A stretch of 64,000 nt of DNA from Phycisphaerae bacterium (lineage in GTDB: Bacteria > Planctomycetota > Phycisphaerae > Sedimentisphaerales > Anaerohalosphaeraceae). Positions 1 to 64,000 of the stretch are shown in pieces. Below the pieces are notes generated by a model. The model had not been told where the DNA came from. It did not search any database and worked only from the letters and a program-made list of their open reading frames with translations. A program made the translations under genes and the position numbers. The first letter of the stretch is position 1, and every line of letters begins with the position of its first letter. The stretch spans positions 1 through 64,000 of the forward strand of contig JAGPMT010000009.1 of the NCBI GenBank assembly GCA_018052735.1, written 5' to 3'.

Positions 1-1
1 A

Positions 2-505
2 ACTACAGCAGTAGCACATAAACTTGGCAGAAAATGGCTGGGAGTAGAGATGGGAGAGCATTTTTACAACGTAGTTTTACCAAGAATGAAAAAGGTTTTG
101 GCTTATGATAAATCAGGTATTTCAAAGGAAGTAAAAGAATATCAAGGTGGTGGCTTCTTCAAATACTACGAACTTGAGCAATACGAAGAAGCGGTGGCGA
201 ATTGCAAATACGAAGATACAGATGATATTTTCTTACGCCCAACAAAAAGTCCTTACCAGGAATATGTCTTTATGAAAGACGAAAAAATGCTTAAAGCATT
301 AGAGATTGATTATAAGAATAACAAAGTCAAAGTTGATTTATCAAAACTCTATTCGAATATAGATATTGCCGAAACCTTGTCTAACCTTTCCGGCAAATGG
401 ATTAAGAAAATAAGCGAGGCAGAGGTAGAATTTGAAGACGGAACAAAAATTAATACAATAGATTTGGATTACAAACTTATTAAACCATTAATTTGGTGGG
501 AGTAA
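2..505 (+). CDS. mod: Type III-like DNA methyltransferase (Mod), 3' end only
   Basis: The reading frame is open from the first bases of the window, so this is the C-terminal part of a gene that starts upstream. About 167 residues are visible. The stretch GRKWLGVEMGEHF followed by LPRMKKVL is what I know from the C-terminal end of adenine-specific methyltransferases of type III restriction systems, just after their last catalytic-fold strand. The catalytic DPPY and FxGxG motifs would lie outside the window. It is followed after 6 bases by a nuclease-like gene and then by the matching helicase-nuclease, which supports the assignment. Base composition is AT-rich like its two neighbours and unlike the rest of the window, suggesting a transferred cassette. 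The internal ATG at 50 is not the real start, because conserved sequence continues upstream of it. Confidence 0.8.
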   Translation, partial: TTAVAHKLGRKWLGVEMGEHFYNVVLPRMKKVLAYDKSGISKEVKEYQGGGFFKYYELEQYEEAVANCKYEDTDDIFLRPTKSPYQEYVFMKDEKMLKALEIDYKNNKVKVDLSKLYSNIDIAETLSNLSGKWIKKISEAEVEFEDGTKINTIDLDYKLIKPLIWWE

Positions 506-511
506 AAAATT

Positions 512-1258
512 ATGCCCACACAAAGAAATAAAATAATAAAACAAGTTTATGAGATTTTAGAAAAATCGCCAAAAGGAGTTAGATATGCTGACTTGATAAG
601 AGGTATAAGTACGGATTTACCAGACACAAAGATTAATACTATACATGGCACAGTTTGGGAATTTAAACAAAAAATTGACAAAGGAGAAATTAAAGATGTT
701 ATCAGGCCAGAAAAAGGATTGTATATTCTAAAAAAATATTTTAAAGAAAGGGTAATAGAAGAAACCGAAGGACAAGAAATTGCAGAAGAGGCATTTTATA
801 ATTTATTTGCTGATTATTTAGTCAATGACTTAGAAGAATGCACAAAAGCCGTGCCGTTAGGTGGCAATAAATTTCAAGATAGATGGGGTACTCCTGATGT
901 AATTGGTACTTATAGAGTGTTAGGTATTGGACAAATTCAACCGCCTGTTGAAGTAATTAGTGCAGAAATTAAAACTGATATCAATCAGCTTATTACCTCA
1001 TTTGGACAAGCTTGCTCCTATAAACTCTTTAGCCACAAAGTTTATTTAGTAATTCCCAAGGATGCCCGTGGGGCAGATATTAAAAGAATTGAATCATTGT
1101 GCCTAAAATTTGGCATTGGTTTAATTCTTTTTGATAGAAATAATAAAGAAAATCCCGAATTCGAAATTTTAACGAGGGCAATAAAAAGCGAACCTGATTA
1201 TTTTTATTTAAATAAGTACTTGAGACTTATTGAAGATACAGCAAGAGAATTGTTTTAA
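512..1258 (+). CDS. Winged-helix protein with PD-(D/E)xK nuclease-like core, inside RM cassette
   Basis: This 248-residue protein has no name I can give with certainty. Residues 1-75 look like a HARE-type winged helix (ILEKSPKGVRYADLIRGI, then HGTVWEFKQKIDKG and GLYIL). The C-terminal half contains P128-D129, then E152-x-K154 in VEVISAEIKTD, then QACSY at 166-170. This order of PD, ExK and QxxxY is the layout of the restriction-endonuclease/RecB-like nuclease fold. It lies 6 bases after the methyltransferase and 2 bases before the helicase gene, so the three are surely co-transcribed. A role as an accessory nuclease or DNA-recognition subunit is inference. The alternative is a non-catalytic specificity or regulatory factor related to COG2958-type proteins. 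Confidence 0.6.
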   Translation: MPTQRNKIIKQVYEILEKSPKGVRYADLIRGISTDLPDTKINTIHGTVWEFKQKIDKGEIKDVIRPEKGLYILKKYFKERVIEETEGQEIAEEAFYNLFADYLVNDLEECTKAVPLGGNKFQDRWGTPDVIGTYRVLGIGQIQPPVEVISAEIKTDINQLITSFGQACSYKLFSHKVYLVIPKDARGADIKRIESLCLKFGIGLILFDRNNKENPEFEILTRAIKSEPDYFYLNKYLRLIEDTARELF

Positions 1259-1260
1259 TT

Positions 1261-4221
1261 ATGTCTAAACTTTACTTACAAAATATCATAGACAATATTT
1301 CTTTTGAAAATTTGCCTGCAAAGTGGCAGGGATTTGACTTTGCCCGGTTTTCAAAAGACAAAACGCTTTTTGATTTTCAAAAACAGGGGCTTCAAAACGC
1401 GCTAAAAGCATTGCATTTATACTTCAAGGAAAAAAACGCTGATAAAAAAGCATTGTTTGAACACTATAAACTCAACGGATTAGAAGAAGATTTTGATTAC
1501 AACTTAAAGAAAAAACAAGACAGCAAAACCGCAAAATATCTTTTAGAATACGACAAAGATTATCCTGCCATAGATGAAAAAATTTATTTTGCTCATTTTA
1601 TTAATCGGATGAGTTTTTGGATGGCGACCGGCTCGGGCAAGACGCTGATTATTGTTAAGCTGATTGAACTTTTGGGCAAACTGATTGCCGAAAAGGAATT
1701 GCCCGCAGGAGATATTCTTTTTTTGGCACATCGCGACGATCTTTTGGACCAATTCAAAAACCATATTGAGGAGTTTAACAGTTTTAATTTTGACACAAAG
1801 ATAAATCTTAAAAATCTGCGGGATTACGAAAGCGTCAAGCGCGAAAACGCCTTGCCGTTTGCTAAAAACGAGATTACCGTTTTTTATTACCGCTCTGATT
1901 TGATTTCTGATGAACACAAAGAAAAGATTGTCAATTTCAAAAATTATGACAACGGCGGGCAGTGGTATATCCTTTTGGATGAAGCCCACAAGGGCGACAA
2001 AGAAGACAGCAAACGGCAGATTTTATACTCTATCCTTTCAAGAAACGGATTTTTGTTTAATTTTTCCGCGACCTTTACCGATCCAAGGGATTTTGCAACC
2101 TGCACTTTTAATTTCAATCTTTCAAAGTTTGTAGAAGAAGGATACGGCAAACATATTTATGTGTCTTCTACCGCGATTAGCGCGTTTCGCGGGCATAGCG
2201 ATTTTTCGCCGATTGAAAAACAGAAAATTGTTCTGAAAACGCTTTTGCTTCTGACTTATGTTAACAAATATTTTGAAGAAATCAGGAAAGTTAATAATTC
2301 GCTATACCACCGCCCGCTACTTTTAACGCTTGTTAATTCAGTTGCTGTGGAAGATTCCGACTTGGAATTATTTTTCAGAGAATTGGAAAAGGTTGCGAAA
2401 AATGAAATTAAAGCCGATTTACTTAAAAAAGCAAAAGAGGAACTTGTCCAAGAGTTTCGCGACAACGCGAAATTCGTATTTGAGGAGTTGGAATGTGTCA
2501 TTGACGCTTCCTTGGTTTCAAAATTGGATTACAAAGATATTTTGAAATATGTTTTGAATGCAAAGACGCCGGGCAAGATTGAAGTTTTGAAAATCCCCGG
2601 GAATCGGCAAGAATTGATTTTTAGGTTAATGACGGCTGAAAAGCCGTTTGCCTTAATCAAGATCGGCGATATTTCCGGCTGGCTGAAAGACAAACTTGAG
2701 GCATACGAGATAAACGAAAGTTTTGAGAATGAAAGTTATTTTAAGGCACTCAATCGCGACGATTCCGACATAAATGTTTTAATGGGTTCCCGCTCTTTTT
2801 ACGAGGGCTGGGATTCTAACCGGCCAAACCTGCTTTTGTTTGTGAATATCGGAGTTGGAAGCGACGCTAAAAAATTCGTTCTACAATCGGTTGGGCGGGG
2901 CGTAAGAATAGAACCGCAAAAAAACAGGCGGAAACGGCTCCAAAATTTGCTTAATGCCAAAGTTGTAACAAAGCAATTATTTGAGAAAGTGAAAAATCTG
3001 ATTTTACCGATTGAGAGTTTGTTTGTTTTCGGCACTAACGCCGAAAACCTGAAGGAAATAATTGCAACGCTGAAAGCAGAGAAGCAAGATAAAAATTTGG
3101 GCGACGCATTTATCTTGAATCCCGAAGCGCAAAAACATACTCTTTTAGTGCCGGTTTATAAAACCGCTGAGAGGATTTTTGCCGAGGAAAAAGACCCGCA
3201 AAAATATTCTGTCAGTCGCGAAGATTTTGATATAACCTCGCAATTTTACAGATTTTTAGGCGATAAAATCACTTTGGCTAAATATGATTGCGAAGTAAAG
3301 GTTTTGAAGAAAACAAAAGAAAGTTTTGCTGAAGAAGGACGATATTATGATTTCAGCGAAAGAAACTCGCTCTTTGAGCCGGAGTTAATTCTTGACCGGA
3401 TTTTTGATTATCTCGGTGTTAAAAGCAAGGAGTTTGAGAAATTTAAAGAATTGGAAAACGAAATTGTGCATTTCAAAAAGGTTAGGTTTACTGATGGCGA
3501 AAAATACGAAGAAATATTGAAAGCAATAGGGAAGGTAAAAAACTATCCACAGAAAGCAGTTAAAGAGAAAAAGATTGATAAGGAATTTAAAAAAACGAAC
3601 GATATAGAAAAATATAAAAAGGCAATCAGGCAATTAGAATTAGACTTTCAACCTGAAGTAAAGTATGACAAATTAAAGATCAAGTATTTAGCTAACCACT
3701 ACTATCTTCCTGTGTTAGTTTCAGAGACAGAAAAAATTGACTATATCAATCACATTATAAATGTTGATAGCGAGGTAAAATTTGTTGAGCAACTGGAAGA
3801 ATACCTTGAAAAGCCCGATAATGAATTTACATTTGACTGGTGGATGTTTTCAAAACTTGACCAAACGCTGGACGAGGTTTTTATTCCTTATTACAATCCC
3901 AAAGAAAATAAAATATCCAATTTCAAACCCGATTTTATCTTTTGGGTGCAAAAGGGCAAACGCTACTTGATTTTATTTGTTGATCCTAAAGGAACAGAAC
4001 ATACGGACGGATACAGAAAAATTGACGGCTTTTCAAGGATATTTGAAATTGGCAAACAAAAGCAAAGCAAAGATTTTCCATACAACGGTTTTACAATAAA
4101 TGTAAAACTATTGCTTAAACCGAGGCAAGGGATGCCGGAAGTTTTGGAAAATTACAAACAATACTGGTTTGACAACTTTAATGATTTTGCTGAGAAAATA
4201 AAAGCCGCCCTCACGTTGTGA
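1261..4221 (+). CDS. res: Type III-like restriction enzyme Res subunit (SF2 helicase-nuclease)
   Basis: This 986-residue protein is the ATP-dependent translocase and nuclease of the cassette. Superfamily 2 motifs can be read directly: Walker A ATGSGKT (122-128), DEAH (240-243), SAT (269-271), motif V around GSRSFYEGWD, and motif VI QSVGRGVR (542-549). The C-terminal region carries PDF (890-892) and DPK (908-910) within LILFVDPKG, a PD-(D/E)xK endonuclease signature in its usual place. Length fits the Res family (about 900-1000 residues). In known type III systems Res acts with the Mod methyltransferase and cuts near unmethylated head-to-head sites. The gene is complete with no frameshift and closes the AT-rich island; GC content rises sharply just after its stop. 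Confidence 0.88.
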   Translation: MSKLYLQNIIDNISFENLPAKWQGFDFARFSKDKTLFDFQKQGLQNALKALHLYFKEKNADKKALFEHYKLNGLEEDFDYNLKKKQDSKTAKYLLEYDKDYPAIDEKIYFAHFINRMSFWMATGSGKTLIIVKLIELLGKLIAEKELPAGDILFLAHRDDLLDQFKNHIEEFNSFNFDTKINLKNLRDYESVKRENALPFAKNEITVFYYRSDLISDEHKEKIVNFKNYDNGGQWYILLDEAHKGDKEDSKRQILYSILSRNGFLFNFSATFTDPRDFATCTFNFNLSKFVEEGYGKHIYVSSTAISAFRGHSDFSPIEKQKIVLKTLLLLTYVNKYFEEIRKVNNSLYHRPLLLTLVNSVAVEDSDLELFFRELEKVAKNEIKADLLKKAKEELVQEFRDNAKFVFEELECVIDASLVSKLDYKDILKYVLNAKTPGKIEVLKIPGNRQELIFRLMTAEKPFALIKIGDISGWLKDKLEAYEINESFENESYFKALNRDDSDINVLMGSRSFYEGWDSNRPNLLLFVNIGVGSDAKKFVLQSVGRGVRIEPQKNRRKRLQNLLNAKVVTKQLFEKVKNLILPIESLFVFGTNAENLKEIIATLKAEKQDKNLGDAFILNPEAQKHTLLVPVYKTAERIFAEEKDPQKYSVSREDFDITSQFYRFLGDKITLAKYDCEVKVLKKTKESFAEEGRYYDFSERNSLFEPELILDRIFDYLGVKSKEFEKFKELENEIVHFKKVRFTDGEKYEEILKAIGKVKNYPQKAVKEKKIDKEFKKTNDIEKYKKAIRQLELDFQPEVKYDKLKIKYLANHYYLPVLVSETEKIDYINHIINVDSEVKFVEQLEEYLEKPDNEFTFDWWMFSKLDQTLDEVFIPYYNPKENKISNFKPDFIFWVQKGKRYLILFVDPKGTEHTDGYRKIDGFSRIFEIGKQKQSKDFPYNGFTINVKLLLKPRQGMPEVLENYKQYWFDNFNDFAEKIKAALTL

Positions 4222-4594
4222 TCTGCCCCATTTTTCTGTACCAGTTCTTATGAGAGCATAGCCGATCCGTTCTCTCTGCATTGAAGCTGACGGAGCACAG
4301 CGGAGTCAGGCCCAATGCAGCCGTCGTGCCAAAGGCGAAGGCCCCGGACAAGCCGGAGCCGAAACACGACAAGACGCCGCGTACGCCGCGGGCGTCTGAC
4401 AGCCCTAACTGCTGCGCGGCCGGTGATGGTTATAATCCATTTGCCATCGCTGGGCAATATACAGCCGTTTACGGATGCCCACAACAATCTCACGGGTTGG
4501 GCATTTATTCTCAGCCGTCACAGGCAGCGATTTCTGTGAATGCGGGGAGCAAATCCCGAAAAAGGCGGTCTGAAATAACTCTCGCGCCGATGGG
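4222..4594. other. Gene-free junction after the AT-rich RM island
   Basis: This 373-base stretch lies between the res stop and the end of the VKOR-DsbA gene on the opposite strand. GC content jumps from the AT-rich cassette to the level of the rest of the window within the first few tens of bases. Short open frames exist on both strands (for example 4281-4724 plus and 4248-4493 minus), but they are low-complexity Pro/Arg/Lys translations that resemble nothing I know and overlap one another. I see no tRNA, clear inverted repeat or target-site duplication here. It may contain the island boundary. Confidence 0.5.
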
Positions 4595-5887
4595 TTATGA
4601 ATCGAGGCCGGCTATGGCCAAGCTGTTTTGCAGAATCGCAACAAGCTCGTCGGCGTTATGGGGCTGCGGGATCACCCAGCGCGAACCGAAAATAAGCTTC
4701 GGAACAGCGCCGCTTGCGTTTTGACTCGTCCGGCCGTACATATCCAGAAAAGTCTGCAAGTACTCCTCAATCCGGGAATCCGCTCGGGCCGCATCAAACG
4801 CTGCCTGACCGACCAACTCCGCGGCTTTGGCTTCGGCGGCTTCGATGCGCCGGGGCTTCCAGCGGTCGCCGGATTCAAAGGAAAACATCCAGTTTTCAAA
4901 CTCCGCAAACTTGCGGCGATCTGCCAGCCATACAGCCAGAGCCGTTTTAGCCAGCTGGCAGGAATCCCTGAATTCGTCGGCATCCTGAGCGATATAAGGA
5001 TTGCACCGGCTGTTCAGCGGTGTCGGACAAAGGGCAAAGGCCAGCCGGCCGCCGCAGCGGCTGACGGCTTGTTCCAGCATAAAATGCATCTGCTGGCAAT
5101 GAGAGCAGGCGTAATCAAAAAGCAGGACAACCACATAGGGGGCCTCGGGGGAGCCAATCAGCGGCACGGCATGCGGATCGACAGCCGGCTGGTACTGTTC
5201 CGACTGGCCGTCCAGCCACTCGGCCGGCGGAGCGAAAACCGTTTGGCAGACCGCCAGAATGCCCGCTGTCAACAGGCCCGTCAGAAACAGTCCGAAAGGA
5301 TGCAAGCGGTTCTGCCCCGAAGGTGCAGATGAACCCTTTTGAGACGGCACGGAATCCGCCCCATCCCTGCCGGCAGGGGATGCAGGCGGCATCGTTTCAG
5401 GGTCAGTTAACGCGCCGCTGCATTCTTTGCCGGCCCGCCATACCACCAAAACCGCCAGCAGCAGACCAAGCAGATGGATCGTCATACAATAGGGACAAAA
5501 AGCCCCAATAACCCACTTTTGCAGGATGGTAAACCACACAGCACATCCCGCAGCAGCTCCGGCAATAACCAGCAGAACCGCCCAAGCCAGATGCCGAATC
5601 GGCTTCTCTGCGGCCGTGCCAATAAAAAAAACGGCTGTCAGCAGCGCCCCGTATGCCCCCGCCGCCAAACCGCTGACGGGCACCAGCCCTGCTATGGAAG
5701 ACCATCGGCTGCTGAGCACCCTGTCGCAGGAACTCCCGCCGCTGCAGCCGATCATCGGAGCATCCGCGATGTCATGCCAGCTTAAATACAGACTCAAGGC
5801 CAATCCCAGCGCGGACATACCGGTCAAAATCCAGCGCCACCAAGGCCAGTACCGGCAACAATGGTCTGTTTGCTCATTTGAAACCAC
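4595..5887 (-). CDS. VKOR-family disulfide oxidase fused to DsbA-like thioredoxin domain
   Basis: This 430-residue membrane protein joins an oxidase and its partner in one chain. Residues 15-150 form a vitamin K epoxide reductase domain with several membrane helices, the loop cysteines C48 and C54 (CSGGSSC) and the active CPYC pair C131/C134. A further helix near 198-218 leads to a periplasmic thioredoxin-like domain with CSHC (261-264) after the strand VVVLLFDYA. In known VKOR-Dsb fusions the thioredoxin domain oxidises secreted proteins and is re-oxidised through quinone by the VKOR part. The GTG start at 5887 is favoured because AAAGGAG sits about 6 bases upstream. The secreted proteins encoded nearby, including cysteine-rich GH54, are plausible clients. 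Confidence 0.85.
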   Translation of the reverse strand: MVSNEQTDHCCRYWPWWRWILTGMSALGLALSLYLSWHDIADAPMIGCSGGSSCDRVLSSRWSSIAGLVPVSGLAAGAYGALLTAVFFIGTAAEKPIRHLAWAVLLVIAGAAAGCAVWFTILQKWVIGAFCPYCMTIHLLGLLLAVLVVWRAGKECSGALTDPETMPPASPAGRDGADSVPSQKGSSAPSGQNRLHPFGLFLTGLLTAGILAVCQTVFAPPAEWLDGQSEQYQPAVDPHAVPLIGSPEAPYVVVLLFDYACSHCQQMHFMLEQAVSRCGGRLAFALCPTPLNSRCNPYIAQDADEFRDSCQLAKTALAVWLADRRKFAEFENWMFSFESGDRWKPRRIEAAEAKAAELVGQAAFDAARADSRIEEYLQTFLDMYGRTSQNASGAVPKLIFGSRWVIPQPHNADELVAILQNSLAIAGLDS

Positions 5888-6016
5888 AATGTGCTCCTTT
5901 GGGGATTTTCTGCACGCATTACAAATGGCCCTGCGGCTTGGAAGCCGCAGGGCCGGGAGCCGTACTGTTATAGACAGTTCGAACGGCAGTTTTATCTGCC
6001 GCTGAAGTACTGATTT

Positions 6017-9000
6017 CTACAGCGGCCTGCTGTACTGGTTGGGTTCACCCGGTGTGGGTTCGCTGCCGGCAATCTGTGCGCCACTTTCGTGAGATTTGGT
6101 CAGGCCGGAAGCAAGTGTAATGCCCGTACCAGCAACTTCAGCGCCAGCGGCGTGAGCTTTGGCCAGCGGTGAAGCCACGGTAATGGATGCAGCACCGGGC
6201 GCTCCGCCAAAACCGCCGCGGCCGCGATTGATAGAGGCAATCACAGCCGTCTCCTGATTGGACGGGCTGTCGATGGTGATGGTCTGGCCAACCGCAAAGC
6301 CCGCCGCATTGGCGACAGGGATAACCGTTGCGCCCGCCTCGACGGCAGCACTGAGGACCGTTCCCCCTGCAGTGCCGACCGCCGCGATGACAGCCGTCTC
6401 ACGGTTTGCGCCGGTATCAATGATAATCGTCTGGCCGGCACTGAAATCGGCCACACTGATGACTTTGATGTTCGCTGCACCCTCTGCTGAAGCGGCTGCC
6501 AGAGTTGTTGCGGTCTGCAGCAGGAAATCATAGCAGTTGGTATCCGTATCGGCACCATCCGGGAAGCGGCCGGCACTTCTATTGGGAAACCGGCCGCCAA
6601 AACCGCCGCGGCCGCCAAAACCTGCGATTGGCGCAGGTGCATAGCAGCCGCTCTCGCCTGCCCCAGAGGCGGCCTGCCAGCCCTCGGCTGCCCACGGATC
6701 AACCAAGCCGCCGTAGTTGAGACTGTCAACAACCAGACCGTCTGCATCGCGCAGCACCATGCAGCCGGCGCCGGCAAGAGCAGGACCGCCGAACCACTGA
6801 TTGGGTTTCTTTGCGCCCTGATAGCCGGCGGCTGCAACCTTTTCATCCCGCACGGGGGCGTTGATGTCGTGGTCTTTGTCAAGGGGCTTATCCAGCGTAA
6901 TGCTGGTGTTCAGCGCCAAAACCGGTTCGTTGCTGGAGTGATTAAAAGCCGTCGGCGGCTCGAAGCTGATTCCTGTTCCCCTGACACTGAAGGGCATATT
7001 GGAAGAATGGTTGAACTTCAGCGGCTCGGCAAGGTCGAGTCCTGTGCCCGGGTCTTCCCCTTCCCGCAACGGACCATTGAAGGTGCTGCGAACCGACTGT
7101 GTGCCGACTTTGGTTACGGTAACGGTCTCAATTCCATGGCCGACGCTGTCGATATCCAATCGGATTTTATCGCCGACTGAGATATTCTCAACCGATGACA
7201 CCTTGATGTTGGTATCGCCGGCTTTGGCATCCATCGACAGCCAAGCTTGGGTGCCGGGCTTGCCGACGCTGGTGATGGTAACCACCTCGTACTTCTCCAC
7301 AGCTTGTGCAACGGCAGGATAGGTCGCACCGTAGCCGATAGCCATCTTCTGGCCGACCCTGAAACCATCCACGCTTGTTACGGGGATATTGGTTGAACCG
7401 GCCGGGATTGTTATCACCGGCCCATCGGGCAGGGGCTGCCACACCGTCGTCAAACCGCGGATGCCGCCTCGACGGCCGCCGAAGCCGCCGCGTCCGGCAG
7501 CAGGCTCATCAGCCGAAGGCGACTGGATGCCTGCAATCTTGCGGACTTCAACCGAGGAGCCGGTATCAATCTCAATTGTATCGCCGACCGACATGCCCTC
7601 GATGCTTCTGACATAGATGACTGTGTCGCCCGTTTTGGCAGGAACCGCCAGTCCGGAATCAGACAGCGCCAGCAGGTAAAAGCCCTTGGGGGCCAGTGTC
7701 GTGCCGGCAGGAATCTTCACAGAGGAAAAAATGGGCTGCTGTGTCGGATGCTGGGTTAACGTCCAGCCGGAGATATCGACAGCACTGTCGCCGGCGTTGT
7801 ACAGCTCGATAAACGAATTTGTTGGATTGGCCGGACTGCCTGAACCGACGGCAAACTCGTTGATTTTGACCGGACTGACATTGCGGACTTTCTCGACAGC
7901 ACTCTCCGATTCCCTGCGGCCGTTCGAGGTATTTGTCCACGAGGCCGTGCCGACAAGGTCGCCATTGAAGGGCTTGGGGCCGGAGGTTACCGTAAATGTC
8001 GCGCTGACGGTTTGGCCCGGTGCAATCGCGCCGGCAATTCTGGCCGGGGTCTTGGCCACAACAGTCCACCCCTGCGGGGCTTTGATGCCCAACCGGAGGT
8101 CGGCAACATGCACGCCTACGGTATTGGTGAATGTTACAGTGGTATCCTGCGAAGAACCGGGGCGGAAAGTCTGAAGTCCGGGGGGCGCAGCCGCGGCCGC
8201 TGCCGGAGCAATGCTGAGCCGCTGGACGTCGTACCGGGCTGCTACGATATTGGCCTGCACTTTCTGCTGGGTTTCCTGTGACGGGAAGGTGTTGGGAGCC
8301 GTCATAGCCCCTTCATAAAAGGTGCCCTGTGAACCGTTGCTGTTGTCGCCGCCGTTGCCCAGCAGGATTGCCCCCTGCTTGCGCATCGGGTCATAGCTGC
8401 TTCGGTCATTGATGATGCGCGGGCCGTCAAACAGAACCTGCAGCTGCCCGCGCTGCGCATCGCCGCCCATCGTTCTCCAGTGGTGCGGCTGGCCGTCTGC
8501 TGTTGCGGTTACAAACCGCCACGTGATAGTCGGCAGGTCTTTGCAGAACTTATCATTCGGAGAGGGATTGACGCAACCAACAAGGTTATTTTCCTGATCG
8601 GTCATAATCCAAGGGCCGGGGGCTTGCCCGCGGTACCAAGCGCCGGCGTTGCCGTAGTAGGTGGTTTCCATCGTCCCATCGCCATCGTCGCGGCTGTCGG
8701 TTTCGGCATTGCCGTAGTCAAAGCAGCAGCCCGAGTTGTAATGATGGCCGTTGACAACCCAGTACTGCCCCTGTGCCTGATCGTCAACCGCAGTGCCTTT
8801 GGCATCATTCCAGCGAAGCCCCATTCCCGGTTCTATAAAGACGCCATAGACCTTGTGTCCCATCAGCGTAACCGGCGCCATATCCGCTATCGGGATGTTG
8901 TTAAAGCCCCCCATAGCCGGACCGCTGAAACCGCCGCGCGGCGCTTGGACAAGATGGTTGCCGTTGCCCGACTGGTCATAGATGGTTGTAATCCAGCAAT

Positions 9001-9334
9001 AAGTATCGGCACAAAACGCATCTTGGGCCGCCGCATCGGCATAGCCGCCGGCATCCCCCTCGCTGGGCTGGACCACACCGATGTCCAGGGTTTTTCCATC
9101 CGACTGGCGCATCACCTGATAAAGGGGGCCGTTATAAGAGGCATACAGGGCGCGGGTGGTGCTGTGCGCGGCTGCACAAGGACAGCCGGCTGCAGCATAA
9201 ATATCACATGGACCTTCGGGTCTGGCCGGAACTGCCTTGTCTGTTCGTGCATCCTGAGCAGCCATCATCGATGCGGCTAAGGGCAGCATAAAAGCAAGGG
9301 CCAGCATCATCGCAAACGCAATTCTCCTTTTCAT
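6017..9334 (-). CDS. Secreted GH54-type alpha-L-arabinofuranosidase with NEW3, lamin-tail and tandem repeats
   Basis: This is a 1105-residue secreted enzyme. A signal peptide (MKRRIAFAMM and a hydrophobic run to about 25) is followed by a full GH54 catalytic domain (about 41-370). The domain carries PCDIY, the STTRALY stretch, CCFDYGNAE (C203-C204, the rare vicinal disulfide of the family), E248 in WIMTDQENN and D330 in GGDNSNGSQGTFYEG. These match the nucleophile and acid/base known from fungal AbfB. It should release arabinose from arabinan or arabinoxylan. Residues near 385-480 look like an NPCBM-associated NEW3 domain, and from about 490 a lamin-tail domain begins (VKINEFAVGS, FIELYNAGDSAVDISGW). 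Five copies of a VGxxIxID repeat and Gly/Arg-rich FGGRGG linkers interrupt that domain before its final PGEPN. No arabinose-binding CBM42 is evident. The upstream AAAGGAA supports the ATG. Confidence 0.88.
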   Translation of the reverse strand: MKRRIAFAMMLALAFMLPLAASMMAAQDARTDKAVPARPEGPCDIYAAAGCPCAAAHSTTRALYASYNGPLYQVMRQSDGKTLDIGVVQPSEGDAGGYADAAAQDAFCADTYCWITTIYDQSGNGNHLVQAPRGGFSGPAMGGFNNIPIADMAPVTLMGHKVYGVFIEPGMGLRWNDAKGTAVDDQAQGQYWVVNGHHYNSGCCFDYGNAETDSRDDGDGTMETTYYGNAGAWYRGQAPGPWIMTDQENNLVGCVNPSPNDKFCKDLPTITWRFVTATADGQPHHWRTMGGDAQRGQLQVLFDGPRIINDRSSYDPMRKQGAILLGNGGDNSNGSQGTFYEGAMTAPNTFPSQETQQKVQANIVAARYDVQRLSIAPAAAAAAPPGLQTFRPGSSQDTTVTFTNTVGVHVADLRLGIKAPQGWTVVAKTPARIAGAIAPGQTVSATFTVTSGPKPFNGDLVGTASWTNTSNGRRESESAVEKVRNVSPVKINEFAVGSGSPANPTNSFIELYNAGDSAVDISGWTLTQHPTQQPIFSSVKIPAGTTLAPKGFYLLALSDSGLAVPAKTGDTVIYVRSIEGMSVGDTIEIDTGSSVEVRKIAGIQSPSADEPAAGRGGFGGRRGGIRGLTTVWQPLPDGPVITIPAGSTNIPVTSVDGFRVGQKMAIGYGATYPAVAQAVEKYEVVTITSVGKPGTQAWLSMDAKAGDTNIKVSSVENISVGDKIRLDIDSVGHGIETVTVTKVGTQSVRSTFNGPLREGEDPGTGLDLAEPLKFNHSSNMPFSVRGTGISFEPPTAFNHSSNEPVLALNTSITLDKPLDKDHDINAPVRDEKVAAAGYQGAKKPNQWFGGPALAGAGCMVLRDADGLVVDSLNYGGLVDPWAAEGWQAASGAGESGCYAPAPIAGFGGRGGFGGRFPNRSAGRFPDGADTDTNCYDFLLQTATTLAAASAEGAANIKVISVADFSAGQTIIIDTGANRETAVIAAVGTAGGTVLSAAVEAGATVIPVANAAGFAVGQTITIDSPSNQETAVIASINRGRGGFGGAPGAASITVASPLAKAHAAGAEVAGTGITLASGLTKSHESGAQIAGSEPTPGEPNQYSRPL

Positions 9335-9869
9335 TTCCTTTCCCTTTCAAAAAATGTTTCGCTTGTCCGCACACAGGCAAAACACCTGCGGCAGAAAAAA
9401 AGACATTCCCTCAAGCTGACCAATTTAAGCTCGTCCGGGTCCCTTGAAATCCCCATATGATTCAAAACAGTTTCGTAGTTTAAACCGCCGCCGTCTTTCT
9501 ATCAACAATAATCCTCTTCAAAGCGATTTTAAATCACCCTTTCACAATATCCCCCATCCCGGGTATGACGGCTGCAATGGACCCGGCCGGCTTGAAGCAA
9601 ATGGCTGCCTTACAGAACTTCTTTTCAGGAAAAACTTGCAGCGCCTTGCCCTGCACGAGTATTCCTTTTGCCCTCCTGACATCCGCTTATCATCCGCCGG
9701 AACAGTGCCTGCTGGGCCAGTATCCTGACTGTGCGATTGGATTTACTAAATATCGAAAGACATAGGTATTTACAGTAAAAACCAAATGTCTGTATTGACA
9801 GATTTGCATGTATCAGGTACTATTTGTGTTTTGCCGGTTGGGAGGTTTTTTATCATCTGCCGGCCAAGC
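9335..9869. other. Intergenic region between GH54 gene and tRNA-His
   Basis: About 535 bases without a convincing gene. It must contain the promoter and leader of the minus-strand GH54 gene near 9335-9440 and the promoter of tRNA-His near its right end (TTGACA at about 9796). Short open frames at 9444-9765 show no family resemblance and have no ribosome-binding site. Nothing else was seen. Confidence 0.5.
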
Positions 9870-9944
9870 GGTGGAAGTAGCTCAGTTGGTTAGAGCATCA
9901 GATTGTGGTTCTGAGGGTCGCGAGTTCGAGTCTCGTCTTCCACC
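9870..9944 (+). tRNA. tRNA-His (GTG)
   Basis: The sequence folds as a cloverleaf. The acceptor stem GTGGAAG (9871-9877) pairs with CTTCCAC (9937-9943). The extra G at 9870 faces C at 9944, which is the G-1:C73 pair specific to histidine tRNAs. The D arm contains AGCTCAGTTGGTTAGAGC. The anticodon stem TCAGA/TCTGA holds the loop TTGTGGT with anticodon GTG, and the T loop is TTCGAGT. No CCA is encoded. Confidence 0.95.
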
Positions 9945-10486
9945 CTGATTTTTAGCCTCAATAGAAGGCAGATTATCGGTCTTTTCTGGCTTTTCCTTGG
10001 TGTATAAATTGCGGTGTAATTTTATTTTACATTCGCATGCCTTTTTTTCTGCCGGCTTGTTAAACAATCCTTACAGTATATTTGGCAAACACTTCTTATT
10101 GATTGTTTATCGTTTGTATCCATTTTAAATGTGACTTCTTAGCGAACAATAGTATAGATGTCTACACGGATTTGCCGGCTGCTTGGCAATATTTATAAAT
10201 CATTTCATATTAAATGGTTATGTAAATATCATGCCTATTTTCTTGATTCTTTTGCTGCATTGTGACAAAATAGAAAAAGCCGAAACCTCGAGTTAGGATT
10301 ATCAGTTTTTGCGATTTTTATAATACTTTATTAATATTACCTAAATATAGATAGGAATAGTATTTTTTTATTAAAATAAAAAAATTAAAAAAATTGGGGG
10401 ATAATTCAGGCATCGAAAGGTATTAAGCGATAGAAAACAAGGGCAAGTCCTTTGCCCAAATTTACTTAAAGCAGGATTTAGGAAGC
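9945..10486. other. AT-rich gene-free region upstream of ECF sigma gene
   Basis: About 540 bases, strikingly AT-rich from 10060 to 10400, with A/T runs just upstream of the sigma factor gene at 10320-10395. The only open frame (9882-10067, minus) overlaps the tRNA and looks spurious. The region probably holds the promoter of the sigma/FecR operon, but I cannot fix a -35/-10 pair. No hairpin or riboswitch was recognised. Confidence 0.45.
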
Positions 10487-11047
10487 ATGAATCAAATGGA
10501 CCCCCAGTCAGAGGGAAAAAGAGTAGAAAAGTCCATCAAAGATGACTTTATAAGTCTTTTTTTGTCGAATCAAAGACGGATTTTCACCTTTATCCTGATG
10601 TATGTTCCGAATCGTTCAGATGCCGAGGATCTAATGCAGGAAACGGCCTCGTGGATGTGGAACAATTTTGATACCTATAAACCCGGTACTAATTTCGGGG
10701 CGTGGGGAGTTCAGGTCGCACGGTACAAGATACTCAAACTGCACAGTCGAACCCAGCACAGCCGATTGAAGTTTGACAGCCAACTGGTAGAGTTAATTGA
10801 TGCCAGAGCGGAAAAGGTTCTGGACGATGTGCCGCAGAAGATTCATGCCTTGCGAAAATGTCTTTCCGAAATAAATGAACAGAGCCAACGGCTTTTGTAT
10901 CTGCGATACGAAAAGGGATTGACTACGCAAAAGCTGGCGGAATTGCTGCACCGTCCTGTACAGGGGCTGTACAAGACCATGGCCCGCATTCATAAAATGC
11001 TGCTTCGGTGCGTTCGTCAGAAATTACTTGCAGAAGGAGAGCTGTAA
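10487..11047 (+). CDS. ECF-type RNA polymerase sigma factor (Rhodopirellula/Verrucomicrobium type)
   Basis: This 186-residue protein has sigma region 2 in residues 24-90 (ILMYVPNRSDAEDLMQET and the WMWNNFDTYKPGTNFGAW segment) and region 4 in about 120-175 (RLLYLRYEKGLTTQKLAELL as the helix-turn-helix). Regions 1 and 3 are absent, as in extracytoplasmic-function sigma factors. The TNFGAWGVQVARYKIL stretch is typical of the planctomycete/verrucomicrobial group often followed by FecR-like membrane proteins, which is the case here. The start is supported by TTAGGA just upstream. Its stop codon overlaps the start of the next gene (TAATG), so the two are translationally coupled. It probably directs transcription of surface or polysaccharide-use genes nearby; the target set is inference. 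Confidence 0.9.
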   Translation: MNQMDPQSEGKRVEKSIKDDFISLFLSNQRRIFTFILMYVPNRSDAEDLMQETASWMWNNFDTYKPGTNFGAWGVQVARYKILKLHSRTQHSRLKFDSQLVELIDARAEKVLDDVPQKIHALRKCLSEINEQSQRLLYLRYEKGLTTQKLAELLHRPVQGLYKTMARIHKMLLRCVRQKLLAEGEL

Positions 11048-12741
11048 TGCCTCTGGACGAACTCGGGAATCTGGACGAGCTGATCCTCAAAGAAATAGAC
11101 GGCATTATTACCGAACAGGAATTTGCCGAACTGACAGACTGTCTGTGCCGGAATCCGGAGGCATTGAATTACTATCTTGACTTCATAACAATTTGTGCCG
11201 GTATTTTCAAGCCAGGCGAAGTGACTTTCTGCCAGACTCTCTGTTCTGCAGCAGAGGATGATATCAGCCAGTCGGCTCTCTGGATGGCTTTGGCGGAAAA
11301 TGAACGGACAGCAGAGGCTGTCCCTCTGGAAAAATCGGATCCTCTGCCGCTGCTGTCTATTCAGCCGCAGGCATCGTGCCGCAGGCAGAATGTTTCCCGT
11401 GCGGCACTTTATACAGCCATAGTGTCAACGGCGGCGTTATTGCTGATGATTGCATTTGTGGTCACGCATCCCCGCCAAATCCGGGATGCGGTTGCCAGCC
11501 TGTCCGGCAGCAGTCAGGCAGTCTGGTCCGAACATTTCTGCCCCCCCAAAGACAGCAGCCGCTTATATACGCATTCGACCCTGTCTCTGCTGGAGGGATT
11601 TGCGGAAATAACGTTTGATAATCAGGCCAAAATTATCCTCCAATCTCCGGTCTGGATTGATATTGAGGACTATAACCAACTATTCCTGCACAGCGGGAAA
11701 TTATCCGCTGTGATTCCCACATCCGCCGCGGGATTTGTGGTGCGCACGGCTGCGGCAACGGTGGTGGATTACGGGACGGAATTTGGAGTTACCGCAGATG
11801 CTGACGGCCATACGGAAGCCCATGTCTTTGAGGGAAAGGTTGAGCTGCGAAGCGGATCGGATCCGATTCGATTTGCCGAAAAGCTGAATCTGACCAAAGG
11901 CTGGGCCGGATGTGTCAGCCGAACCGGGCAGCTGTCATCCGAACCGGTGCCGGCTCAGCCGCTGTCTTATATTCGCCGTCTTCCGGCAAAGCCGACATTC
12001 GGTCAGCCGGGCAAGCGTCTTGATTTAGCGGATATTATCGGCGGCGGAAACGGATTCGGAACAGGCAAGCCCTGTGTAGGGATTGATCCGGCGTCAGGCA
12101 AAATAGTCAGCGATTTGGTGCTGGTCAAGCGGAAACCGGAACAGCTGCACTATTTTTCGGTTCCTGAAATACCCTTCATCGACGGCGTCTTTGTACCTTC
12201 GGGCGGAAATCAGCCCCAGATTGTCACTTCGCAGGGGCACACGTTCAATCAGTGCCCCGAAACGGATGGTTCCTATTGGATCGAGATAACCAATAATCCG
12301 ATTGCCAGTGTCCTAGGGAATGCCGGCGGCCAAGCTGGGGATATCCATCTGGTCCGTTTGAACGGCATTCAGTTTGGATCCGCTCTGCATCCGGGAATTA
12401 TGATGCATTCGAATGCAGGAATCACCTTTGATCTGGATGCTATTCGGTCCTCGATTCCCGGAGCGCGGATCAGCCGATTCACCTCAATATGCGGTATGTC
12501 GGACACTATTATTCAGCAGAATGTACAAGCGGCTATATGGATTCTGGTAGACGGCCAGAAGCGGCAGGAGGCACATTTTATCTATAACCGGACCAGCCAT
12601 TCTGCCTATATCGATGTGGACATTCATGATCAGGATCGATTTTTAACGCTTATAACAACCGACGGCGGAGACAGCAACGGCAGCGACTGGACGTTTTTTG
12701 GCGATCCTGCCCTCGAGCTGGAATTGTCGGGGGTTCGGTAA
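11047..12741 (+). CDS. FecR-like membrane protein with NPCBM-like C-terminal domain
   Basis: The 564-residue product starts at the ATG overlapping the sigma factor stop, with AGAAGGAGAG at ideal distance. The frame is open 13 codons further upstream but that part overlaps the sigma gene. Residues 1-100 are cytoplasmic (LDELILKEIDGIITEQEF resembles the short anti-sigma-like N-termini of this family). One membrane helix lies near 119-139. A FecR-like beta domain follows at about 178-270 (EGFAEITFDNQAKIILQSP, then VVDYGTEFGVTAD and HVFEGKVEL). The last 150 residues resemble a carbohydrate-binding NPCBM domain (MMHSNAGITFDLDAI, then LITTDGGDSNGSDWTFFGDP). The inferred role is a cell-surface sensor or anti-sigma factor for the sigma factor encoded upstream. 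Confidence 0.82.
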   Translation: MPLDELGNLDELILKEIDGIITEQEFAELTDCLCRNPEALNYYLDFITICAGIFKPGEVTFCQTLCSAAEDDISQSALWMALAENERTAEAVPLEKSDPLPLLSIQPQASCRRQNVSRAALYTAIVSTAALLLMIAFVVTHPRQIRDAVASLSGSSQAVWSEHFCPPKDSSRLYTHSTLSLLEGFAEITFDNQAKIILQSPVWIDIEDYNQLFLHSGKLSAVIPTSAAGFVVRTAAATVVDYGTEFGVTADADGHTEAHVFEGKVELRSGSDPIRFAEKLNLTKGWAGCVSRTGQLSSEPVPAQPLSYIRRLPAKPTFGQPGKRLDLADIIGGGNGFGTGKPCVGIDPASGKIVSDLVLVKRKPEQLHYFSVPEIPFIDGVFVPSGGNQPQIVTSQGHTFNQCPETDGSYWIEITNNPIASVLGNAGGQAGDIHLVRLNGIQFGSALHPGIMMHSNAGITFDLDAIRSSIPGARISRFTSICGMSDTIIQQNVQAAIWILVDGQKRQEAHFIYNRTSHSAYIDVDIHDQDRFLTLITTDGGDSNGSDWTFFGDPALELELSGVR

Positions 12742-13071
12742 CCGCAGGAAATGCTTTCTTTGATAATAAAATAGCAGAATGGGATTATTCGCCCCGATGC
12801 GGGGAAGAATTTGCTGCGGCGGTGTTTTTCCCAGAGGCAATGCCATATGGGTTTTACGATAAACGCTGCATTGATACAGAAATTTAGATAGCAAATGATT
12901 ATTCTATTTTTCAGGAAAGGAGGGCTGCATTCGCTGTGCTGCATGTACAGAAATAGATGTTCGTGTGGTTTTAAATATCGTTTTGGCGGATTCATGTGAT
13001 AAAAGCAGTAATGAAAAGGGGCACACAAGTAAACAAGAGTGTAAAAAGTTTATGTTTTAGGAGTGATGATT
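12742..13071. other. Intergenic region with short hairpin, upstream of LamG gene
   Basis: This 330-base stretch contains a small GC-rich hairpin at 12792-12804 (CCCCG-ATG-CGGGG) about 50 bases after the FecR gene, a possible weak terminator without a T tract. An AAAGGAGG string near 12915 is followed by no ORF longer than about 18 codons. The leader of the next gene occupies the right end. Confidence 0.4.
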
Positions 13072-15189
13072 ATGAGAAGTAAAAGTAAATGGCTTTGGGT
13101 CGCTGTGTGGGCGACCGTGATGGCGACGGCCTTGCAGGCATCGGCCGCTTCTATCTCGATGAATTTTGTCGAGAACGCAACAAACCAGATACTGACCGGC
13201 GGTACCCCGATCGGCCCGATCAGCGTAGACGGCAAGTACTGGAATGATAATTCCAAAGTGGGCACACCGTGGGCGACCAATTCGATGTCCAACCTGATTG
13301 ATGATACCGGTGCCGCAACAGGCGTCAATGTGTCTTGGCGAAGCTCCAACACCTGGTACACCGGCGAAGGCACCGGCAGTGATGAAGCCAAGCTGTCCGT
13401 CGGCTATCTCGATGACGGAACGACAACAAGTCCTTATGGTGTACAAGTTACCTTTACCAATATTCCGTATATCCGTTATCGCGTGTACGGGATGTATGCA
13501 TCGGACACGAATCAGAACACTTCTCCCTATATCGTGACCATGCGGAATTTTGAGGTCAACGGCGTATGGGTGCTGGGAGGGACAGATGCCACAACGGCTC
13601 AGGCTTACGGCAGAACGGACCGCAACTATACTGCCAACGGACAATATTGGACAAAGATTGAACCGGGCGTCAAAGTCGGCAATTACTGGACTATTGAAAC
13701 GTCGGGCTCAACTCTGACTATCAAGGGACTGCCACGAAACGGCTCTCAGCGCGGCTCGCTTACCGGTGTGATTATCGAGGAAATTGACAAGTTTCTGGCA
13801 TATAATCCGACGCCTGCGGTTGGGACAGAAGTACCGCTGAATCAGGTGCTCAGCTGGCAGCAGGTGCCCGAAGTCAGCGGTCTGGGCGTAACCTATAAGG
13901 TCTATTTCGGAACCGATCCGAATGTACTCAGTCCGAATTATTACGGGAATCAACTGGTCAAAACCACAACCAGTGATCCGGCAGATTTCTTCTATGCTCC
14001 CGCGCTGAACAACAGCACCAAGTACTACTGGAGAGTGGATGCCCTTGAGCCGAATCTGCCCAATCCTATTGTGCATACAGGACAGGAATGGTGGTTTACA
14101 ACGCAGCCGCCTTCACCGCGCATTGAAACTAATCCAGTCAGCCAAACCGTTCCTGCCGGCACAGATGTGCAGCTGTCGGTATCCGGCATCAATATCACCT
14201 CGTATCAGTGGTATAAAGATGGTGTAGCCCTGCCGCCTGCTCCTGCTCTTTATGCAGGTGAACAGACCTCAACGCTGACAATCTTTGATGTGCAAGTGGC
14301 CGATGAAGGCTTCTACTATTGTGTGGGCGATAACAGTCTGAATCAGCCCTCTACATCTGCTGCGGCTCAGGTGTTAACCGAGCGTCTGGTAGGCTGGTGG
14401 AGGCTGGACGGGGATCTGACAGACTCGGTGGATGAGGTGATTGCTGGCGCAGCGGCTCACGATGGTGTCAGCACAGATCCAAACTTTGTCCTTGGCAAAG
14501 ACGGCAGTGCACTGCAGTTCTTTGGCGGTGCTGATGATATCGTTACCATAAACAACAGCGTGGAGTTCTTCAATTTCTATCCGCGCGGCTATACAGTCAG
14601 TGCATGGGTTAATATGCCCGAAAAATTCGGCGGCAACTGGGGCGCATTTGTCTCCAAACAGCAGCGCGAAGACGGAGCGGACTGGAAAGGCTTTATTTTA
14701 ACCCACCAAACTTCCGGTCAGGCGGTTCATACGCTGCGTCAGTCTTTCAACGATCTGGGCTCAGGTACGGATGTGGATGACAATAATTGGCATATGGTCA
14801 CCGGAACTTATGACGCCGCAACCAAAGTGGGCAAGATCTATGTGGACGGCGTCCTGAAAGGTCAGGCCACCAATCCTGCTACTGTCCAGACGAATCCAAG
14901 AGCCCTGATTTTCGGCGAAGAAGTATCGACAAGCACAATTTCGCCCTATACCGGCCTGCTGGACGATGTCCGCATCTGGAGTTATGCGGTTGATCCGGTT
15001 ACCATCGCAACCCTGTACACCGATTTCAATCCGGGAGCCGAAGTCTGCGTTGAACATCCGGAATACGATGTGGCCGGCCCGGACGGCATCGGCAATGAAT
15101 TCCGCGATTGCCGCGTCAACCTATATGACTTTGTGCCTTTTGCGAATACATGGCTGGATTGCAACATCGTACCGACATGTATCCCCTAA
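13072..15189 (+). CDS. Secreted LamG protein with FnIII-like, Ig-like and dockerin-like segments
   Basis: This 705-residue exported protein begins with a signal peptide (MRSKSKWLWVAVWATVMATA to ASA). The ATG at 13072 is chosen because AGGAG at 13059-13063 lies 8 bases ahead; GTG 13063 and ATG 13066 are too close to it. Order of parts: an N-terminal beta domain of unknown type (about 25-240); an FnIII-like module ending in TKYYWRVDALEPN; an Ig-like module (SQTVPAGTDVQLSVSG, then DEGFYYCVGDNS); and a LamG/concanavalin-like domain (about 438-645, LVGWWRLDGDLTDS to TGLLDDVRIWSYAV). A single dockerin-like calcium repeat (DCRVNLYDFVPFANTWLDC) ends the chain. It is probably a surface glycan-binding or scaffold protein. 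The operon with the sigma/FecR pair is suggested by order only, because 330 bases separate them. Confidence 0.8.
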   Translation: MRSKSKWLWVAVWATVMATALQASAASISMNFVENATNQILTGGTPIGPISVDGKYWNDNSKVGTPWATNSMSNLIDDTGAATGVNVSWRSSNTWYTGEGTGSDEAKLSVGYLDDGTTTSPYGVQVTFTNIPYIRYRVYGMYASDTNQNTSPYIVTMRNFEVNGVWVLGGTDATTAQAYGRTDRNYTANGQYWTKIEPGVKVGNYWTIETSGSTLTIKGLPRNGSQRGSLTGVIIEEIDKFLAYNPTPAVGTEVPLNQVLSWQQVPEVSGLGVTYKVYFGTDPNVLSPNYYGNQLVKTTTSDPADFFYAPALNNSTKYYWRVDALEPNLPNPIVHTGQEWWFTTQPPSPRIETNPVSQTVPAGTDVQLSVSGINITSYQWYKDGVALPPAPALYAGEQTSTLTIFDVQVADEGFYYCVGDNSLNQPSTSAAAQVLTERLVGWWRLDGDLTDSVDEVIAGAAAHDGVSTDPNFVLGKDGSALQFFGGADDIVTINNSVEFFNFYPRGYTVSAWVNMPEKFGGNWGAFVSKQQREDGADWKGFILTHQTSGQAVHTLRQSFNDLGSGTDVDDNNWHMVTGTYDAATKVGKIYVDGVLKGQATNPATVQTNPRALIFGEEVSTSTISPYTGLLDDVRIWSYAVDPVTIATLYTDFNPGAEVCVEHPEYDVAGPDGIGNEFRDCRVNLYDFVPFANTWLDCNIVPTCIP

Positions 15190-15232
15190 GCGGATGTGAA
15201 ATAAATGGTATGTCTGTTTTGAAATAAAACGA

Positions 15233-15270
15233 GACTGGAAAGCCCCTGCAGCAGGCGGGGCTTTCCAGTC
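15233..15270 (+). terminator. Stem-loop after LamG gene
   Basis: A 14-base stem (GACTGGAAAGCCCC pairing with GGGGCTTTCCAGTC) encloses an 10-base loop, 43 bases after the LamG stop codon. No T tract follows, so it may be a factor-dependent terminator or an RNA-stabilising hairpin. Confidence 0.6.
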
Positions 15271-15415
15271 TGTGCAATCGATGAATCAGTAAATTGGAAC
15301 CCAGCAGCGCCGGGCTCCAGTGAAGGGTTTGAAATACAACAGTGCGGTAATCCGGCCTGCGTGTGTAGCGCGGGTGGAAGTGCTTGAGTATTCATTTTTG
15401 TTAGGAGAAGGAAAG

Positions 15416-16102
15416 ATGAAAAGCAAATGTTATGCAATGGTGCTGGCCCTGTTGGTCATCTCATCCGGTCTGGTCGGTGCTGCAACCGTGATTGGGGTGA
15501 ATTTCTGCGACGCCTGGGATAAACCCCACATGGAAGGCAAAACCGCTGACGGGTTTGATAACTGGACCGATTCCTGGCCGCTGTGGAACTGGGACAATCC
15601 CAGCAGCGGAAGTGTCGTGGTTCGGGGAAGCAATGACCTGGTGACTTGTACGTGGAGTTCGAACAACACTTGGGCCGGTGGTCTGGAAGACACAAGTGAA
15701 CAGCAGCTCTACCGGGTGTATCTGGATGACACCGGCAATGGTGCGTTGGTTACCATTTCGGGATTGGGAGACTGGCTGGCCTCTATCGGTGCAGCGGGTT
15801 ACACCGTCCGCATCTACCACAGCACCGACAACGGCTCGGGTTTTGTGGGAGTTGACCTGACCGACGGCACTTCGATTCTTGAAACGGTGCAGGAAACCAA
15901 CCATTGGACAACCGACGGCGGTGTTCGGGCATTTGTGGACTCCGGTGTTCTGTCGGCAAGCACGCTGGTTCTTGATCCTTTGCCGCGGGACGGGGCTAAT
16001 CGGGCGACTATTGCCGCATTTAAGATCACAGCTATCCCGGAACCGGCTACCCTGTTGCTGCTGGCTGCGGGCGGTCTGGTGATTCGTCGGAAGCATAGTT
16101 GA
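15416..16102 (+). CDS. PEP-CTERM sorted exported protein
   Basis: The 228-residue product starts at ATG 15416, just after TTAGGAGAAGGAAAG; the longer open frame upstream has no support. It has a signal peptide (KCYAMVLALLVISSGLVGA) and a C-terminal sorting signal with all three parts: PEPA at the motif, a hydrophobic helix (TLLLLAAGGLVI) and a basic tail (RRKHS). Such proteins are cut and anchored or released by an exosortase, none of which is in this window. The mature middle (VIGVNFCDAWDKPHMEG, many Trp and Asp/Asn) is probably a beta-sandwich of unknown function. It shares the sequence style of the neighbouring LamG protein (SSNNTWAGG against RSSNTWYTG). Confidence 0.82.
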   Translation: MKSKCYAMVLALLVISSGLVGAATVIGVNFCDAWDKPHMEGKTADGFDNWTDSWPLWNWDNPSSGSVVVRGSNDLVTCTWSSNNTWAGGLEDTSEQQLYRVYLDDTGNGALVTISGLGDWLASIGAAGYTVRIYHSTDNGSGFVGVDLTDGTSILETVQETNHWTTDGGVRAFVDSGVLSASTLVLDPLPRDGANRATIAAFKITAIPEPATLLLLAAGGLVIRRKHS

Positions 16103-16126
16103 TCCTCGATTGAAAAATGGATTGTG

Positions 16127-16154
16127 GCGAGCCGCACGATATCGTGCGGCTCGC
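16127..16154 (+). terminator. Perfect 28-base palindrome after PEP-CTERM gene
   Basis: GCGAGCCGCACGAT is followed immediately by its exact reverse complement, giving a 14-base-pair perfect inverted repeat 24 bases after the stop codon. It has no loop beyond the central AT and no T tract. A transcription or mRNA-end hairpin is the simplest reading; a protein-binding palindrome is possible. Confidence 0.6.
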
Positions 16155-16240
16155 TGTTGTTGGTAAATAGAAAATTTGAGCGATTTTGAGGTTAACTTCC
16201 CAAACGAATCTGACGTATGTATGAATAAGGGGGGTTCGGT

Positions 16241-19200
16241 TTGGCACAATCAATTCGCTGGTTTCTGGATAGAGAAAAGCAAATGAACAGCACCGCAAAA
16301 CGGCCGTTTTATATTGGACTTGCTGCGTTATTATTCTGTTTTACAACAGCTTGGGGGGACTTATTTGACCCGCCGCTTAAAAATCCAAGCTTCGAAGACA
16401 ATCCTCTTGCCCCGGGAGCCGTAACTTATACCTTTAATGAATGGCATGATATCAGCGGCTGGGTGGAATATACTACGGGGCCGGAGGGTAATGGGCTTCC
16501 ATGGACTCCCTATGGTAATATCTGGGCAGGATTCATCGGAAATCCTACAGGGACCAATACAGGTTTGATTTATCAGCAGGTTGGGACGTGGTCCGAAAAT
16601 ATGGGCTGTGAAGTAATTTTCTTGGTTGGAAAACGGGCCGGCAAGGCACCCTTTCCGATACGGATTGCCCTCTGGGCCGGCGGCAACGCGACCAGCGCCG
16701 CCGACGGAGTATCCCTGACTGCTATCGGAGCAACCATGATCGACAGTGTAACTATCAGTCCCGATTTTGGCGGCCAAGATGTTGCGACACTTGAAAGTCA
16801 TGTTTTTTTAAGCACCGGAACCGGTTTTTCCGCAACAGATGCCCTCTGGCTTGAATTCAAAAGCATGGGGACCATTAACAGCCAGATGTACATCGATAAT
16901 GTCCAAATCCGTGCAGCGGTTCTATGCAATACCCCTGTTCCGGCCAATGGTGCAGTGCGTATCCAGCCGGCGCCGGTGTTAAGCTGGCAGGAACCGCCCC
17001 TTGAAGAAGATGCCAGCTATACATTATATTTTGGCCCTAATCCTGATATTGCCTCGAATCCCAAATGGACGGATGTTCATCCGCCGTTTCATCCCGGCAC
17101 ACTGGAGTACATGACGACCTATTACTGGCGAATTGATACCGTTGCAGGCGATACTGTTTTTATGGGTGATGATTGGACTTTTACGGTAGGCGGCAAAACG
17201 TCTGATCCCAATCCTGCAAACGGGGCAGTGAATCTGCCGATGACAGACAAGAATCTGATGTGGTCAGGCGACAGCTGGGCAACATCCTACAAAGTCTATG
17301 CCGGAACACAGTTTCCCCTGCTGTATCTGGGGGAGGTGCTGACGCCGATCTATCCGCATTATCCTACTCCGTATGAACTGACAACCTATTACTGGCGTGT
17401 GGATGAATACGTCAACGGCCAGCTTGCGGTCGAAGGCGATGTTTGGCAGTTTTCCACCCGCCAGCGGATGGATGCCTGCCCCGAAGGCGATCTCAGCGGC
17501 GACTGTGTTGTCAGCTTGGCGGATATTCTGCTGATGGCTCAGCAATGGCTGAATCCGTTCGGCTGCGACGGTTTTGCCGCTGCCTGTGCGGACTTGGTCG
17601 GTCAGGACGGCGTCAATCTTTCGGATATGGCGGTGATTTCCTCCAACTGGCAGCGGCGGGGAGAATCTGCCATTGTTATTAATGAAATTCATTATAATCC
17701 GGACCTGAAAACCGAGCGGGTTGAGTTCATCGAATTGTATAATACAGGCCCCTTTGATGTGGATATGTCCGGCTGGCGCTTCTGTGACGGCGTGGATTAC
17801 ACTTTTCCGCAAGGTACGATTTTCCCTGCGGAATCGTATTTGGTTATTGCCGAAGATGCCAGTCAGGCATACAGACCGGTGACCATTTCCCAAAAATACG
17901 GAACTCCGTCCAATCTGGTGATGGGGCCGTTCAGCGGTTCGCTCAATAACGAAGGCGAAAACATCAAACTGTGCGATGCACAGGGCAATACCGTCGATCA
18001 GGTCGATTATGGATTGGGCTTCCCTTGGCCGACAGTCGGAGATGCTGTGCCAGATGTAGCGCCCGGCGGCACGGGGCATTCGATTCAATTGATTCACCCA
18101 AAACTAGATAACAATCTGGGCGGAAGCTGGCGCAGTGCTTATCCGACTCCCGGCGATATGAATACTGCAGTTTTTGCCGAAAACAGCCCCCCGCAGATAC
18201 GGCAAGTGGCTCACTTTCCGCAGCAGCCCAAAAGCGGACAAGTGGTAACTATTACGGCAAAAGTAACCGATCCGGACGGAGTGGCCTCTGTTGTTCTGCG
18301 TTATCAACTGGTCGATCCCGGCAGTTATATTCCCATTACACTGCCGAATCTCAATACTGCAACTCCGACGGTGCCGAATCCGGACTATGAAAATCCTGCC
18401 AACTGGACAGCAGCGGCCATGTACGATAATGGGCAAAACGGAGATGCCGTCGCCGGCGATTCTGTTTATACAGTGCAGATTCCTGCCTCGGTACAGGTAC
18501 ATCGGCGTCTGATTCGGTACCGGATTACGGCGGCGGATACAGCCGGCCTGAGTGTCCGTGTTCCCTATGCCGATGACCCGCAGCCGAATTTTGCCTATTT
18601 TGTCTACGACGGCGTGCCGGCCTGGAGCGGGGCAATCAACCCCAGCGGCAGTGCTCCTCTCAATGAGGTTCAGCACTTTAATCCGGTCGTTATGCGCTCC
18701 CTGCCGGTCTATCATCTGATTGCACGTGAAACCGATGTATTAACCTGTCAGTACAATAGTTCATGGGATGATACCCAATATCATTTTGGCGGCACTCTGG
18801 TCTATGACGGGAAAGTGTATGACAATATTCACTACCGTGTCCGCGGTCAGGCCTCGACATTTATGTGGGGCAAGAATAAATGGAAATTTGACTTTAACCG
18901 GGGCCATTACTTCCAAGCCCGAGACGACTATGGCCGACCCTATGCCAAAAAATGGGACAAAATGAATGTCGGCATGGGCGGTTGTCCATGGTGGCAGTAT
19001 CCGCATCCCGGCCCATGGGATCAGGGCGCGGGGGGGCTGTTTCTGAATGAAACACTGGCTTATCGGCTTTACAATATGGCCGGCGTTCCGGCCAGTCACA
19101 CACAGTATTTCCAGTTCCGCATTATTGACGCTGCCGATGAAAACGGTTCCACCCAGTACAGCGGCGACTTCTGGGGGCTGTATCTGGCGATTGAAAATCC

Positions 19201-22200
19201 GGATGGAGCATTTCTCGATGAGCATGGCCTGCCCGACGGCAATCTCTATCGCATGGACAGCGGGTATGAGAAAAAAAATCAGGGTGCTACACAAATCAAA
19301 GACAACTCGGATATTGCGGCGTTTGTCAGCAGTTCAACAGGATACAACAAAACCAATCCCTATCAGCCGCTGTCCTGGTGGCAGGCCAATACCGACCTGC
19401 AAACCTATTACAGCTCCAAAGCGACGGGGATTGCAATCAATGATTCCGACAGGAGACCGGAGGCCAATTGCATTTATTACAGCAATCCGGCATCAGGCAA
19501 GTGGATGATGCTGCCCTGGGATCTGGATTTGACATTTGAGTGGGGCACACACTATACAGACTGGGAACACTGGCGGTATGTCCTCAGTTATGCAGAAGCC
19601 AACATTGAGTATCAGAACCGCTGCCGAGAACTTCTGGATCTGCTGTTCAATCCTGAGCAGGCCGGTCAGGTGGTCGATGAAATCGCTGCGGTCATCAGTG
19701 ATTCGGACCTGACCAAATCGTTTATCGAAGCGGAACGGGCTATGTGGGACTATCATCCCCGCATCAGCAAAAAAGGGCAGTGGTATGCCAACAACGAATT
19801 TCTGACCAGCGCCTACGGGGGCACGCAGGATTGGGCCGGCATGCTGACCTATTACAAGACCGTCCTTTCCCCAACGGGATACAACAACGGCTACACCTAT
19901 GGGGTCAAAGCCTTGACTGCCGAAGCGCAGGATGCTTCCATTCCCTACAAACCGACGGTTTCCTATATCGGTTCGAACGGCTATCCGTCCAACGATTTGC
20001 GGTTCCAGACTTCGCCTTTCAGTGATCCGCAGGGGGCGGATACTTTTGCTGCGATGAAATGGCGGATTGCCGAAGTGCGTCCCTTTGTTAAACAGCCGCT
20101 GCCGACAATCACTGGCGGCACCGCCGAGCCAACCCCGATTACACTGATTGCCCAACAGTCTGTATGGAAGTACTTCAAGGGGACTGCAGAGCCGTCGTTG
20201 CCTGTCGAAAACTGGCGTCAGAACGGATTTAATGACAATGAATGGCTGACAGGCCAGACCAGTATTGGCATGCAAGACAACGATGACAATACGGAGTTGT
20301 CCGATATGTACAAGTCCTATTACACCGTTTATTTGAGAAATACTTTTGATATTTCCGATGTCAGCCGAATCCAAAACCTGACGCTTCATGTTTATGTGGA
20401 TGACGGCTGCATCATCTGGATTAACGGCACCGAAGTCGGCCGGCTGTATTGTCCCGATGGTTTTATTGCCTACAATCAGGCAATTGCCTACAATCATGAA
20501 GCAACCAGTTATGAGACCGTCATTCTGACGGCCCCCTACACGTATCTGGTCAACGGCACCAACACCATTGCCGTGCAGGCAATTCAGTCCAGCACCAGCA
20601 GCTCTGACTTTTCGATTGATGTCAGTGTTACCGCCCAACTGGCCGCGCAGACCAGCCCAGAGCCATTCTACGAGGACTCGTATGCCTATCGCGTGACCAA
20701 AGGCAAATATGAAATCGATGCCGTCTGGGAAAGCCCGGAACTGACTTCCTTCAGCAGTACAATTACCATTCCCGGCAGTGTTGTCAGGCCCGGCAGAACC
20801 TACCGTGTCCGCTGCCGGATGAAAGATAACACCGGCCGCTGGAGTCATTGGTCCAGTCCTGTGGAGTTTGCTGCAGGCCAGCCGCTGGCCGGAGGAGTCC
20901 TCGATTCCCTTCGCATTACCGAACTGATGTATAATCCCGCTGCCGATGCCAGCGGGGCCTATGACAGTCAGGAATACGAATTCATCGAACTGAAGAATAT
21001 CGGCTCTAAGACGATATCCCTGAATTCGGTCACTATCAGCGACGGAATTACCTTTGATTTTGCCGCAGCTCCCTCAGCCCTGCAAACGCTTCAGGCAGGC
21101 CAGTATGTACTGGTGGTCAAAAACAAGGCCGCCTTCGAATTCCGCTACGGCACGGGTGTTTCTGACCGGATTGCCGGTCAATATTCCGGCAAACTGTCTA
21201 ATTCCGGCGAAACCCTTGTAGTCAGCGATTTCTGGAACGGTACCATTGTTCGGTTTACCTACAACGACGGTTTCGGCTGGCCGACTGCTGCCAACGGCGG
21301 AGGACACTCGCTGATAGTCAAGGACTCTGCTGTCGAAGAGGAACCTTTGGGGACACTCGATTACGGCGGAAACTGGCGTGCCAGCACGTATCGCCACGGT
21401 TCTCCCGGGCAGGATGATCCAGCACCTGTTGTCGATGTGCGGCTTAATGAGGTGATTGCTCATACCGACTACTCGGAACCGGCTCATCCGGAGTATGATT
21501 CCAACGACTATATTGAGCTGTTCAACACATCGAATTATTCTGTGGAACTCAATGGATATTGGTACCTGTCTGATGATATTAACCAGCTTAAAAAATGGCC
21601 GTTACCCGCGTCCACTCTGGCTGCCGGCGGGCATATCGGGTATGATGAAGTCAGCGGCTTCCATAATCCTATCACACAGGGCTTTGGGCTGGATAAAGCC
21701 GGAGAACAAGTCTTTTTGTCCTATCTGCCCGGCACCAGTCAGGACCGCATTGTAGATTGCATTCGCTTTCGAGGTCAGGAAAACGGCGTTTCTCTGGGCC
21801 GCTATCCCGATGGCGGCGATGATTGGTTTGTTATGCCGCCGTCGCGCAATGCAGCCAATGCAGTTCCCATTCAGGATGTGGTGATTTCCGAGATTATGTA
21901 CCATCCGCTGGAAGGCTCTTCCAACGATGAATACATTGAACTGTACAATCCGACCAGTGCATCCATCCTGCTGGCCAATGCCGATGGGTCATGGCGGCTG
22001 AGCAATGCCGTGTCCTATGTCTTCCCTGCCGGAATATCACTGGCAGCCGGCCAGAGACTGATTGTAGTTCCTTTCGATCCGACGGACATTATCCGTCTGG
22101 AAGCCTTCAAAACGGCTTATGGTGCAGACTCGCTGACGCCAGCGGTAAATGTCTTCGGGCCGTATATCGGGGCATTATCCAACGGCGGCGAACGGCTGGC

Positions 22201-22405
22201 CCTCGAACGACCGCAGGCGCCGGATGCAATAGGGCAGCAGGTTTCCTGGGTTCAAGTCGATGAAGTCTATTACGGCACTTTTTCGCCTTGGCCTGTTCAG
22301 GCCGATGGGCTGGGCAAGTCGCTGGTGCGCATTTCTTCGGAATCCTCGGCCAGCGGCAACAATCCGGCCAATTGGTGTGACGGGACTCCCTCTCCCGGAA
22401 GATAA
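16241..22405 (+). CDS. Giant secreted CotH-kinase-like protein with four lamin-tail domains and a dockerin
   Basis: The frame from TTG 16241 encodes 2054 residues. ATG 16283 would give 2040. AAGGGGGG about 8 bases before the TTG favours the longer form, while the signal peptide ([17 protein letters not shown]) suits either. Numbering here is from the TTG. Parts in order: N-terminal beta-sandwich (about 40-230); two FnIII-like modules each ending in TTYYWR; a dockerin-like pair (about 410-475, [20 protein letters not shown]); lamin-tail 1 (from 478, VINEIHYNP); a CotH domain (about 820-1190) with WDLDLTFEW near 1094; and lamin-tails 2, 3 and 4 (from about 1557, 1733 and 1880). CotH proteins are atypical protein kinases in spore-formers, where the DLD-type aspartate binds metal. 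Whether this exported version phosphorylates anything is unknown. It probably functions at the cell surface. Confidence 0.82.
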
Positions 22406-22565
22406 TCAGGAAAACGAATCTGCCGGCGGGAGTCTGGTTTTTTCCTTATTGGATTGTCGAGGTAAAAGGCGGCGATTATATGGCTATCCGCCGTTTGTAA
22501 TAAAAACAATATTTACAATCCGGTTGTTGAGTGCCGCCTGTTCAGCATTCAGAGGCAGGATTTGC

Positions 22566-23684
22566 CTATCGAATACCTCGTGCAGCGGACTTGTCAAACA
22601 CTGACAAATCCCATTCATCGAGCCATTCGATAACCAACCGGCCGTCCTCAAAGCGCACCGGCAGCCAGATATAGCGGCCGTCGATGGGATTGCTGGGCAC
22701 CCAGACATCAAACATCGCAATATAGGCCTCTTTTTTGCCCTGTACCGGCAGGATAAATGTACTTTGGCCGCCGAAAGTCTTTTCCGGACCGAGATTGTTG
22801 TGCGGATTCACTCCCCGGCAGGGATTGCCCAGCTCTGTCCACGGCCCAAAGATATGCTCCGCGGCCGCCGACCGGGCTGCATTGGGCGCCCAGCCGGTAC
22901 AGCCGGAAGTGAGCAGATAATAACGGCCCTGATGTTTGACCACAGCCGGCGCTTCGTTATGCCCCCATGGCAGAACACGGGCATAGCGGCCGGTAAAGTC
23001 GAGATAGTCATCGGTCAATTCGGAGATATGCAGGGTGTAATTTTCTTCGGCGGCGTGGATGTGGTACGCCTTGCCGTCATCATCAACAAAAACGGTCATA
23101 TCCCGCGCCATTTGGCCGATTTCAAAATCCCGCTGGAGATAATTCTCCTGACCGGCCATTTTATCCTGTTGCTGGGCATTGACCGGCCATTGGCGGGCAT
23201 TGGGACGAAACGAACGAAGATACCGATACGGACCGGTAACCGAATCACTGACAGCCAGCCCCGTCCGGGCCGCCCGGTAGCCCTGCCCGCGCAATTCCAG
23301 ATGAAACCACATTACAAAGGTGTTGGTTTTAGTGTTATAGACCACCTTGGGACGCTCGATAATGCAGCCGCGGACGATTTCGCTGTTGGGATCACTGGAC
23401 ACTGCCAGCGCAATGCCTTCATCCTTCCAGTTGTACAGGTCTTTGGAGCTGTAGCAGCCTACGCCGACTTGAGCGGTGTTGCCTCGCCGGCCGGCTGTTT
23501 TATGCTCGCCGAACCAGTAGTAGGCATCGTGATAGTACAAAACCCCGCCGCCATGGGCATTGATATGCACGCCGTTATTGTCAGGCCAAACGGAATCCGG
23601 CACAAAACGGCTTTCGGCGGCTGCCGCTGAAGCACAAACCAGCAGGCAGACAGCCCCTAAAACTTTCGGCAGTCTATTGTTCAT
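22566..23684 (-). CDS. Secreted GH43-like glycoside hydrolase
   Basis: This 372-residue protein has a signal peptide (LPKVLGAVCLLVCASAAAA) and then a five-bladed propeller pattern. The opening blade reads NGVHINAHGGGVLYYHDAYY with WFGEHK. Later blades contain IERPKVVYN, RDMTVFVDDDGKAYH and HNEAPAVVKHQGRYYLL. This opening with HINAHGGG instead of the usual Asp catalytic base is what I recall from the GH43 subfamily that includes exo-beta-1,3-galactanases. The substrate assignment is inference; arabinan- or xylan-derived substrates are alternatives. The ATG is preceded by AGGAGAGGATGCC. It lies convergent to the CotH gene and is not closely linked to another minus-strand gene. Confidence 0.75.
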   Translation of the reverse strand: MNNRLPKVLGAVCLLVCASAAAAESRFVPDSVWPDNNGVHINAHGGGVLYYHDAYYWFGEHKTAGRRGNTAQVGVGCYSSKDLYNWKDEGIALAVSSDPNSEIVRGCIIERPKVVYNTKTNTFVMWFHLELRGQGYRAARTGLAVSDSVTGPYRYLRSFRPNARQWPVNAQQQDKMAGQENYLQRDFEIGQMARDMTVFVDDDGKAYHIHAAEENYTLHISELTDDYLDFTGRYARVLPWGHNEAPAVVKHQGRYYLLTSGCTGWAPNAARSAAAEHIFGPWTELGNPCRGVNPHNNLGPEKTFGGQSTFILPVQGKKEAYIAMFDVWVPSNPIDGRYIWLPVRFEDGRLVIEWLDEWDLSVFDKSAARGIR

Positions 23685-23775
23685 GGCATCCTCTCCTGAT
23701 CAGCAGACATTTTGCTGTATAGACGCCGGCAGCAAGCGTCCTATTGCCGTGCTCGGGGCTGCATTGTAAATCTCT

Positions 23776-26085
23776 TTATCGGCCTGTTTCTCCGGCGCCG
23801 CCAAGCGTCTGAATCTTTTCTTTGGCCTCTTGGTAGGCCTGATGTCCCAGCCGGCTGATGACGGTTTGACGGTCGGGATACATGGTTCGAAACTGAATAC
23901 GGTAGGCATCTTCAATTTCTACAGCCCTTTGATAATGCTGTAGAGCCGTCTGGGGCTGATGAAGCTGCTCGGCAGCCGCCGCCAGCGCAAAATGCATGCG
24001 GTCGGAGCCCGGATACCGCTCCAATGCCATTCTAAACGCATCGGCCGCCTTTTCCAGATAAAGCGTTTTCCGGGTGCCATCGGCCTGCTGGGCCAGAAGA
24101 CTGTAAATTTCTCCCCGCAGACGGAAGGGCTTGAAACTGGCTGGATTCCGCCGGCCGGCAATTTCTGCAAAATCCAGCGCTTTTTCGAGGAACCGCACAT
24201 CCTTTACCCGCTGGCTTCGGTAGGTCTGAGTAAACATGGCAGCAGCGGTATAGGCCGTCTTGGGAGAGAGCGGATCGCAGGCTATGGCTCTGTCGAGCAA
24301 CTCGATTCGCCGGCGGTCATCCCGCAAGGCCTGCTTCAACAGCTGATTGGCACGAACCGGCGGCAGCAAGACCCCGACGGCATAGACCGCACACACCAGC
24401 GCCAATCCCGCCGCTGCCCCAAGACGCACAGGTGCATCAAGATGAATCACAGACGGCGTTTGCCCCCCTGCAAGATGAAAATCGGCCATCAAGACAGCTG
24501 TCAGCAGCCAGAAGATGCTCCATATTCCCGGCTCAAAAACAGCAAAATCAATCAGGTTGTGAATCAGCACAGCCGCCAGACCGCATAGCAAAGCTGTATT
24601 CAGCCGGTCGCTGCGGCCGGCCGGCGAGCGGTCACCTGTCGATGCCGCCCACAGCAGAACATACGCCAGCACAAATACCCCCGCCGGCACAAGGTACAAC
24701 ACCAAGTAGGCCGCTGAACGGACTTCAACATTCTGATAAAGAAACTCTGTATCGACCAATGCCGGACGAACAAACAGCAGCATACATCCGCAGCAGGCAA
24801 GAAGCCCCGCCCACAAAAGTCCGCTCTGGGCCGACTGAGACTGCCCGGAATTATCCGGCAGAGTAAAGCGGCTCCGAAAGCTTTTCAGCATCGGCCCAAA
24901 GGCCCCCCATACGAATGCCAGCAGCCCCAGCGGCCCGTATTGAGACAGCAGCGACAGCGGCCAGCTATGGGGATTCTGAATGGTTTCCGAAGCGGCCGGA
25001 TTTTTATAGTACATATATGACTCGGAGAAATTTCCGCCGCCGACGCCGGTTGGCAAGTGGTCTTTTATCATTTGGGCTGTGCTCTGCCAATACTGCCAGC
25101 GAACCAGCATGGAATTGCCGCCGGGCAGCCGGCCATAGCGAATGCCCCATGCGATTATTCCCGCAGCGGTCAGAAGCACAGCCAAAAGAAGCGCCGCCCC
25201 CGCCAGCCGCCGATGCTGCCAGATTCGCTGCCCGAAGCCAAACAGCACCAGCCACAGCAGCAGCCCCAGCAGCAGGGCGCCGATGCCGCCTTTGCTTTGC
25301 GTCATCAATACGCCGGCTCCGCAGACCGCCGCCGCCAGTCCGTAGCAGACCGCTGCCGCTGTCTGTTCCTGTGCACTGTCTTTGGCAACAGCCTGCGTAA
25401 ACAGCCCGAAGGCGGCAAAAAATGCCAGCAGAAAAAAGGAGGCCGACGAATTGCTGGTCATCAGAAAGCCGCGGATATCCTTCGAATACAGCCGGTGTTC
25501 ATACATCCAGTGCTCCAGACTGTTAGGCTCAATGCCCAGTTTCTGCAAGTGCTGGACAGGATCGGCCTGATAATCAGCAATCAGCATTTGATTGGCAGTC
25601 ATCAGCTGGTCAGCGCACTGCACGGCCGCAGCAGCCCCGACAGCCGCCAGCAGCAGCAGCACCAGACGAATCGACTGACGCGTATCGAGCAGCTGAACCA
25701 GCAGCAAAGCAGTCAGCATCGGGCACAGCAGAGTCACCGCATCGGTTACGGCGGCACGCTTGTCGGAAGCAAAAAACGCCGACAGCAGGCCGGCCAAAAA
25801 AAACAAGGCAGCCGCCGGCCCGAAACCGGTCTTTCGCCAGCGGAACTGATTGAACAGAACAGCAGCCAGCAGCCATACGGCAAAACAGACCAGCAGAACT
25901 GCTGAGATAAGCAGACTGACAACTTCTGCCGACAGCATCAGACGCGTTTGCGGCTGATCAAGATGGGGATTTTCAATCACTGCCGCACGCAGCACAATAA
26001 GACCCATCATCACACACAGCAGGATATGATCCAGCCGCTGCAGGACAGGCGGCCGCTGTGCCGGCGGATGGACAGATGCTGTCAT
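23776..26085 (-). CDS. O-antigen ligase/polymerase-like membrane protein with TPR tail
   Basis: This 769-residue protein has about twelve hydrophobic helices in residues 20-540 and a soluble C-terminal tail of TPR-like helices (about 590-769, including FAEIAGRRNPASFKPF and ALAAAAEQLHQPQTALQHYQ). The central loop with NPHSWPLSLLSQYGPLG and the GVGGGNF segment is characteristic of the Wzy_C (O-antigen ligase) family. Its start overlaps the end of the WecA-like gene by four bases (ATGA), so the two are coupled. The inferred job is polymerisation or transfer of a lipid-linked glycan made by the upstream transferase. The exact reaction (ligase or polymerase) cannot be read from sequence. Confidence 0.78.
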   Translation of the reverse strand: MTASVHPPAQRPPVLQRLDHILLCVMMGLIVLRAAVIENPHLDQPQTRLMLSAEVVSLLISAVLLVCFAVWLLAAVLFNQFRWRKTGFGPAAALFFLAGLLSAFFASDKRAAVTDAVTLLCPMLTALLLVQLLDTRQSIRLVLLLLAAVGAAAAVQCADQLMTANQMLIADYQADPVQHLQKLGIEPNSLEHWMYEHRLYSKDIRGFLMTSNSSASFFLLAFFAAFGLFTQAVAKDSAQEQTAAAVCYGLAAAVCGAGVLMTQSKGGIGALLLGLLLWLVLFGFGQRIWQHRRLAGAALLLAVLLTAAGIIAWGIRYGRLPGGNSMLVRWQYWQSTAQMIKDHLPTGVGGGNFSESYMYYKNPAASETIQNPHSWPLSLLSQYGPLGLLAFVWGAFGPMLKSFRSRFTLPDNSGQSQSAQSGLLWAGLLACCGCMLLFVRPALVDTEFLYQNVEVRSAAYLVLYLVPAGVFVLAYVLLWAASTGDRSPAGRSDRLNTALLCGLAAVLIHNLIDFAVFEPGIWSIFWLLTAVLMADFHLAGGQTPSVIHLDAPVRLGAAAGLALVCAVYAVGVLLPPVRANQLLKQALRDDRRRIELLDRAIACDPLSPKTAYTAAAMFTQTYRSQRVKDVRFLEKALDFAEIAGRRNPASFKPFRLRGEIYSLLAQQADGTRKTLYLEKAADAFRMALERYPGSDRMHFALAAAAEQLHQPQTALQHYQRAVEIEDAYRIQFRTMYPDRQTVISRLGHQAYQEAKEKIQTLGGAGETGR

Positions 26086-27191
26086 GACGCCTCCCTGCTG
26101 CCGGCAGATTCAAGAATGGCGATAAAAATAAGCACCATTACAGTCTGGGCAGCAATCAGCACCGCCCCCAGCAGGTCGGCCTGCTGCAGGCCAACCGCTC
26201 CCAGACCGGTACACAGAGTCGCCAGATAAAGCGTCAGCGCTACCTGTCGGTCGGTCAGTCCCCGCCGCTTCAGCCGATGCGAAAAATGCTGCGTATCGCC
26301 GACAAACGGACTTTTGCCCTGCTTGAGCCGCAGAAAGGTTACACTGATAAAATCATAAAGCGGCACAGCCATCACCACAGCAGGCATAAACACCGAATAA
26401 AGCGGCGTTCCCACTGCCGGGTCATAATAAGTCGTTCGCAGTGTCAGCAGTGCAACAAAAAAACCGACCACCATTGAGCCGCAGTCGCCCATGAAAATCA
26501 CTGCCGGGGGGAAATTAAACACAAGAAAGCCGGCCAGTGCCCCGATAAAGACCAGCCCCATCGCTCCCACAAAAACCTGTCCGCTGCGGAAGGCCGCCGC
26601 CATCAGCACGCAAGCGGCTATCAGCGCGATGCCGGCGCTGGTGCCGTCCATATTATCCAGAAAATTAAAGGCATTGATCATCAGCACAATCCAGAAAACC
26701 GACAGCACCGTCGTGATGAGTTTGTTTTCGATAAACATCTCGACGCGGATATCAGCCCACACAGCCGCAAGGAGTGCCGCTGCAAACTGAAAGGTCAGCT
26801 TGACGAACGGTCCCAGCCGTTTTTTATCATCCCACAGTCCCAGCAGATGAAGAATCAGGGCCGCTGCTATGACGACCAGCAAGCCGCCGGATTTGTCTAT
26901 AAATCCCGGAATATGCCGGGCCACCGAAGAATCGACCAGCGACAAATGGCCGGGGGCGATGACAAACTTCACAACGGCTGCCGGTATCAGAACAAACAGC
27001 GCAATGGTCCAGAAAATCGCTATCCCCCCTCCCAGAGCAACGACCGAGCGGTGATAGCGGTCTTCTCTCGGACGGGCAACAAAATCCGTCCGCATTGCCC
27101 AGCGCCGCACGCAGGCCGTCAGCAGTCCGCTGCACAGGCATGCCGCCGCCGGCAAAACGAGTGCTGCTATCGTTAAATGATTAATTGCCAT
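26082..27191 (-). CDS. WecA/MraY-type polyprenyl-phosphate sugar-1-phosphate transferase
   Basis: This 369-residue protein with about ten membrane helices starts glycan assembly by moving a sugar-1-phosphate from a UDP-sugar to a polyprenyl phosphate. Family signatures are visible: the DNMDG motif in NFLDNMDGTSAG, IFMGDCGSMVVGF, and the late HFSHRLKRRGL histidine motif (HxxH). VARPREDRYHRS near the N-terminus is the conserved cytoplasmic loop. An UDP-GlcNAc (WecA/TagO-like) substrate is more likely than the MurNAc-pentapeptide of MraY, because no cell-wall genes are adjacent and the next gene is an O-antigen-ligase-like protein. MraY itself is thus unlikely but not excluded. Confidence 0.83.
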   Translation of the reverse strand: MAINHLTIAALVLPAAACLCSGLLTACVRRWAMRTDFVARPREDRYHRSVVALGGGIAIFWTIALFVLIPAAVVKFVIAPGHLSLVDSSVARHIPGFIDKSGGLLVVIAAALILHLLGLWDDKKRLGPFVKLTFQFAAALLAAVWADIRVEMFIENKLITTVLSVFWIVLMINAFNFLDNMDGTSAGIALIAACVLMAAAFRSGQVFVGAMGLVFIGALAGFLVFNFPPAVIFMGDCGSMVVGFFVALLTLRTTYYDPAVGTPLYSVFMPAVVMAVPLYDFISVTFLRLKQGKSPFVGDTQHFSHRLKRRGLTDRQVALTLYLATLCTGLGAVGLQQADLLGAVLIAAQTVMVLIFIAILESAGSREAS

Positions 27192-27320
27192 TCACTCGGC
27201 ACCAGATTTTTTCTACTGATATTCAACAGGATTCAACCGTTCTCTGTTAGGTTATCCGATTTCATTTTGCAGTTCGACAACCGTTTTTCTATTTTCGCTT
27301 TTTTTCGGCAGAAACCAAAT

Positions 27321-27866
27321 TTATTTTTCCAATTCCCGCTGCTGGCGGACAACCGCTTGGCGAACCAGATTTAAGAACTCATTATACCGGCCGCTCTTGA
27401 AATCGGGAAATGTAAAAGGAAATGTTTCCCACCGGCCGCGGACATAGGTCATTGTAACTTCTGCATAGATACCCTCGCCGATATAGATGCGGTGGGCAAA
27501 GTTCTTGGTCGAGGCCAGCACCAGCTTGCTGGGTTCGACCAGTCCGGGGTCCAGATTGACCGGCCGCGGATACGGCGTATTCAGCCGCCTTGCCAATTCC
27601 TGTTCCATTTGATTGGTCTGGTGCTTGACCCATGCCAGCCGGCCCGGGTCAAGCAGCGTTTCAAATGCCAGAAACTGACGCACGATATTCGGGCCGGCCT
27701 GATCTGCATAGTATTCGGTCATATCAAACGGCCAAATCTGGCTGACCAAATCCGCCGGACCAAAAGCTTCTGTCAGCGGCAGCTGCGAGGCCTCTGCGGC
27801 CTGCCGGCTGCAGGCTAAAATCCCGACAATCAGCTTGGCTGGTTTTGGTGTTTTAATGTCCCACAT
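27321..27866 (-). CDS. DUF4416 family protein
   Basis: This 181-residue protein begins MWDIKTPKPAKLIVGIL and includes FGPADLVSQIWPFDMTEYY, LVLASTKNFAHRIYIGEGI and FTFPDFKSGRY. I recognise these as the DUF4416 family of cytosolic proteins of unknown function in planctomycetes and deltaproteobacteria. No catalytic motif is obvious and there is no signal peptide. It lies 129 bases upstream of the WecA-like gene on the same strand, so it could be the first gene of that operon. Function unknown. Confidence 0.8.
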   Translation of the reverse strand: MWDIKTPKPAKLIVGILACSRQAAEASQLPLTEAFGPADLVSQIWPFDMTEYYADQAGPNIVRQFLAFETLLDPGRLAWVKHQTNQMEQELARRLNTPYPRPVNLDPGLVEPSKLVLASTKNFAHRIYIGEGIYAEVTMTYVRGRWETFPFTFPDFKSGRYNEFLNLVRQAVVRQQRELEK

Positions 27867-27903
27867 AAATGGCTAATCGCCGGAATCTGGAAACGGATGA
27901 AGT

Positions 27904-27951
27904 GTGTCTGAAAGCCTGCCGAAAGCAGCGGGCTTAAATCGCTTCAGACAC
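27904..27951. repeat. Branched inverted repeat between proS and DUF4416 gene
   Basis: The outer arms GTGTCTGAA (27904-27912) and TTCAGACAC (27943-27951) are exact reverse complements. Inside them a second hairpin can form (AGCC/GGCT around TGC-CGAAA-GCA). It lies about 80 bases after the proS stop codon. It could end or stabilise the proS transcript, although no T tract follows on the minus strand. Confidence 0.5.
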
Positions 27952-28032
27952 ATTCCATTTTTCAGAATTACAAACACAACTGAATAAACATAATCTCTTT
28001 TCGGCAAAACCATCAGGGGGCCGTCTTATCAT

Positions 28033-29775
28033 TTAATTTTTGACAGCATTGAGTTTGTCTTTCATCCGGCTGACAATTTGAGCCACCTCAGCGGCGGCGG
28101 TATCCAGCGGCAGGGTTGTGCAATCCGAATCGCAGCGGCGTTTACATTCTACCCGGCCTTCCGCCAAGGTTTTCTTGCCGATAGTAATGCGAATCGGAAT
28201 GCCCAAAAGATCCGCATCCTTGAACTTGACGCCTGCCCGAATATCCCTGTCATCCAGCAGCACTTCTACTCCTGCCTCCAGAAGCTGCTGATAAATCCTC
28301 TCAGCGGCGGCGGTTACTTCTTCTTCCTGTCCGGCCGGGGTAACAATCACCTCCCACGGGGCTATGGTGATAGGCAGAATCATCCCGTCTTTGTCATGGC
28401 CGATTTCAATGGCTGAGGCAATAATGCGGTTGATGCCGATGCCGTAGCAGCCCATCAGCGGGTATTTCTCCTTGCCGTCGGCATCCACATATTTCACATC
28501 CAGTTTACGGGTGTATTTATCGCCCAGTTTGAAGACCTGCCCAACCTCAATGCCCCGCTTGAACAGAAGTTTTTTGCCTTCGAAGGTATCGCCTTCGACA
28601 GCGTTGCGGATGTCAGCCACCCGTATATGCGCTCCTTCGAGCGGAAAATCGCGGCCGGGGACAACATTCATAATATGGTAATCGGTTTTATTAGCCCCGG
28701 TCGCCCCGACGGCCATCGCCGCAACGCCGTAGTCGATAAAGACCTTGGCGGCTTTGCCGCAAAGCCCCACCGGCCCGGCAAAGCCTACCGCCGCACCCGT
28801 TAGTTCCACAATCGCTGCTTCATCGGCCATTTCAATATGAGCCCCGTCCATCAGACGGGTCAGTTTTTCCGTATTGACCTCATGGTCACCCCGTACCAGC
28901 GCCAGAATGACGCCCTCGGGAGACTTGTAAATCAGGGTTTTGATCAGCTGATGCGGCTTGACCTTCATATAGGCACACGCATCGTCAATCCTGCCGGCCT
29001 TGGGGGTATAAAAATCCTCGACCGGACCGACCGGAACAGGCGGCTGCTTGGGCAGCGGGTCAACAGGGGCCTTTTCAATATTCCATGCCTGCCTGTTGTC
29101 GGCGGTATAGACGATGATATCTTCGCCGCTGGCACAGGGCACTGTAAACTGATGCGAGCCGGTACCGCCCATCTCCCCCGACTCTGCCAGCACAATTACA
29201 TACTCCAGCCCGCACCGTTCAAACACCCGGCAGTAGGCGTGATACATATCCATATAGGTCTTGTGCAGGCATTTCTCGCTGGTATGGAAGCTGTATGCAT
29301 CCTTCATAATAAATTCGCGGGACCGCAGGACGCCGAACCGCGGCCGGAACTCATCCCGGTACTTGGTGTTAATTTGATACAGATTCATCGGGAGCTGCTT
29401 GTATGATTTGATTTCGCCGGCTGCCAAATAGGTGAAGCCCTCTTCGGCTGTCGGCGACAGCACATTGCCCCGCCCGTGGCGGTCAACGAAGGTGCCCAAG
29501 GTCTGGCCATAGTCGATATCGCGGCCGGTCTGCTGCCACAGTTCCAGCGGCTGAACAACCGGCATAATGATTTCCTGCGCGCCGGTCCGGTTCATTTCCT
29601 CCCGGACAATCTGCATCACCTTGGCCAGCATCCGCTGGCCGGCCGGCAGATAAATATACGTGCCGCTGGCCAGCTTGCGCATCAGGCCGGCACGAATCAT
29701 AAGCTGATGACTTGGTATTTCCGCATCTGCGGGCACTTCTTTGACAGTCGGTATCAGAGTCTTACTATAACGCAT
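28033..29775 (-). CDS. proS: Prolyl-tRNA synthetase (bacterial type)
   Basis: This 580-residue class II synthetase charges tRNA-Pro. The N-terminal catalytic core shows MRKLASGTYIYLPAGQRML, then AQEIIMPVVQPLELWQQTGR (motif 1 region) and KYRDEFRPRFGVLRSREFIM (motif 2). An inserted editing domain of the YbaK type occupies about 235-390 (HQLIKTLIYKSPEGVILAL). Motif 3 (GCYGIGINRIIAS) and the anticodon-binding domain (WEVIVTPAG to DDRDIRAGVKFKDADLLG) complete the chain. This layout is the bacterial ProS form rather than the archaeal/eukaryotic one. It starts 17 bases after aroB and is probably the last gene of a sigma-apt-aroB-proS run. Confidence 0.96.
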   Translation of the reverse strand: MRYSKTLIPTVKEVPADAEIPSHQLMIRAGLMRKLASGTYIYLPAGQRMLAKVMQIVREEMNRTGAQEIIMPVVQPLELWQQTGRDIDYGQTLGTFVDRHGRGNVLSPTAEEGFTYLAAGEIKSYKQLPMNLYQINTKYRDEFRPRFGVLRSREFIMKDAYSFHTSEKCLHKTYMDMYHAYCRVFERCGLEYVIVLAESGEMGGTGSHQFTVPCASGEDIIVYTADNRQAWNIEKAPVDPLPKQPPVPVGPVEDFYTPKAGRIDDACAYMKVKPHQLIKTLIYKSPEGVILALVRGDHEVNTEKLTRLMDGAHIEMADEAAIVELTGAAVGFAGPVGLCGKAAKVFIDYGVAAMAVGATGANKTDYHIMNVVPGRDFPLEGAHIRVADIRNAVEGDTFEGKKLLFKRGIEVGQVFKLGDKYTRKLDVKYVDADGKEKYPLMGCYGIGINRIIASAIEIGHDKDGMILPITIAPWEVIVTPAGQEEEVTAAAERIYQQLLEAGVEVLLDDRDIRAGVKFKDADLLGIPIRITIGKKTLAEGRVECKRRCDSDCTTLPLDTAAAEVAQIVSRMKDKLNAVKN

Positions 29776-29792
29776 ACGTTGTCTTTCCTGTT

Positions 29793-30902
29793 TTAATAAA
29801 GCTGACTGACAGTTTCTTTAACAATCCCGGTTGGAACATCTGCCGCCCACTGGCCGTCTTTGCACCACACCTGCCCCAGCGATTCAAGCAGCACAAACCG
29901 CGGCCATTGTCCGACGGCCTTTTTGTCCATTTTCAGCAGGTCGAGAATCCTCTCTTTTTTCAGATTGGCCGGTATCTTCGCCGGCATTTGGAGTTTCCTC
30001 AAAAGCGTTTCGATGCGTTCCAGCCGGCTATCGCGGACCAGTCCCATTGCCTTTTCAATGCGGCCGGCGGCTTTCATTCCGATGGCCACGCATTCGCCGT
30101 GCAGAAGACCAAAACCGCTGGCCGCTTCGACGGCGTGGCCGATGGTATGCCCGTAATTCAAAATCCGGCGTTTGTTCTTCTCCGTCGGGTCTTCCTGCAC
30201 AACCGACGCCTTGATCCGGCAATTGGTCATAGCCATATATTCAAGCATCGACAGGTCTTTTTTGAGAATCGCATCGATATTGTTTTCAAGATATTCAAAA
30301 TACACAGCATCGGCGATAGCGGCGTGCTTAACAGACTCGACCAGCCCTGCACGGTACTGGCGGTCATCCAGCGTCAGCAGCGTTTTGACATCAATATAAA
30401 CCGCCGCTGGATGCCAAAAGACACCAAAGGCGTTTTTGCTGACAGAGCTGTCCACACCGGTTTTGCCGCCAATGGCTGAGTCGGCTTGAGCCACAGCAGT
30501 GGTGGGAATCTGGATAACCGGCACACCCCGTTTGAAAATCGCTGCCGCAAAGCCGGCAATGTCGCCCACCGTCCCCCCGCCCAGCGCTGCAACAACCGTA
30601 TCCCGGCCAAGCCGCTCCTTTTCCATCGCCTCAACAATCGCCGCAACCGTCTGGATATGCTTGGATGCCTCTCCGGCCGGCTCAATCACATACATTGGCG
30701 CCGCGGCAGTCCCCAGCAGCGTTTTCAAATGCCCCGCCTCGGCCACTGCCGCATCCGTAACAACAAACGGTGAACAGTTGGGCCACCGGCGTCGAATATC
30801 CGCCCACACATCCGCCAATATCCCCTGCCCGACGGCAATCGTATAGCATCCCGCTTCAGCCGCCGGAATTCGGACATCCAGTGTTTGTATCGGCTTGCTC
30901 AT
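29793..30902 (-). CDS. aroB: 3-dehydroquinate synthase
   Basis: This enzyme converts DAHP to 3-dehydroquinate, the second step of the shikimate pathway. Signatures are the NAD-binding GGGTVGDIAGFAAAIFKRG, the catalytic-site QIPTTAVAQADSAIGGKTGV, and the metal-binding histidine segments NYGHTIGHAVEAASG and LLHGECVAIGMKAA. The ATG at 30902 (MSKPIQTLDV) gives 369 residues, close to the family length. The frame extends eight codons further to a TTG at 30926, but this would overlap the apt gene and has no better ribosome site. It sits between apt (14 bases upstream) and proS (17 bases downstream). Confidence 0.95.
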   Translation of the reverse strand: MSKPIQTLDVRIPAAEAGCYTIAVGQGILADVWADIRRRWPNCSPFVVTDAAVAEAGHLKTLLGTAAAPMYVIEPAGEASKHIQTVAAIVEAMEKERLGRDTVVAALGGGTVGDIAGFAAAIFKRGVPVIQIPTTAVAQADSAIGGKTGVDSSVSKNAFGVFWHPAAVYIDVKTLLTLDDRQYRAGLVESVKHAAIADAVYFEYLENNIDAILKKDLSMLEYMAMTNCRIKASVVQEDPTEKNKRRILNYGHTIGHAVEAASGFGLLHGECVAIGMKAAGRIEKAMGLVRDSRLERIETLLRKLQMPAKIPANLKKERILDLLKMDKKAVGQWPRFVLLESLGQVWCKDGQWAADVPTGIVKETVSQLY

Positions 30903-30916
30903 TTTCCCATTCACTA

Positions 30917-31444
30917 TCAATAGCAAATTACCGTATGAAGAACATACGGTTTCAGCTGCTGTCGTCCATTCAGTCCCGACAGCTCAATTAAAAATGTCAG
31001 TCCCGCTATGGTTCCGCCGAGCTTTTCAATCAGCTTGCAGGCCGCGGCCATGGTCCCGCCGGTAGCCAGCAGGTCATCGACCATCAGCACCTTCATTCCC
31101 GGCCGTATAGCATCGGTATGGACTTCCACAACATCCCTGCCGTATTCCAGCCCGTAGCTGACCGATTCGGTATGAAAAGGCAGCTTGCCTTTCTTGCGGA
31201 TAGGCACAAATCCGGCTCCCAGCGTCCGAGCCACCGCCGAGCCAAAAATAAAACCCCGTGCCTCCACCGCCGCAACAACATCTATTCCCTTGTCAGCAAA
31301 CGGCGCCGCAAGCGCCTCAATGGCCTGTGCCAACGCCTGCGGGTGAGCCAGCAGCGGCGTAATATCCCGAAACAAAATCCCCGGTTTGGGAAAATCCGGA
31401 ATCTCCCGAATAAACGCTTTCAATTCGCCTGCTTGAGCCGGCAT
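30917..31444 (-). CDS. apt: Adenine phosphoribosyltransferase
   Basis: This 175-residue type I phosphoribosyltransferase salvages adenine to AMP using PRPP. The N-terminal FIREIPDFPKPGILFRDITPLL is the typical Apt hood region. AVEARGFIFGSAVA and IRKKGKLP follow, and the PRPP loop is VLMVDDLLATGGTM (about 120-133). Length equals that of bacterial Apt. The start codon ATG is preceded by a moderate ribosome site (GTGAGGAACC). It lies between the primary-type sigma gene, from which a strong terminator separates it, and aroB. Confidence 0.96.
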   Translation of the reverse strand: MPAQAGELKAFIREIPDFPKPGILFRDITPLLAHPQALAQAIEALAAPFADKGIDVVAAVEARGFIFGSAVARTLGAGFVPIRKKGKLPFHTESVSYGLEYGRDVVEVHTDAIRPGMKVLMVDDLLATGGTMAAACKLIEKLGGTIAGLTFLIELSGLNGRQQLKPYVLHTVICY

Positions 31445-31466
31445 CGCTGGTTCCTCACTTTCTGCA

Positions 31467-31502
31467 ACAAAAAAAGGCGGGCGTTCCTACGAACCCCGCC
31501 TT
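31467..31502 (-). terminator. Rho-independent terminator after sigma-70 gene
   Basis: Read on the minus strand, an AAGGCGGG...CCCGCCTT stem (8 base pairs, 13-base loop) is followed by a run of seven T. It lies about 25 bases after the sigma factor stop codon and before apt. The sigma gene can thus be transcribed separately from apt-aroB-proS, with some read-through possible. Confidence 0.85.
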
Positions 31503-31527
31503 ATCGGCTGTCTGCATCGGTCTCTGA

Positions 31528-32337
31528 TTACGTTGTCAGCAACGCATTGAGCTGGGCAAGGGCATTTCTCTGCAATTGACGAACGCGCTCCCGCGTTAGT
31601 CCCAGTTTTTCGCCGATTTGCTTGAGGGTCAGCGGTTCCTGACCACCCAGACCAAACCGCAATCGAAGCACCTCGGCTTGGCGGGTATCCATCTGATCCA
31701 GCAATTCCAGAGCCCGTTCCAACTGCTCATTGGTGCCAAGGTCATCTTCCGGGCTTATGATTGTATCATCTTCTACGGCTTCGTCAAGGCCGGCATTCTG
31801 TTCTGTCGGTTCATGCTGAAATCCAGAATCCACCACCGCTACAATTTCACGAATGGCCTGCGCCTTGCGAACCGGCACACTCATGGCTTTTGCCATTTCA
31901 TCCAAATCCGGCACCCGACCCAAGCGGGTTTCCAGCTCAGCATAGACCTGCCGCCATTGATTGATTAACTCGACCATATAGGTCGGAATATGAATCGGCT
32001 GTGAATTGCTTAAAATAGCCCGCTTTATGGACTGTTTGACCCACCAGGCCGAATAGGTGCTGAATCGGACGCCGTGTTCCGGATCAAATGTGTCCACAGC
32101 CCGCATCAAACCCAGATTGCCCTCTTCAATCAAATCCCCCAAAGTCAGACCATGACCGGAAAATTTTTTTGCGATATTTACAACCAGCCGGAGATTACTT
32201 CGAATCAATTGTTCCCGAGCTTGCGGATCGTTTTCTTCCCGAACCGCCTTAGCCAAGGCCTTTTCTTCTTCCCAGCTGAGCAAAGGGGCATCATCAATTT
32301 CTTTGAGATATTCTTTTATTGCTGCATCAAAAGCCAT
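31528..32337 (-). CDS. Primary-type (group 1/2) RNA polymerase sigma-70 factor
   Basis: This 269-residue sigma factor lacks region 1.1 but has the rest: region 1.2 (IKEYLKEIDDAPLLSWEEE), region 2 (NLRLVVNIAKKFSGHGLTLGD, EEGNLGLMRAVDTFDPEHG and FSTYSAWWVKQSIKRAI for -10 recognition and melting), region 3 (about 120-175) and region 4 with LKQIGEKLGLTRERVRQLQR contacting -35. Its near-consensus region 2.4 indicates recognition of ordinary -10 boxes. The short length and missing acidic N-terminus suggest a group 2 (RpoS/SigA-like) factor rather than the essential RpoD, though in planctomycetes this cannot be decided from sequence. Its leader carries two hairpins (see 32390-32441). Confidence 0.92.
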   Translation of the reverse strand: MAFDAAIKEYLKEIDDAPLLSWEEEKALAKAVREENDPQAREQLIRSNLRLVVNIAKKFSGHGLTLGDLIEEGNLGLMRAVDTFDPEHGVRFSTYSAWWVKQSIKRAILSNSQPIHIPTYMVELINQWRQVYAELETRLGRVPDLDEMAKAMSVPVRKAQAIREIVAVVDSGFQHEPTEQNAGLDEAVEDDTIISPEDDLGTNEQLERALELLDQMDTRQAEVLRLRFGLGGQEPLTLKQIGEKLGLTRERVRQLQRNALAQLNALLTT

Positions 32338-32718
32338 AGATTTACTCCTACCGTGCGTCTCAATCGAAATTTGGAAATTGTCTGCACAAGGCCCTTTTTT
32401 ATAGGGCCGACAGGGTCTGCTGTTTTGTCCAGCAAACCCTGCGGTTTATATCGACTGAATCGTGCATGCAGTTAACCGTCGGCCGCCCTTTTCTTTCAGT
32501 AATTCTGTATAGAATCTTCCATATTATCTTAACGTCTCCAATATTTACCTTTCGCCGCATACACCATTTTTCAGAAATACGATGTTCCATGGCCATCCCA
32601 AGCTTATCTTGAAAAACAGTTGACAGACAAGATAGTCAGTGATAACCTTTGAATTTAGAGAAAATCGTAAAGGAAAGTCCGGATATAGAAAATAACAATT
32701 CGATTGGGAGACATTGCA
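32338..32718. other. Divergent intergenic region between sigma-70 and SH3-protein genes
   Basis: This 381-base stretch separates two divergently transcribed genes and must contain both promoters. Two adjacent stem-loops occupy 32390-32441. An AT-rich stretch near 32570-32710 precedes the plus-strand gene. The open frame running through here on the minus strand is the shadow of the SH3 gene. No RNA family was recognised. Confidence 0.5.
32390..32441 (-). promoter_or_regulatory. Two tandem stem-loops in the leader region of the sigma-70 gene
   Basis: GGCCCT/AGGGCC (32390-32395 with 32403-32408) forms a six-pair hairpin. Two bases further, CAGGGT/ACCCTG (32411-32416 with 32436-32441), extended by TGCTG/CAGCA across one mismatch, forms a larger one. 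They lie 53-104 bases upstream of the sigma start codon, so they would be in its 5' leader if transcription starts above 32441. A regulatory role is inference. Confidence 0.45.
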
Positions 32719-34023
32719 ATGTATTCCACAAGAATGTTGATTTATGCAATTCTGCTGATGTCCCTGATGGTTCCATTTGCACCGGCAGCCCCGGATGCAT
32801 CTGTTCCGCAGGTGGCAGGCAAGCCGGCCAATGTTCAATATCCGTTCATCGCAGAGGTTACAGGCAATAATGTCTATATACGCTCCGGCAAAGGGCCGCT
32901 TTACTATCATTGCGGCAAACTGAATATCGGAAACACCGTTACCGTCGTTGAAGATGCCGACGGCTGGTCTAAAATTGTCCCGCCGGAAGGGTGTTATTCG
33001 TGGATCCACAAGGACTATGTCAAGGTTTCGGCCGGCTCGAACAAAGGCGAGGTAATCGGCGAAAACGTCCGTGTGTGGGCCGGTTCGGACTTTATAGAGG
33101 CCTCCCGTTCGGACAGCATGCAGGTCAAACTCAATAAAAATAAAGACCAGATTGATGAAGACGACTTTGTCGAACTGCTTTCCGATCAGCCCGAAAACAG
33201 CGCCTACTACAAAATCAAGCCGCCGGCGGGAGCTTTCCTGTGGGTCAGCAGTGAATTCCTGAAGTATGTCGGCCCTCTGGTGCACAAAACACCGGTCGCT
33301 GTGCCCCCTCGTCCTGATGCCAACGAAGTCCTGCCTCCCGCGGAAGAAAAAACCGTTCCGGCATTCAGCAATTTGACTCCCCAAGAACCTTCTGCCCAAG
33401 CCGCCGGTGTTCAGGAGCCGGCCGCTAAGGAAGCTGCTGCGCCGACACCGCCTGCACCCAAGCCAGTAACAAAGGAATCGGTGCTTCTCAAGCAGTGCTA
33501 CGAATTGTCGGCCCAGATTGACCAGCAGCTCAAAAAACCCCTCAGCGAACAGAACTACGCTGACATCTCCAAATCGCTGGAAGCCATCAAAAACGACCCC
33601 GAAGCCGGCAAAGCCGCATCCTACTCGCAAATTCTGCTGGAGCGCATCGCCCGCTACGAACTGGCCATCCGCGTAACCGATATCGTCAAGCAGCAGGATG
33701 AAGCGCTGGCAGCTGCCAAAGAACAGATTGAAAAAGCCCATCAGGCCCAGCTCAGCAGGCTGCCCAAGACGCTGGAATTCCTCTTTGTCGGCACGCTGAA
33801 ACCTTCGTATGTTTATACCGACAAGACCGGCCAGAAGCGGTATGTTCTGATGGACGGCTCCGGCAAAATTCTCTGCTATGTTACCGCCGCTTCACCCGAA
33901 ATTGCCGCACGGCTTGAACAGGCCGTCGATACGCAAATCGGCATTCGCGGCAATATTGTCAGCAATTCCAAGGCACTGGTTACGCTGGTTTCTGCCACAG
34001 CTGTGGAAGCAATGCCTCAGTAA
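32719..34023 (+). CDS. Exported SH3-domain protein of unknown function
   Basis: The ATG at 32719, preceded by GGGAG, gives 434 residues; the TTG at 32704 is less likely. A signal peptide (MLIYAILLMSLMVPFAPAAP) is followed by two bacterial SH3-like modules. The first reads NVYIRSGKGPLYYHCGKL then GWSKIVPPEGCYSWIHKDYV, and the second EVIGENVRVWAGS to GAFLWVSSEFLKYV. Next come a Pro/Ala/Glu-rich linker (about 200-265), a helical region (about 270-355) and a small C-terminal beta domain (YVLMDGSGKILCYVTA). Such proteins usually bind peptidoglycan or other cell-wall polymers in the periplasm; that role is inferred. It is followed closely by a terminator and is probably a single-gene unit. Confidence 0.72.
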   Translation: MYSTRMLIYAILLMSLMVPFAPAAPDASVPQVAGKPANVQYPFIAEVTGNNVYIRSGKGPLYYHCGKLNIGNTVTVVEDADGWSKIVPPEGCYSWIHKDYVKVSAGSNKGEVIGENVRVWAGSDFIEASRSDSMQVKLNKNKDQIDEDDFVELLSDQPENSAYYKIKPPAGAFLWVSSEFLKYVGPLVHKTPVAVPPRPDANEVLPPAEEKTVPAFSNLTPQEPSAQAAGVQEPAAKEAAAPTPPAPKPVTKESVLLKQCYELSAQIDQQLKKPLSEQNYADISKSLEAIKNDPEAGKAASYSQILLERIARYELAIRVTDIVKQQDEALAAAKEQIEKAHQAQLSRLPKTLEFLFVGTLKPSYVYTDKTGQKRYVLMDGSGKILCYVTAASPEIAARLEQAVDTQIGIRGNIVSNSKALVTLVSATAVEAMPQ

Positions 34024-34048
34024 AAACGAACAAAACAGACAGCCCAAC

Positions 34049-34081
34049 AGCCCCGGCGACTCAGGCGACGGGGCTTTTTTA
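34049..34081 (+). terminator. Rho-independent terminator after SH3-protein gene
   Basis: AGCCCCG (34049-34055) pairs with CGGGGCT (34069-34075) and is followed by a run of T, 25 bases after the stop codon. It overlaps the stop of the convergent flavoprotein gene. Confidence 0.85.
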
Positions 34082-35320
34082 TTTCAGCCGGGCACAGCCG
34101 GCGGCTTTCATTCCCGCCAATGCACCCGTTGAAAAAGCAATCTGCAGATTATACCCCCCGCAGGGACCATCGACATCAATCACTTCGCCTGCAAAAAACA
34201 ACCCCTCGCACAGCCGCGACTGCATCGTCCTGAAATCAATCTGGCTGCGGCAGATTCCGCCGCGAGTCACTGTTGCCTTCTCCAACGGCGCACAGCGAAT
34301 TGCCGTCAGCGGCATAGCGCTAAGCAGTTCGACCAACCGCCGCCGCTGCTGGCGGCGTAGATGGCCGGCACAAACCGGTTCATCTGCCGCCGTCATCTCC
34401 TGCAAAAGCTCGCCGATCCGCCGCGGCAACCGCAGCGACAAAATCCCCGCAAGGTCTTTTTGGGGATGTTCTGCGCAATGCCGGATGATTTGTGCTTCCA
34501 GCATTTCAGCAGTGCAATCGGGGCAGAAATTCAGCCAAAGCGGGACGGAATTGCCCCGCCGGAGAGTTTCGGCGGCAGCCCGGCTGACATCAAAGGCCGC
34601 CGGTCCTCCGATGCCGTCGGCTGTAAACACAGCCGCACCCGTGACAGTCTGCCTTTTGCCGCCCAGCTGCATCCGAATTGATACCCGTTCCAAACTGATG
34701 CCCTGCAGCCGGCCCGGCCATGGCTGACTGCATACAACCGGACATAATATCCCTATCGGCTCTATAACTGTATGACCGAAGGTCTCGGCAAGCTTATACC
34801 CGTCGCCGGTCGAGCCCGTCTGCGGCCATGAAGCCCCGCCGGCGGCAATCACCACACACTTGCAGGCATAGGACGCCTGTGCTGTTTTAATCTGAAAGCC
34901 CCCTGTGTTTTTGGAAACCTCCGCGACCCGTGCACCGTAATAAACGGCTGCGCCGCAGCGGTTGACTTCGCCTAAAAGAATCCTGAGGACATCCTCCGCA
35001 CAGCCCCTGCGCGGAAAAATGCAGCCGTCGGGTTCAGCCGCTGTCTCCAGCCCGCGCCGGGCGAAGAAATCGATTAAATCAGCCGGACGGAGCGCATAAA
35101 AAGCATGCCGCAGGGTATTGCCGAAGGGATGACAGGCCTTGATGAAATCATCTATGCTGCCGGTGTGCGTCAAATTGCACCGTCCGCCGCCCGTCAGCAG
35201 CAGTTTTTTGCCGGCAGCCGAATTTTTCTCGAAAACACAGGTCTTGGCGCCGGCCTGTGCCGCATAGACAGCCGCCATCAGACCCGCTGCTCCTGCCCCG
35301 ATAATAGCTACATCAAACAT
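34079..35320 (-). CDS. HI0933/YhiN-family FAD-dependent oxidoreductase
   Basis: This 413-residue flavoprotein begins MFDVAIIGAGAAGLMAAVYA, a classic FAD-binding Rossmann motif. KKLLLTGGGRCNLTHTG follows, the signature of the HI0933-like (BaiN/YhiN) family. Further family segments are FPRRGCAEDVLRIL, VIAAGGASWPQTGSTGDGY, and near the end ATVTRGGI and VDGPCGGYNLQIAFSTGALAG. The upstream part of the open frame, to 35434, is rejected because it overlaps the AsmA-like gene and lacks conservation. The physiological substrate of most family members is unknown. It lies 61 bases after the AsmA-like gene on the same strand and is likely co-transcribed with it. Confidence 0.9.
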   Translation of the reverse strand: MFDVAIIGAGAAGLMAAVYAAQAGAKTCVFEKNSAAGKKLLLTGGGRCNLTHTGSIDDFIKACHPFGNTLRHAFYALRPADLIDFFARRGLETAAEPDGCIFPRRGCAEDVLRILLGEVNRCGAAVYYGARVAEVSKNTGGFQIKTAQASYACKCVVIAAGGASWPQTGSTGDGYKLAETFGHTVIEPIGILCPVVCSQPWPGRLQGISLERVSIRMQLGGKRQTVTGAAVFTADGIGGPAAFDVSRAAAETLRRGNSVPLWLNFCPDCTAEMLEAQIIRHCAEHPQKDLAGILSLRLPRRIGELLQEMTAADEPVCAGHLRRQQRRRLVELLSAMPLTAIRCAPLEKATVTRGGICRSQIDFRTMQSRLCEGLFFAGEVIDVDGPCGGYNLQIAFSTGALAGMKAAGCARLK

Positions 35321-35381
35321 TGCTGTTGTGCATTCAAAAGTTCGGTAAATGCGTCTCCCAAAACCAGCTGCCTCACCGGCC

Positions 35382-38300
35382 TTAAAAAAGTCCTGTCGGC
35401 GGCCTGAAAACAGACAGAAAAACTGCCTGAACAACAGGATCCTTCATATCGCCGCGGACCTCCACCCGCCACAATGCCGCACCCATTCCCCGCAGAAGCC
35501 GATCCAAAAAAGTATCCTCTTGAGCAGGCGGCCGATTCCATGCGGTCAGTTCCATCGTTATCTGCCGGCTTTGGAGATTCAAACGCCCTTTGCCGCGAAA
35601 AATCAGCGGCTGCCCCACCATCACCACATCATCCAGAATCAGTTCTGCTCCGCGGATAACGGCGGCAACATCCATTCGGCTGAAAACAAACTCTTCCGGC
35701 TGGCGTAGCTGCACAGCCGTCAGAATCTTGCCCGGCAGCGACTGACGGCCCATTTTCATATCCACCACCGCTGCAGTCAGCCGGCCGCGCGGTTCTGCAG
35801 GGGTCTGAAAATCCCCCTGCAATGTCAGCGAACCGGAAACCAATCCCTGCATCTGCTGCTGGGGCTCTATGGGCTGCCGGGCTTCCAGCAGTTTTATGAC
35901 AGGGACATCCTGACAGTCCAGCTTCAGCAGATATCCCGGCTGGACGCCGGCGGCAAGATTGACCTGAAACTCACCGCTGACTGCACCGTCATACAGCTGC
36001 GCTGTGAGGTTTGATCCCTTCAGCCGCATGGTATTGGGATCGTAAGCCGCCCGGCCGGACACATGTTCTGCCAGCCAGTGGCGGTATTGAAGCCGGTTGA
36101 TCACACAATCGCCGGAAACTTCCCACCGCTGCGATTCAAAATCTCCCGCTGCAGATCCGCTGAAAACACCATCCCCCAGTGAAACCTGTCCAGCCGCACC
36201 GCACGAAAGCCCTTCCAGTTTTACCTGGGCATTCAATTCAATCCCCGAGGGCTTTCTTTGGGAATTCATCCGCACGCATCCATCATGCACTACAAGCCCT
36301 GCCTGACCTTTGGGACGTGCCCACGCATACAGGGCGCGAACCTGCCGGCCTGCCGCATCCAGCGGCAGCGATTCAAGGGGAATAGCCTGCCACTGAAAAT
36401 CGGTCAGCTTTACAATTTCATTTTGTATCCGCAGCCGGCCTTGCAAACGCCCCAGCGGAGTATCCTCCCACGCCAATCGGCTCTCCTTGAGCACCGCAAT
36501 CAGATCATTGCCGCGGCATTCTGTTTCCGGAAGATTCGTCTCCAGCCGTCCCGACACATCAACTCGGCCCAGCAGCCGGAATTTTCCCGGCATCTGCTCG
36601 ATGCCGGCGATATTCCAAAAGGCCTCATTCAAATCAAAGTCCCTCAGCTCCAGCTCCAGACAGAAACCCGCCTGCTGAGGCAGACGGCCTGCCGGATAAA
36701 CCGTTCCGCTGAGCACCACAGGGCCGTTGTCGGTTCGGCCTTCAAGCCGATGCAGCAAAATACGGTCATCAGCAATTTCTGCTGACAGCTGCACGTCCCG
36801 TATCGCAAGAGGAAATTCCTTATACAGAAGCCGCTGGCCCTGCAGCCGAACCTGCGCGGTGTAATCGAACTGCTCTTTGGCCGCCGGAGAAGATTGGATG
36901 CGTATATCAAAATCAGCAGCCGCAGAGATTTCCAGACGATTCCACAGTGCCTGTGCTGCCTCCGGCAGGGCTTCTCGAAGCGCCGCATCCGTCGGAATCC
37001 GCCTGCCTTCAACATAAACGCTGAATACCGGATCCTCTGTCTGCAGTTGTTCGGCCTGCCCGCTGATCAGAATGCTGCGGCCGTCATCATAACTGGCTCT
37101 GACATTTTCGAACAGAATCCGGCCGGTTTCTATGCGGATGGTTCCTGTCAGATTTTCCAGCAGATACGGAATCCGATTATACACAGCCGAAGCATTCTTC
37201 AGATGCAGTGCAACAGCGGCATCCTTTCGTCCATCCGCTGCCCGGCGAAAACGATAATCCAGCCCCGCCGCCCCCTGCGGCTTGAATGCCAGCCACAGCC
37301 GCTTAGCCGAATCCTTGAGGGCATTGTACAAATCCTCATCAAAACGGATACTCTCGCTGGTTGTTCGAAGATCTATCTCGGCCTGAGGTCCAAAATTGCT
37401 GACTGTTCCATTGACCAGCAGAATGCTGTCCCCATGCCGGCCTTTGAGATTGTTCAGATAAAGCGTACGGCCTTTGAGCTCAATATCTCCCTGAATGCCG
37501 CTGACCGTATAGGGAAACTGATCATCCCGGACGGCTATATCCACGCAGCGTATCCGGCCGCTGAATTGGGAATCCGACAGATCATCCAGATACCCGTGCA
37601 TCTGGGCTTCGATATCGGCCTTGCCGCACGCATGATACCGCCCTAAGAACCGGGCTGCCGCCGGCTCCAGCAGCGACAGAATCGGCCGGCTGCACACTAT
37701 GGCGTCCGGCTCAAACCGGTCAGCCGTCATCAAACCGTGCGCGGAAACCTCCAAATCAACCGGACGGCGGCCTGTGCGATGAATCAAGCCCCGAATATCG
37801 GCCTGCCCCTGCCCCAGCAAAAAACGGCACCGCTGAATCGAAACGGTCTGGGCATCAAATGTGCACTCGAACTGAATCCCCTCAAGGTTCCAGGCATTAT
37901 CCAGCACCCGTGCCTGCCCCATCCGGATATATCCTGCCGCCGCCAGCCGGCTTTGCCGATCGCCCTGCCCCAGCGTCAGCAGACCTTGAATGCTGCTGTC
38001 GCCATAGCCAAACCGGCCGTCTGTTTCAAGCCGGAAACTGTATTCCCGCAAACCCGCCGGAACCGCAATATCGCCGTTGAATCCAATGGTCGCAATCGTT
38101 TCTGCAGTATCGGCAATCCGGCGGATGCGAAGCGCACCCCGCCGCATTTGTATCAGCGGAATGGCTGTCTGTCCGCCTGCGTTCCGAGCCCCGAACGCCA
38201 GCCGGCTGAAATTCCAATTTTTCTGGCCGGCATCATAATCGGCCGTAACTGCAAAATCCGACAGTGTTATCGAATGAATTGACAGACGCCCTTTGAGCAA

Positions 38301-38615
38301 ATGCAGCGGAATAAACTGCACATCCATGCGATCCGCCCTCAAAATCGCCGATTCATCCCCCGATGCAGTTTCGCCCGCCACGACAACCCCATTCAGGCGG
38401 ACCGAACCGACTCCGGTAAACCAGCCGGACTGAATGGATACACCGGCGCCGCAAAACCGCGCTATGCTGCTTTGTGCAGCAGGCACAATGACAAAAAATC
38501 CTATTCCATACACAGCGGCCGCAACAGCCAGCAGACACACCAGCGCAGTGCGCACAGACCGAAAAATTCGCCGTCGGATTTTGCGAAGCCTTTTTGTTCT
38601 TGTATGACTTGACAT
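35382..38615 (-). CDS. AsmA/YhdP-like envelope protein
   Basis: This protein of about 1077 residues has one N-terminal membrane helix (ALVCLLAVAAAVYGIGFFVI) after a very basic segment (RTKRLRKIRRRIFRS). A long beta-rich periplasmic body follows, with the repeating short-strand pattern of AsmA-like and TamB/YhdP proteins. Examples are GVGSVRLNGVVVAGE near the start and LQGDFQTPAEPRGRLTAAVVD near the end. Such proteins are thought to form hydrophobic grooves that carry lipids toward the outer membrane. ATG 38615 is used, but a GTG at 38633 is equally possible because neither has a clear ribosome site. It follows purD by about 60 bases and precedes the HI0933-type gene. Assignment rests on length, topology and pattern, not a single strict motif. 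Confidence 0.68.
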   Translation of the reverse strand: MSSHTRTKRLRKIRRRIFRSVRTALVCLLAVAAAVYGIGFFVIVPAAQSSIARFCGAGVSIQSGWFTGVGSVRLNGVVVAGETASGDESAILRADRMDVQFIPLHLLKGRLSIHSITLSDFAVTADYDAGQKNWNFSRLAFGARNAGGQTAIPLIQMRRGALRIRRIADTAETIATIGFNGDIAVPAGLREYSFRLETDGRFGYGDSSIQGLLTLGQGDRQSRLAAAGYIRMGQARVLDNAWNLEGIQFECTFDAQTVSIQRCRFLLGQGQADIRGLIHRTGRRPVDLEVSAHGLMTADRFEPDAIVCSRPILSLLEPAAARFLGRYHACGKADIEAQMHGYLDDLSDSQFSGRIRCVDIAVRDDQFPYTVSGIQGDIELKGRTLYLNNLKGRHGDSILLVNGTVSNFGPQAEIDLRTTSESIRFDEDLYNALKDSAKRLWLAFKPQGAAGLDYRFRRAADGRKDAAVALHLKNASAVYNRIPYLLENLTGTIRIETGRILFENVRASYDDGRSILISGQAEQLQTEDPVFSVYVEGRRIPTDAALREALPEAAQALWNRLEISAAADFDIRIQSSPAAKEQFDYTAQVRLQGQRLLYKEFPLAIRDVQLSAEIADDRILLHRLEGRTDNGPVVLSGTVYPAGRLPQQAGFCLELELRDFDLNEAFWNIAGIEQMPGKFRLLGRVDVSGRLETNLPETECRGNDLIAVLKESRLAWEDTPLGRLQGRLRIQNEIVKLTDFQWQAIPLESLPLDAAGRQVRALYAWARPKGQAGLVVHDGCVRMNSQRKPSGIELNAQVKLEGLSCGAAGQVSLGDGVFSGSAAGDFESQRWEVSGDCVINRLQYRHWLAEHVSGRAAYDPNTMRLKGSNLTAQLYDGAVSGEFQVNLAAGVQPGYLLKLDCQDVPVIKLLEARQPIEPQQQMQGLVSGSLTLQGDFQTPAEPRGRLTAAVVDMKMGRQSLPGKILTAVQLRQPEEFVFSRMDVAAVIRGAELILDDVVMVGQPLIFRGKGRLNLQSRQITMELTAWNRPPAQEDTFLDRLLRGMGAALWRVEVRGDMKDPVVQAVFLSVFRPPTGLF

Positions 38616-38676
38616 GGAGCTGTTATCGGACACGGCAAGCGTCCGGCTTGGTCCTTTAGGTCCGGCTGCTTATCTT

Positions 38677-39957
38677 TTATTGCCCAAGAGGTCGCAGCGC
38701 CTTATCGGCAATATCCCGCCGGAAGTAAGCCCCTTCAAAATGAATCTTACTGACTGCTTCATACGCACGCATCTTGGCCTGTGCGATCGTCTCACCCAGC
38801 GCCGTCACACCCAGCACCCGGCCGCCGCTGGTTACAACAGCGCCGTCTTTTCTGGCCGTTCCCGCATGGAAAACAAACACATCCTTCAATTTGGCTGCCT
38901 CTTCCAGTCCTGCAATCACCTTGCCCTTTTCGTAGCCGCCCGGGTAACCGCCGGAACTCATCACCACACACACCGCCGGCCGCTCATCCCATTGCAGCGT
39001 TACGGCATCCAGTTTGCCGTCGCAAACCGCCAGCATCACTTCCAGCAGGTCGCTCTTGAGCCGCATCAGAATCGGCTGGGTTTCCGGGTCGCCGAAGCGG
39101 CAGTTAAATTCCAGCACGCGCGGCCCGCCCTGCGTCAGCATCAGTCCCGCATACAGCACCCCTTTATACGGCGTCTCGTTGCGGTTCATCCCATCGATCG
39201 TCGGCACAAGGATCTCCCGAATAATCTTGTCCATCAGGGCATCCGTAACGATGGGAGCCGGGCTGTAGGCGCCCATCCCGCCGGTATTCGGGCCTGTGTC
39301 CCCATCGCCTATCGGCTTATGGTCTTGGGCGCTTTCCATCACATAAATGTTCCGGCCATCCACAAACGCCAGAATGGATGCCTCCTGCCCCAGCAGCTTA
39401 TCCTCAACAACAACTGTATTGCCGGCATCCCCAAAAATGCGGTCTTTCATAATCTTTTCCGCTGCCAGAATCCCTTCGGCCGGATCATCACAGACAAAGA
39501 CCCCCTTGCCCTTGGCCAAACCGGCCGCCTTCACCACAACCGGCTCATCCCGGCTGGCAATATATGCTTTGGCATCCTCAAAAGATGTAAACGAACGGCT
39601 TTCAGCCGTCGGTATGCTGCTGGCACGCATAATCTCTTTGGCAAAATGCTTATCCGCCTCAAGCTGTGCAGCCGCCTTGCTGGGCCCAAAGGCCTTGATG
39701 CCGGCCGCCTCGAAGGCATCCGCCGCCCCCATCGCCAGCGGATCTTCCGGCCCAATCACAGCCAAACCGACATCAGCACCGCGGGCAAACTTGACTAATT
39801 CATTAATATTTGTGTCCGCTATATCTATATTTTCGCCAAACTGGGCCGTACCAGGATTACCAGGGGCAATGTAGAGTTTTTTGAGCTTCTTTGACTGCGA
39901 TAGTTTCCAGGCAATAGCATGCTCCCGGCCGCCGCTGCCGATTAATAGGACCTTCAT
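38677..39957 (-). CDS. purD: Phosphoribosylamine-glycine ligase
   Basis: This 426-residue ATP-grasp ligase makes glycinamide ribonucleotide in purine synthesis. The N-terminus MKVLLIGSGGREHAIAWKL and IAPGNPGTAQFGENI are family hallmarks. ATP-grasp features include VVKAAGLAKGKGVFVCDD, GQEASILAFVDG and DHKPIGDGDTGPNTGGMGAY, and the metal site EFNCRFGDPETQPIL follows. Length is normal. The ATG is preceded by AGGAGTTTTT. It may share a transcript with the downstream AsmA-like gene, from which it is separated by about 60 bases. Another purine gene, apt, lies elsewhere in the window. Confidence 0.97.
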   Translation of the reverse strand: MKVLLIGSGGREHAIAWKLSQSKKLKKLYIAPGNPGTAQFGENIDIADTNINELVKFARGADVGLAVIGPEDPLAMGAADAFEAAGIKAFGPSKAAAQLEADKHFAKEIMRASSIPTAESRSFTSFEDAKAYIASRDEPVVVKAAGLAKGKGVFVCDDPAEGILAAEKIMKDRIFGDAGNTVVVEDKLLGQEASILAFVDGRNIYVMESAQDHKPIGDGDTGPNTGGMGAYSPAPIVTDALMDKIIREILVPTIDGMNRNETPYKGVLYAGLMLTQGGPRVLEFNCRFGDPETQPILMRLKSDLLEVMLAVCDGKLDAVTLQWDERPAVCVVMSSGGYPGGYEKGKVIAGLEEAAKLKDVFVFHAGTARKDGAVVTSGGRVLGVTALGETIAQAKMRAYEAVSKIHFEGAYFRRDIADKALRPLGQ

Positions 39958-40120
39958 AAAAACTCCTATAAAAAATTCAAGTCATAATCCAATGATTAAA
40001 AATAATAATATCTTTTCTTCACTTTTACCAATGAAAATCAACTGATTGCTGGTAATCATTGCCCCCAAACAAGCCGAAAAAGAAACGGGAGACTCTATTT
40101 TTAATTGTTTTGGATATGGT

Positions 40121-40627
40121 ATGTATAAATTAATAAGAAAAACGGCAGGGTCCGAACAAAACGCTGCTGGGATGAAATCGGCTTGGGGCTTTACGCTGGT
40201 CGAGCTGATGATTATCGTGGCCATCCTGGGCATCTTGGCGGCCATTGCATTTCCGGAGTTTCAAGGCCACATCCAAAAGGCCAAAGAAACACAGGCCAAA
40301 GCCAACCTGCGCCTGCTCCGTGAGGCCATTGAACGCTACGCCGCAGACCACAACGGCATCCCCCCCGGATATCTCAACAACGATCCATCCGGAACAGCCA
40401 GTCCAAGTGAATTTTACAGGCAGCTTGTGGTAAATGGAAAGTACTTAAACGAAATGCCCGAAAATCCATTCAACGGCTACAATGGGATGCATGCGTACCA
40501 AAACATTGTCCCTTTTCCCACTGAAGCCGACGGTACTTCCGGCTGGAATTATAAACCCATGACAAAAGAAATTCGGCTGAATTGGCCCGGCACAGATTCA
40601 GAAGGCAAGCTCTTTTACAGCTACTAA
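40121..40627 (+). CDS. Type II secretion/type IV pilin-like pseudopilin
   Basis: The prepilin signature is the segment GFTLVELMIIVAILGILAAIA, with cleavage expected after the glycine at the end of MKSAWG, followed by an amphipathic helix with FPEFQGHIQKAKETQAKANL. The C-terminal domain (PPGYLNNDPS, YLNEMPENPFNG) has the form of GspG-like and planctomycete DUF1559-related pseudopilins. The ATG at 40121 would give 168 residues with a 23-residue leader. An internal ATG at 40172 would give a typical 6-residue leader, and no ribosome site clearly decides. It is 72 bases ahead of the spermidine-synthase-like gene. No other secretion or pilus gene is in the window. Confidence 0.78.
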   Translation: MYKLIRKTAGSEQNAAGMKSAWGFTLVELMIIVAILGILAAIAFPEFQGHIQKAKETQAKANLRLLREAIERYAADHNGIPPGYLNNDPSGTASPSEFYRQLVVNGKYLNEMPENPFNGYNGMHAYQNIVPFPTEADGTSGWNYKPMTKEIRLNWPGTDSEGKLFYSY

Positions 40628-40699
40628 ACCTTGCCGCAGCCGACCGGCTCTGGTATGATAGCCGAAAATCAAATAATTCAATGAATCAGGATATTATCT

Positions 40700-42916
40700 A
40701 TGGAAAAATCAAAAGGATTTCTTGCAATTCTTATCCCTGCCATAACAGTATTTATCTCCAGCGCCTGCATTATGATTCTTGAGCTGGTCGCCAGCCGGCT
40801 CATTGCCCGTCATCTCGGCTCATCTCTCTACACTTGGACAGCCGTCATAGGCGTTGTGCTTGCCGGCATTACTATCGGCAATTACACCGGCGGTCGAATC
40901 GCTGACCGGTATCCATCTCAGAAAGCCCTTTCCTTTCAATTCTGTCTGGCATCTGCGGCCTGTGTGATTATTATTATTTTGAACAATGTCGTCGGCGATT
41001 GGATATGGCTGTGGAAGCTGAGCTGGCCGATGCGGGTTTTTCTCCATGTGACCCTTGTTTTTCTGCTGCCCTCTGTCCTGCTGGGAACCATCAGCCCGGT
41101 GGTGGCGAAAATGGCCCTCGATCGAGGACTGCCGGCCGGCCGCACGGTCGGCGATATTTATGCCTTCGGCGCTGCCGGCAGCATCGCAGGAACCTTCATT
41201 GCCGGCTTTTACCTGATTGCCGCAATGGGAACCGTCGCTATCATCTGGACGGTTGCGTTTATCTTGGCGCTGATGGCCGCCCTCTACCGGCTCAAGGCAT
41301 GGCCTGCCTGGCTGTGGCTGCTCCTTTTGGCCGGCTTTTTTTTTCTCGGCACTTCTAAAGCATCCGCCGCTGAGAATTTAGGCACTTCCTTTCTGCTGCG
41401 TGAAAAAAATGACCCTGCAGTCCTTTACACCGATGACACAGAGTATTGCTACATTGCCGTTAAGCAAATATCCCAAACACCAGACCGCCGCGAATTCATT
41501 CAGGATAAGCTCAAGCACAGCGAAATCAATATGGACAATCCTGACGATCTGCTGTACTTCTATACCCACATATACGCAAGCATAACGCACGGCCTGCGGC
41601 CCCAGCCGAATCCTCTTGCCGTCATGGTCATCGGCGGCGGCGGATATGTTTATCCCCGCTACATCGAAAAGCACTGGCCCGGCAGTCAAATCGATGTTGT
41701 CGAAATCGATCCCGGTGTGACAGAGGCGGCCTACGCCGCTTTTGGTCTGCCGCGCAGCACAACCATCCGCACCCATACAATGGATGCCCGCAATTTTGTT
41801 GACGGCCTTTTGCTGCTTGAAAAGAATGGACAATCTGTCCCCAAATATGATTTTATCTACGAAGACGCCATCAATGATTACTCCGTCCCTTTTCAGCTTG
41901 TTACGCACGAGTTCAACAAAAAAATTGTTCAGCTCCTCAAACCCAACGGCGTCTATTTAGTCAATCTAATTGAAGTATATAATTCCGGCTTGTTTCTGGG
42001 CAGTATGATTCAGACGCTGGAAAAAACATTTCCTTATGTCTATGTCCTGACGGAATACGCCCCTCACAGCATCCGCAACACATTTGTGCTGGCCGCTTCT
42101 TTCGAACCGCTTGATCTGCAGGCCATTATCGGCCGGTACACCCGCGGCTCGGATATTTGGTATCTCAGCGAAGAAGAAATCAGCGGCCTCAAGCAGCGGG
42201 CTTATTTCGGGCTGATTACAGACGATTACGCCCCCGTTGAAAATATGCTGGTGCCGGTGGTTCAGCGCACAAGCTCCGACTTTCTGGCTGTCAAGTACAA
42301 AAATCAGGCTAACGACCTTAAGAAGCTCGGCAAATATGATGAAAGCATACAAAAATATCTCGATATGATTCGGGTTGAACCAACCCTGTCGATTTTGGGC
42401 TACAACGAAATCGGGATAATGCTGGCCCAGCAGAACAAACCCGATGAGGCCGCTTCCTATTTTCTCAAAGCAATTGACTACAACCAGAAAGCCGATGTAC
42501 CCATCAATCTGGCCAGCGTTCACCTGAATTTAGCCCTGCTGCTGCGCGAGATGGGCAAAACCGCAGAAGCCGCAGCTCATTTCCAGACGGCCGCCGACGG
42601 CTACAAAAAAGAGCTTGCCAAAAATCCCAAATCGCTTAAGGATACAATGCTGGTGGCTACAACCCTCAAAGAGATGGGAAATCTGTCTGAGGCAATCGAA
42701 TATTATCAGAAGGCCGTGGATCTGAATCCCTACGATACCCAGCAGCACATCACGCTGGCTCAGGCCTACGAAGCCGTCAATGACTACGACAATGCAGTCG
42801 CAGCCATCCAAAAGGCCATCGGATTTTTTGACTACATCAATGAATCAAATCGGGCGGCTCCCCTAAAAGAGTATCTCAAATACCTCAACTTCCAGAAAGC
42901 CCAGCAGAAGCCCTGA
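40700..42916 (+). CDS. Spermidine-synthase-like membrane protein with TPR tail
   Basis: This 738-residue protein has three parts. Residues 1-215 form about seven membrane helices starting with ILELVASRLIARHLGSSLYTW, typical of the membrane-fused spermidine synthase-like family. Residues about 290-500 form a methyltransferase-fold aminopropyltransferase-like domain: VMVIGGGGYVYPRYI, VVEIDPGVTEAAYAAFG, MDARNFV and YEDAINDY. Residues 540-738 contain TPR repeats (LSEAIEYYQKAVDLNPYDTQ is clearest). Real spermidine synthesis is uncertain, since many fused members have lost the catalytic Asp. Here the usual D-x-x-D pair of the active site reads EDAIND, which is atypical. The nspC gene farther along shows the organism makes polyamines. 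The TPR tail suggests a protein-binding role in the membrane. Confidence 0.78.
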   Translation: MEKSKGFLAILIPAITVFISSACIMILELVASRLIARHLGSSLYTWTAVIGVVLAGITIGNYTGGRIADRYPSQKALSFQFCLASAACVIIIILNNVVGDWIWLWKLSWPMRVFLHVTLVFLLPSVLLGTISPVVAKMALDRGLPAGRTVGDIYAFGAAGSIAGTFIAGFYLIAAMGTVAIIWTVAFILALMAALYRLKAWPAWLWLLLLAGFFFLGTSKASAAENLGTSFLLREKNDPAVLYTDDTEYCYIAVKQISQTPDRREFIQDKLKHSEINMDNPDDLLYFYTHIYASITHGLRPQPNPLAVMVIGGGGYVYPRYIEKHWPGSQIDVVEIDPGVTEAAYAAFGLPRSTTIRTHTMDARNFVDGLLLLEKNGQSVPKYDFIYEDAINDYSVPFQLVTHEFNKKIVQLLKPNGVYLVNLIEVYNSGLFLGSMIQTLEKTFPYVYVLTEYAPHSIRNTFVLAASFEPLDLQAIIGRYTRGSDIWYLSEEEISGLKQRAYFGLITDDYAPVENMLVPVVQRTSSDFLAVKYKNQANDLKKLGKYDESIQKYLDMIRVEPTLSILGYNEIGIMLAQQNKPDEAASYFLKAIDYNQKADVPINLASVHLNLALLLREMGKTAEAAAHFQTAADGYKKELAKNPKSLKDTMLVATTLKEMGNLSEAIEYYQKAVDLNPYDTQQHITLAQAYEAVNDYDNAVAAIQKAIGFFDYINESNRAAPLKEYLKYLNFQKAQQKP

Positions 42917-43008
42917 CAACTTAAGCTCCCCAGACAATCAGCAACGCAAACCGGCTTGTTCAGAAGCTGCCTGCCGGTCTGCCCTGCTGCTGACAAGCAA
43001 GGAAGCGG

Positions 43009-43578
43009 CTATTCTTTTTGGAACACCACTTCGCCCCGCCAGACCGGTTCTTTATCGTCAAAAAGGTTGCGCCGTTCTTTAAGCGTCCATCCTTCAAACA
43101 GCAGAGCATCAACAAATCCCATCGTTTGCAGGTCCGGCTTCCAGGTCTTGCCGTCTTCGGATACCTTGCCGATTAGATAATCGGTCGTGCTGCCCTCGAC
43201 GGCATGATTGCCTACATCGTGGTAAAAATAGGCCAGCTCAACCGTAATGCCCAGCTCCCGGGTGGCCGGCGACCAGCTGACAGTCCACAAGCCGGGGCGA
43301 TAGATGGCCTTGCCCTGATATTTGGGGATTTCAAACGAAGTTTCTTTGCCCGGGTGCATTTCTGTCCTGCCCATCGGGATTATCATAAATGGGATATAGC
43401 CGTTTTTATCCAGCTCTATTGTCCAGCCCTGTTCAGGGCAGACCCATTTGCCGGCTAATTCTGCGGGGAATTTCCCGCCCCCCTCCACTATAATTTTGAC
43501 GCCTTTGTGCGGCTGGCCGCAGCCGGAGAGAGTGAACATAAAACCGACAATAAGAGATGCTGCAGTTGTAATCTTCAT
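43009..43578 (-). CDS. Predicted lipoprotein of unknown function
   Basis: This 189-residue protein has a lipoprotein signal ending LSGC (C20), after which acylation is expected. The mature part contains ELAGKWVCPEQGWTIELDKNG, resembling small lipocalin-like beta-barrels in which a GxW opening strand is common, but I cannot assign a family. It sits alone between the convergent spermidine-synthase-like gene and the HepT gene, which lies 69 bases upstream on the same strand. Function unknown. Confidence 0.65.
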   Translation of the reverse strand: MKITTAASLIVGFMFTLSGCGQPHKGVKIIVEGGGKFPAELAGKWVCPEQGWTIELDKNGYIPFMIIPMGRTEMHPGKETSFEIPKYQGKAIYRPGLWTVSWSPATRELGITVELAYFYHDVGNHAVEGSTTDYLIGKVSEDGKTWKPDLQTMGFVDALLFEGWTLKERRNLFDDKEPVWRGEVVFQKE

Positions 43579-43647
43579 CAGAAAGATACCTTTTCTTTAT
43601 ACTCAAAAAAGGAAAACACATCACTTTGTTATAAATTCACTTGTATT

Positions 43648-43977
43648 TTACTTCAAAAGGTAATGAACAGCATTTTTCAGGTTCGGCATCTCGTTTTCTA
43701 TTACATTCCATACTTCCTCAAGATCAATACCTGAATAATCGTGAATCAAAACATCTCTAAAACCAGCAATACGACGCCAAGGAATATCAGGCGTTCTTTC
43801 CTGTACACTTTCCGAAAGCCGCTTGGCTGCTTCACCTTTGATTTCAAAATTCCGCATTACGCCATCTTGAATCAAATGCGATGCCATGAACTCTGCACGC
43901 CCCTGCGCCGTATATTCTTCGATTCGCTCAATACACGCTGCTATGTGATCAAGGTAAATTCGATCCCTGTCTATCAT
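43648..43977 (-). CDS. hepT: HepT-like ribonuclease toxin
   Basis: This 109-residue all-helical protein has the HEPN motif R74-x4-H79-x-Y81 in GFRDVLIHDYSGID, the active site of HepT toxins that cut RNA. In characterised pairs the partner MntA silences the toxin by adding AMP to the tyrosine of this motif, and Y81 is present here. The gene begins inside the last codons of the MntA gene (four-base overlap), the normal order for this family. Length matches the DUF86/HepT family. It may stabilise the region or act in defence. Confidence 0.9.
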   Translation of the reverse strand: MIDRDRIYLDHIAACIERIEEYTAQGRAEFMASHLIQDGVMRNFEIKGEAAKRLSESVQERTPDIPWRRIAGFRDVLIHDYSGIDLEEVWNVIENEMPNLKNAVHYLLK

Positions 43978-44264
43978 AAGGGGATAACCTCACTAAAAAT
44001 CCTGTCACGGAGGAGAGGATGGACGGCCTTTTCATTAACCACATCCACTTTAACTCCCAGCAGCGCTTCTAAATCCTGCATAATCCCGATTCGATCCAGC
44101 AGTGAGCTTTTTGACGACATCCGCACCAATATATCCACATCGCTGTCAGGACCCGCTGTGCCCCTCACAACCGAGCCGAATATACGAAGGTTATCTGCCC
44201 CGTAACTGGCAGCTACCTTTAATATTTCAGCTCTTTTCTTTTGTATCTCTGCCAGTGTTATCAT
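43974..44264 (-). CDS. mntA: MntA-type nucleotidyltransferase antitoxin
   Basis: This 96-residue minimal nucleotidyltransferase shows GSVVRGTAGPDSDVDILV: the GSxxR motif (G30-S31) followed by D42 and D44, the metal-binding DxD pair. A third carboxylate is probably D73 or E77 in VKVDVVNEKA. It is expected to AMPylate and neutralise the HepT toxin encoded right after it. No clear ribosome site is visible ahead of its ATG. The 150-base gap upstream holds the promoter and lies against the terminator of the next PEP-CTERM gene. Confidence 0.9.
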   Translation of the reverse strand: MITLAEIQKKRAEILKVAASYGADNLRIFGSVVRGTAGPDSDVDILVRMSSKSSLLDRIGIMQDLEALLGVKVDVVNEKAVHPLLRDRIFSEVIPL

Positions 44265-44414
44265 AACTGATATTTTATCAAAAAACGGAAATTAATTTCT
44301 TTCTTTTTCGGACATCAGCCCGGCGGAAGACTTGCCGATATTTTGCTTTTTATACTGCTTTATCGGTACAGAAGGCCCTATAACATAAATATATTCGGTT
44401 TTGTACAGCGTCAA

Positions 44415-44451
44415 TAAAAAAAGAGGTTCTCTTTTAAGGGAGAACCTCTTT
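44415..44451 (-). terminator. Strong rho-independent terminator after PEP-CTERM gene
   Basis: On the minus strand AAAGAGGTTCTC pairs perfectly with GAGAACCTCTTT (12 base pairs, 8-base loop) and is followed by four or more T. It lies 36 bases after the stop codon of the PEP-CTERM gene and separates it from the MntA-HepT pair. Confidence 0.92.
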
Positions 44452-44486
44452 CACACACTTACTTTGCAACGCGTTTGGCTATAGTG

Positions 44487-44963
44487 TTATTTGCGGCGAA
44501 GCAGCAGACCGCCAAGACCCAGCAGAAGCATCGTTGCCGGTTCGGGAATCACTTCCTTAACTGTGACTATATAACTGGAAACGGGTGCATCATACGATTG
44601 GTCATAATCAAAAAGATCAAACTTGTAGACTTCACCCGCTGCACCAGCAAGATAATCTAACTTTACCCAATCACCAGCTAAAGCAGGGCCTAATTCGTTG
44701 GATATTGTAAAATCCCATCCGCCATATGTAGCTGCATAATCAACCAAAGCTTTAGGCTTTGCAGGATCAGCAGCCGGCAAAAGTTCCACATTTATGGGAT
44801 TAATGTTTCCATACAAACCACCTACAATTCTTCCACCAGCAGGTCCACCAACCAGCACCGAAAATGCCTCTCCCGGCGCTACTTCAGACGGAACGGTCAC
44901 ATAATATGCGCTTGCCAGCGAGGCAACACTCATAACCAAAGCCAATACCATCAACTTCTTCAT
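44487..44963 (-). CDS. Small PEP-CTERM exported protein
   Basis: The product has 158 residues from MKKLMVLALV. The ATG at 44963 is chosen because AAAGGAG lies 7 bases ahead; the adjacent ATG at 44966 is the alternative. A signal peptide ends near ASLASA. The C-terminus has PEPATMLLLGLGGLLLRRK, a compact PEP-CTERM sorting signal. The mature domain (YYVTVPSEVAPGEAFSVLV, later YDAPVSSYIVTVKEVI) reads like one immunoglobulin-like beta-sandwich, similar to cohesin-type or bacterial surface folds, but no family is certain. It forms its own transcription unit, ended by the strong terminator. Confidence 0.82.
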   Translation of the reverse strand: MKKLMVLALVMSVASLASAYYVTVPSEVAPGEAFSVLVGGPAGGRIVGGLYGNINPINVELLPAADPAKPKALVDYAATYGGWDFTISNELGPALAGDWVKLDYLAGAAGEVYKFDLFDYDQSYDAPVSSYIVTVKEVIPEPATMLLLGLGGLLLRRK

Positions 44964-45059
44964 CATCGTTCTCCTTTCATCATCAGTTTTTTGTTCGAAC
45001 AAACTTAACCGTTAACGTTAACCTGCACTATTTCGATAGTGAAGTGTGTGTCTGTCAAT

Positions 45060-45926
45060 TTAGTCATTGCAGTCTGTCGGCACAGTTGACTTCTGGAAGT
45101 AAGCAAGAAGGATATTAATATCCTGGAAGCCTACTCTAAATGTACCTTTACCAATAACTTCAGAGCTTCTGGAAAAGTCTGCAGCAATCCACGGGCTTGT
45201 TACAGGGTCAACATAAGCCTTTTGGAAGCCGTTAAGCAGAATCTGAATATCATTGAATCCAACCCAGAATGTTCCTTTACCAATCACTTCTGTTGCGCCA
45301 TTTGCATCACCATGGCACTGACGGGGGTTGCACCAGCTGTCGGGCTTGCCGACGGCGACCCACTGAGCATAGCTGGGATTGGTTGACGGAATGCAGTCAA
45401 CGGGTCCTGAAGAAACAGTCACGCAGGCCACAGAAGCGATATTGCTGGTCAGAGCTGCATCGCCCACCACGCCGCTGTCCGGGCCGCGGAGGGTATCAGC
45501 CGCAATGCAGACCTCGCCGTCGCCAACGGGGAAGGTAATCAGGTCGCCAGCACCGTTGAAGCCGGCCTGGTTGCCGCCCTGATCCAGAACGCCCATGCTG
45601 ATAACAAATGTCGTTGCGCCGTTGACAGCCACGCCGGCAGCGCCGTCAGCCGCAAACGGATGCCCCTGACCGACTTCGGTATAAGCCGCACCGGCGTCAT
45701 GGGCATAGTCAATGTAAGTATTGAACGCGGGGTTTACCGTCGCGCCGTTAACATCGGTCAGACCGCCGGCAGCCGTCACCTTAATAGCAACGCCGCGAAC
45801 AACAGCACCTTCTGTGTCAATCGTGATGGTAGCCGTACCATCGGTGTTGCCGATCAGACCAAACTGAACGGCCATTGCCGGCGCGCACAGCGCTAATACC
45901 AGCAAACTTGCGAGAATCTTTTTCAT
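45060..45926 (-). CDS. Secreted protein with cohesin-like N-terminus and duplicated dockerin-like repeats
   Basis: This 288-residue protein has a signal peptide (MKKILASLLVLALCAPAMA) and a beta-rich middle (QFGLIGNTDGTATITIDTEG, GVLDQGGNQAGFNGAGDLI), similar in pattern to cohesin-type domains. The last 90 residues contain two near-copies of a 20-residue unit: EVIGKGTFWVGFNDIQILL and EVIGKGTFRVGFQDINILL. Each is followed by an aromatic and FQK, and a DAN or DFS turn precedes each. They have the spacing of type I dockerin duplications, but the calcium-loop Asp/Asn residues are altered by the EVIGKGTF insertion. It is probably a cell-surface or extracellular protein. It lies 96 bases upstream of the PEP-CTERM gene with the same orientation. 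Confidence 0.68.
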   Translation of the reverse strand: MKKILASLLVLALCAPAMAVQFGLIGNTDGTATITIDTEGAVVRGVAIKVTAAGGLTDVNGATVNPAFNTYIDYAHDAGAAYTEVGQGHPFAADGAAGVAVNGATTFVISMGVLDQGGNQAGFNGAGDLITFPVGDGEVCIAADTLRGPDSGVVGDAALTSNIASVACVTVSSGPVDCIPSTNPSYAQWVAVGKPDSWCNPRQCHGDANGATEVIGKGTFWVGFNDIQILLNGFQKAYVDPVTSPWIAADFSRSSEVIGKGTFRVGFQDINILLAYFQKSTVPTDCND

Positions 45927-46507
45927 TGGGACACCTTACCTTTCTCTTTTTCTTCTTTGTGTCTTCTCTTCTATCATCACCCTTGGGGCTCCGCACCTCA
46001 AGGTTTTCTTAAATCCCTTCCTTTAATCCCCCGCAAGAGGAATAACAGCCGCCTTGCGGTCTGCATCACCGCAATCTCGGGACTTGTTTACAATGCTGAT
46101 AATACAATATCTGGCCGGCCGATGCAAGAAAAAAAGAAATTTATCAGCAAAATTTTTCATTAAAACCGCTATATCAGTACTAAAATGGCTGTTATTCATT
46201 TAAGTCTATCCCATACAAGGTTTTACAACGGAATAAACACATCAATTATATGACCTTTTTCCCGAAATCCGTAAAAATCCCTAATTTTTTTCTAATCCAA
46301 GAGTATCCGAAGATCGGCCCCTATCGGGCTTTTGGGCAAAATTGTTCCGTTATCGAAAGCCGCTGCGATGCTATTTTGATCCTTTTACAGCAATTCCTGT
46401 TGGACAAAAACCCTAAAATCTGCCAATATAGAGTGAGTGTTGCAATTTAACCAGTCATCAATAAATACAGCAGCAATTTATACATTGCACTATATACAGG
46501 CGGATAC
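45927..46507. other. Intergenic region between dockerin-like and rodA genes
   Basis: This 581-base stretch carries the divergent promoters of the flanking genes. A hairpin at 45981-46003 (CCTTGGGG with CCTCAAGG, one wobble) is followed on the plus strand by TTTTCTT. It is terminator-like, but no plus-strand gene precedes it; on the minus strand it would lie in the leader of the dockerin-like gene. The region from 46080 to 46500 is AT-rich, with a short frame at 46250-46450 lacking any known similarity. Confidence 0.45.
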
Positions 46508-47830
46508 ATGTTTTGGATTATCTTTCAAGGACGATTTTTCTGGATGCGGCTGATTCTGCTGAGCACCGCAGGTCTTCTTTTAACTATCGGTATTATAACA
46601 ATTTACGCCATCGGCCACCCGCAGCCGGATCAATCCGAAATTCAAGCGGCAATTCCCGACCGTAATCCCGACACACAAACACCTGTTTCACCGGCCGATT
46701 CGCCCGGCACGGTCAGGCAGGAGCACCCCTTGGCTGATGCGTGGAAAAAGCAGCTGGCCTATGCCGCCGGCGGGCTGGTTTTACTGGTCTTGGTCAATCT
46801 GTTCAATTACCAGCGGCTGGGGCCGATCAGCTATCTTCTTTATGGAATTGTGCTGGCGATGCTGGCTGTCCTGCTGCTGGATAAATTTATCGATTTGCCT
46901 TTTGTGCCTTATATCAACGGCACCCGCCGATGGTTTCGAATCGGCTTCGGTCTGCAGATTCAGCCGTCGGAGTTCTGCAAGATTGCCTACATCCTCGCCT
47001 TGGCCTGGTACCTTCGGTATCGGTCCAATTATCGGACATTTCTGGGGCTTGTAGGGCCGTTTGCCCTGACGCTGCTGGCGATGGTGCTGATTCTGCTGGA
47101 GCCGGATTTGGGAACTGTGCTGTTGATGATGCCGATACTGTTTTCAATGCTGTTTGTGGCCGGAGCCAAAGTTCGGCATCTGCTGCTGATTTTATGTCTG
47201 GGCATTGCCGTCAGCCCGCTGATGTGGCACTTTATGAAAAGCTATCAGCGGATGCGGATTTCGGGGGTGCTGCTGCAGAACGAAACAATCTTTCAGGCCG
47301 CCCGCAGCAATCCCCGGCTGGCGGCGGTTCTGGTCGGGGATCCGGACAAGCTGCGGACGTGGAAGCGCGATGAGGGCTACCACCTGCTGCACTCCAAGCA
47401 GGCGATTGCATCCGGCGGATTGCGGGGCTACGGCTTTGCACGCGGGCCGTATGTTCAGTACAGCTACCTGCCGGAGCGGCACAACGACTTTATTTTTGCG
47501 ATGATTGCCCATCAGTTCGGCATTGCCGGAGGAGCCGTGGTGCTTGTTTTGTATATCGTGCTCATTGCCTGCGCCATCGAGCTGGCGTGGCTCAATACCG
47601 ACCCGTTCGGCCGGCTGACTGCTGTGGGAATAGCGGCAATGTTTGCGGTGGAAGTGCTGGTTAATGTCTGTATGACGCTGGGCCTGATGCCCATCACCGG
47701 CCTAACGCTGCCGTTGGTCAGCTACGGCGGCTCCAGTCTGGTTGTCTCGCTGGCTGCGGTAGGTCTGCTCAACAACATCGGCCGGCATCGCCCCTTTTCC
47801 GTGGCTAAAAAGCCCTTCGAATTCGCTTGA
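46508..47830 (+). CDS. rodA: RodA/FtsW-family peptidoglycan polymerase
   Basis: This 440-residue SEDS protein with about ten membrane helices polymerises glycan strands from lipid II. Family features are NGTRRWFRIGFGLQIQPSEFCKIAYILALAWYL (split into NGTRRWF, QIQPSE and CKIAYI), LILLEPDLGTVLLMMP, YHLLHSKQAIASGGLRGYG, and LPERHNDFIFAMIAHQFG with a late LPLVSYGGSSLV. The RNDF-type loop and overall form fit RodA (elongation) better than FtsW (division). An unusual 45-residue hydrophilic Pro/Asp-rich loop sits between the first two helices (about residues 36-80). It is followed by rpsU 272 bases later and seems to stand alone. Confidence 0.9.
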   Translation: MFWIIFQGRFFWMRLILLSTAGLLLTIGIITIYAIGHPQPDQSEIQAAIPDRNPDTQTPVSPADSPGTVRQEHPLADAWKKQLAYAAGGLVLLVLVNLFNYQRLGPISYLLYGIVLAMLAVLLLDKFIDLPFVPYINGTRRWFRIGFGLQIQPSEFCKIAYILALAWYLRYRSNYRTFLGLVGPFALTLLAMVLILLEPDLGTVLLMMPILFSMLFVAGAKVRHLLLILCLGIAVSPLMWHFMKSYQRMRISGVLLQNETIFQAARSNPRLAAVLVGDPDKLRTWKRDEGYHLLHSKQAIASGGLRGYGFARGPYVQYSYLPERHNDFIFAMIAHQFGIAGGAVVLVLYIVLIACAIELAWLNTDPFGRLTAVGIAAMFAVEVLVNVCMTLGLMPITGLTLPLVSYGGSSLVVSLAAVGLLNNIGRHRPFSVAKKPFEFA

Positions 47831-48102
47831 AATTCCTGCAAGGGCCAGCAAAATCACCAATCCCAAGCCTTTTTTGCAGGACAGCACCGCCCGAAAACTA
47901 TATAACTATTTATAAATAAATAAGTTAAGATAATTTTGCCCCGATTGTCCGGCGGTTTTGAACACTTTTTAACTGTCCGGCGGTTAAAAAATATGTAATT
48001 CTGCTTGAATTTTTTGCCCCAGATAATTATTGTATGAGTTTTTACTGCGGATAAAAAAGGCATCGATAACATTTTTTTTAGATTGGAGAGTTTCGAGCGT
48101 TT

Positions 48103-48297
48103 ATGATTAAAGTAAAATCGAGAACCGGCGAAAGCATACAGCAGATGGTCAAGCGGTTTAAGAAGATGTGCGAAAAAGAAGGTCTGATTCGCGATATCAA
48201 GCGGAACAGCTACTTTGAAAAGCCCTCTGAGAAAAACCGCCGCAAGCGCCGCAAATCGCAGCGGATGGCGCGTTTGGTCAGCTCCAGCCGCGTGTAA
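48103..48297 (+). CDS. rpsU: Ribosomal protein bS21
   Basis: This 64-residue basic protein reads MIKVKSRTGESIQQMVKRF then EKEGLIRDIKRNSYFEKPSE and an Arg/Lys-rich end. That is the standard bS21 pattern of the small ribosomal subunit, where it helps mRNA pairing at the anti-Shine-Dalgarno. Length and charge are normal. GGAG lies about 15 bases ahead of the ATG, a rather long spacing. The gene is followed immediately by non-coding sequence containing a partial copy of uvrB. Confidence 0.95.
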   Translation: MIKVKSRTGESIQQMVKRFKKMCEKEGLIRDIKRNSYFEKPSEKNRRKRRKSQRMARLVSSSRV

Positions 48298-48442
48298 TTG
48301 CAAGTTCTCGAAGGATTCGAGCATCAACCCGGGCAGGCCCGCAGCAAGGCATGTCCGGTTTTTTTGCGCGCTGATTTTTTTGCCACGAATGAACACAAAA
48401 TAGAAACCACGGATGACGCGGATTTTCACGGAAATAAGGTCA

Positions 48443-48611
48443 TCGAGCTGTTTCCCGACAATGCGGTCGAGTACTTTGTCAGCTATTATGATTATTACCA
48501 GCCGGAAGCATACATTCCGCAGCGGGATATCTACATCGAAAAGGATGCCTAGCGCAATGATGAGCTGGACCGGCTGCGGCTTTCGGCAACTGCCAGCCTG
48601 ACCAGCCAACA
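48443..48611 (+). pseudogene. Partial uvrB duplicate with in-frame stop
   Basis: From 48448 to about 48610 the sequence matches the real uvrB at 49906-50068. The translation covers [20 protein letters not shown] and [12 protein letters not shown], then a TAG where uvrB has a TCG (Ser), then [18 protein letters not shown], after which similarity ends. It lacks a start, both flanks of the ATPase domain and everything C-terminal, so it is a dead fragment. Mismatches cluster in the first 65 bases (seven, nearly all synonymous). The next 100 bases differ at only two positions, including the stop. The flank at 48380-48440 consists of CACGGAT-type short repeats, not uvrB. Confidence 0.85.
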
Positions 48612-48621
48612 CAGATGCGGT

Positions 48622-49290
48622 TTATTTGCCGGTTTGCGGTGCTTGTTCTTTCTTTCGGTCTGCCATATAGTCGGCCCACAGGGATTCAAGGGAAGCGCCT
48701 GTCAGCCGGCTGAAAATCGCATCATTATAGTCCCCTTTGCGTGCGGCAGTGTTGATTCTGTTTACAATGCCCGGGCAGCGGTCGGTTTCCAGCCATAGAA
48801 AAAAACCAGCCGCTACGCGGTAGCTGTCACGGTAGCCGTTTGTTTTATTGCTGACGGGAAACCAGCTTTGGGGCTTGCCTTCATAGATGGCCCAGCGGAG
48901 ATAATCAGCAATCCCCTCCGTGATCCAGCCGGGCAGGCGGCTTTTGTAGCACTGAACCACATGCACCAGTTCATGGAAGACCAGTCCGATGTCATCGGGG
49001 TGTGCGGCAATCCAGCCGGACATCACTGTAATCCGGTTATCCGAGGTCCATGCGATGCCGCTGTCGCCCTTACGGAAAACCAGTGCAATATCAGAGGGAA
49101 CCTCAAAATCCCGGGTGGGAATCATATTCAGCAGCCGCGGATGCCACTGCTCAATCAGTTCCTTGGCCCGATCAGCCCATGCCAGCAGATTCGGATCGTC
49201 CCTGATTTGGTCGATATCCACAGTAACTGCCCCGCACGTCCAGCCAATCAGAGCCGACAGTATCAATGCAGTACACACCCGATTTTTCAT
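48622..49290 (-). CDS. Secreted basic-secretory-protein-type peptidase
   Basis: This 222-residue protein starts at ATG 49290, behind TAGGAGAATCGAAG; the frame runs 24 codons further upstream without support. A signal peptide (VCTALILSALIGWTCGA) precedes a domain with H106-E107-x-x-H110 in VFHELVHVVQCY and E125 in GWITEGIADYLRW. This is the HExxH...E layout of gluzincin-like metallopeptidases and of the BSP (basic secretory protein) family. YRVAAGFFLWLET is a further BSP-type segment. It probably acts as a zinc peptidase outside the cytoplasm; the substrate is unknown. It lies between rpsU and uvrB on the opposite strand. Confidence 0.8.
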   Translation of the reverse strand: MKNRVCTALILSALIGWTCGAVTVDIDQIRDDPNLLAWADRAKELIEQWHPRLLNMIPTRDFEVPSDIALVFRKGDSGIAWTSDNRITVMSGWIAAHPDDIGLVFHELVHVVQCYKSRLPGWITEGIADYLRWAIYEGKPQSWFPVSNKTNGYRDSYRVAAGFFLWLETDRCPGIVNRINTAARKGDYNDAIFSRLTGASLESLWADYMADRKKEQAPQTGK

Positions 49291-49675
49291 CTTCGATTCT
49301 CCTAAGTTTACCGTGCCGGACATATTTTTTTCAGTACGCGTATTACACAATCCGTTTTGCAATTGTCAAACATTATTCCGGCTCAGTTGCTTTTCAATCG
49401 CATTAGCCGGCGGCCAAAAGAAGGGGGAAATGCATTTTTAAGGGCGCTTTTGTCGGATTAATAAGATGTTTGAATATGCAGCCGGATGTGATAAGATTAG
49501 GTGCTGCCCCGGGCTGGCAGAGGCGAAAACCACTGGCGGCTTTTCAATCCGGCCGCTTGCAGCCCGACAAAAAAACGGCCGGAGGCGGTGAGGCAATGGC
49601 AGCGGGATTTTACACAGTTGTTCTGCTGTAGGATATTGGGATGAAATCGGGCAGCTTGTGCTGCCGGGCTTTTGT
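49291..49675. other. Intergenic region between BSP peptidase and uvrB
   Basis: About 385 bases holding the promoters of two divergent genes. Frames present (49438-49686 minus, 48989-49441 plus) are shadows or lack similarity. No hairpin, RNA gene or LexA-like operator was recognised with confidence. Confidence 0.45.
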
Positions 49676-51735
<2,060 letters not shown>

Positions 51736-51736
<1 letters not shown>

Positions 51737-52653
51737 TGGCCGGAAAAAAGAAGACAGAAATGGTACGGGAACGGGTGGCCCCGAAAAATATGAAGCGGCT
51801 GGATATGAGCAAGGTCGAACCGCTGATTGATATGGCCATTCAGGAAGATTACGGCAAGGGCGACCCAACCAGCGAGCTGACGGTGGATGCCCAAGCCAGG
51901 GGACGCGGCTTTCTGGTGACCCGGGAGGAAATCGTTGTCTGCGGAATGGGGCTGGCGGAAGCCATCCTTAAAAAATACGACAAGCGGCTTGTGCTGAAAA
52001 CCCTGATTCACGACGGCGAGCGGGCCAATGTGGCCGAACGGCTGGGCATTATCGAAGGCCCTCTGCGGTCGATGCTCAGCGCCGAGCGGGTGGTGCTCAA
52101 TTTTCTTCAGCGGCTCTGCGGCATCAGCACGATGACGTGGAAGTTTGTCAGCGCCGTCCGCGGCACAAAGGCCAAAATCTACGACACCCGCAAAACCACC
52201 CCCGGCTGGCGGGAACTGGAAAAATATGCTGTCCGCTGCGGCGGGGGATACAACCACCGGATGAGTCTGGGCGATGCGGTGATGTTCAAGGACAATCACA
52301 TTGCCGACTTGGGCGAAAAATTTGAGCCCAAGCTGGCGCAGATGGTGGCACAGGCCCGCCAGTATGAGCATGTCAAATTTGTCGAAGTCGAAGTCGACCA
52401 CGTGGACGACCAGCTCGACCGCGTTCTGCCGATCCCGGGCATTGATGTGGTCCTGCTGGACAACATGGGCCAGTGGCAGCTGCGGCATGCCGTCGAGCTG
52501 CGCAACAAATTCGGCCGCAAGCCCCTGCTGGAAGCCAGCGGCGGCATTACGCTCAACAATGTGCTGGCCGTGGCCAGCTGCGGCGTGGACCGCATCTCCG
52601 TCGGCGCTATTACCCATTCGGCGGTGGCCGTCGATATCTCACTGGACCGTTAA
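51736..52653 (+). CDS. nadC: Nicotinate-nucleotide pyrophosphorylase (carboxylating)
   Basis: This 305-residue protein makes nicotinate mononucleotide from quinolinate and PRPP in de novo NAD synthesis. Family segments are IQEDYGKGDPTSEL, LNFLQRLCGISTMTWKFV, IYDTRKTTPGWRELEKYAVRCGGG (read as DTRKTTPG and VRCGGG) and HRMSLGDAVMFKDNHI, and near the end EASGGITLNN and CGVDRISVGAITHS. Its first codon overlaps the uvrB stop (TGATG); the GTG three bases earlier is unlikely. The next intact housekeeping gene on the same strand is birA, but an AT-rich orphan gene lies between them. Confidence 0.96.
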
Positions 52654-52820
52654 GACAATCCCCAGCAAGCGGCGACTTTTCGCCGGCACAGCCGGGGCTG
52701 ACAATAAAACAGCCGCTCAAAGGCATGCTTTGCGCCCCTTCCAATGGAAGCCGGGATAGGCCGGCCGGGTGCATTTATAACTGTTTTCAATGGCTTTACC
52801 GTGCCGAAGGAGACAAAAGT

Positions 52821-53381
52821 ATAAACGGCGTAAATGACACAATAATCAGCAATATAGAAACCAGAAAGAGTACGATTTTCAACTTCCTTCGTCGGTGGCC
52901 AGAAAAATTCAATGAGTACAAGGAAAGCAATCCCAAGATACAGGAAGAAAAAGCTCTTTTAACCAAATACCAAGGTAATTTTTATGAAATTGCTTTGGGC
53001 TGGGATGTTCGACCGAAAAGTTATGATGAACGATTTGGTTGGCGTCGTTTCGATACTGATGGCTGCCTAACAATTGATGATACACTGGTCATTATCGAAG
53101 TAAAAATTTCAAAGCCCGGTACTGAATACGGCTATTGGAATGCGTTCTCACAGGGCTTGATATACTCTTTCCAGCAAAAACAAGATGAACCCGGAAAGGA
53201 TTTTCTGGTACTGTGCATTATCCTTGATTGGGGAAGAGCCGCCAAAAGAAAACTCAATGAATGTGAAAAAGAGATACTCGATTTATTTCGTCCGCATCGC
53301 ATTTATTTTCTGCGGGTCAGCATGGCTGACAAGCCGTTTATTGAGCACAACCTGAATACAGACTGGAGCGTTATTGCATAA
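52821..53381 (+). CDS. AT-rich orphan with PD-(D/E)xK nuclease-like core, no ordinary start codon
   Basis: The coding-like sequence runs from about 52821 to a stop at 53379-53381 (about 186 residues). It contains F-D-T-D-G (77-81, numbered from 52821), E93-x-K95 in LVIIEVKIS, and QGLIY (111-115). Together these form an acidic residue, ExK and QxxxY series as in RecB-like restriction-type nucleases. The region is AT-rich against nadC and birA. No ATG, GTG or TTG in frame fits: the only Shine-Dalgarno-like run, GAAGGAGA at 52806-52813, is 7 bases ahead of an ATA. A distant ATG near 52722 would add unrelated sequence. Either a rare ATA start is used or the 5' end is damaged. The upstream part of the open frame (52473-52820) is a nadC shadow plus spacer. 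Confidence 0.55.
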   Translation: MNGVNDTIISNIETRKSTIFNFLRRWPEKFNEYKESNPKIQEEKALLTKYQGNFYEIALGWDVRPKSYDERFGWRRFDTDGCLTIDDTLVIIEVKISKPGTEYGYWNAFSQGLIYSFQQKQDEPGKDFLVLCIILDWGRAAKRKLNECEKEILDLFRPHRIYFLRVSMADKPFIEHNLNTDWSVIA

Positions 53382-54255
53382 GACGGCAGAGACAATTGAT
53401 ATCGGCCGGATAGAGGCTGCCCGGCAAAACGCTGTCATCGGCAGGAAACTTATTGTCTTCAAATCCACGGCTTCAACCAATGACGCCGCATGGCGGTATG
53501 CTTCCCGGCCGGACCACCACGGCCTGTGCGTGCTGGCCGAACACCAGACCCGCGGGCGCGGGCGGCGCGGGCGCCGGTGGCACAGCCAGCCGGGGCAAAG
53601 CATTTTGTGCTCTATCCTGCTGCTGCATCAGTCCATCGGGGCAGAACTGCTGACGCTGACGGCGGCGGTGGCGGCCGCTGAGGCGATAAACCGAATCCTG
53701 CAGGCCCAGCCGCATCCGCCGGCCGGCAGGGCAGGCCCAGCCGCCTGCTGCATCAAATGGCCCAATGACATCCTGCTCAGCAATAAAAAGGCGGCCGGCA
53801 TTCTGGTGGAACAGCAGACCATCCGGCAGCAGCACAATTTTGTCGTCGGCATCGGCATCAACTGCAGCCAGACGGCCGATTTCTTTGACGCCTGCCGACT
53901 CGGCCAGCCGGCCACCAGTCTGGCCATCGAGACCGGCCGTCCCGTTGACCGCACGGCTGTCGTGTGCGAATGGCTGGACCAATTTGAATACTGGCTTGGC
54001 CAAAGCAGCGCCCACACAGCGGTCCCTGCGGACGGGACGGGCAGCCGGGATCTATTCGAACAGAATCCGGTGATTGTCAAATGGCTGGAGCTGTCCGGCA
54101 TGTTAGGCCGCCGCGCAACCGTGGAATGCAACGGCAAACAATACTGCGGCACCTGCCGGGGGATTCATCCGGCCGAAGGACTCATTCTTCAGCTCGACGG
54201 CGGCGGGCTGGGCTTTTTTCACGCCGCCCAAACCAGCCTGCTTGCCCTTGCATAG
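53374..54255 (+). CDS. birA: Biotin-protein ligase (catalytic domain only)
   Basis: This 293-residue enzyme attaches biotin to carboxylase carrier proteins through biotinyl-AMP. Signatures are STASTNDAAWRYA, the adenylate-binding GRGRRGRRWHSQPG, KWPNDILLSNKKAAGILVEQ and VVGIGINC. A C-terminal SH3-like cap follows (LGRRATVECNGKQYCGTCRG). The N-terminal helix-turn-helix of repressor-type BirA is absent, so it should be only an enzyme. The start is the TTG at 53374, which overlaps the stop of the orphan nuclease-like gene and has GGAG 8 bases ahead; no better start precedes STASTN. Extra Pro/Ala-rich residues near 105-120 lengthen one loop. Confidence 0.93.
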   Translation: MHKTAETIDIGRIEAARQNAVIGRKLIVFKSTASTNDAAWRYASRPDHHGLCVLAEHQTRGRGRRGRRWHSQPGQSILCSILLLHQSIGAELLTLTAAVAAAEAINRILQAQPHPPAGRAGPAACCIKWPNDILLSNKKAAGILVEQQTIRQQHNFVVGIGINCSQTADFFDACRLGQPATSLAIETGRPVDRTAVVCEWLDQFEYWLGQSSAHTAVPADGTGSRDLFEQNPVIVKWLELSGMLGRRATVECNGKQYCGTCRGIHPAEGLILQLDGGGLGFFHAAQTSLLALA

Positions 54256-54271
54256 CGCACGTTCAGGCCGC

Positions 54272-55708
54272 CTACTGAATCTCCAGTGCCCCATCCAGCG
54301 TTACCGCAACAACCGAATCGATGGCATCGGGGGCTTTGGCCGGCAAGTGCACCAGCAGCCCGTCAGCGGCCGGTTCGGTCTTGACCTTGCGCTTGCCGTC
54401 CAGCAGAACGGCTTTCCGCACGCTGCTTTTAAGACCGGGCACCAGCAGCTTGCCGTCGGAAGGCCAATCGAAGACATGCAGATACAGCGTGACTTTGCCG
54501 TTCTGGGTTTTCTGCGTGCACCGGCCCCATGTCAAGCCGGCAAAGGGGCTGGCGGTCGTGCCGTAAATGGACTGGCCGTTGACCTTCATCCATTTGCCGA
54601 TCTGCTGGAGCCGCTCGACACTGGGCTGCGGGATTTCGCCTTCGGCTGTGGGACCGACATTGAGCAGGTAGTTGCCGCCCTTGCTGGCGATATCCACCAG
54701 ATTGCGAATCAGCACCTCGACGGATTTCCAGTTGTGGTCGTAGCTCTTGTAGCCCCACGTGTCGTTCATTGTCATGCAGGTTTCCCAGTCGCGGTCTTTA
54801 AAGCCCGTTTCGGGGATCCGCTGTTCAGGGGTTTCGGTATCGCCGGGGTAGCCGCCGCCGAGGCGGTTGTTGGTGATAATGCCCGGCTGCAGAGCAATAA
54901 GCGGCTGCAGCATGTCGGCCCGCTGCTTGTTCATATTGGTCGGGGTGTCCCACCAGAGCACAGCGACATCGCCGTAGTTGGTCAGAATTTCCCGCACCTG
55001 CGGTACGGCTATGGTGCGGATGTATTCGTCCATATCGCCCTCCTGAGCCGGATCCCAGTGGCCGCGATGCTGAGCGGTGTAGGCGTCAATCGCTTCCCCG
55101 TCGGGATTGTCCCAGCCGTCTTTGACAGCCAGCTTGCGGGAGGCCGCTCCGCCGGGATGACACCAGTCCTGCGCCTGCGAATAGTAAAAGCCCAGTTTGA
55201 TGCCGTGCTTTCGGCAGGCCTTGGCCAGCGGGGCTAGAAGGTCTTTGCCGTAGGGGGTGGCATCGACGACATCCCAGTCGGTTACTTTGGAATCAAACAG
55301 GGCAAAGCCGTCGTGGTGTTTGGAGGTAATGATAATGTATTTCATCCCGGCCTGCTTGGCCAGCTTGACCCATGCATCGGGATCGTATTTGACCGGATTA
55401 AACTGCTTGGCGTATTCCTTGTATTCGGCGACGGGGATTTTGCCGCGGTTCATAATCCACTCGCCGATACCCTTGACCTGATGGCCTTTGTAGGTGCCGG
55501 CCGGAACTGCATAGACGCCCCAATGGATAAACATTCCGAAGCGGGCCTGCCGCCACCAAGCCATGCGGGCATCCTTTTGCTCTTTGGTTTCGTTGGCATA
55601 CGGCCAGCTCGACTCTTCCTGAGCCGGTGCCCATGCGGCACAAAACACTGCCAAAATAACCGACGTGATGGAACTGAGGCCCTTGGGTGCTCTGCTGTCC
55701 TCTCTCAT
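54272..55708 (-). CDS. Secreted GH29 alpha-L-fucosidase
   Basis: This 478-residue enzyme starts at ATG 55708 with AAAGGATACGCAG upstream; the frame continues 37 codons further but without support. A signal peptide (ITSVILAVFCAAWAPA) is followed by the GH29 barrel: WWRQARFGMFIHWGVYAVPAG (read as RFGMFIHWG), EYAKQFNPVKYDPDAWVKLA, YIIITSKHHDGFALFDSK (read as TSKHHDGFALFDS), and GDVAVLWWDTPTNM, whose Asp is the likely nucleophile. LLNVGPTAEGEIP and a C-terminal beta-sandwich complete it. It should remove alpha-linked fucose, as found on algal fucans or host-type glycans. It is convergent with birA and probably a single-gene unit. Confidence 0.92.
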   Translation of the reverse strand: MREDSRAPKGLSSITSVILAVFCAAWAPAQEESSWPYANETKEQKDARMAWWRQARFGMFIHWGVYAVPAGTYKGHQVKGIGEWIMNRGKIPVAEYKEYAKQFNPVKYDPDAWVKLAKQAGMKYIIITSKHHDGFALFDSKVTDWDVVDATPYGKDLLAPLAKACRKHGIKLGFYYSQAQDWCHPGGAASRKLAVKDGWDNPDGEAIDAYTAQHRGHWDPAQEGDMDEYIRTIAVPQVREILTNYGDVAVLWWDTPTNMNKQRADMLQPLIALQPGIITNNRLGGGYPGDTETPEQRIPETGFKDRDWETCMTMNDTWGYKSYDHNWKSVEVLIRNLVDIASKGGNYLLNVGPTAEGEIPQPSVERLQQIGKWMKVNGQSIYGTTASPFAGLTWGRCTQKTQNGKVTLYLHVFDWPSDGKLLVPGLKSSVRKAVLLDGKRKVKTEPAADGLLVHLPAKAPDAIDSVVAVTLDGALEIQ

Positions 55709-55849
55709 CTGCGTATCCTTTCGTTTGAGGTTACCTGTCCAGACCCTGCCGGAGCAACAGCACAGGGCCGGACCGTTCTTTGCATTGTCTAACAATGCAA
55801 CCGCCCTCCTGCACAACAACCCTCCCCTGCCGGATGAAAATACCGCCAG

Positions 55850-55922
<73 letters not shown>

Positions 55923-56568
55923 TCGATGATAAAACTGCCATTGTATTCAGTTTCTTTCAAAAAACAACAAAAAAAATTTGATAATCTGCCCCCAGCAGCA
56001 GGGGGAAAAATCAGCCGATATATCCGATGCTGTATCTGCACAACCCGCCGCTCGATGCCTTTTTTGAGGGTGTCTCTGCCAAAAATCCTGTGCCCTGCAC
56101 GGCGGCCCTTTTTATATGGTGCGGCACAGTTAAGGCCGCCGGGTACCACAAGACTGTTTGGCCAACCGCAAACTTAAGCAGCAGAGTGCTAACAATCTAT
56201 TAACTGACTATCAAGATATTGTTAATTACTGACCAACAGCATCCCCATCTTCCAGCAACAACAATCCCCCCTGATCAGCCAGCCGGCAATTCCAGCAAAC
56301 TGGGCCTCCGGCATAGGCGCGGCTGGAGTGCCTTTTTCGGCAGATTGCCAAACAACTTTCCAGTCCTGTTGCAGTCAATACCCCACGAAACCGGCATTGT
56401 TTTTACCCACCGGCAAGAGCTTGCCGATTTTAGCTAAATCAACTCCCTTAATGAAACAGCCGTTGACAGCAGAGTGAAATTATAGAATAATCGACCGCAT
56501 AAATTCCGTAGGCAGATGTCCTGAAATGCATCGGGACAATTGTTTAGGACAATTCCGCAGGGACAGGA
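55923..56568. other. Gene-free region between tRNA-Lys and cls
   Basis: About 645 bases without a supported gene. The left end holds the tRNA-Lys promoter on the minus strand and the right end the cls promoter. Short frames at 55926-56177 and 56219-56437 show no family likeness or ribosome site, and the minus-strand frame at 56434-57087 is the shadow of cls. Nothing else was seen. Confidence 0.5.
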
Positions 56569-57993
56569 ATGACAGGGATTCATTGGACGATTCTGACAGA
56601 GCTTCTGCTGATCGCCGGCTTTCTGCTGGCGGTGGTTCTGATTGCCCATATTCTTCTGCAGAAGCGCACGCCATCGGGCACAATCGCATGGCTGCTGATT
56701 ATTATCTTTATGCCCTATGCGGGGGTGCCGCTGTATCTTCTCTTGGGCGGACGAAAAATGCGGCAGCGGGTTCTGGAGAAGGGCGAACTGGAACTGCCCT
56801 GCGACTGTGATATCCCTCTGGACAAGACCTCGCCGATAGACCGCATCCTGCGGACCTATCATCTGCCGGGAGCGGAAGCGGGGCATACGGTCAGACTGTG
56901 CCGCACGGGAGCGGAAACATTGGAAGCCATGACAGCGCTTCTCCAAAGCGCCCGCCGGAGCATTTATTTGGCAACCTTTATCTATCAGCCCGATGCCGTC
57001 GGCCGGCAGATTCGGGATATTTTGGCCGAAAAAGCGGCAGCCGGCGTCGATGTGCGGCTGATGATGGACGGCGTCGGGTCGCTGCATACGCCGCTGCGCT
57101 TCTTTCGCCCGCTAACCGAGGCCGGCGGGAAAGTGACGGTGTTTCTGCCTGTGCTGCACCGGCCGTTTCGGGGACGCACCAACCTGCGCAACCACCGCAA
57201 GATCACCATTGTCGACAATCAAACGGTTATGGCCGGCGGCGCCAATATCGGGCGGCACTATATGGGGCCGGAATTTGCCGGCCAATGGAAGGACTTGGCG
57301 TTTGTGATGACCGGCCACAGCGTGCGGCACTGGCTGCATATCTTTGCCCGCGACTGGGAATTTGCAGCCAAAGAACCGCTGACAGAAGAGCAATTGAAGC
57401 TGCCGGAGGCGGTGCACCACCACCCGGTAACCGACCGGGACTGCACCCTGCCTGCCTCCGGGGTCGTGCAGGTCATCCCGTCAGGGCCGGATGTGCCCGG
57501 CGATGTCCTGCACGATGCGCTGCTGACGATGATCTATTCGGCACAGCAGCGTTTCTGGGCGGCATCGCCCTATTTTGTGCCCGACGACGCGCTGTGTCAG
57601 GCACTGCTGCTGGCGCTGCGGCGCGGGGTGGATGTGCGGCTTGTGCTGCCCCGTCGGTCCAACCACATCCTGCCGGATATTGTGCGGGGCATCCCCCTGC
57701 GGCAGATTCAGCAGGCCGGCGGACTGGTGCTGTTTTATACCCCCCGGATGATGCACGCCAAAGTCGTGCTGATGGATAACCACGCGGCCGTGCTGGGTTC
57801 GGCCAATCTGGACATCCGCAGTCTGCTGCTCAATTATGAAGCGGCCATGTTTGTCTATGGGCGGCAGGATATACAGGCCGTGGCTGACTATCTGGAGGAT
57901 CTGATGCTGCACAGCCAATGCGGGATTGCCCCGGCCTCTCTGCCCCGCCAGCTGGGCGAAAGCATCGTGCGGCTGGCTTCGCCGCTGCTGTAA
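56569..57993 (+). CDS. cls: Cardiolipin synthase-type phospholipase D enzyme
   Basis: This 474-residue protein has two N-terminal membrane helices (ILTELLLIAGFLLAVVLIAH, then TIAWLLIIIFMPYAGVPLYL) and the two HKD catalytic motifs of the phospholipase D fold: NHRKITIVDNQTVMAGGAN and MHAKVVLMDNHAAVLGSANL. Such enzymes join two phosphatidylglycerols, or related lipids, into cardiolipin in the membrane. Length is normal. AGGGACAGGA precedes the ATG. It ends 10 bases before the stop of nspC on the opposite strand; no terminator hairpin is visible in this gap. Confidence 0.93.
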   Translation: MTGIHWTILTELLLIAGFLLAVVLIAHILLQKRTPSGTIAWLLIIIFMPYAGVPLYLLLGGRKMRQRVLEKGELELPCDCDIPLDKTSPIDRILRTYHLPGAEAGHTVRLCRTGAETLEAMTALLQSARRSIYLATFIYQPDAVGRQIRDILAEKAAAGVDVRLMMDGVGSLHTPLRFFRPLTEAGGKVTVFLPVLHRPFRGRTNLRNHRKITIVDNQTVMAGGANIGRHYMGPEFAGQWKDLAFVMTGHSVRHWLHIFARDWEFAAKEPLTEEQLKLPEAVHHHPVTDRDCTLPASGVVQVIPSGPDVPGDVLHDALLTMIYSAQQRFWAASPYFVPDDALCQALLLALRRGVDVRLVLPRRSNHILPDIVRGIPLRQIQQAGGLVLFYTPRMMHAKVVLMDNHAAVLGSANLDIRSLLLNYEAAMFVYGRQDIQAVADYLEDLMLHSQCGIAPASLPRQLGESIVRLASPLL

Positions 57994-58003
57994 TCAGGTA
58001 TAA

Positions 58004-59149
58004 TCAGGACAGACGGGATTTGAAATCCGCATAGGTGAAGCGGCGCTGGAGTTTGTATGCGTGCTGTTCGGGGTCGTACAGCACGATATCCGGCAGATTG
58101 ATGCCGTTGAACATCGTGTTCTTGACCATTGTGTAATGGGCCATGTCGCCGAAGACCAGCTTGTCGCCGACGGCCAGCGGCCGATCGAAGGAATAGTCGC
58201 CGATGACATCGCCGGCCAGACAGGTGGGTCCAGCCAGACGGTAGGTGTACTTCTTTTCACCGGGCAATCCGGCCCCGTCCAGCGGCGGACGGTAGGGCAT
58301 TTCCAGCACATCGGGCATATGCGCCGAAGCGCTGGTATCCAAAATGGCGATGTCCAGCTGGTTATGTACGATATCCAATACCGAGGCCACCAGCACGCCG
58401 GTATGGAGGGCAATCGCTTCTCCCGGCTCCAGATACACTGTTTTGATATTCGAATAGCGTTTATAAAAAGCGGCAATCAATTCGCACAGCAGGTCAATAT
58501 CATAATCGGCGCGGGTAATATGATGGCCGCCGCCGAAATTCATCCACTCCATCTGCCGGATAATATCGCCGAACTGGACCTCGACCGCTTCCAGCGTCCG
58601 CGCCAGCGAGTCGGCGTTCAGCTCGCAGAGCGTATGAAAATGCAGGCCGGTGATGCCGTCCAGCGGCCCTGCAAACTGCTGACGGACAATGCCCAGCCGC
58701 GAGCCCGGCGCACAGGGATCATAGAGTTTGGTTTTGACTTCCGAATGACACGGATTGATGCGCAGCCCGCAGGCAATCGGCCGGGAGGCTGACAGCACCT
58801 TGTCTCGGAAGCGAAACCACTGGCTGAAGGAATTGAAGACAATATGGTCAACAATTGCCAGATACGCATCCATCTCATCGTCGCGGTAGGCCGGAGCACA
58901 CAGATGCACCTCGCCGCCGAAACATTCATGGGCAAGGCGGGCCTCATGCAGGGAACTGGCCGCCGCACCGGCCAGATACTGACGGCACAGCCCATAGGTG
59001 CTCCATGCAGCATAGCCCTTCTGGGCCAGCAGAATCCTGCAGCCGCAGCGGTTTTGAACCGACTGGAGCACCAGAAGATTCTTCTTCAGCAGCCCCACGT
59101 CAATCAGATAACAGGGCGTCGGCAGTTTGTCCAGTTCGTACGGCACCAA
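58004..59149 (-). CDS. nspC: Carboxynorspermidine decarboxylase
   Basis: This 381-residue PLP enzyme makes norspermidine or spermidine from the carboxy-form by decarboxylation. K44 in LLAQKGYAAWS is the expected PLP lysine. HFHTLCELNAD, WMNFGGGHHITRADYD (read as NFGGGHHI), YLEPGEAIALHTGVLVASV (read as EPGEA) and GPTCLAGDVIGDYSF are the group IV decarboxylase features of NspC. The usual partner, carboxynorspermidine dehydrogenase, is not in the window. A spermidine-synthase-like protein lies at 40700, but the nspC route normally works without it. The gene follows the THX-like ribosomal gene by 78 bases on the same strand. Confidence 0.94.
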   Translation of the reverse strand: MVPYELDKLPTPCYLIDVGLLKKNLLVLQSVQNRCGCRILLAQKGYAAWSTYGLCRQYLAGAAASSLHEARLAHECFGGEVHLCAPAYRDDEMDAYLAIVDHIVFNSFSQWFRFRDKVLSASRPIACGLRINPCHSEVKTKLYDPCAPGSRLGIVRQQFAGPLDGITGLHFHTLCELNADSLARTLEAVEVQFGDIIRQMEWMNFGGGHHITRADYDIDLLCELIAAFYKRYSNIKTVYLEPGEAIALHTGVLVASVLDIVHNQLDIAILDTSASAHMPDVLEMPYRPPLDGAGLPGEKKYTYRLAGPTCLAGDVIGDYSFDRPLAVGDKLVFGDMAHYTMVKNTMFNGINLPDIVLYDPEQHAYKLQRRFTYADFKSRLS

Positions 59150-59227
59150 AACCGGTTTCCTGAAATAAATAAGTCCCGACGGCAGCAGACAAGCCGTCTG
59201 GGAACTTGAGAAAAAACAGCAAACAGT

Positions 59228-59413
59228 TTAGGCGGTTGCTTCGGTCTGGACAGCGCCGGCCGCCGCATCCGGTGCAGGGGCTGCCGGGGCTTGAGCAGCT
59301 TTGGGTCTCAAGGCCGCCTTGACACGGGCCTTGATTTTCTCTCTGCTTCGCGATTTGCCATAGGAGCCGCGGCAGCGTTTGCCCTTGGCAGTTCTCTTGT
59401 CACCTCGACCCAT
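59228..59413 (-). CDS. THX-like small ribosomal protein
   Basis: This 61-residue protein starts MGRGDKRTAKGKRCRGSYGK, matching the short, very basic bTHX family (usual form MGKGDKKT...GSYG), a small-subunit protein first known from Thermus. The basic core ends near residue 35 and an Ala/Pro-rich tail of about 25 residues follows. That tail is longer than in most members and may be a lineage-specific extension. AAAGGAATACT precedes the start. It lies 78 bases upstream of nspC. Confidence 0.88.
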   Translation of the reverse strand: MGRGDKRTAKGKRCRGSYGKSRSREKIKARVKAALRPKAAQAPAAPAPDAAAGAVQTEATA

Positions 59414-59596
59414 AGTATTCCTTTCTTTTTCAACAGTTCAACCTATTTTTATTCCCGATGAAAGTTTGCCATTATAGCCGACTCGGAAGAAATTGCAAGG
59501 CCTTGTTCATTCAAAATCGCGCCCGCATCCATCATAAAAGGGAGGCCGCTGGGGGCGTTTTGGAATGCCTTGCCTGCTTCTGATTCCAGACCGGTA

Positions 59597-59673
59597 TTGC
59601 CCCCTTGTGGGGGCAAGTTTTGGGCGTGCACTGGCAAGAGTTTCAGCCCCGCCAGCTGTCAACAGCAGCTGGC
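59597..59673. repeat. Two adjacent hairpins downstream of aminotransferase gene
   Basis: TTGCCCCC/GGGGGCAA (59597-59604 with 59609-59616, TTGT loop) is followed on the plus strand by GTTTT. GCCAGCTG/CAGCTGGC (59651-59658 with 59666-59673) is the second hairpin, 20 bases after the minus-strand aminotransferase stop. Either may end that transcript or the opposing noise; the first has a terminator-like tail only on the plus strand. Confidence 0.5.
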
Positions 59674-59692
59674 CAGCTGACCTTTGCGATAC

Positions 59693-60535
59693 CTATTTAA
59701 GACTTAAAATATCTTTATAAGATGCTGACAATTTTCTGGTGACAGGTCCGGGTTTGCCGTCGCCGACGGTGTGGGCTTCAACGGCAGTGACAGGCATGAC
59801 TTCCATAATCACATTGGTCAAAAAGACCTCATCAGCCCCCAGCAGGTCATTGATGCCCAGCGGCTGCTCAACACAGGAAATATGATGACCTTTGGCAATT
59901 TCCAAAACAGTTTTGCGGCCGATTCCGGGCAGAACGGGCGTGGTCAGCGGCGGGGTATAGAGGATGCCCTGCCTGACCAAAAAGACATTGCTGACACACC
60001 CTTCGGCCAATGTATTTTCCGTAGTAAACCACAGGGCTTCGGCCGCCAATTTCTCGTGGGCATTTTTCAGGGCTGTCAGACGCGGACCATAGCAAGTGGT
60101 CTTGTGGCCGCAATAGGGGTCTTTGGGATTTTGGCGAAAATCGGTCAGAATCACCCGTATCCCTTTGGCATAATAATCCGCCGGATAGGGGGTAAATGCG
60201 GCGGCTGTAATCAGCAGATGACAGCTCGGTGCGCCGTTTGAATCCAGAGGGCCGTTGCTCAATTCCAGCCGCAGGCGGGCATCGGTCAGAGCGTTTGCCT
60301 TGAGGGTCTGGTCAATTGCGGCAGCTATCTGGTCATTGGAAAACCGGTTGACGATTCCCAGACGCGCAGCGCTGCCAGCCAGACGCTCCAGATGATCGGC
60401 CAGCCGGAATACCCTGCCGCCGGCTGCACGCATCGTTTCAAACAGCCCAATGCCGTACAGGTAGCTGCTGTCCGTAATCGGCACTGAGGCTTTGTCTGCA
60501 TCCGTTATCTGACCGTTGAGAAATACCTTTTCCAT
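59693..60535 (-). CDS. Class IV aminotransferase (BCAT or ADC-lyase type)
   Basis: This 280-residue fold-type IV PLP enzyme shows K145 in the PLP-binding GHKTTCYGPRL stretch and E178 in NTLAEGCVSNVFLVR, with DSSYLYGIGLFETMRAAGGRV (read as LYGIGLFETMR) near the N-terminus and PVLPGIGRKTVLEIAK after. The family covers branched-chain aminotransferase, D-amino acid aminotransferase and 4-amino-4-deoxychorismate lyase. The short FETMR form and modest length make the lyase (folate synthesis) or a generic class IV enzyme more likely than IlvE, but this cannot be decided. It follows glnS by 42 bases on the same strand. Confidence 0.88.
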   Translation of the reverse strand: MEKVFLNGQITDADKASVPITDSSYLYGIGLFETMRAAGGRVFRLADHLERLAGSAARLGIVNRFSNDQIAAAIDQTLKANALTDARLRLELSNGPLDSNGAPSCHLLITAAAFTPYPADYYAKGIRVILTDFRQNPKDPYCGHKTTCYGPRLTALKNAHEKLAAEALWFTTENTLAEGCVSNVFLVRQGILYTPPLTTPVLPGIGRKTVLEIAKGHHISCVEQPLGINDLLGADEVFLTNVIMEVMPVTAVEAHTVGDGKPGPVTRKLSASYKDILSLK

Positions 60536-60577
60536 ACTATCCGCCTGACTGTGCAGCGGCGCTGGTTTCCAATCGCC

Positions 60578-62296
60578 TTAGGGCTGCTGTTTCTGCTGGA
60601 TTTTGGCCCACGTGTCTTTCAGGCCGACGGTTTTGTTGAAGACCAGCCGGCCGGCGCTGGTATCGGGATCGGTGCAGAAGTAGCCCAGCCGCTCAAACTG
60701 CCATCGGTCCAGCGGTTTTGTGTTTTTCAGCGACGGCTCAACCTTGCAGCCGGTCAGGATTTTCAGGGAGTCGGGATTAATATTGTCCAGAAATGTCCGG
60801 CCCTCTTCGGCTTCGTCGGGATTTTCTTTGATAAACAAATGTTCATACAGCCGAACTTCTGCATCGAGGGCGTGGGCGGCACTGACCCAATGGATAGTAG
60901 CCTTGACCTTGCGGCCGTCGGGGGCATCGCCGCCACGAGTGGCCGGGTCGTATGTGCAGTGCAGCTCCACGATATTGCCGGCGGCATCTTTGATAACCTG
61001 CCGGCAGGTAATAAAGTAGGCGTAGCGCAGGCGCACTTCCTGTCCGGGGGACAGGCGGTAGAACTTTTTGGGCGGGTTTTCCATAAAATCATCCCGCTCG
61101 ATGTAGAGCACTTTGGAAAACGGCACCTTGCGAGTGCCCGCCGACAGGTCTTCAGGGTTGTTGACCGCCTCCATCTGCTCGACGTGTCCGTCGGGGTAGT
61201 TGGTAAGAACAACTTTGAGCGGATTCAGCACAGCCATCACACGGGGGCTGGCGGCGTTGAGGTGGTCGCGGAGGCAATGCTCCAGCAGCGCAAAATCCAC
61301 CGTGCTGTTGAACTTGTTGACGCCGATAACCCGGCAGAAGCTGCGAATGGCTTCCGGCGAATAGCCCCGCCGGCGCAGGCCGCAGATGGTCGGCATCCGG
61401 GGGTCGTCCCAGCCGCGGACGTAGCCTTCCCTGACCAGCTGCAGCAGCTTGCGCTTGCTCATAACCGTATAGGTCAGATTCAGACGGGCAAATTCAATCT
61501 GCTGGGGGTGATGAATCGGTTCGGACCGCCCTTCGTTGATGGCATCAATAAACCAGTCGTACAGCGGGCGGTGATTTTCAAACTCCAGCGTGCAGATGGA
61601 ATGCGTGATGCCCTCGATGGAATCTTCCAGCCCGTGGGCCCAGTCGTACATCGGATAGATGCACCATGCATCGCCGGTGCGGTGGTGAGAGGCGTGGAGA
61701 ATGCGGTACATCACCGGGTCGCGCATATTGAGGTTGGGGTGGGCCATATCGATTTTGGCCCGCAGGGTTCGCGAGCCGTCAGGAAACTCGCCTTCCTTCA
61801 TCCGGCGGAACAAATCGAGATTTTCCTCTACCGAACGGTTTCGATAGGGACTTTCCCGGCCGGGTTCGGTCAGACTGCCGCGGTAATCCCGCACCTGCTC
61901 GGGCGTCAGGTCGCAGACATAGGCCTTGCCTTTTTGAATCAGCTCAACCGCCCAGTCGTACATCTGTTGGAAATAGTCAGAGCCGAAGAACAGGCGGTCC
62001 TGCCAGTCGGCGCCAAGCCAGCGGACATCTTCAATAATCGCATCGACATACTCCTGCTCTTCCTTGCAGGGATTCGTATCATCAAAGCGCAGATTGAATT
62101 TGCCGCCGAAATCGGCCGCAATGCCGTAGTTGAGACAGATGCTCTTGGCATGGCCGATATGGAGATAGCCGTTGGGTTCGGGGGGAAAACGGGTGTGCAC
62201 GCGCCCGCCCCACCTGCCGCTTGCCATATCATCGGCTACTATCTGCCGGATGAAATCCATCCGCTCCGAACTGTTTATCGAGTCTGCATTTGCCAT
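60578..62296 (-). CDS. glnS: Glutaminyl-tRNA synthetase
   Basis: This 572-residue class I synthetase shows [20 protein letters not shown] (HIGH motif), [38 protein letters not shown], and [11 protein letters not shown] as the KMSKS-like signature. The C-terminal beta-barrel anticodon domain ends the chain, and there is no YqeY extension. [17 protein letters not shown] and [12 protein letters not shown] are GlnRS-specific, which separates it from GluRS. A direct GlnRS means this organism charges tRNA-Gln without the amidotransferase route. Length is normal (about 550-580). It is divergent from cysK and leads the pair with the aminotransferase gene. Confidence 0.96.
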
Positions 62297-62441
62297 CGCA
62301 CATCCTTATCCAATAGGTCAATTTTTCCAAAACCAAGCTTGGAATATAAAAAAAACAGTCGACAATCGCAAGAGAACATTTTAGCATATTTATCGCAAAA
62401 CACAGTCCTTTACCGTTTTTATTCTGCGGCAGGAAATATCG

Positions 62442-63365
62442 ATGCAAAGGAATGAACATACAATTTTGTCGGCCATCGGCAATACGCCGCTGGTGGAACT
62501 GAAGCGAATCAGTCCGAACCCGCAGGTGCGGATTATGGCCAAGCTGGAAGGCAGCAATCCCGGCGGCTCGGTCAAAGACCGGCCGGCTCTGTATATGATT
62601 GACCAAGCCGAAAAGGACGGCCTGCTGACCCACGACAAGACCATCCTCGAGCCGACCAGCGGCAATACCGGCATTGCTCTGGCCATGATCGGCGCTGCCA
62701 AGGGCTACCGGGTCACGCTAACCCTGCCCGGCTGCGTCAGCAGTGAACGACAGCATATTCTGGAGGCCTTCGGGGCTCAGGTGATTGTTACCTGTCCCAA
62801 GCAGGGTACGGATGGGGCTATCCGCAAAGCCCGGCAGATGCTGGAAGCCAATCCCGACAAATACTTTATGCCCAACCAGTTTTCCAATCCGAATAATCCC
62901 CGCGCCCATTATGAGACAACCGGACCGGAAATCTGGCAGCAAACCGAAGGTGATATCGACATTTTCACCGCAGGAATGGGTACAACCGGCACACTGATGG
63001 GCATATCCCGGTTTTTGAAGGACAAAAAAAACACGATTAAAATTGTTGGTATTGAGCCGGTGCCCGGGCATACGATTCAGGGCCTGAAAAATATGACCGA
63101 AGCCATTGTCCCCGAAATACTGGACAGAAGCCGTCTGGATGAAATTATCTCCATGAACGATGAGGAGGCATTCGACATGACCCGCCGGCTAGCTGTGGAA
63201 GAGGGGCTTTTTGCCGGCCTTTCCAGCGGGGCGAATGTGGCGGGGGCTGTCCGGTTGGCAAAGAAGATAAAATCCGGCACCATTGTAACCATTATTTGCG
63301 ACCGCGGCGACCGGTATTTGAGCACCATGCTCTTCCGGTCGGTCTGCGCCAAATGTCCGCCGTAA
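62442..63365 (+). CDS. cysK: Cysteine synthase (O-acetylserine sulfhydrylase)
   Basis: This 307-residue PLP enzyme makes cysteine from O-acetylserine and sulfide. K45 in GGSVKDRPALYMI binds PLP. EPTSGNTGIALAMIGAAKG (read as TSGNTGIALAM) is the substrate loop, GMGTTGTLMGISRFL the phosphate loop, and LSSGANVAGAV lies near the end. The form fits CysK/CysM; CysM would be favoured if a longer loop were present, which I do not see. A normal-length gene, with GAAATATCGATGC ahead of the ATG and no strong ribosome site. It diverges from glnS. Confidence 0.94.
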   Translation: MQRNEHTILSAIGNTPLVELKRISPNPQVRIMAKLEGSNPGGSVKDRPALYMIDQAEKDGLLTHDKTILEPTSGNTGIALAMIGAAKGYRVTLTLPGCVSSERQHILEAFGAQVIVTCPKQGTDGAIRKARQMLEANPDKYFMPNQFSNPNNPRAHYETTGPEIWQQTEGDIDIFTAGMGTTGTLMGISRFLKDKKNTIKIVGIEPVPGHTIQGLKNMTEAIVPEILDRSRLDEIISMNDEEAFDMTRRLAVEEGLFAGLSSGANVAGAVRLAKKIKSGTIVTIICDRGDRYLSTMLFRSVCAKCPP

Positions 63366-63518
63366 TTGCAGGCGTTTGCAATTTCTGCAAAAAATCCAGA
63401 ACTGCTGCTGAACCTGACGATAGAGACAGACGTAAGAACAATCAGTGCAGAGTGGGGATCTGCGCCAAAATGTAAACCCTTTTTTGCCCATCGATAGACA
63501 GTGGGTGGAGGCAAAACC

Positions 63519-63638
63519 ATGAAGCAGCTTGGCAAAGCACGCGGACACAATTACCCACGCAAGCAATCCGTTCGTTTACCCGTTTTGGTCGTAAAGCATT
63601 CCGTCTTTGGACGGTCTGCCAGTCGAAAAACAAAATAA
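63519..63638 (+). CDS. Possible 39-residue basic small protein
   Basis: An ATG at 63519 preceded by GGTGGAGG at 7 bases opens a 39-codon frame ending TAA at 63636-63638. The product is rich in Lys, Arg and His (MKQLGKARGHNYPRKQ at the start, RSASRKTK at the end) with no membrane segment and no family I recognise. It ends 22 bases before a strong plus-strand terminator, which gives a ribosome site, ORF and terminator in the right order. It lies 153 bases after cysK and could be the tail of the cysK transcript. Alternatives are a non-coding RNA or chance. Confidence 0.4.
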   Translation: MKQLGKARGHNYPRKQSVRLPVLVVKHSVFGRSASRKTK

Positions 63639-63660
63639 CTACCCCTCTTTAAGCCGGATG

Positions 63661-63717
63661 TGCCGGCATCCTTGCCCGACTTCTGAAAGAGCCGGGCAGG
63701 GACGGCCGGGCATTTTT
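63661..63717 (+). terminator. Strong stem-loop terminator
   Basis: TGCCGGCATCCTTGCCCG pairs, with two small gaps and wobbles, with CGGGCAGGGACGGCCGGGCA at 63693-63712 and is followed by five T. It is properly oriented only for plus-strand transcription. The nearest coding regions before it are the small basic ORF and cysK. It separates them from the convergent oxidoreductase gene. Confidence 0.8.
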
Positions 63718-63728
63718 ACAGAGGGATT

Positions 63729-64000
63729 TTATGCCTTGACATAGTTGGTTCCATAGGGCTTTCGCTGGGGACGCGACAGCATAGCGTTCGCCTGAGCATC
63801 ATCGATAAACTGCTCCTTGACCGGATCCCAGCGGAGTTTCCGCCGCAGCTTCATTGCAATATGGCTGACAAGACACACGCTGCAGGAGCGGTGGGCAACC
63901 TCCACAGGGGCAACGGTTTCTTTGCGGCTGCGGATACATTCCAGCCAGTTGAGATGCTGCTCGGGGCTGTCATACAGCTCGACGGCATCGGGCTTGTCGG
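63729..64000 (-). CDS. Gfo/Idh/MocA-type oxidoreductase, 3' end only
   Basis: On the minus strand a frame runs from the window edge to a TAA at 63729-63731, about 90 residues. The text includes HLNWLECIRSRKETVAPVE, HRSCSVCLVSHIAMKLRR, LRWDPVKEQFIDDAQAN and MLSRPQRKPYGTNY. This is the common C-terminal pattern of planctomycete Gfo/Idh/MocA dehydrogenases, many exported by Tat. The N-terminal NAD-binding domain lies beyond 64000. These enzymes often act on sugars or cyclitols, which would fit the glycan-use genes of the window, but the substrate cannot be told. Confidence 0.82.
   Translation of the reverse strand, partial: DKPDAVELYDSPEQHLNWLECIRSRKETVAPVEVAHRSCSVCLVSHIAMKLRRKLRWDPVKEQFIDDAQANAMLSRPQRKPYGTNYVKA

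Follow-up and report, generated by a model that had tools for sequence, protein, structure and literature searches.

A predicted PD-(D/E)xK nuclease as exchangeable cargo of type III restriction-modification operons

In this study, we analysed the gene that separates mod from res in a type III restriction-modification (RM) operon at the start of a 64,000-nucleotide stretch of DNA from a Phycisphaerae bacterium (hereafter the window), and found that its product, nuclease X, is exchangeable accessory cargo of RM operons. We further propose, with a confidence slightly better than even, that X is an independent DNA nuclease which adds a second layer of defence to the type III operon in which it is carried.

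Operon layout and domain structure of nuclease X

The window starts with the first base of contig C29 in the 2.88-Mb genome, and mod is therefore truncated by the assembly, leaving the C-terminal 167 aa of the type III DNA methyltransferase (2–505, forward strand; PADLOC MTase_III PDLC03638, E 5e-49, profile positions 649–816 of 816). The Mod stop codon is followed after 6 bases by the complete 248-aa ORF of X (512–1258, forward strand), whose ATG start is preceded by GGTGGGAG, and X is followed after 2 bases by the 986-aa type III Res (1261–4221, forward strand), a helicase (Pfam ResIII, 7e-20) with its own C-terminal PD...DPK nuclease. The operon thus combines adjacent Mod and Res, a ResIII helicase and a PD...xK motif, as expected for type III RM, the only part of Mod present being its end. 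An earlier note on this DNA had placed a 248-residue frame between mod and res with gaps of 2 to 6 bases and had assigned Res a nuclease motif of its own; we could confirm the coordinates and the gaps as well as the Res motif, with PD at residues 890–891 and DPK at 908–910. Homologues of Res retain Walker A, DEAH and PD..DP(K/H).

For the whole of X, AlphaFold (pLDDT 85) gave a winged helix (residues 1–75), a floppy linker (79–87) and a nuclease domain (residues 91–248), which was modelled with a pLDDT of 93.2 and a pTM of 0.89 when taken alone. The earlier note had suggested comparing the predicted structure with PD-(D/E)xK folds and following the catalytic residues through the family, and both comparisons came out in favour of a nuclease. 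The model contains the alpha-beta-beta-beta-alpha-beta core, and most of the top-ranked fold matches are PD-(D/E)xK nucleases, led by the nuclease domain of PaqCI (Z 12.7 over 136 aa) and followed by SPO1766 (3dnx, Z 11.3), which is MmcB-like by annotation, and by NucS/EndoMS (Z 8.5), with FokI, AspBHI, MspJI, HindIII, BamHI and Hjc as further matches. The residues P128-D129 (codons at 893–898), E152-x-K154 (965–973) and Q166-x3-Y170 (1007–1021, in the helix after the active-site strand; all forward strand) lie exactly where the earlier note had read them, and all 83 of 83 full-length homologues share each of the six residues P128, D129, E152, K154, Q166 and Y170, far beyond chance; mean column identity across the nuclease domain in the family alignment is 68%. 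The C-terminal half of X is hence confidently predicted to be a PD-(D/E)xK nuclease with an intact D...(D/E)-x-K centre. The invariance of these residues rules out a dead nuclease or a pure regulator as the identity of X, while a homing endonuclease is ruled out by copies at many unrelated sites.

Searches of Pfam, NCBIfam, PADLOC and the PDB returned no family matching X itself. Pfam and NCBIfam profiles gave no match to MmcB, so that the resemblance to 3dnx is one of fold only, and the sequence homologues found in the PDB were weak Rok matches, all to the winged helix; a PDB match to zinc-finger 268 was rejected as a chance match. Phage records held no homologue of X at E 1e-5 and one meaningless match at E 0.2.

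The winged helix (512–736, forward strand) comprises helices at residues 4–17, 25–35 and 41–56 and a wing strand at 70–73, a plain three-helix form. It is matched best by Pfam WH_Rok (E 1.5e-4), a profile that also matched 14 of 50 family members, and the Rok structure 5zuz matches it by profile at E 0.0023. The earlier note had called this domain HARE-type. The hallmark of HARE-HTH, according to PMC11037411, is an additional helix within the winged helix-turn-helix fold, and the model of X lacks such a helix. In addition, the HARE-HTH profile found no match in 50 family members at E up to 10, an absence which leaves kinship possible. The HARE assignment is not supported, and the N-terminal half of X is an ordinary winged helix closest to Rok. 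Stand-alone small proteins matching only this winged helix (E about 1e-17 to 1e-20) were also observed in 16/380 Patescibacteria genomes (L132–L147); where read they are ~74–93 aa long, and the match includes no nuclease part. Likewise, a planctomycete genome contains an 80-aa ORF (L031:7973–8215) consisting of the winged helix only, with 34% identity to X of the window.

The mod-res gap and the surroundings of the X family

The gap between mod and res behaves as a variable cargo slot (506–1260). With blastn, the match to Mod/Res relatives ends at window positions 499–505 and resumes at 1258–1279, whereas in L032–L034, whose type III pair (Mod PDLC03635, Res PDLC03651) differs from that of the window, the match is confined to 507–1273, the nuclease gene itself. 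X therefore moves as a gene-sized unit. The order Mod-X-Res recurs in the window, L032, L034, L033 (with an added DUF3800), L040 and L041. L040 and L041 belong to the Mod/Res family of the window; besides X, the gap of L040 contains a 155-aa protein whose N-terminus is hydrophobic, and that of L041 such a 155-aa protein together with an AAA_15 protein and a further one of 156 aa. In L035, RhuM-Fic is followed by X and Res, with Mod absent. Within the Mod/Res family of the window itself, the gap is empty in L122 (Res 86% identical), L129, L130, L156 and L161, and is occupied by RhuM-Fic in L128, by Fic plus RhuM-Fic in L123 and by an AAA_14-DUF4143 ATPase in L124. On a Rhodothermus marinus plasmid (NC_015970.1, L162:5551–7004), the gap carries a CD-NTase, which matches the crystallised CdnE (PDB 6e0k) over its full length at E 3e-204, and a 199-aa protein with membrane segments, which by eye looks like a Cap15 effector. 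Because of the CdnE match and the Cap15-like membrane protein downstream of it, this gap probably holds a CBASS pair. On an Athalassotoga plasmid (NZ_AP019553.1, L161:7780–9006), we additionally observed that an IS256 transposase gene interrupts res in a related type III operon.

An obligate RM subunit is ruled out as the identity of X, which is absent from five of these loci (L122, L129, L130, L156, L161) and replaced in four (L123, L124, L128, L162). Plain pairs, pairs with other cargo, the swapping of X on its own and the scarcity of RM genes within 1 kb of most copies together identify X as optional cargo rather than a subunit, one that is traded with other defence genes inside an RM operon, as is typical of an RM-embedded accessory defence gene. 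The mod-res gap thus looks like a bay in which one weapon can be exchanged for another. A search of the open-access literature found nothing on X or on genes carried between the mod and res of type III systems.

X occurs in 13/392 Planctomycetota genomes, the source genome included, and a genome collection yielded 212 X loci, spread over many phyla of bacteria and several groups of archaea, and 80 of these loci were retained for analysis. The expectation of the earlier note that X would recur beside mod and res was borne out by the repeated Mod-X-Res order, but most genomes have no RM-like gene within 1 kb of X: most copies have neither a methyltransferase (MTase) motif nor a Res-type helicase at this distance, and their neighbours look housekeeping. 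The own methyltransferase of a type II system is thus missing from within 1 kb of most copies, and where an MTase does adjoin X, that MTase often has its own nuclease. The RM genes found near X comprise type I HsdR (L068), Eco57I-type enzymes (L019, L084), AlwI (L039), TdeIII with an MTase (L043), a gene matching the REase_II model (L054) and a lone N6/N4 methyltransferase (L046); two MTase_I and one MTase_II, which their motifs assign to L094, L109 and L052, are among the remaining near neighbours, and an HmaA/DrmD-like helicase lies near X in L067. X has therefore joined RM loci of types I, II and III repeatedly, and on the maximum-likelihood tree of 83 the RM-neighbour label must change 11 times or more for 16 rows.

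ORFs with an MTase motif start 3.4 times more densely within 1 kb of X than at greater distance (11 in 161 kb vs 17 in 855 kb, p = 0.002), and the enrichment stays at p = 0.015 with related type III loci merged and falls to p = 0.07 without type III loci. It should be noted that the near PADLOC tally left out type III loci and RM loci already identified, and that the far neighbour set also held methyltransferases (about 3/134), so that the near and far tallies alone are not clearly separated. From the enrichment p values, the link to RM can be considered real in the type III cassettes, and elsewhere it is suggestive. On two contigs from the viral collection, inspection by eye further pointed to an HsdR-like helicase near X (L160) and to an AbiH-like gene (IGNGFDLAHGL) 50 bases downstream of X (L158:6801–7829).

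Proposed role and competing readings

The earlier note had offered three roles for X within a three-gene RM variant, namely second cutter, guide or guard. The second nuclease is retained on the strength of the fold and the invariant centre, and so is the recurrent Mod-X-Res arrangement; the gene itself is optional, being replaced or absent in the same family, and the guard ranks low. The most likely role predicted here for X is that of a second cutter which resembles a restriction enzyme and acts independently. In the mechanism we propose, the winged helix would bind DNA and bring the nuclease to it, and X would then cut or nick invading DNA that has escaped the RM enzyme already present, presumably acting without being a subunit of Mod-Res. 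As its weakest step, this mechanism would have X recognise, like type IV enzymes, not a particular sequence but a modification or structure of the DNA. Sequence-specific restriction enzymes are usually far less conserved than the X family, and the strong conservation together with the lack of a travelling MTase makes recognition of modification or structure the more likely mode. The role as second layer draws on the computed fold, the active site kept in 83/83 homologues, the gene-sized swapping and the recurrent placement in RM operons. Against it stand the majority of copies, which lie more than 1 kb from any RM gene or known defence gene, the resemblance of the nuclease domain to the repair enzymes MmcB and NucS, which is almost as good as that to PaqCI, the loss of significance of the MTase enrichment outside type III loci and a degree of conservation unusual for restriction enzymes. 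A broader version, in which the gap is a modular bay swapping whole defence modules and X belongs to an undescribed stand-alone family of modification- or structure-sensing DNA nucleases that occurs in bacteria and archaea and serves many kinds of RM, is put forward more tentatively, at somewhat less than an even chance.

Given the similarity to MmcB and NucS in the modelled fold, the main rival is a nuclease working mainly in DNA repair, MmcB-/NucS-like or Vsr-like at methylated bases, which is spread by gene transfer and sits in RM operons only at times. This would fit the matches to 3dnx and NucS/EndoMS, the predominance of copies without an RM gene within 1 kb and the very strong sequence conservation, which extends over bacteria and archaea. 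It would, however, not readily account for the repeated gain of RM adjacency on the tree, for a slot otherwise used by defence genes, or for a presence within the phylum that is patchy, unlike that of a housekeeping repair enzyme, and the C5-methyltransferase motif that a Vsr-like role would suggest was not found near X. We therefore regard a repair function as unlikely, if clearly worth keeping in mind. A PrrC-like guard, cutting host or foreign DNA when methylation or restriction fails, such that loss of the operon or an anti-restriction protein of a phage kills the cell, appears improbable: X could not depend on a single partner, as it is found with several RM types and mostly with none nearby, and the winged helix is its only candidate sensor domain, even though X does lie inside the operon, Fic/RhuM and CBASS-like suicide modules occupy the same slot in relatives, and PrrC itself sets a precedent (PMC3874165). 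Very improbable in our estimate is a genuine three-gene type III variant with X as a working subunit, which the tight spacing of Mod, X and Res in the window, and their close spacing in relatives, would suggest; same-family pairs that are plain, such as L122, or carry other cargo, the swapping of X alone and the nuclease motif retained by Res all oppose it.

Compatible with any of these functional readings is a further one, which concerns the origin of the cassette. Its GC content is 35% as compared with 54% in the rest of the window, it ends at the contig edge, and the nearest relatives of Mod, X and Res come mostly from Patescibacteria bins; it is therefore either a recent import or an assembly join. 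That a Patescibacteria fragment was joined to a planctomycete contig during assembly is a serious possibility, to which we give a little less than half of our confidence. The cassette lies outside the 47–59% GC range of every other 4-kb stretch, and Res was not found in 381 other sampled Planctomycetota genomes. On the other hand, RM operons are often transferred, the contamination estimate of the genome is 0.5%, and the right border falls exactly at the Res stop codon with a host repeat (4221–4294, beginning at the last base of that codon), as an insertion could produce. An 85% identical copy of this repeat lies at G000:C47:23143, and 58 bp of it at C49; its position coincides with the sharp change from 35% to 54% GC, and it may represent the end of a mobile element. 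If the assembly join is true, the biology of X stands, but not in a planctomycete host.

Significance and comparison with known systems

If the proposed role is correct, the widespread X family, which is unnamed in Pfam, NCBIfam and PADLOC, is a candidate anti-phage enzyme, and the type III RM operon also serves to carry interchangeable defences. At the Rhodothermus marinus locus, an RM operon contains a CdnE cyclase of solved structure. It thereby becomes testable whether RM and abortive infection act together, with restriction coming first and suicide or a second cutter following if restriction fails. Genes embedded in RM operons and winged-helix type IV endonucleases are both of an established kind. 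As far as the open-access literature and the family collections show, three things are new: the X family, the combination in its members of a Rok-like winged helix and a PaqCI/MmcB-like nuclease, and the use of the gap between mod and res in a type III family as an exchange site, in one case with a CBASS-type gene pair.

In fold, the nuclease domain of X is closest to that of the type IIS enzyme PaqCI (PDB 8em1), with which it has in common the D...E-x-K pattern, formed in PaqCI by the catalytic residues D54, E73 and K75 (PMC10201449); identity is only 15%, and PaqCI carries a large C-terminal target recognition domain in place of the N-terminal winged helix of X. SPO1766 resembles X in having a single PD-(D/E)xK domain of the same size, but lacks the winged helix, and sequence similarity between the two is undetectable. 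Like the 6mA-dependent type IV endonucleases, X fuses a winged helix to a nuclease and has no partner methyltransferase. In the passages of PMC11037411 considered, the winged helix of these enzymes is combined with HNH, GIY-YIG, PLD or DpnI-like nucleases; the pairing seen in X is not among these architectures.

Accessory genes inside RM operons that form a second layer of defence are exemplified by PrrC, embedded in the type I EcoprrI operon (PMC3874165), and by RloC and RhuM/Doc (PMC3710099). These target RNA or, by proposal, proteins, whereas X is a predicted DNA nuclease and its operon is of type III. Compared with classical type III systems of the EcoP1/EcoP15 kind, the operon described here has the same Mod and Res with their type III signatures, and differs by the additional gene that lies between them.
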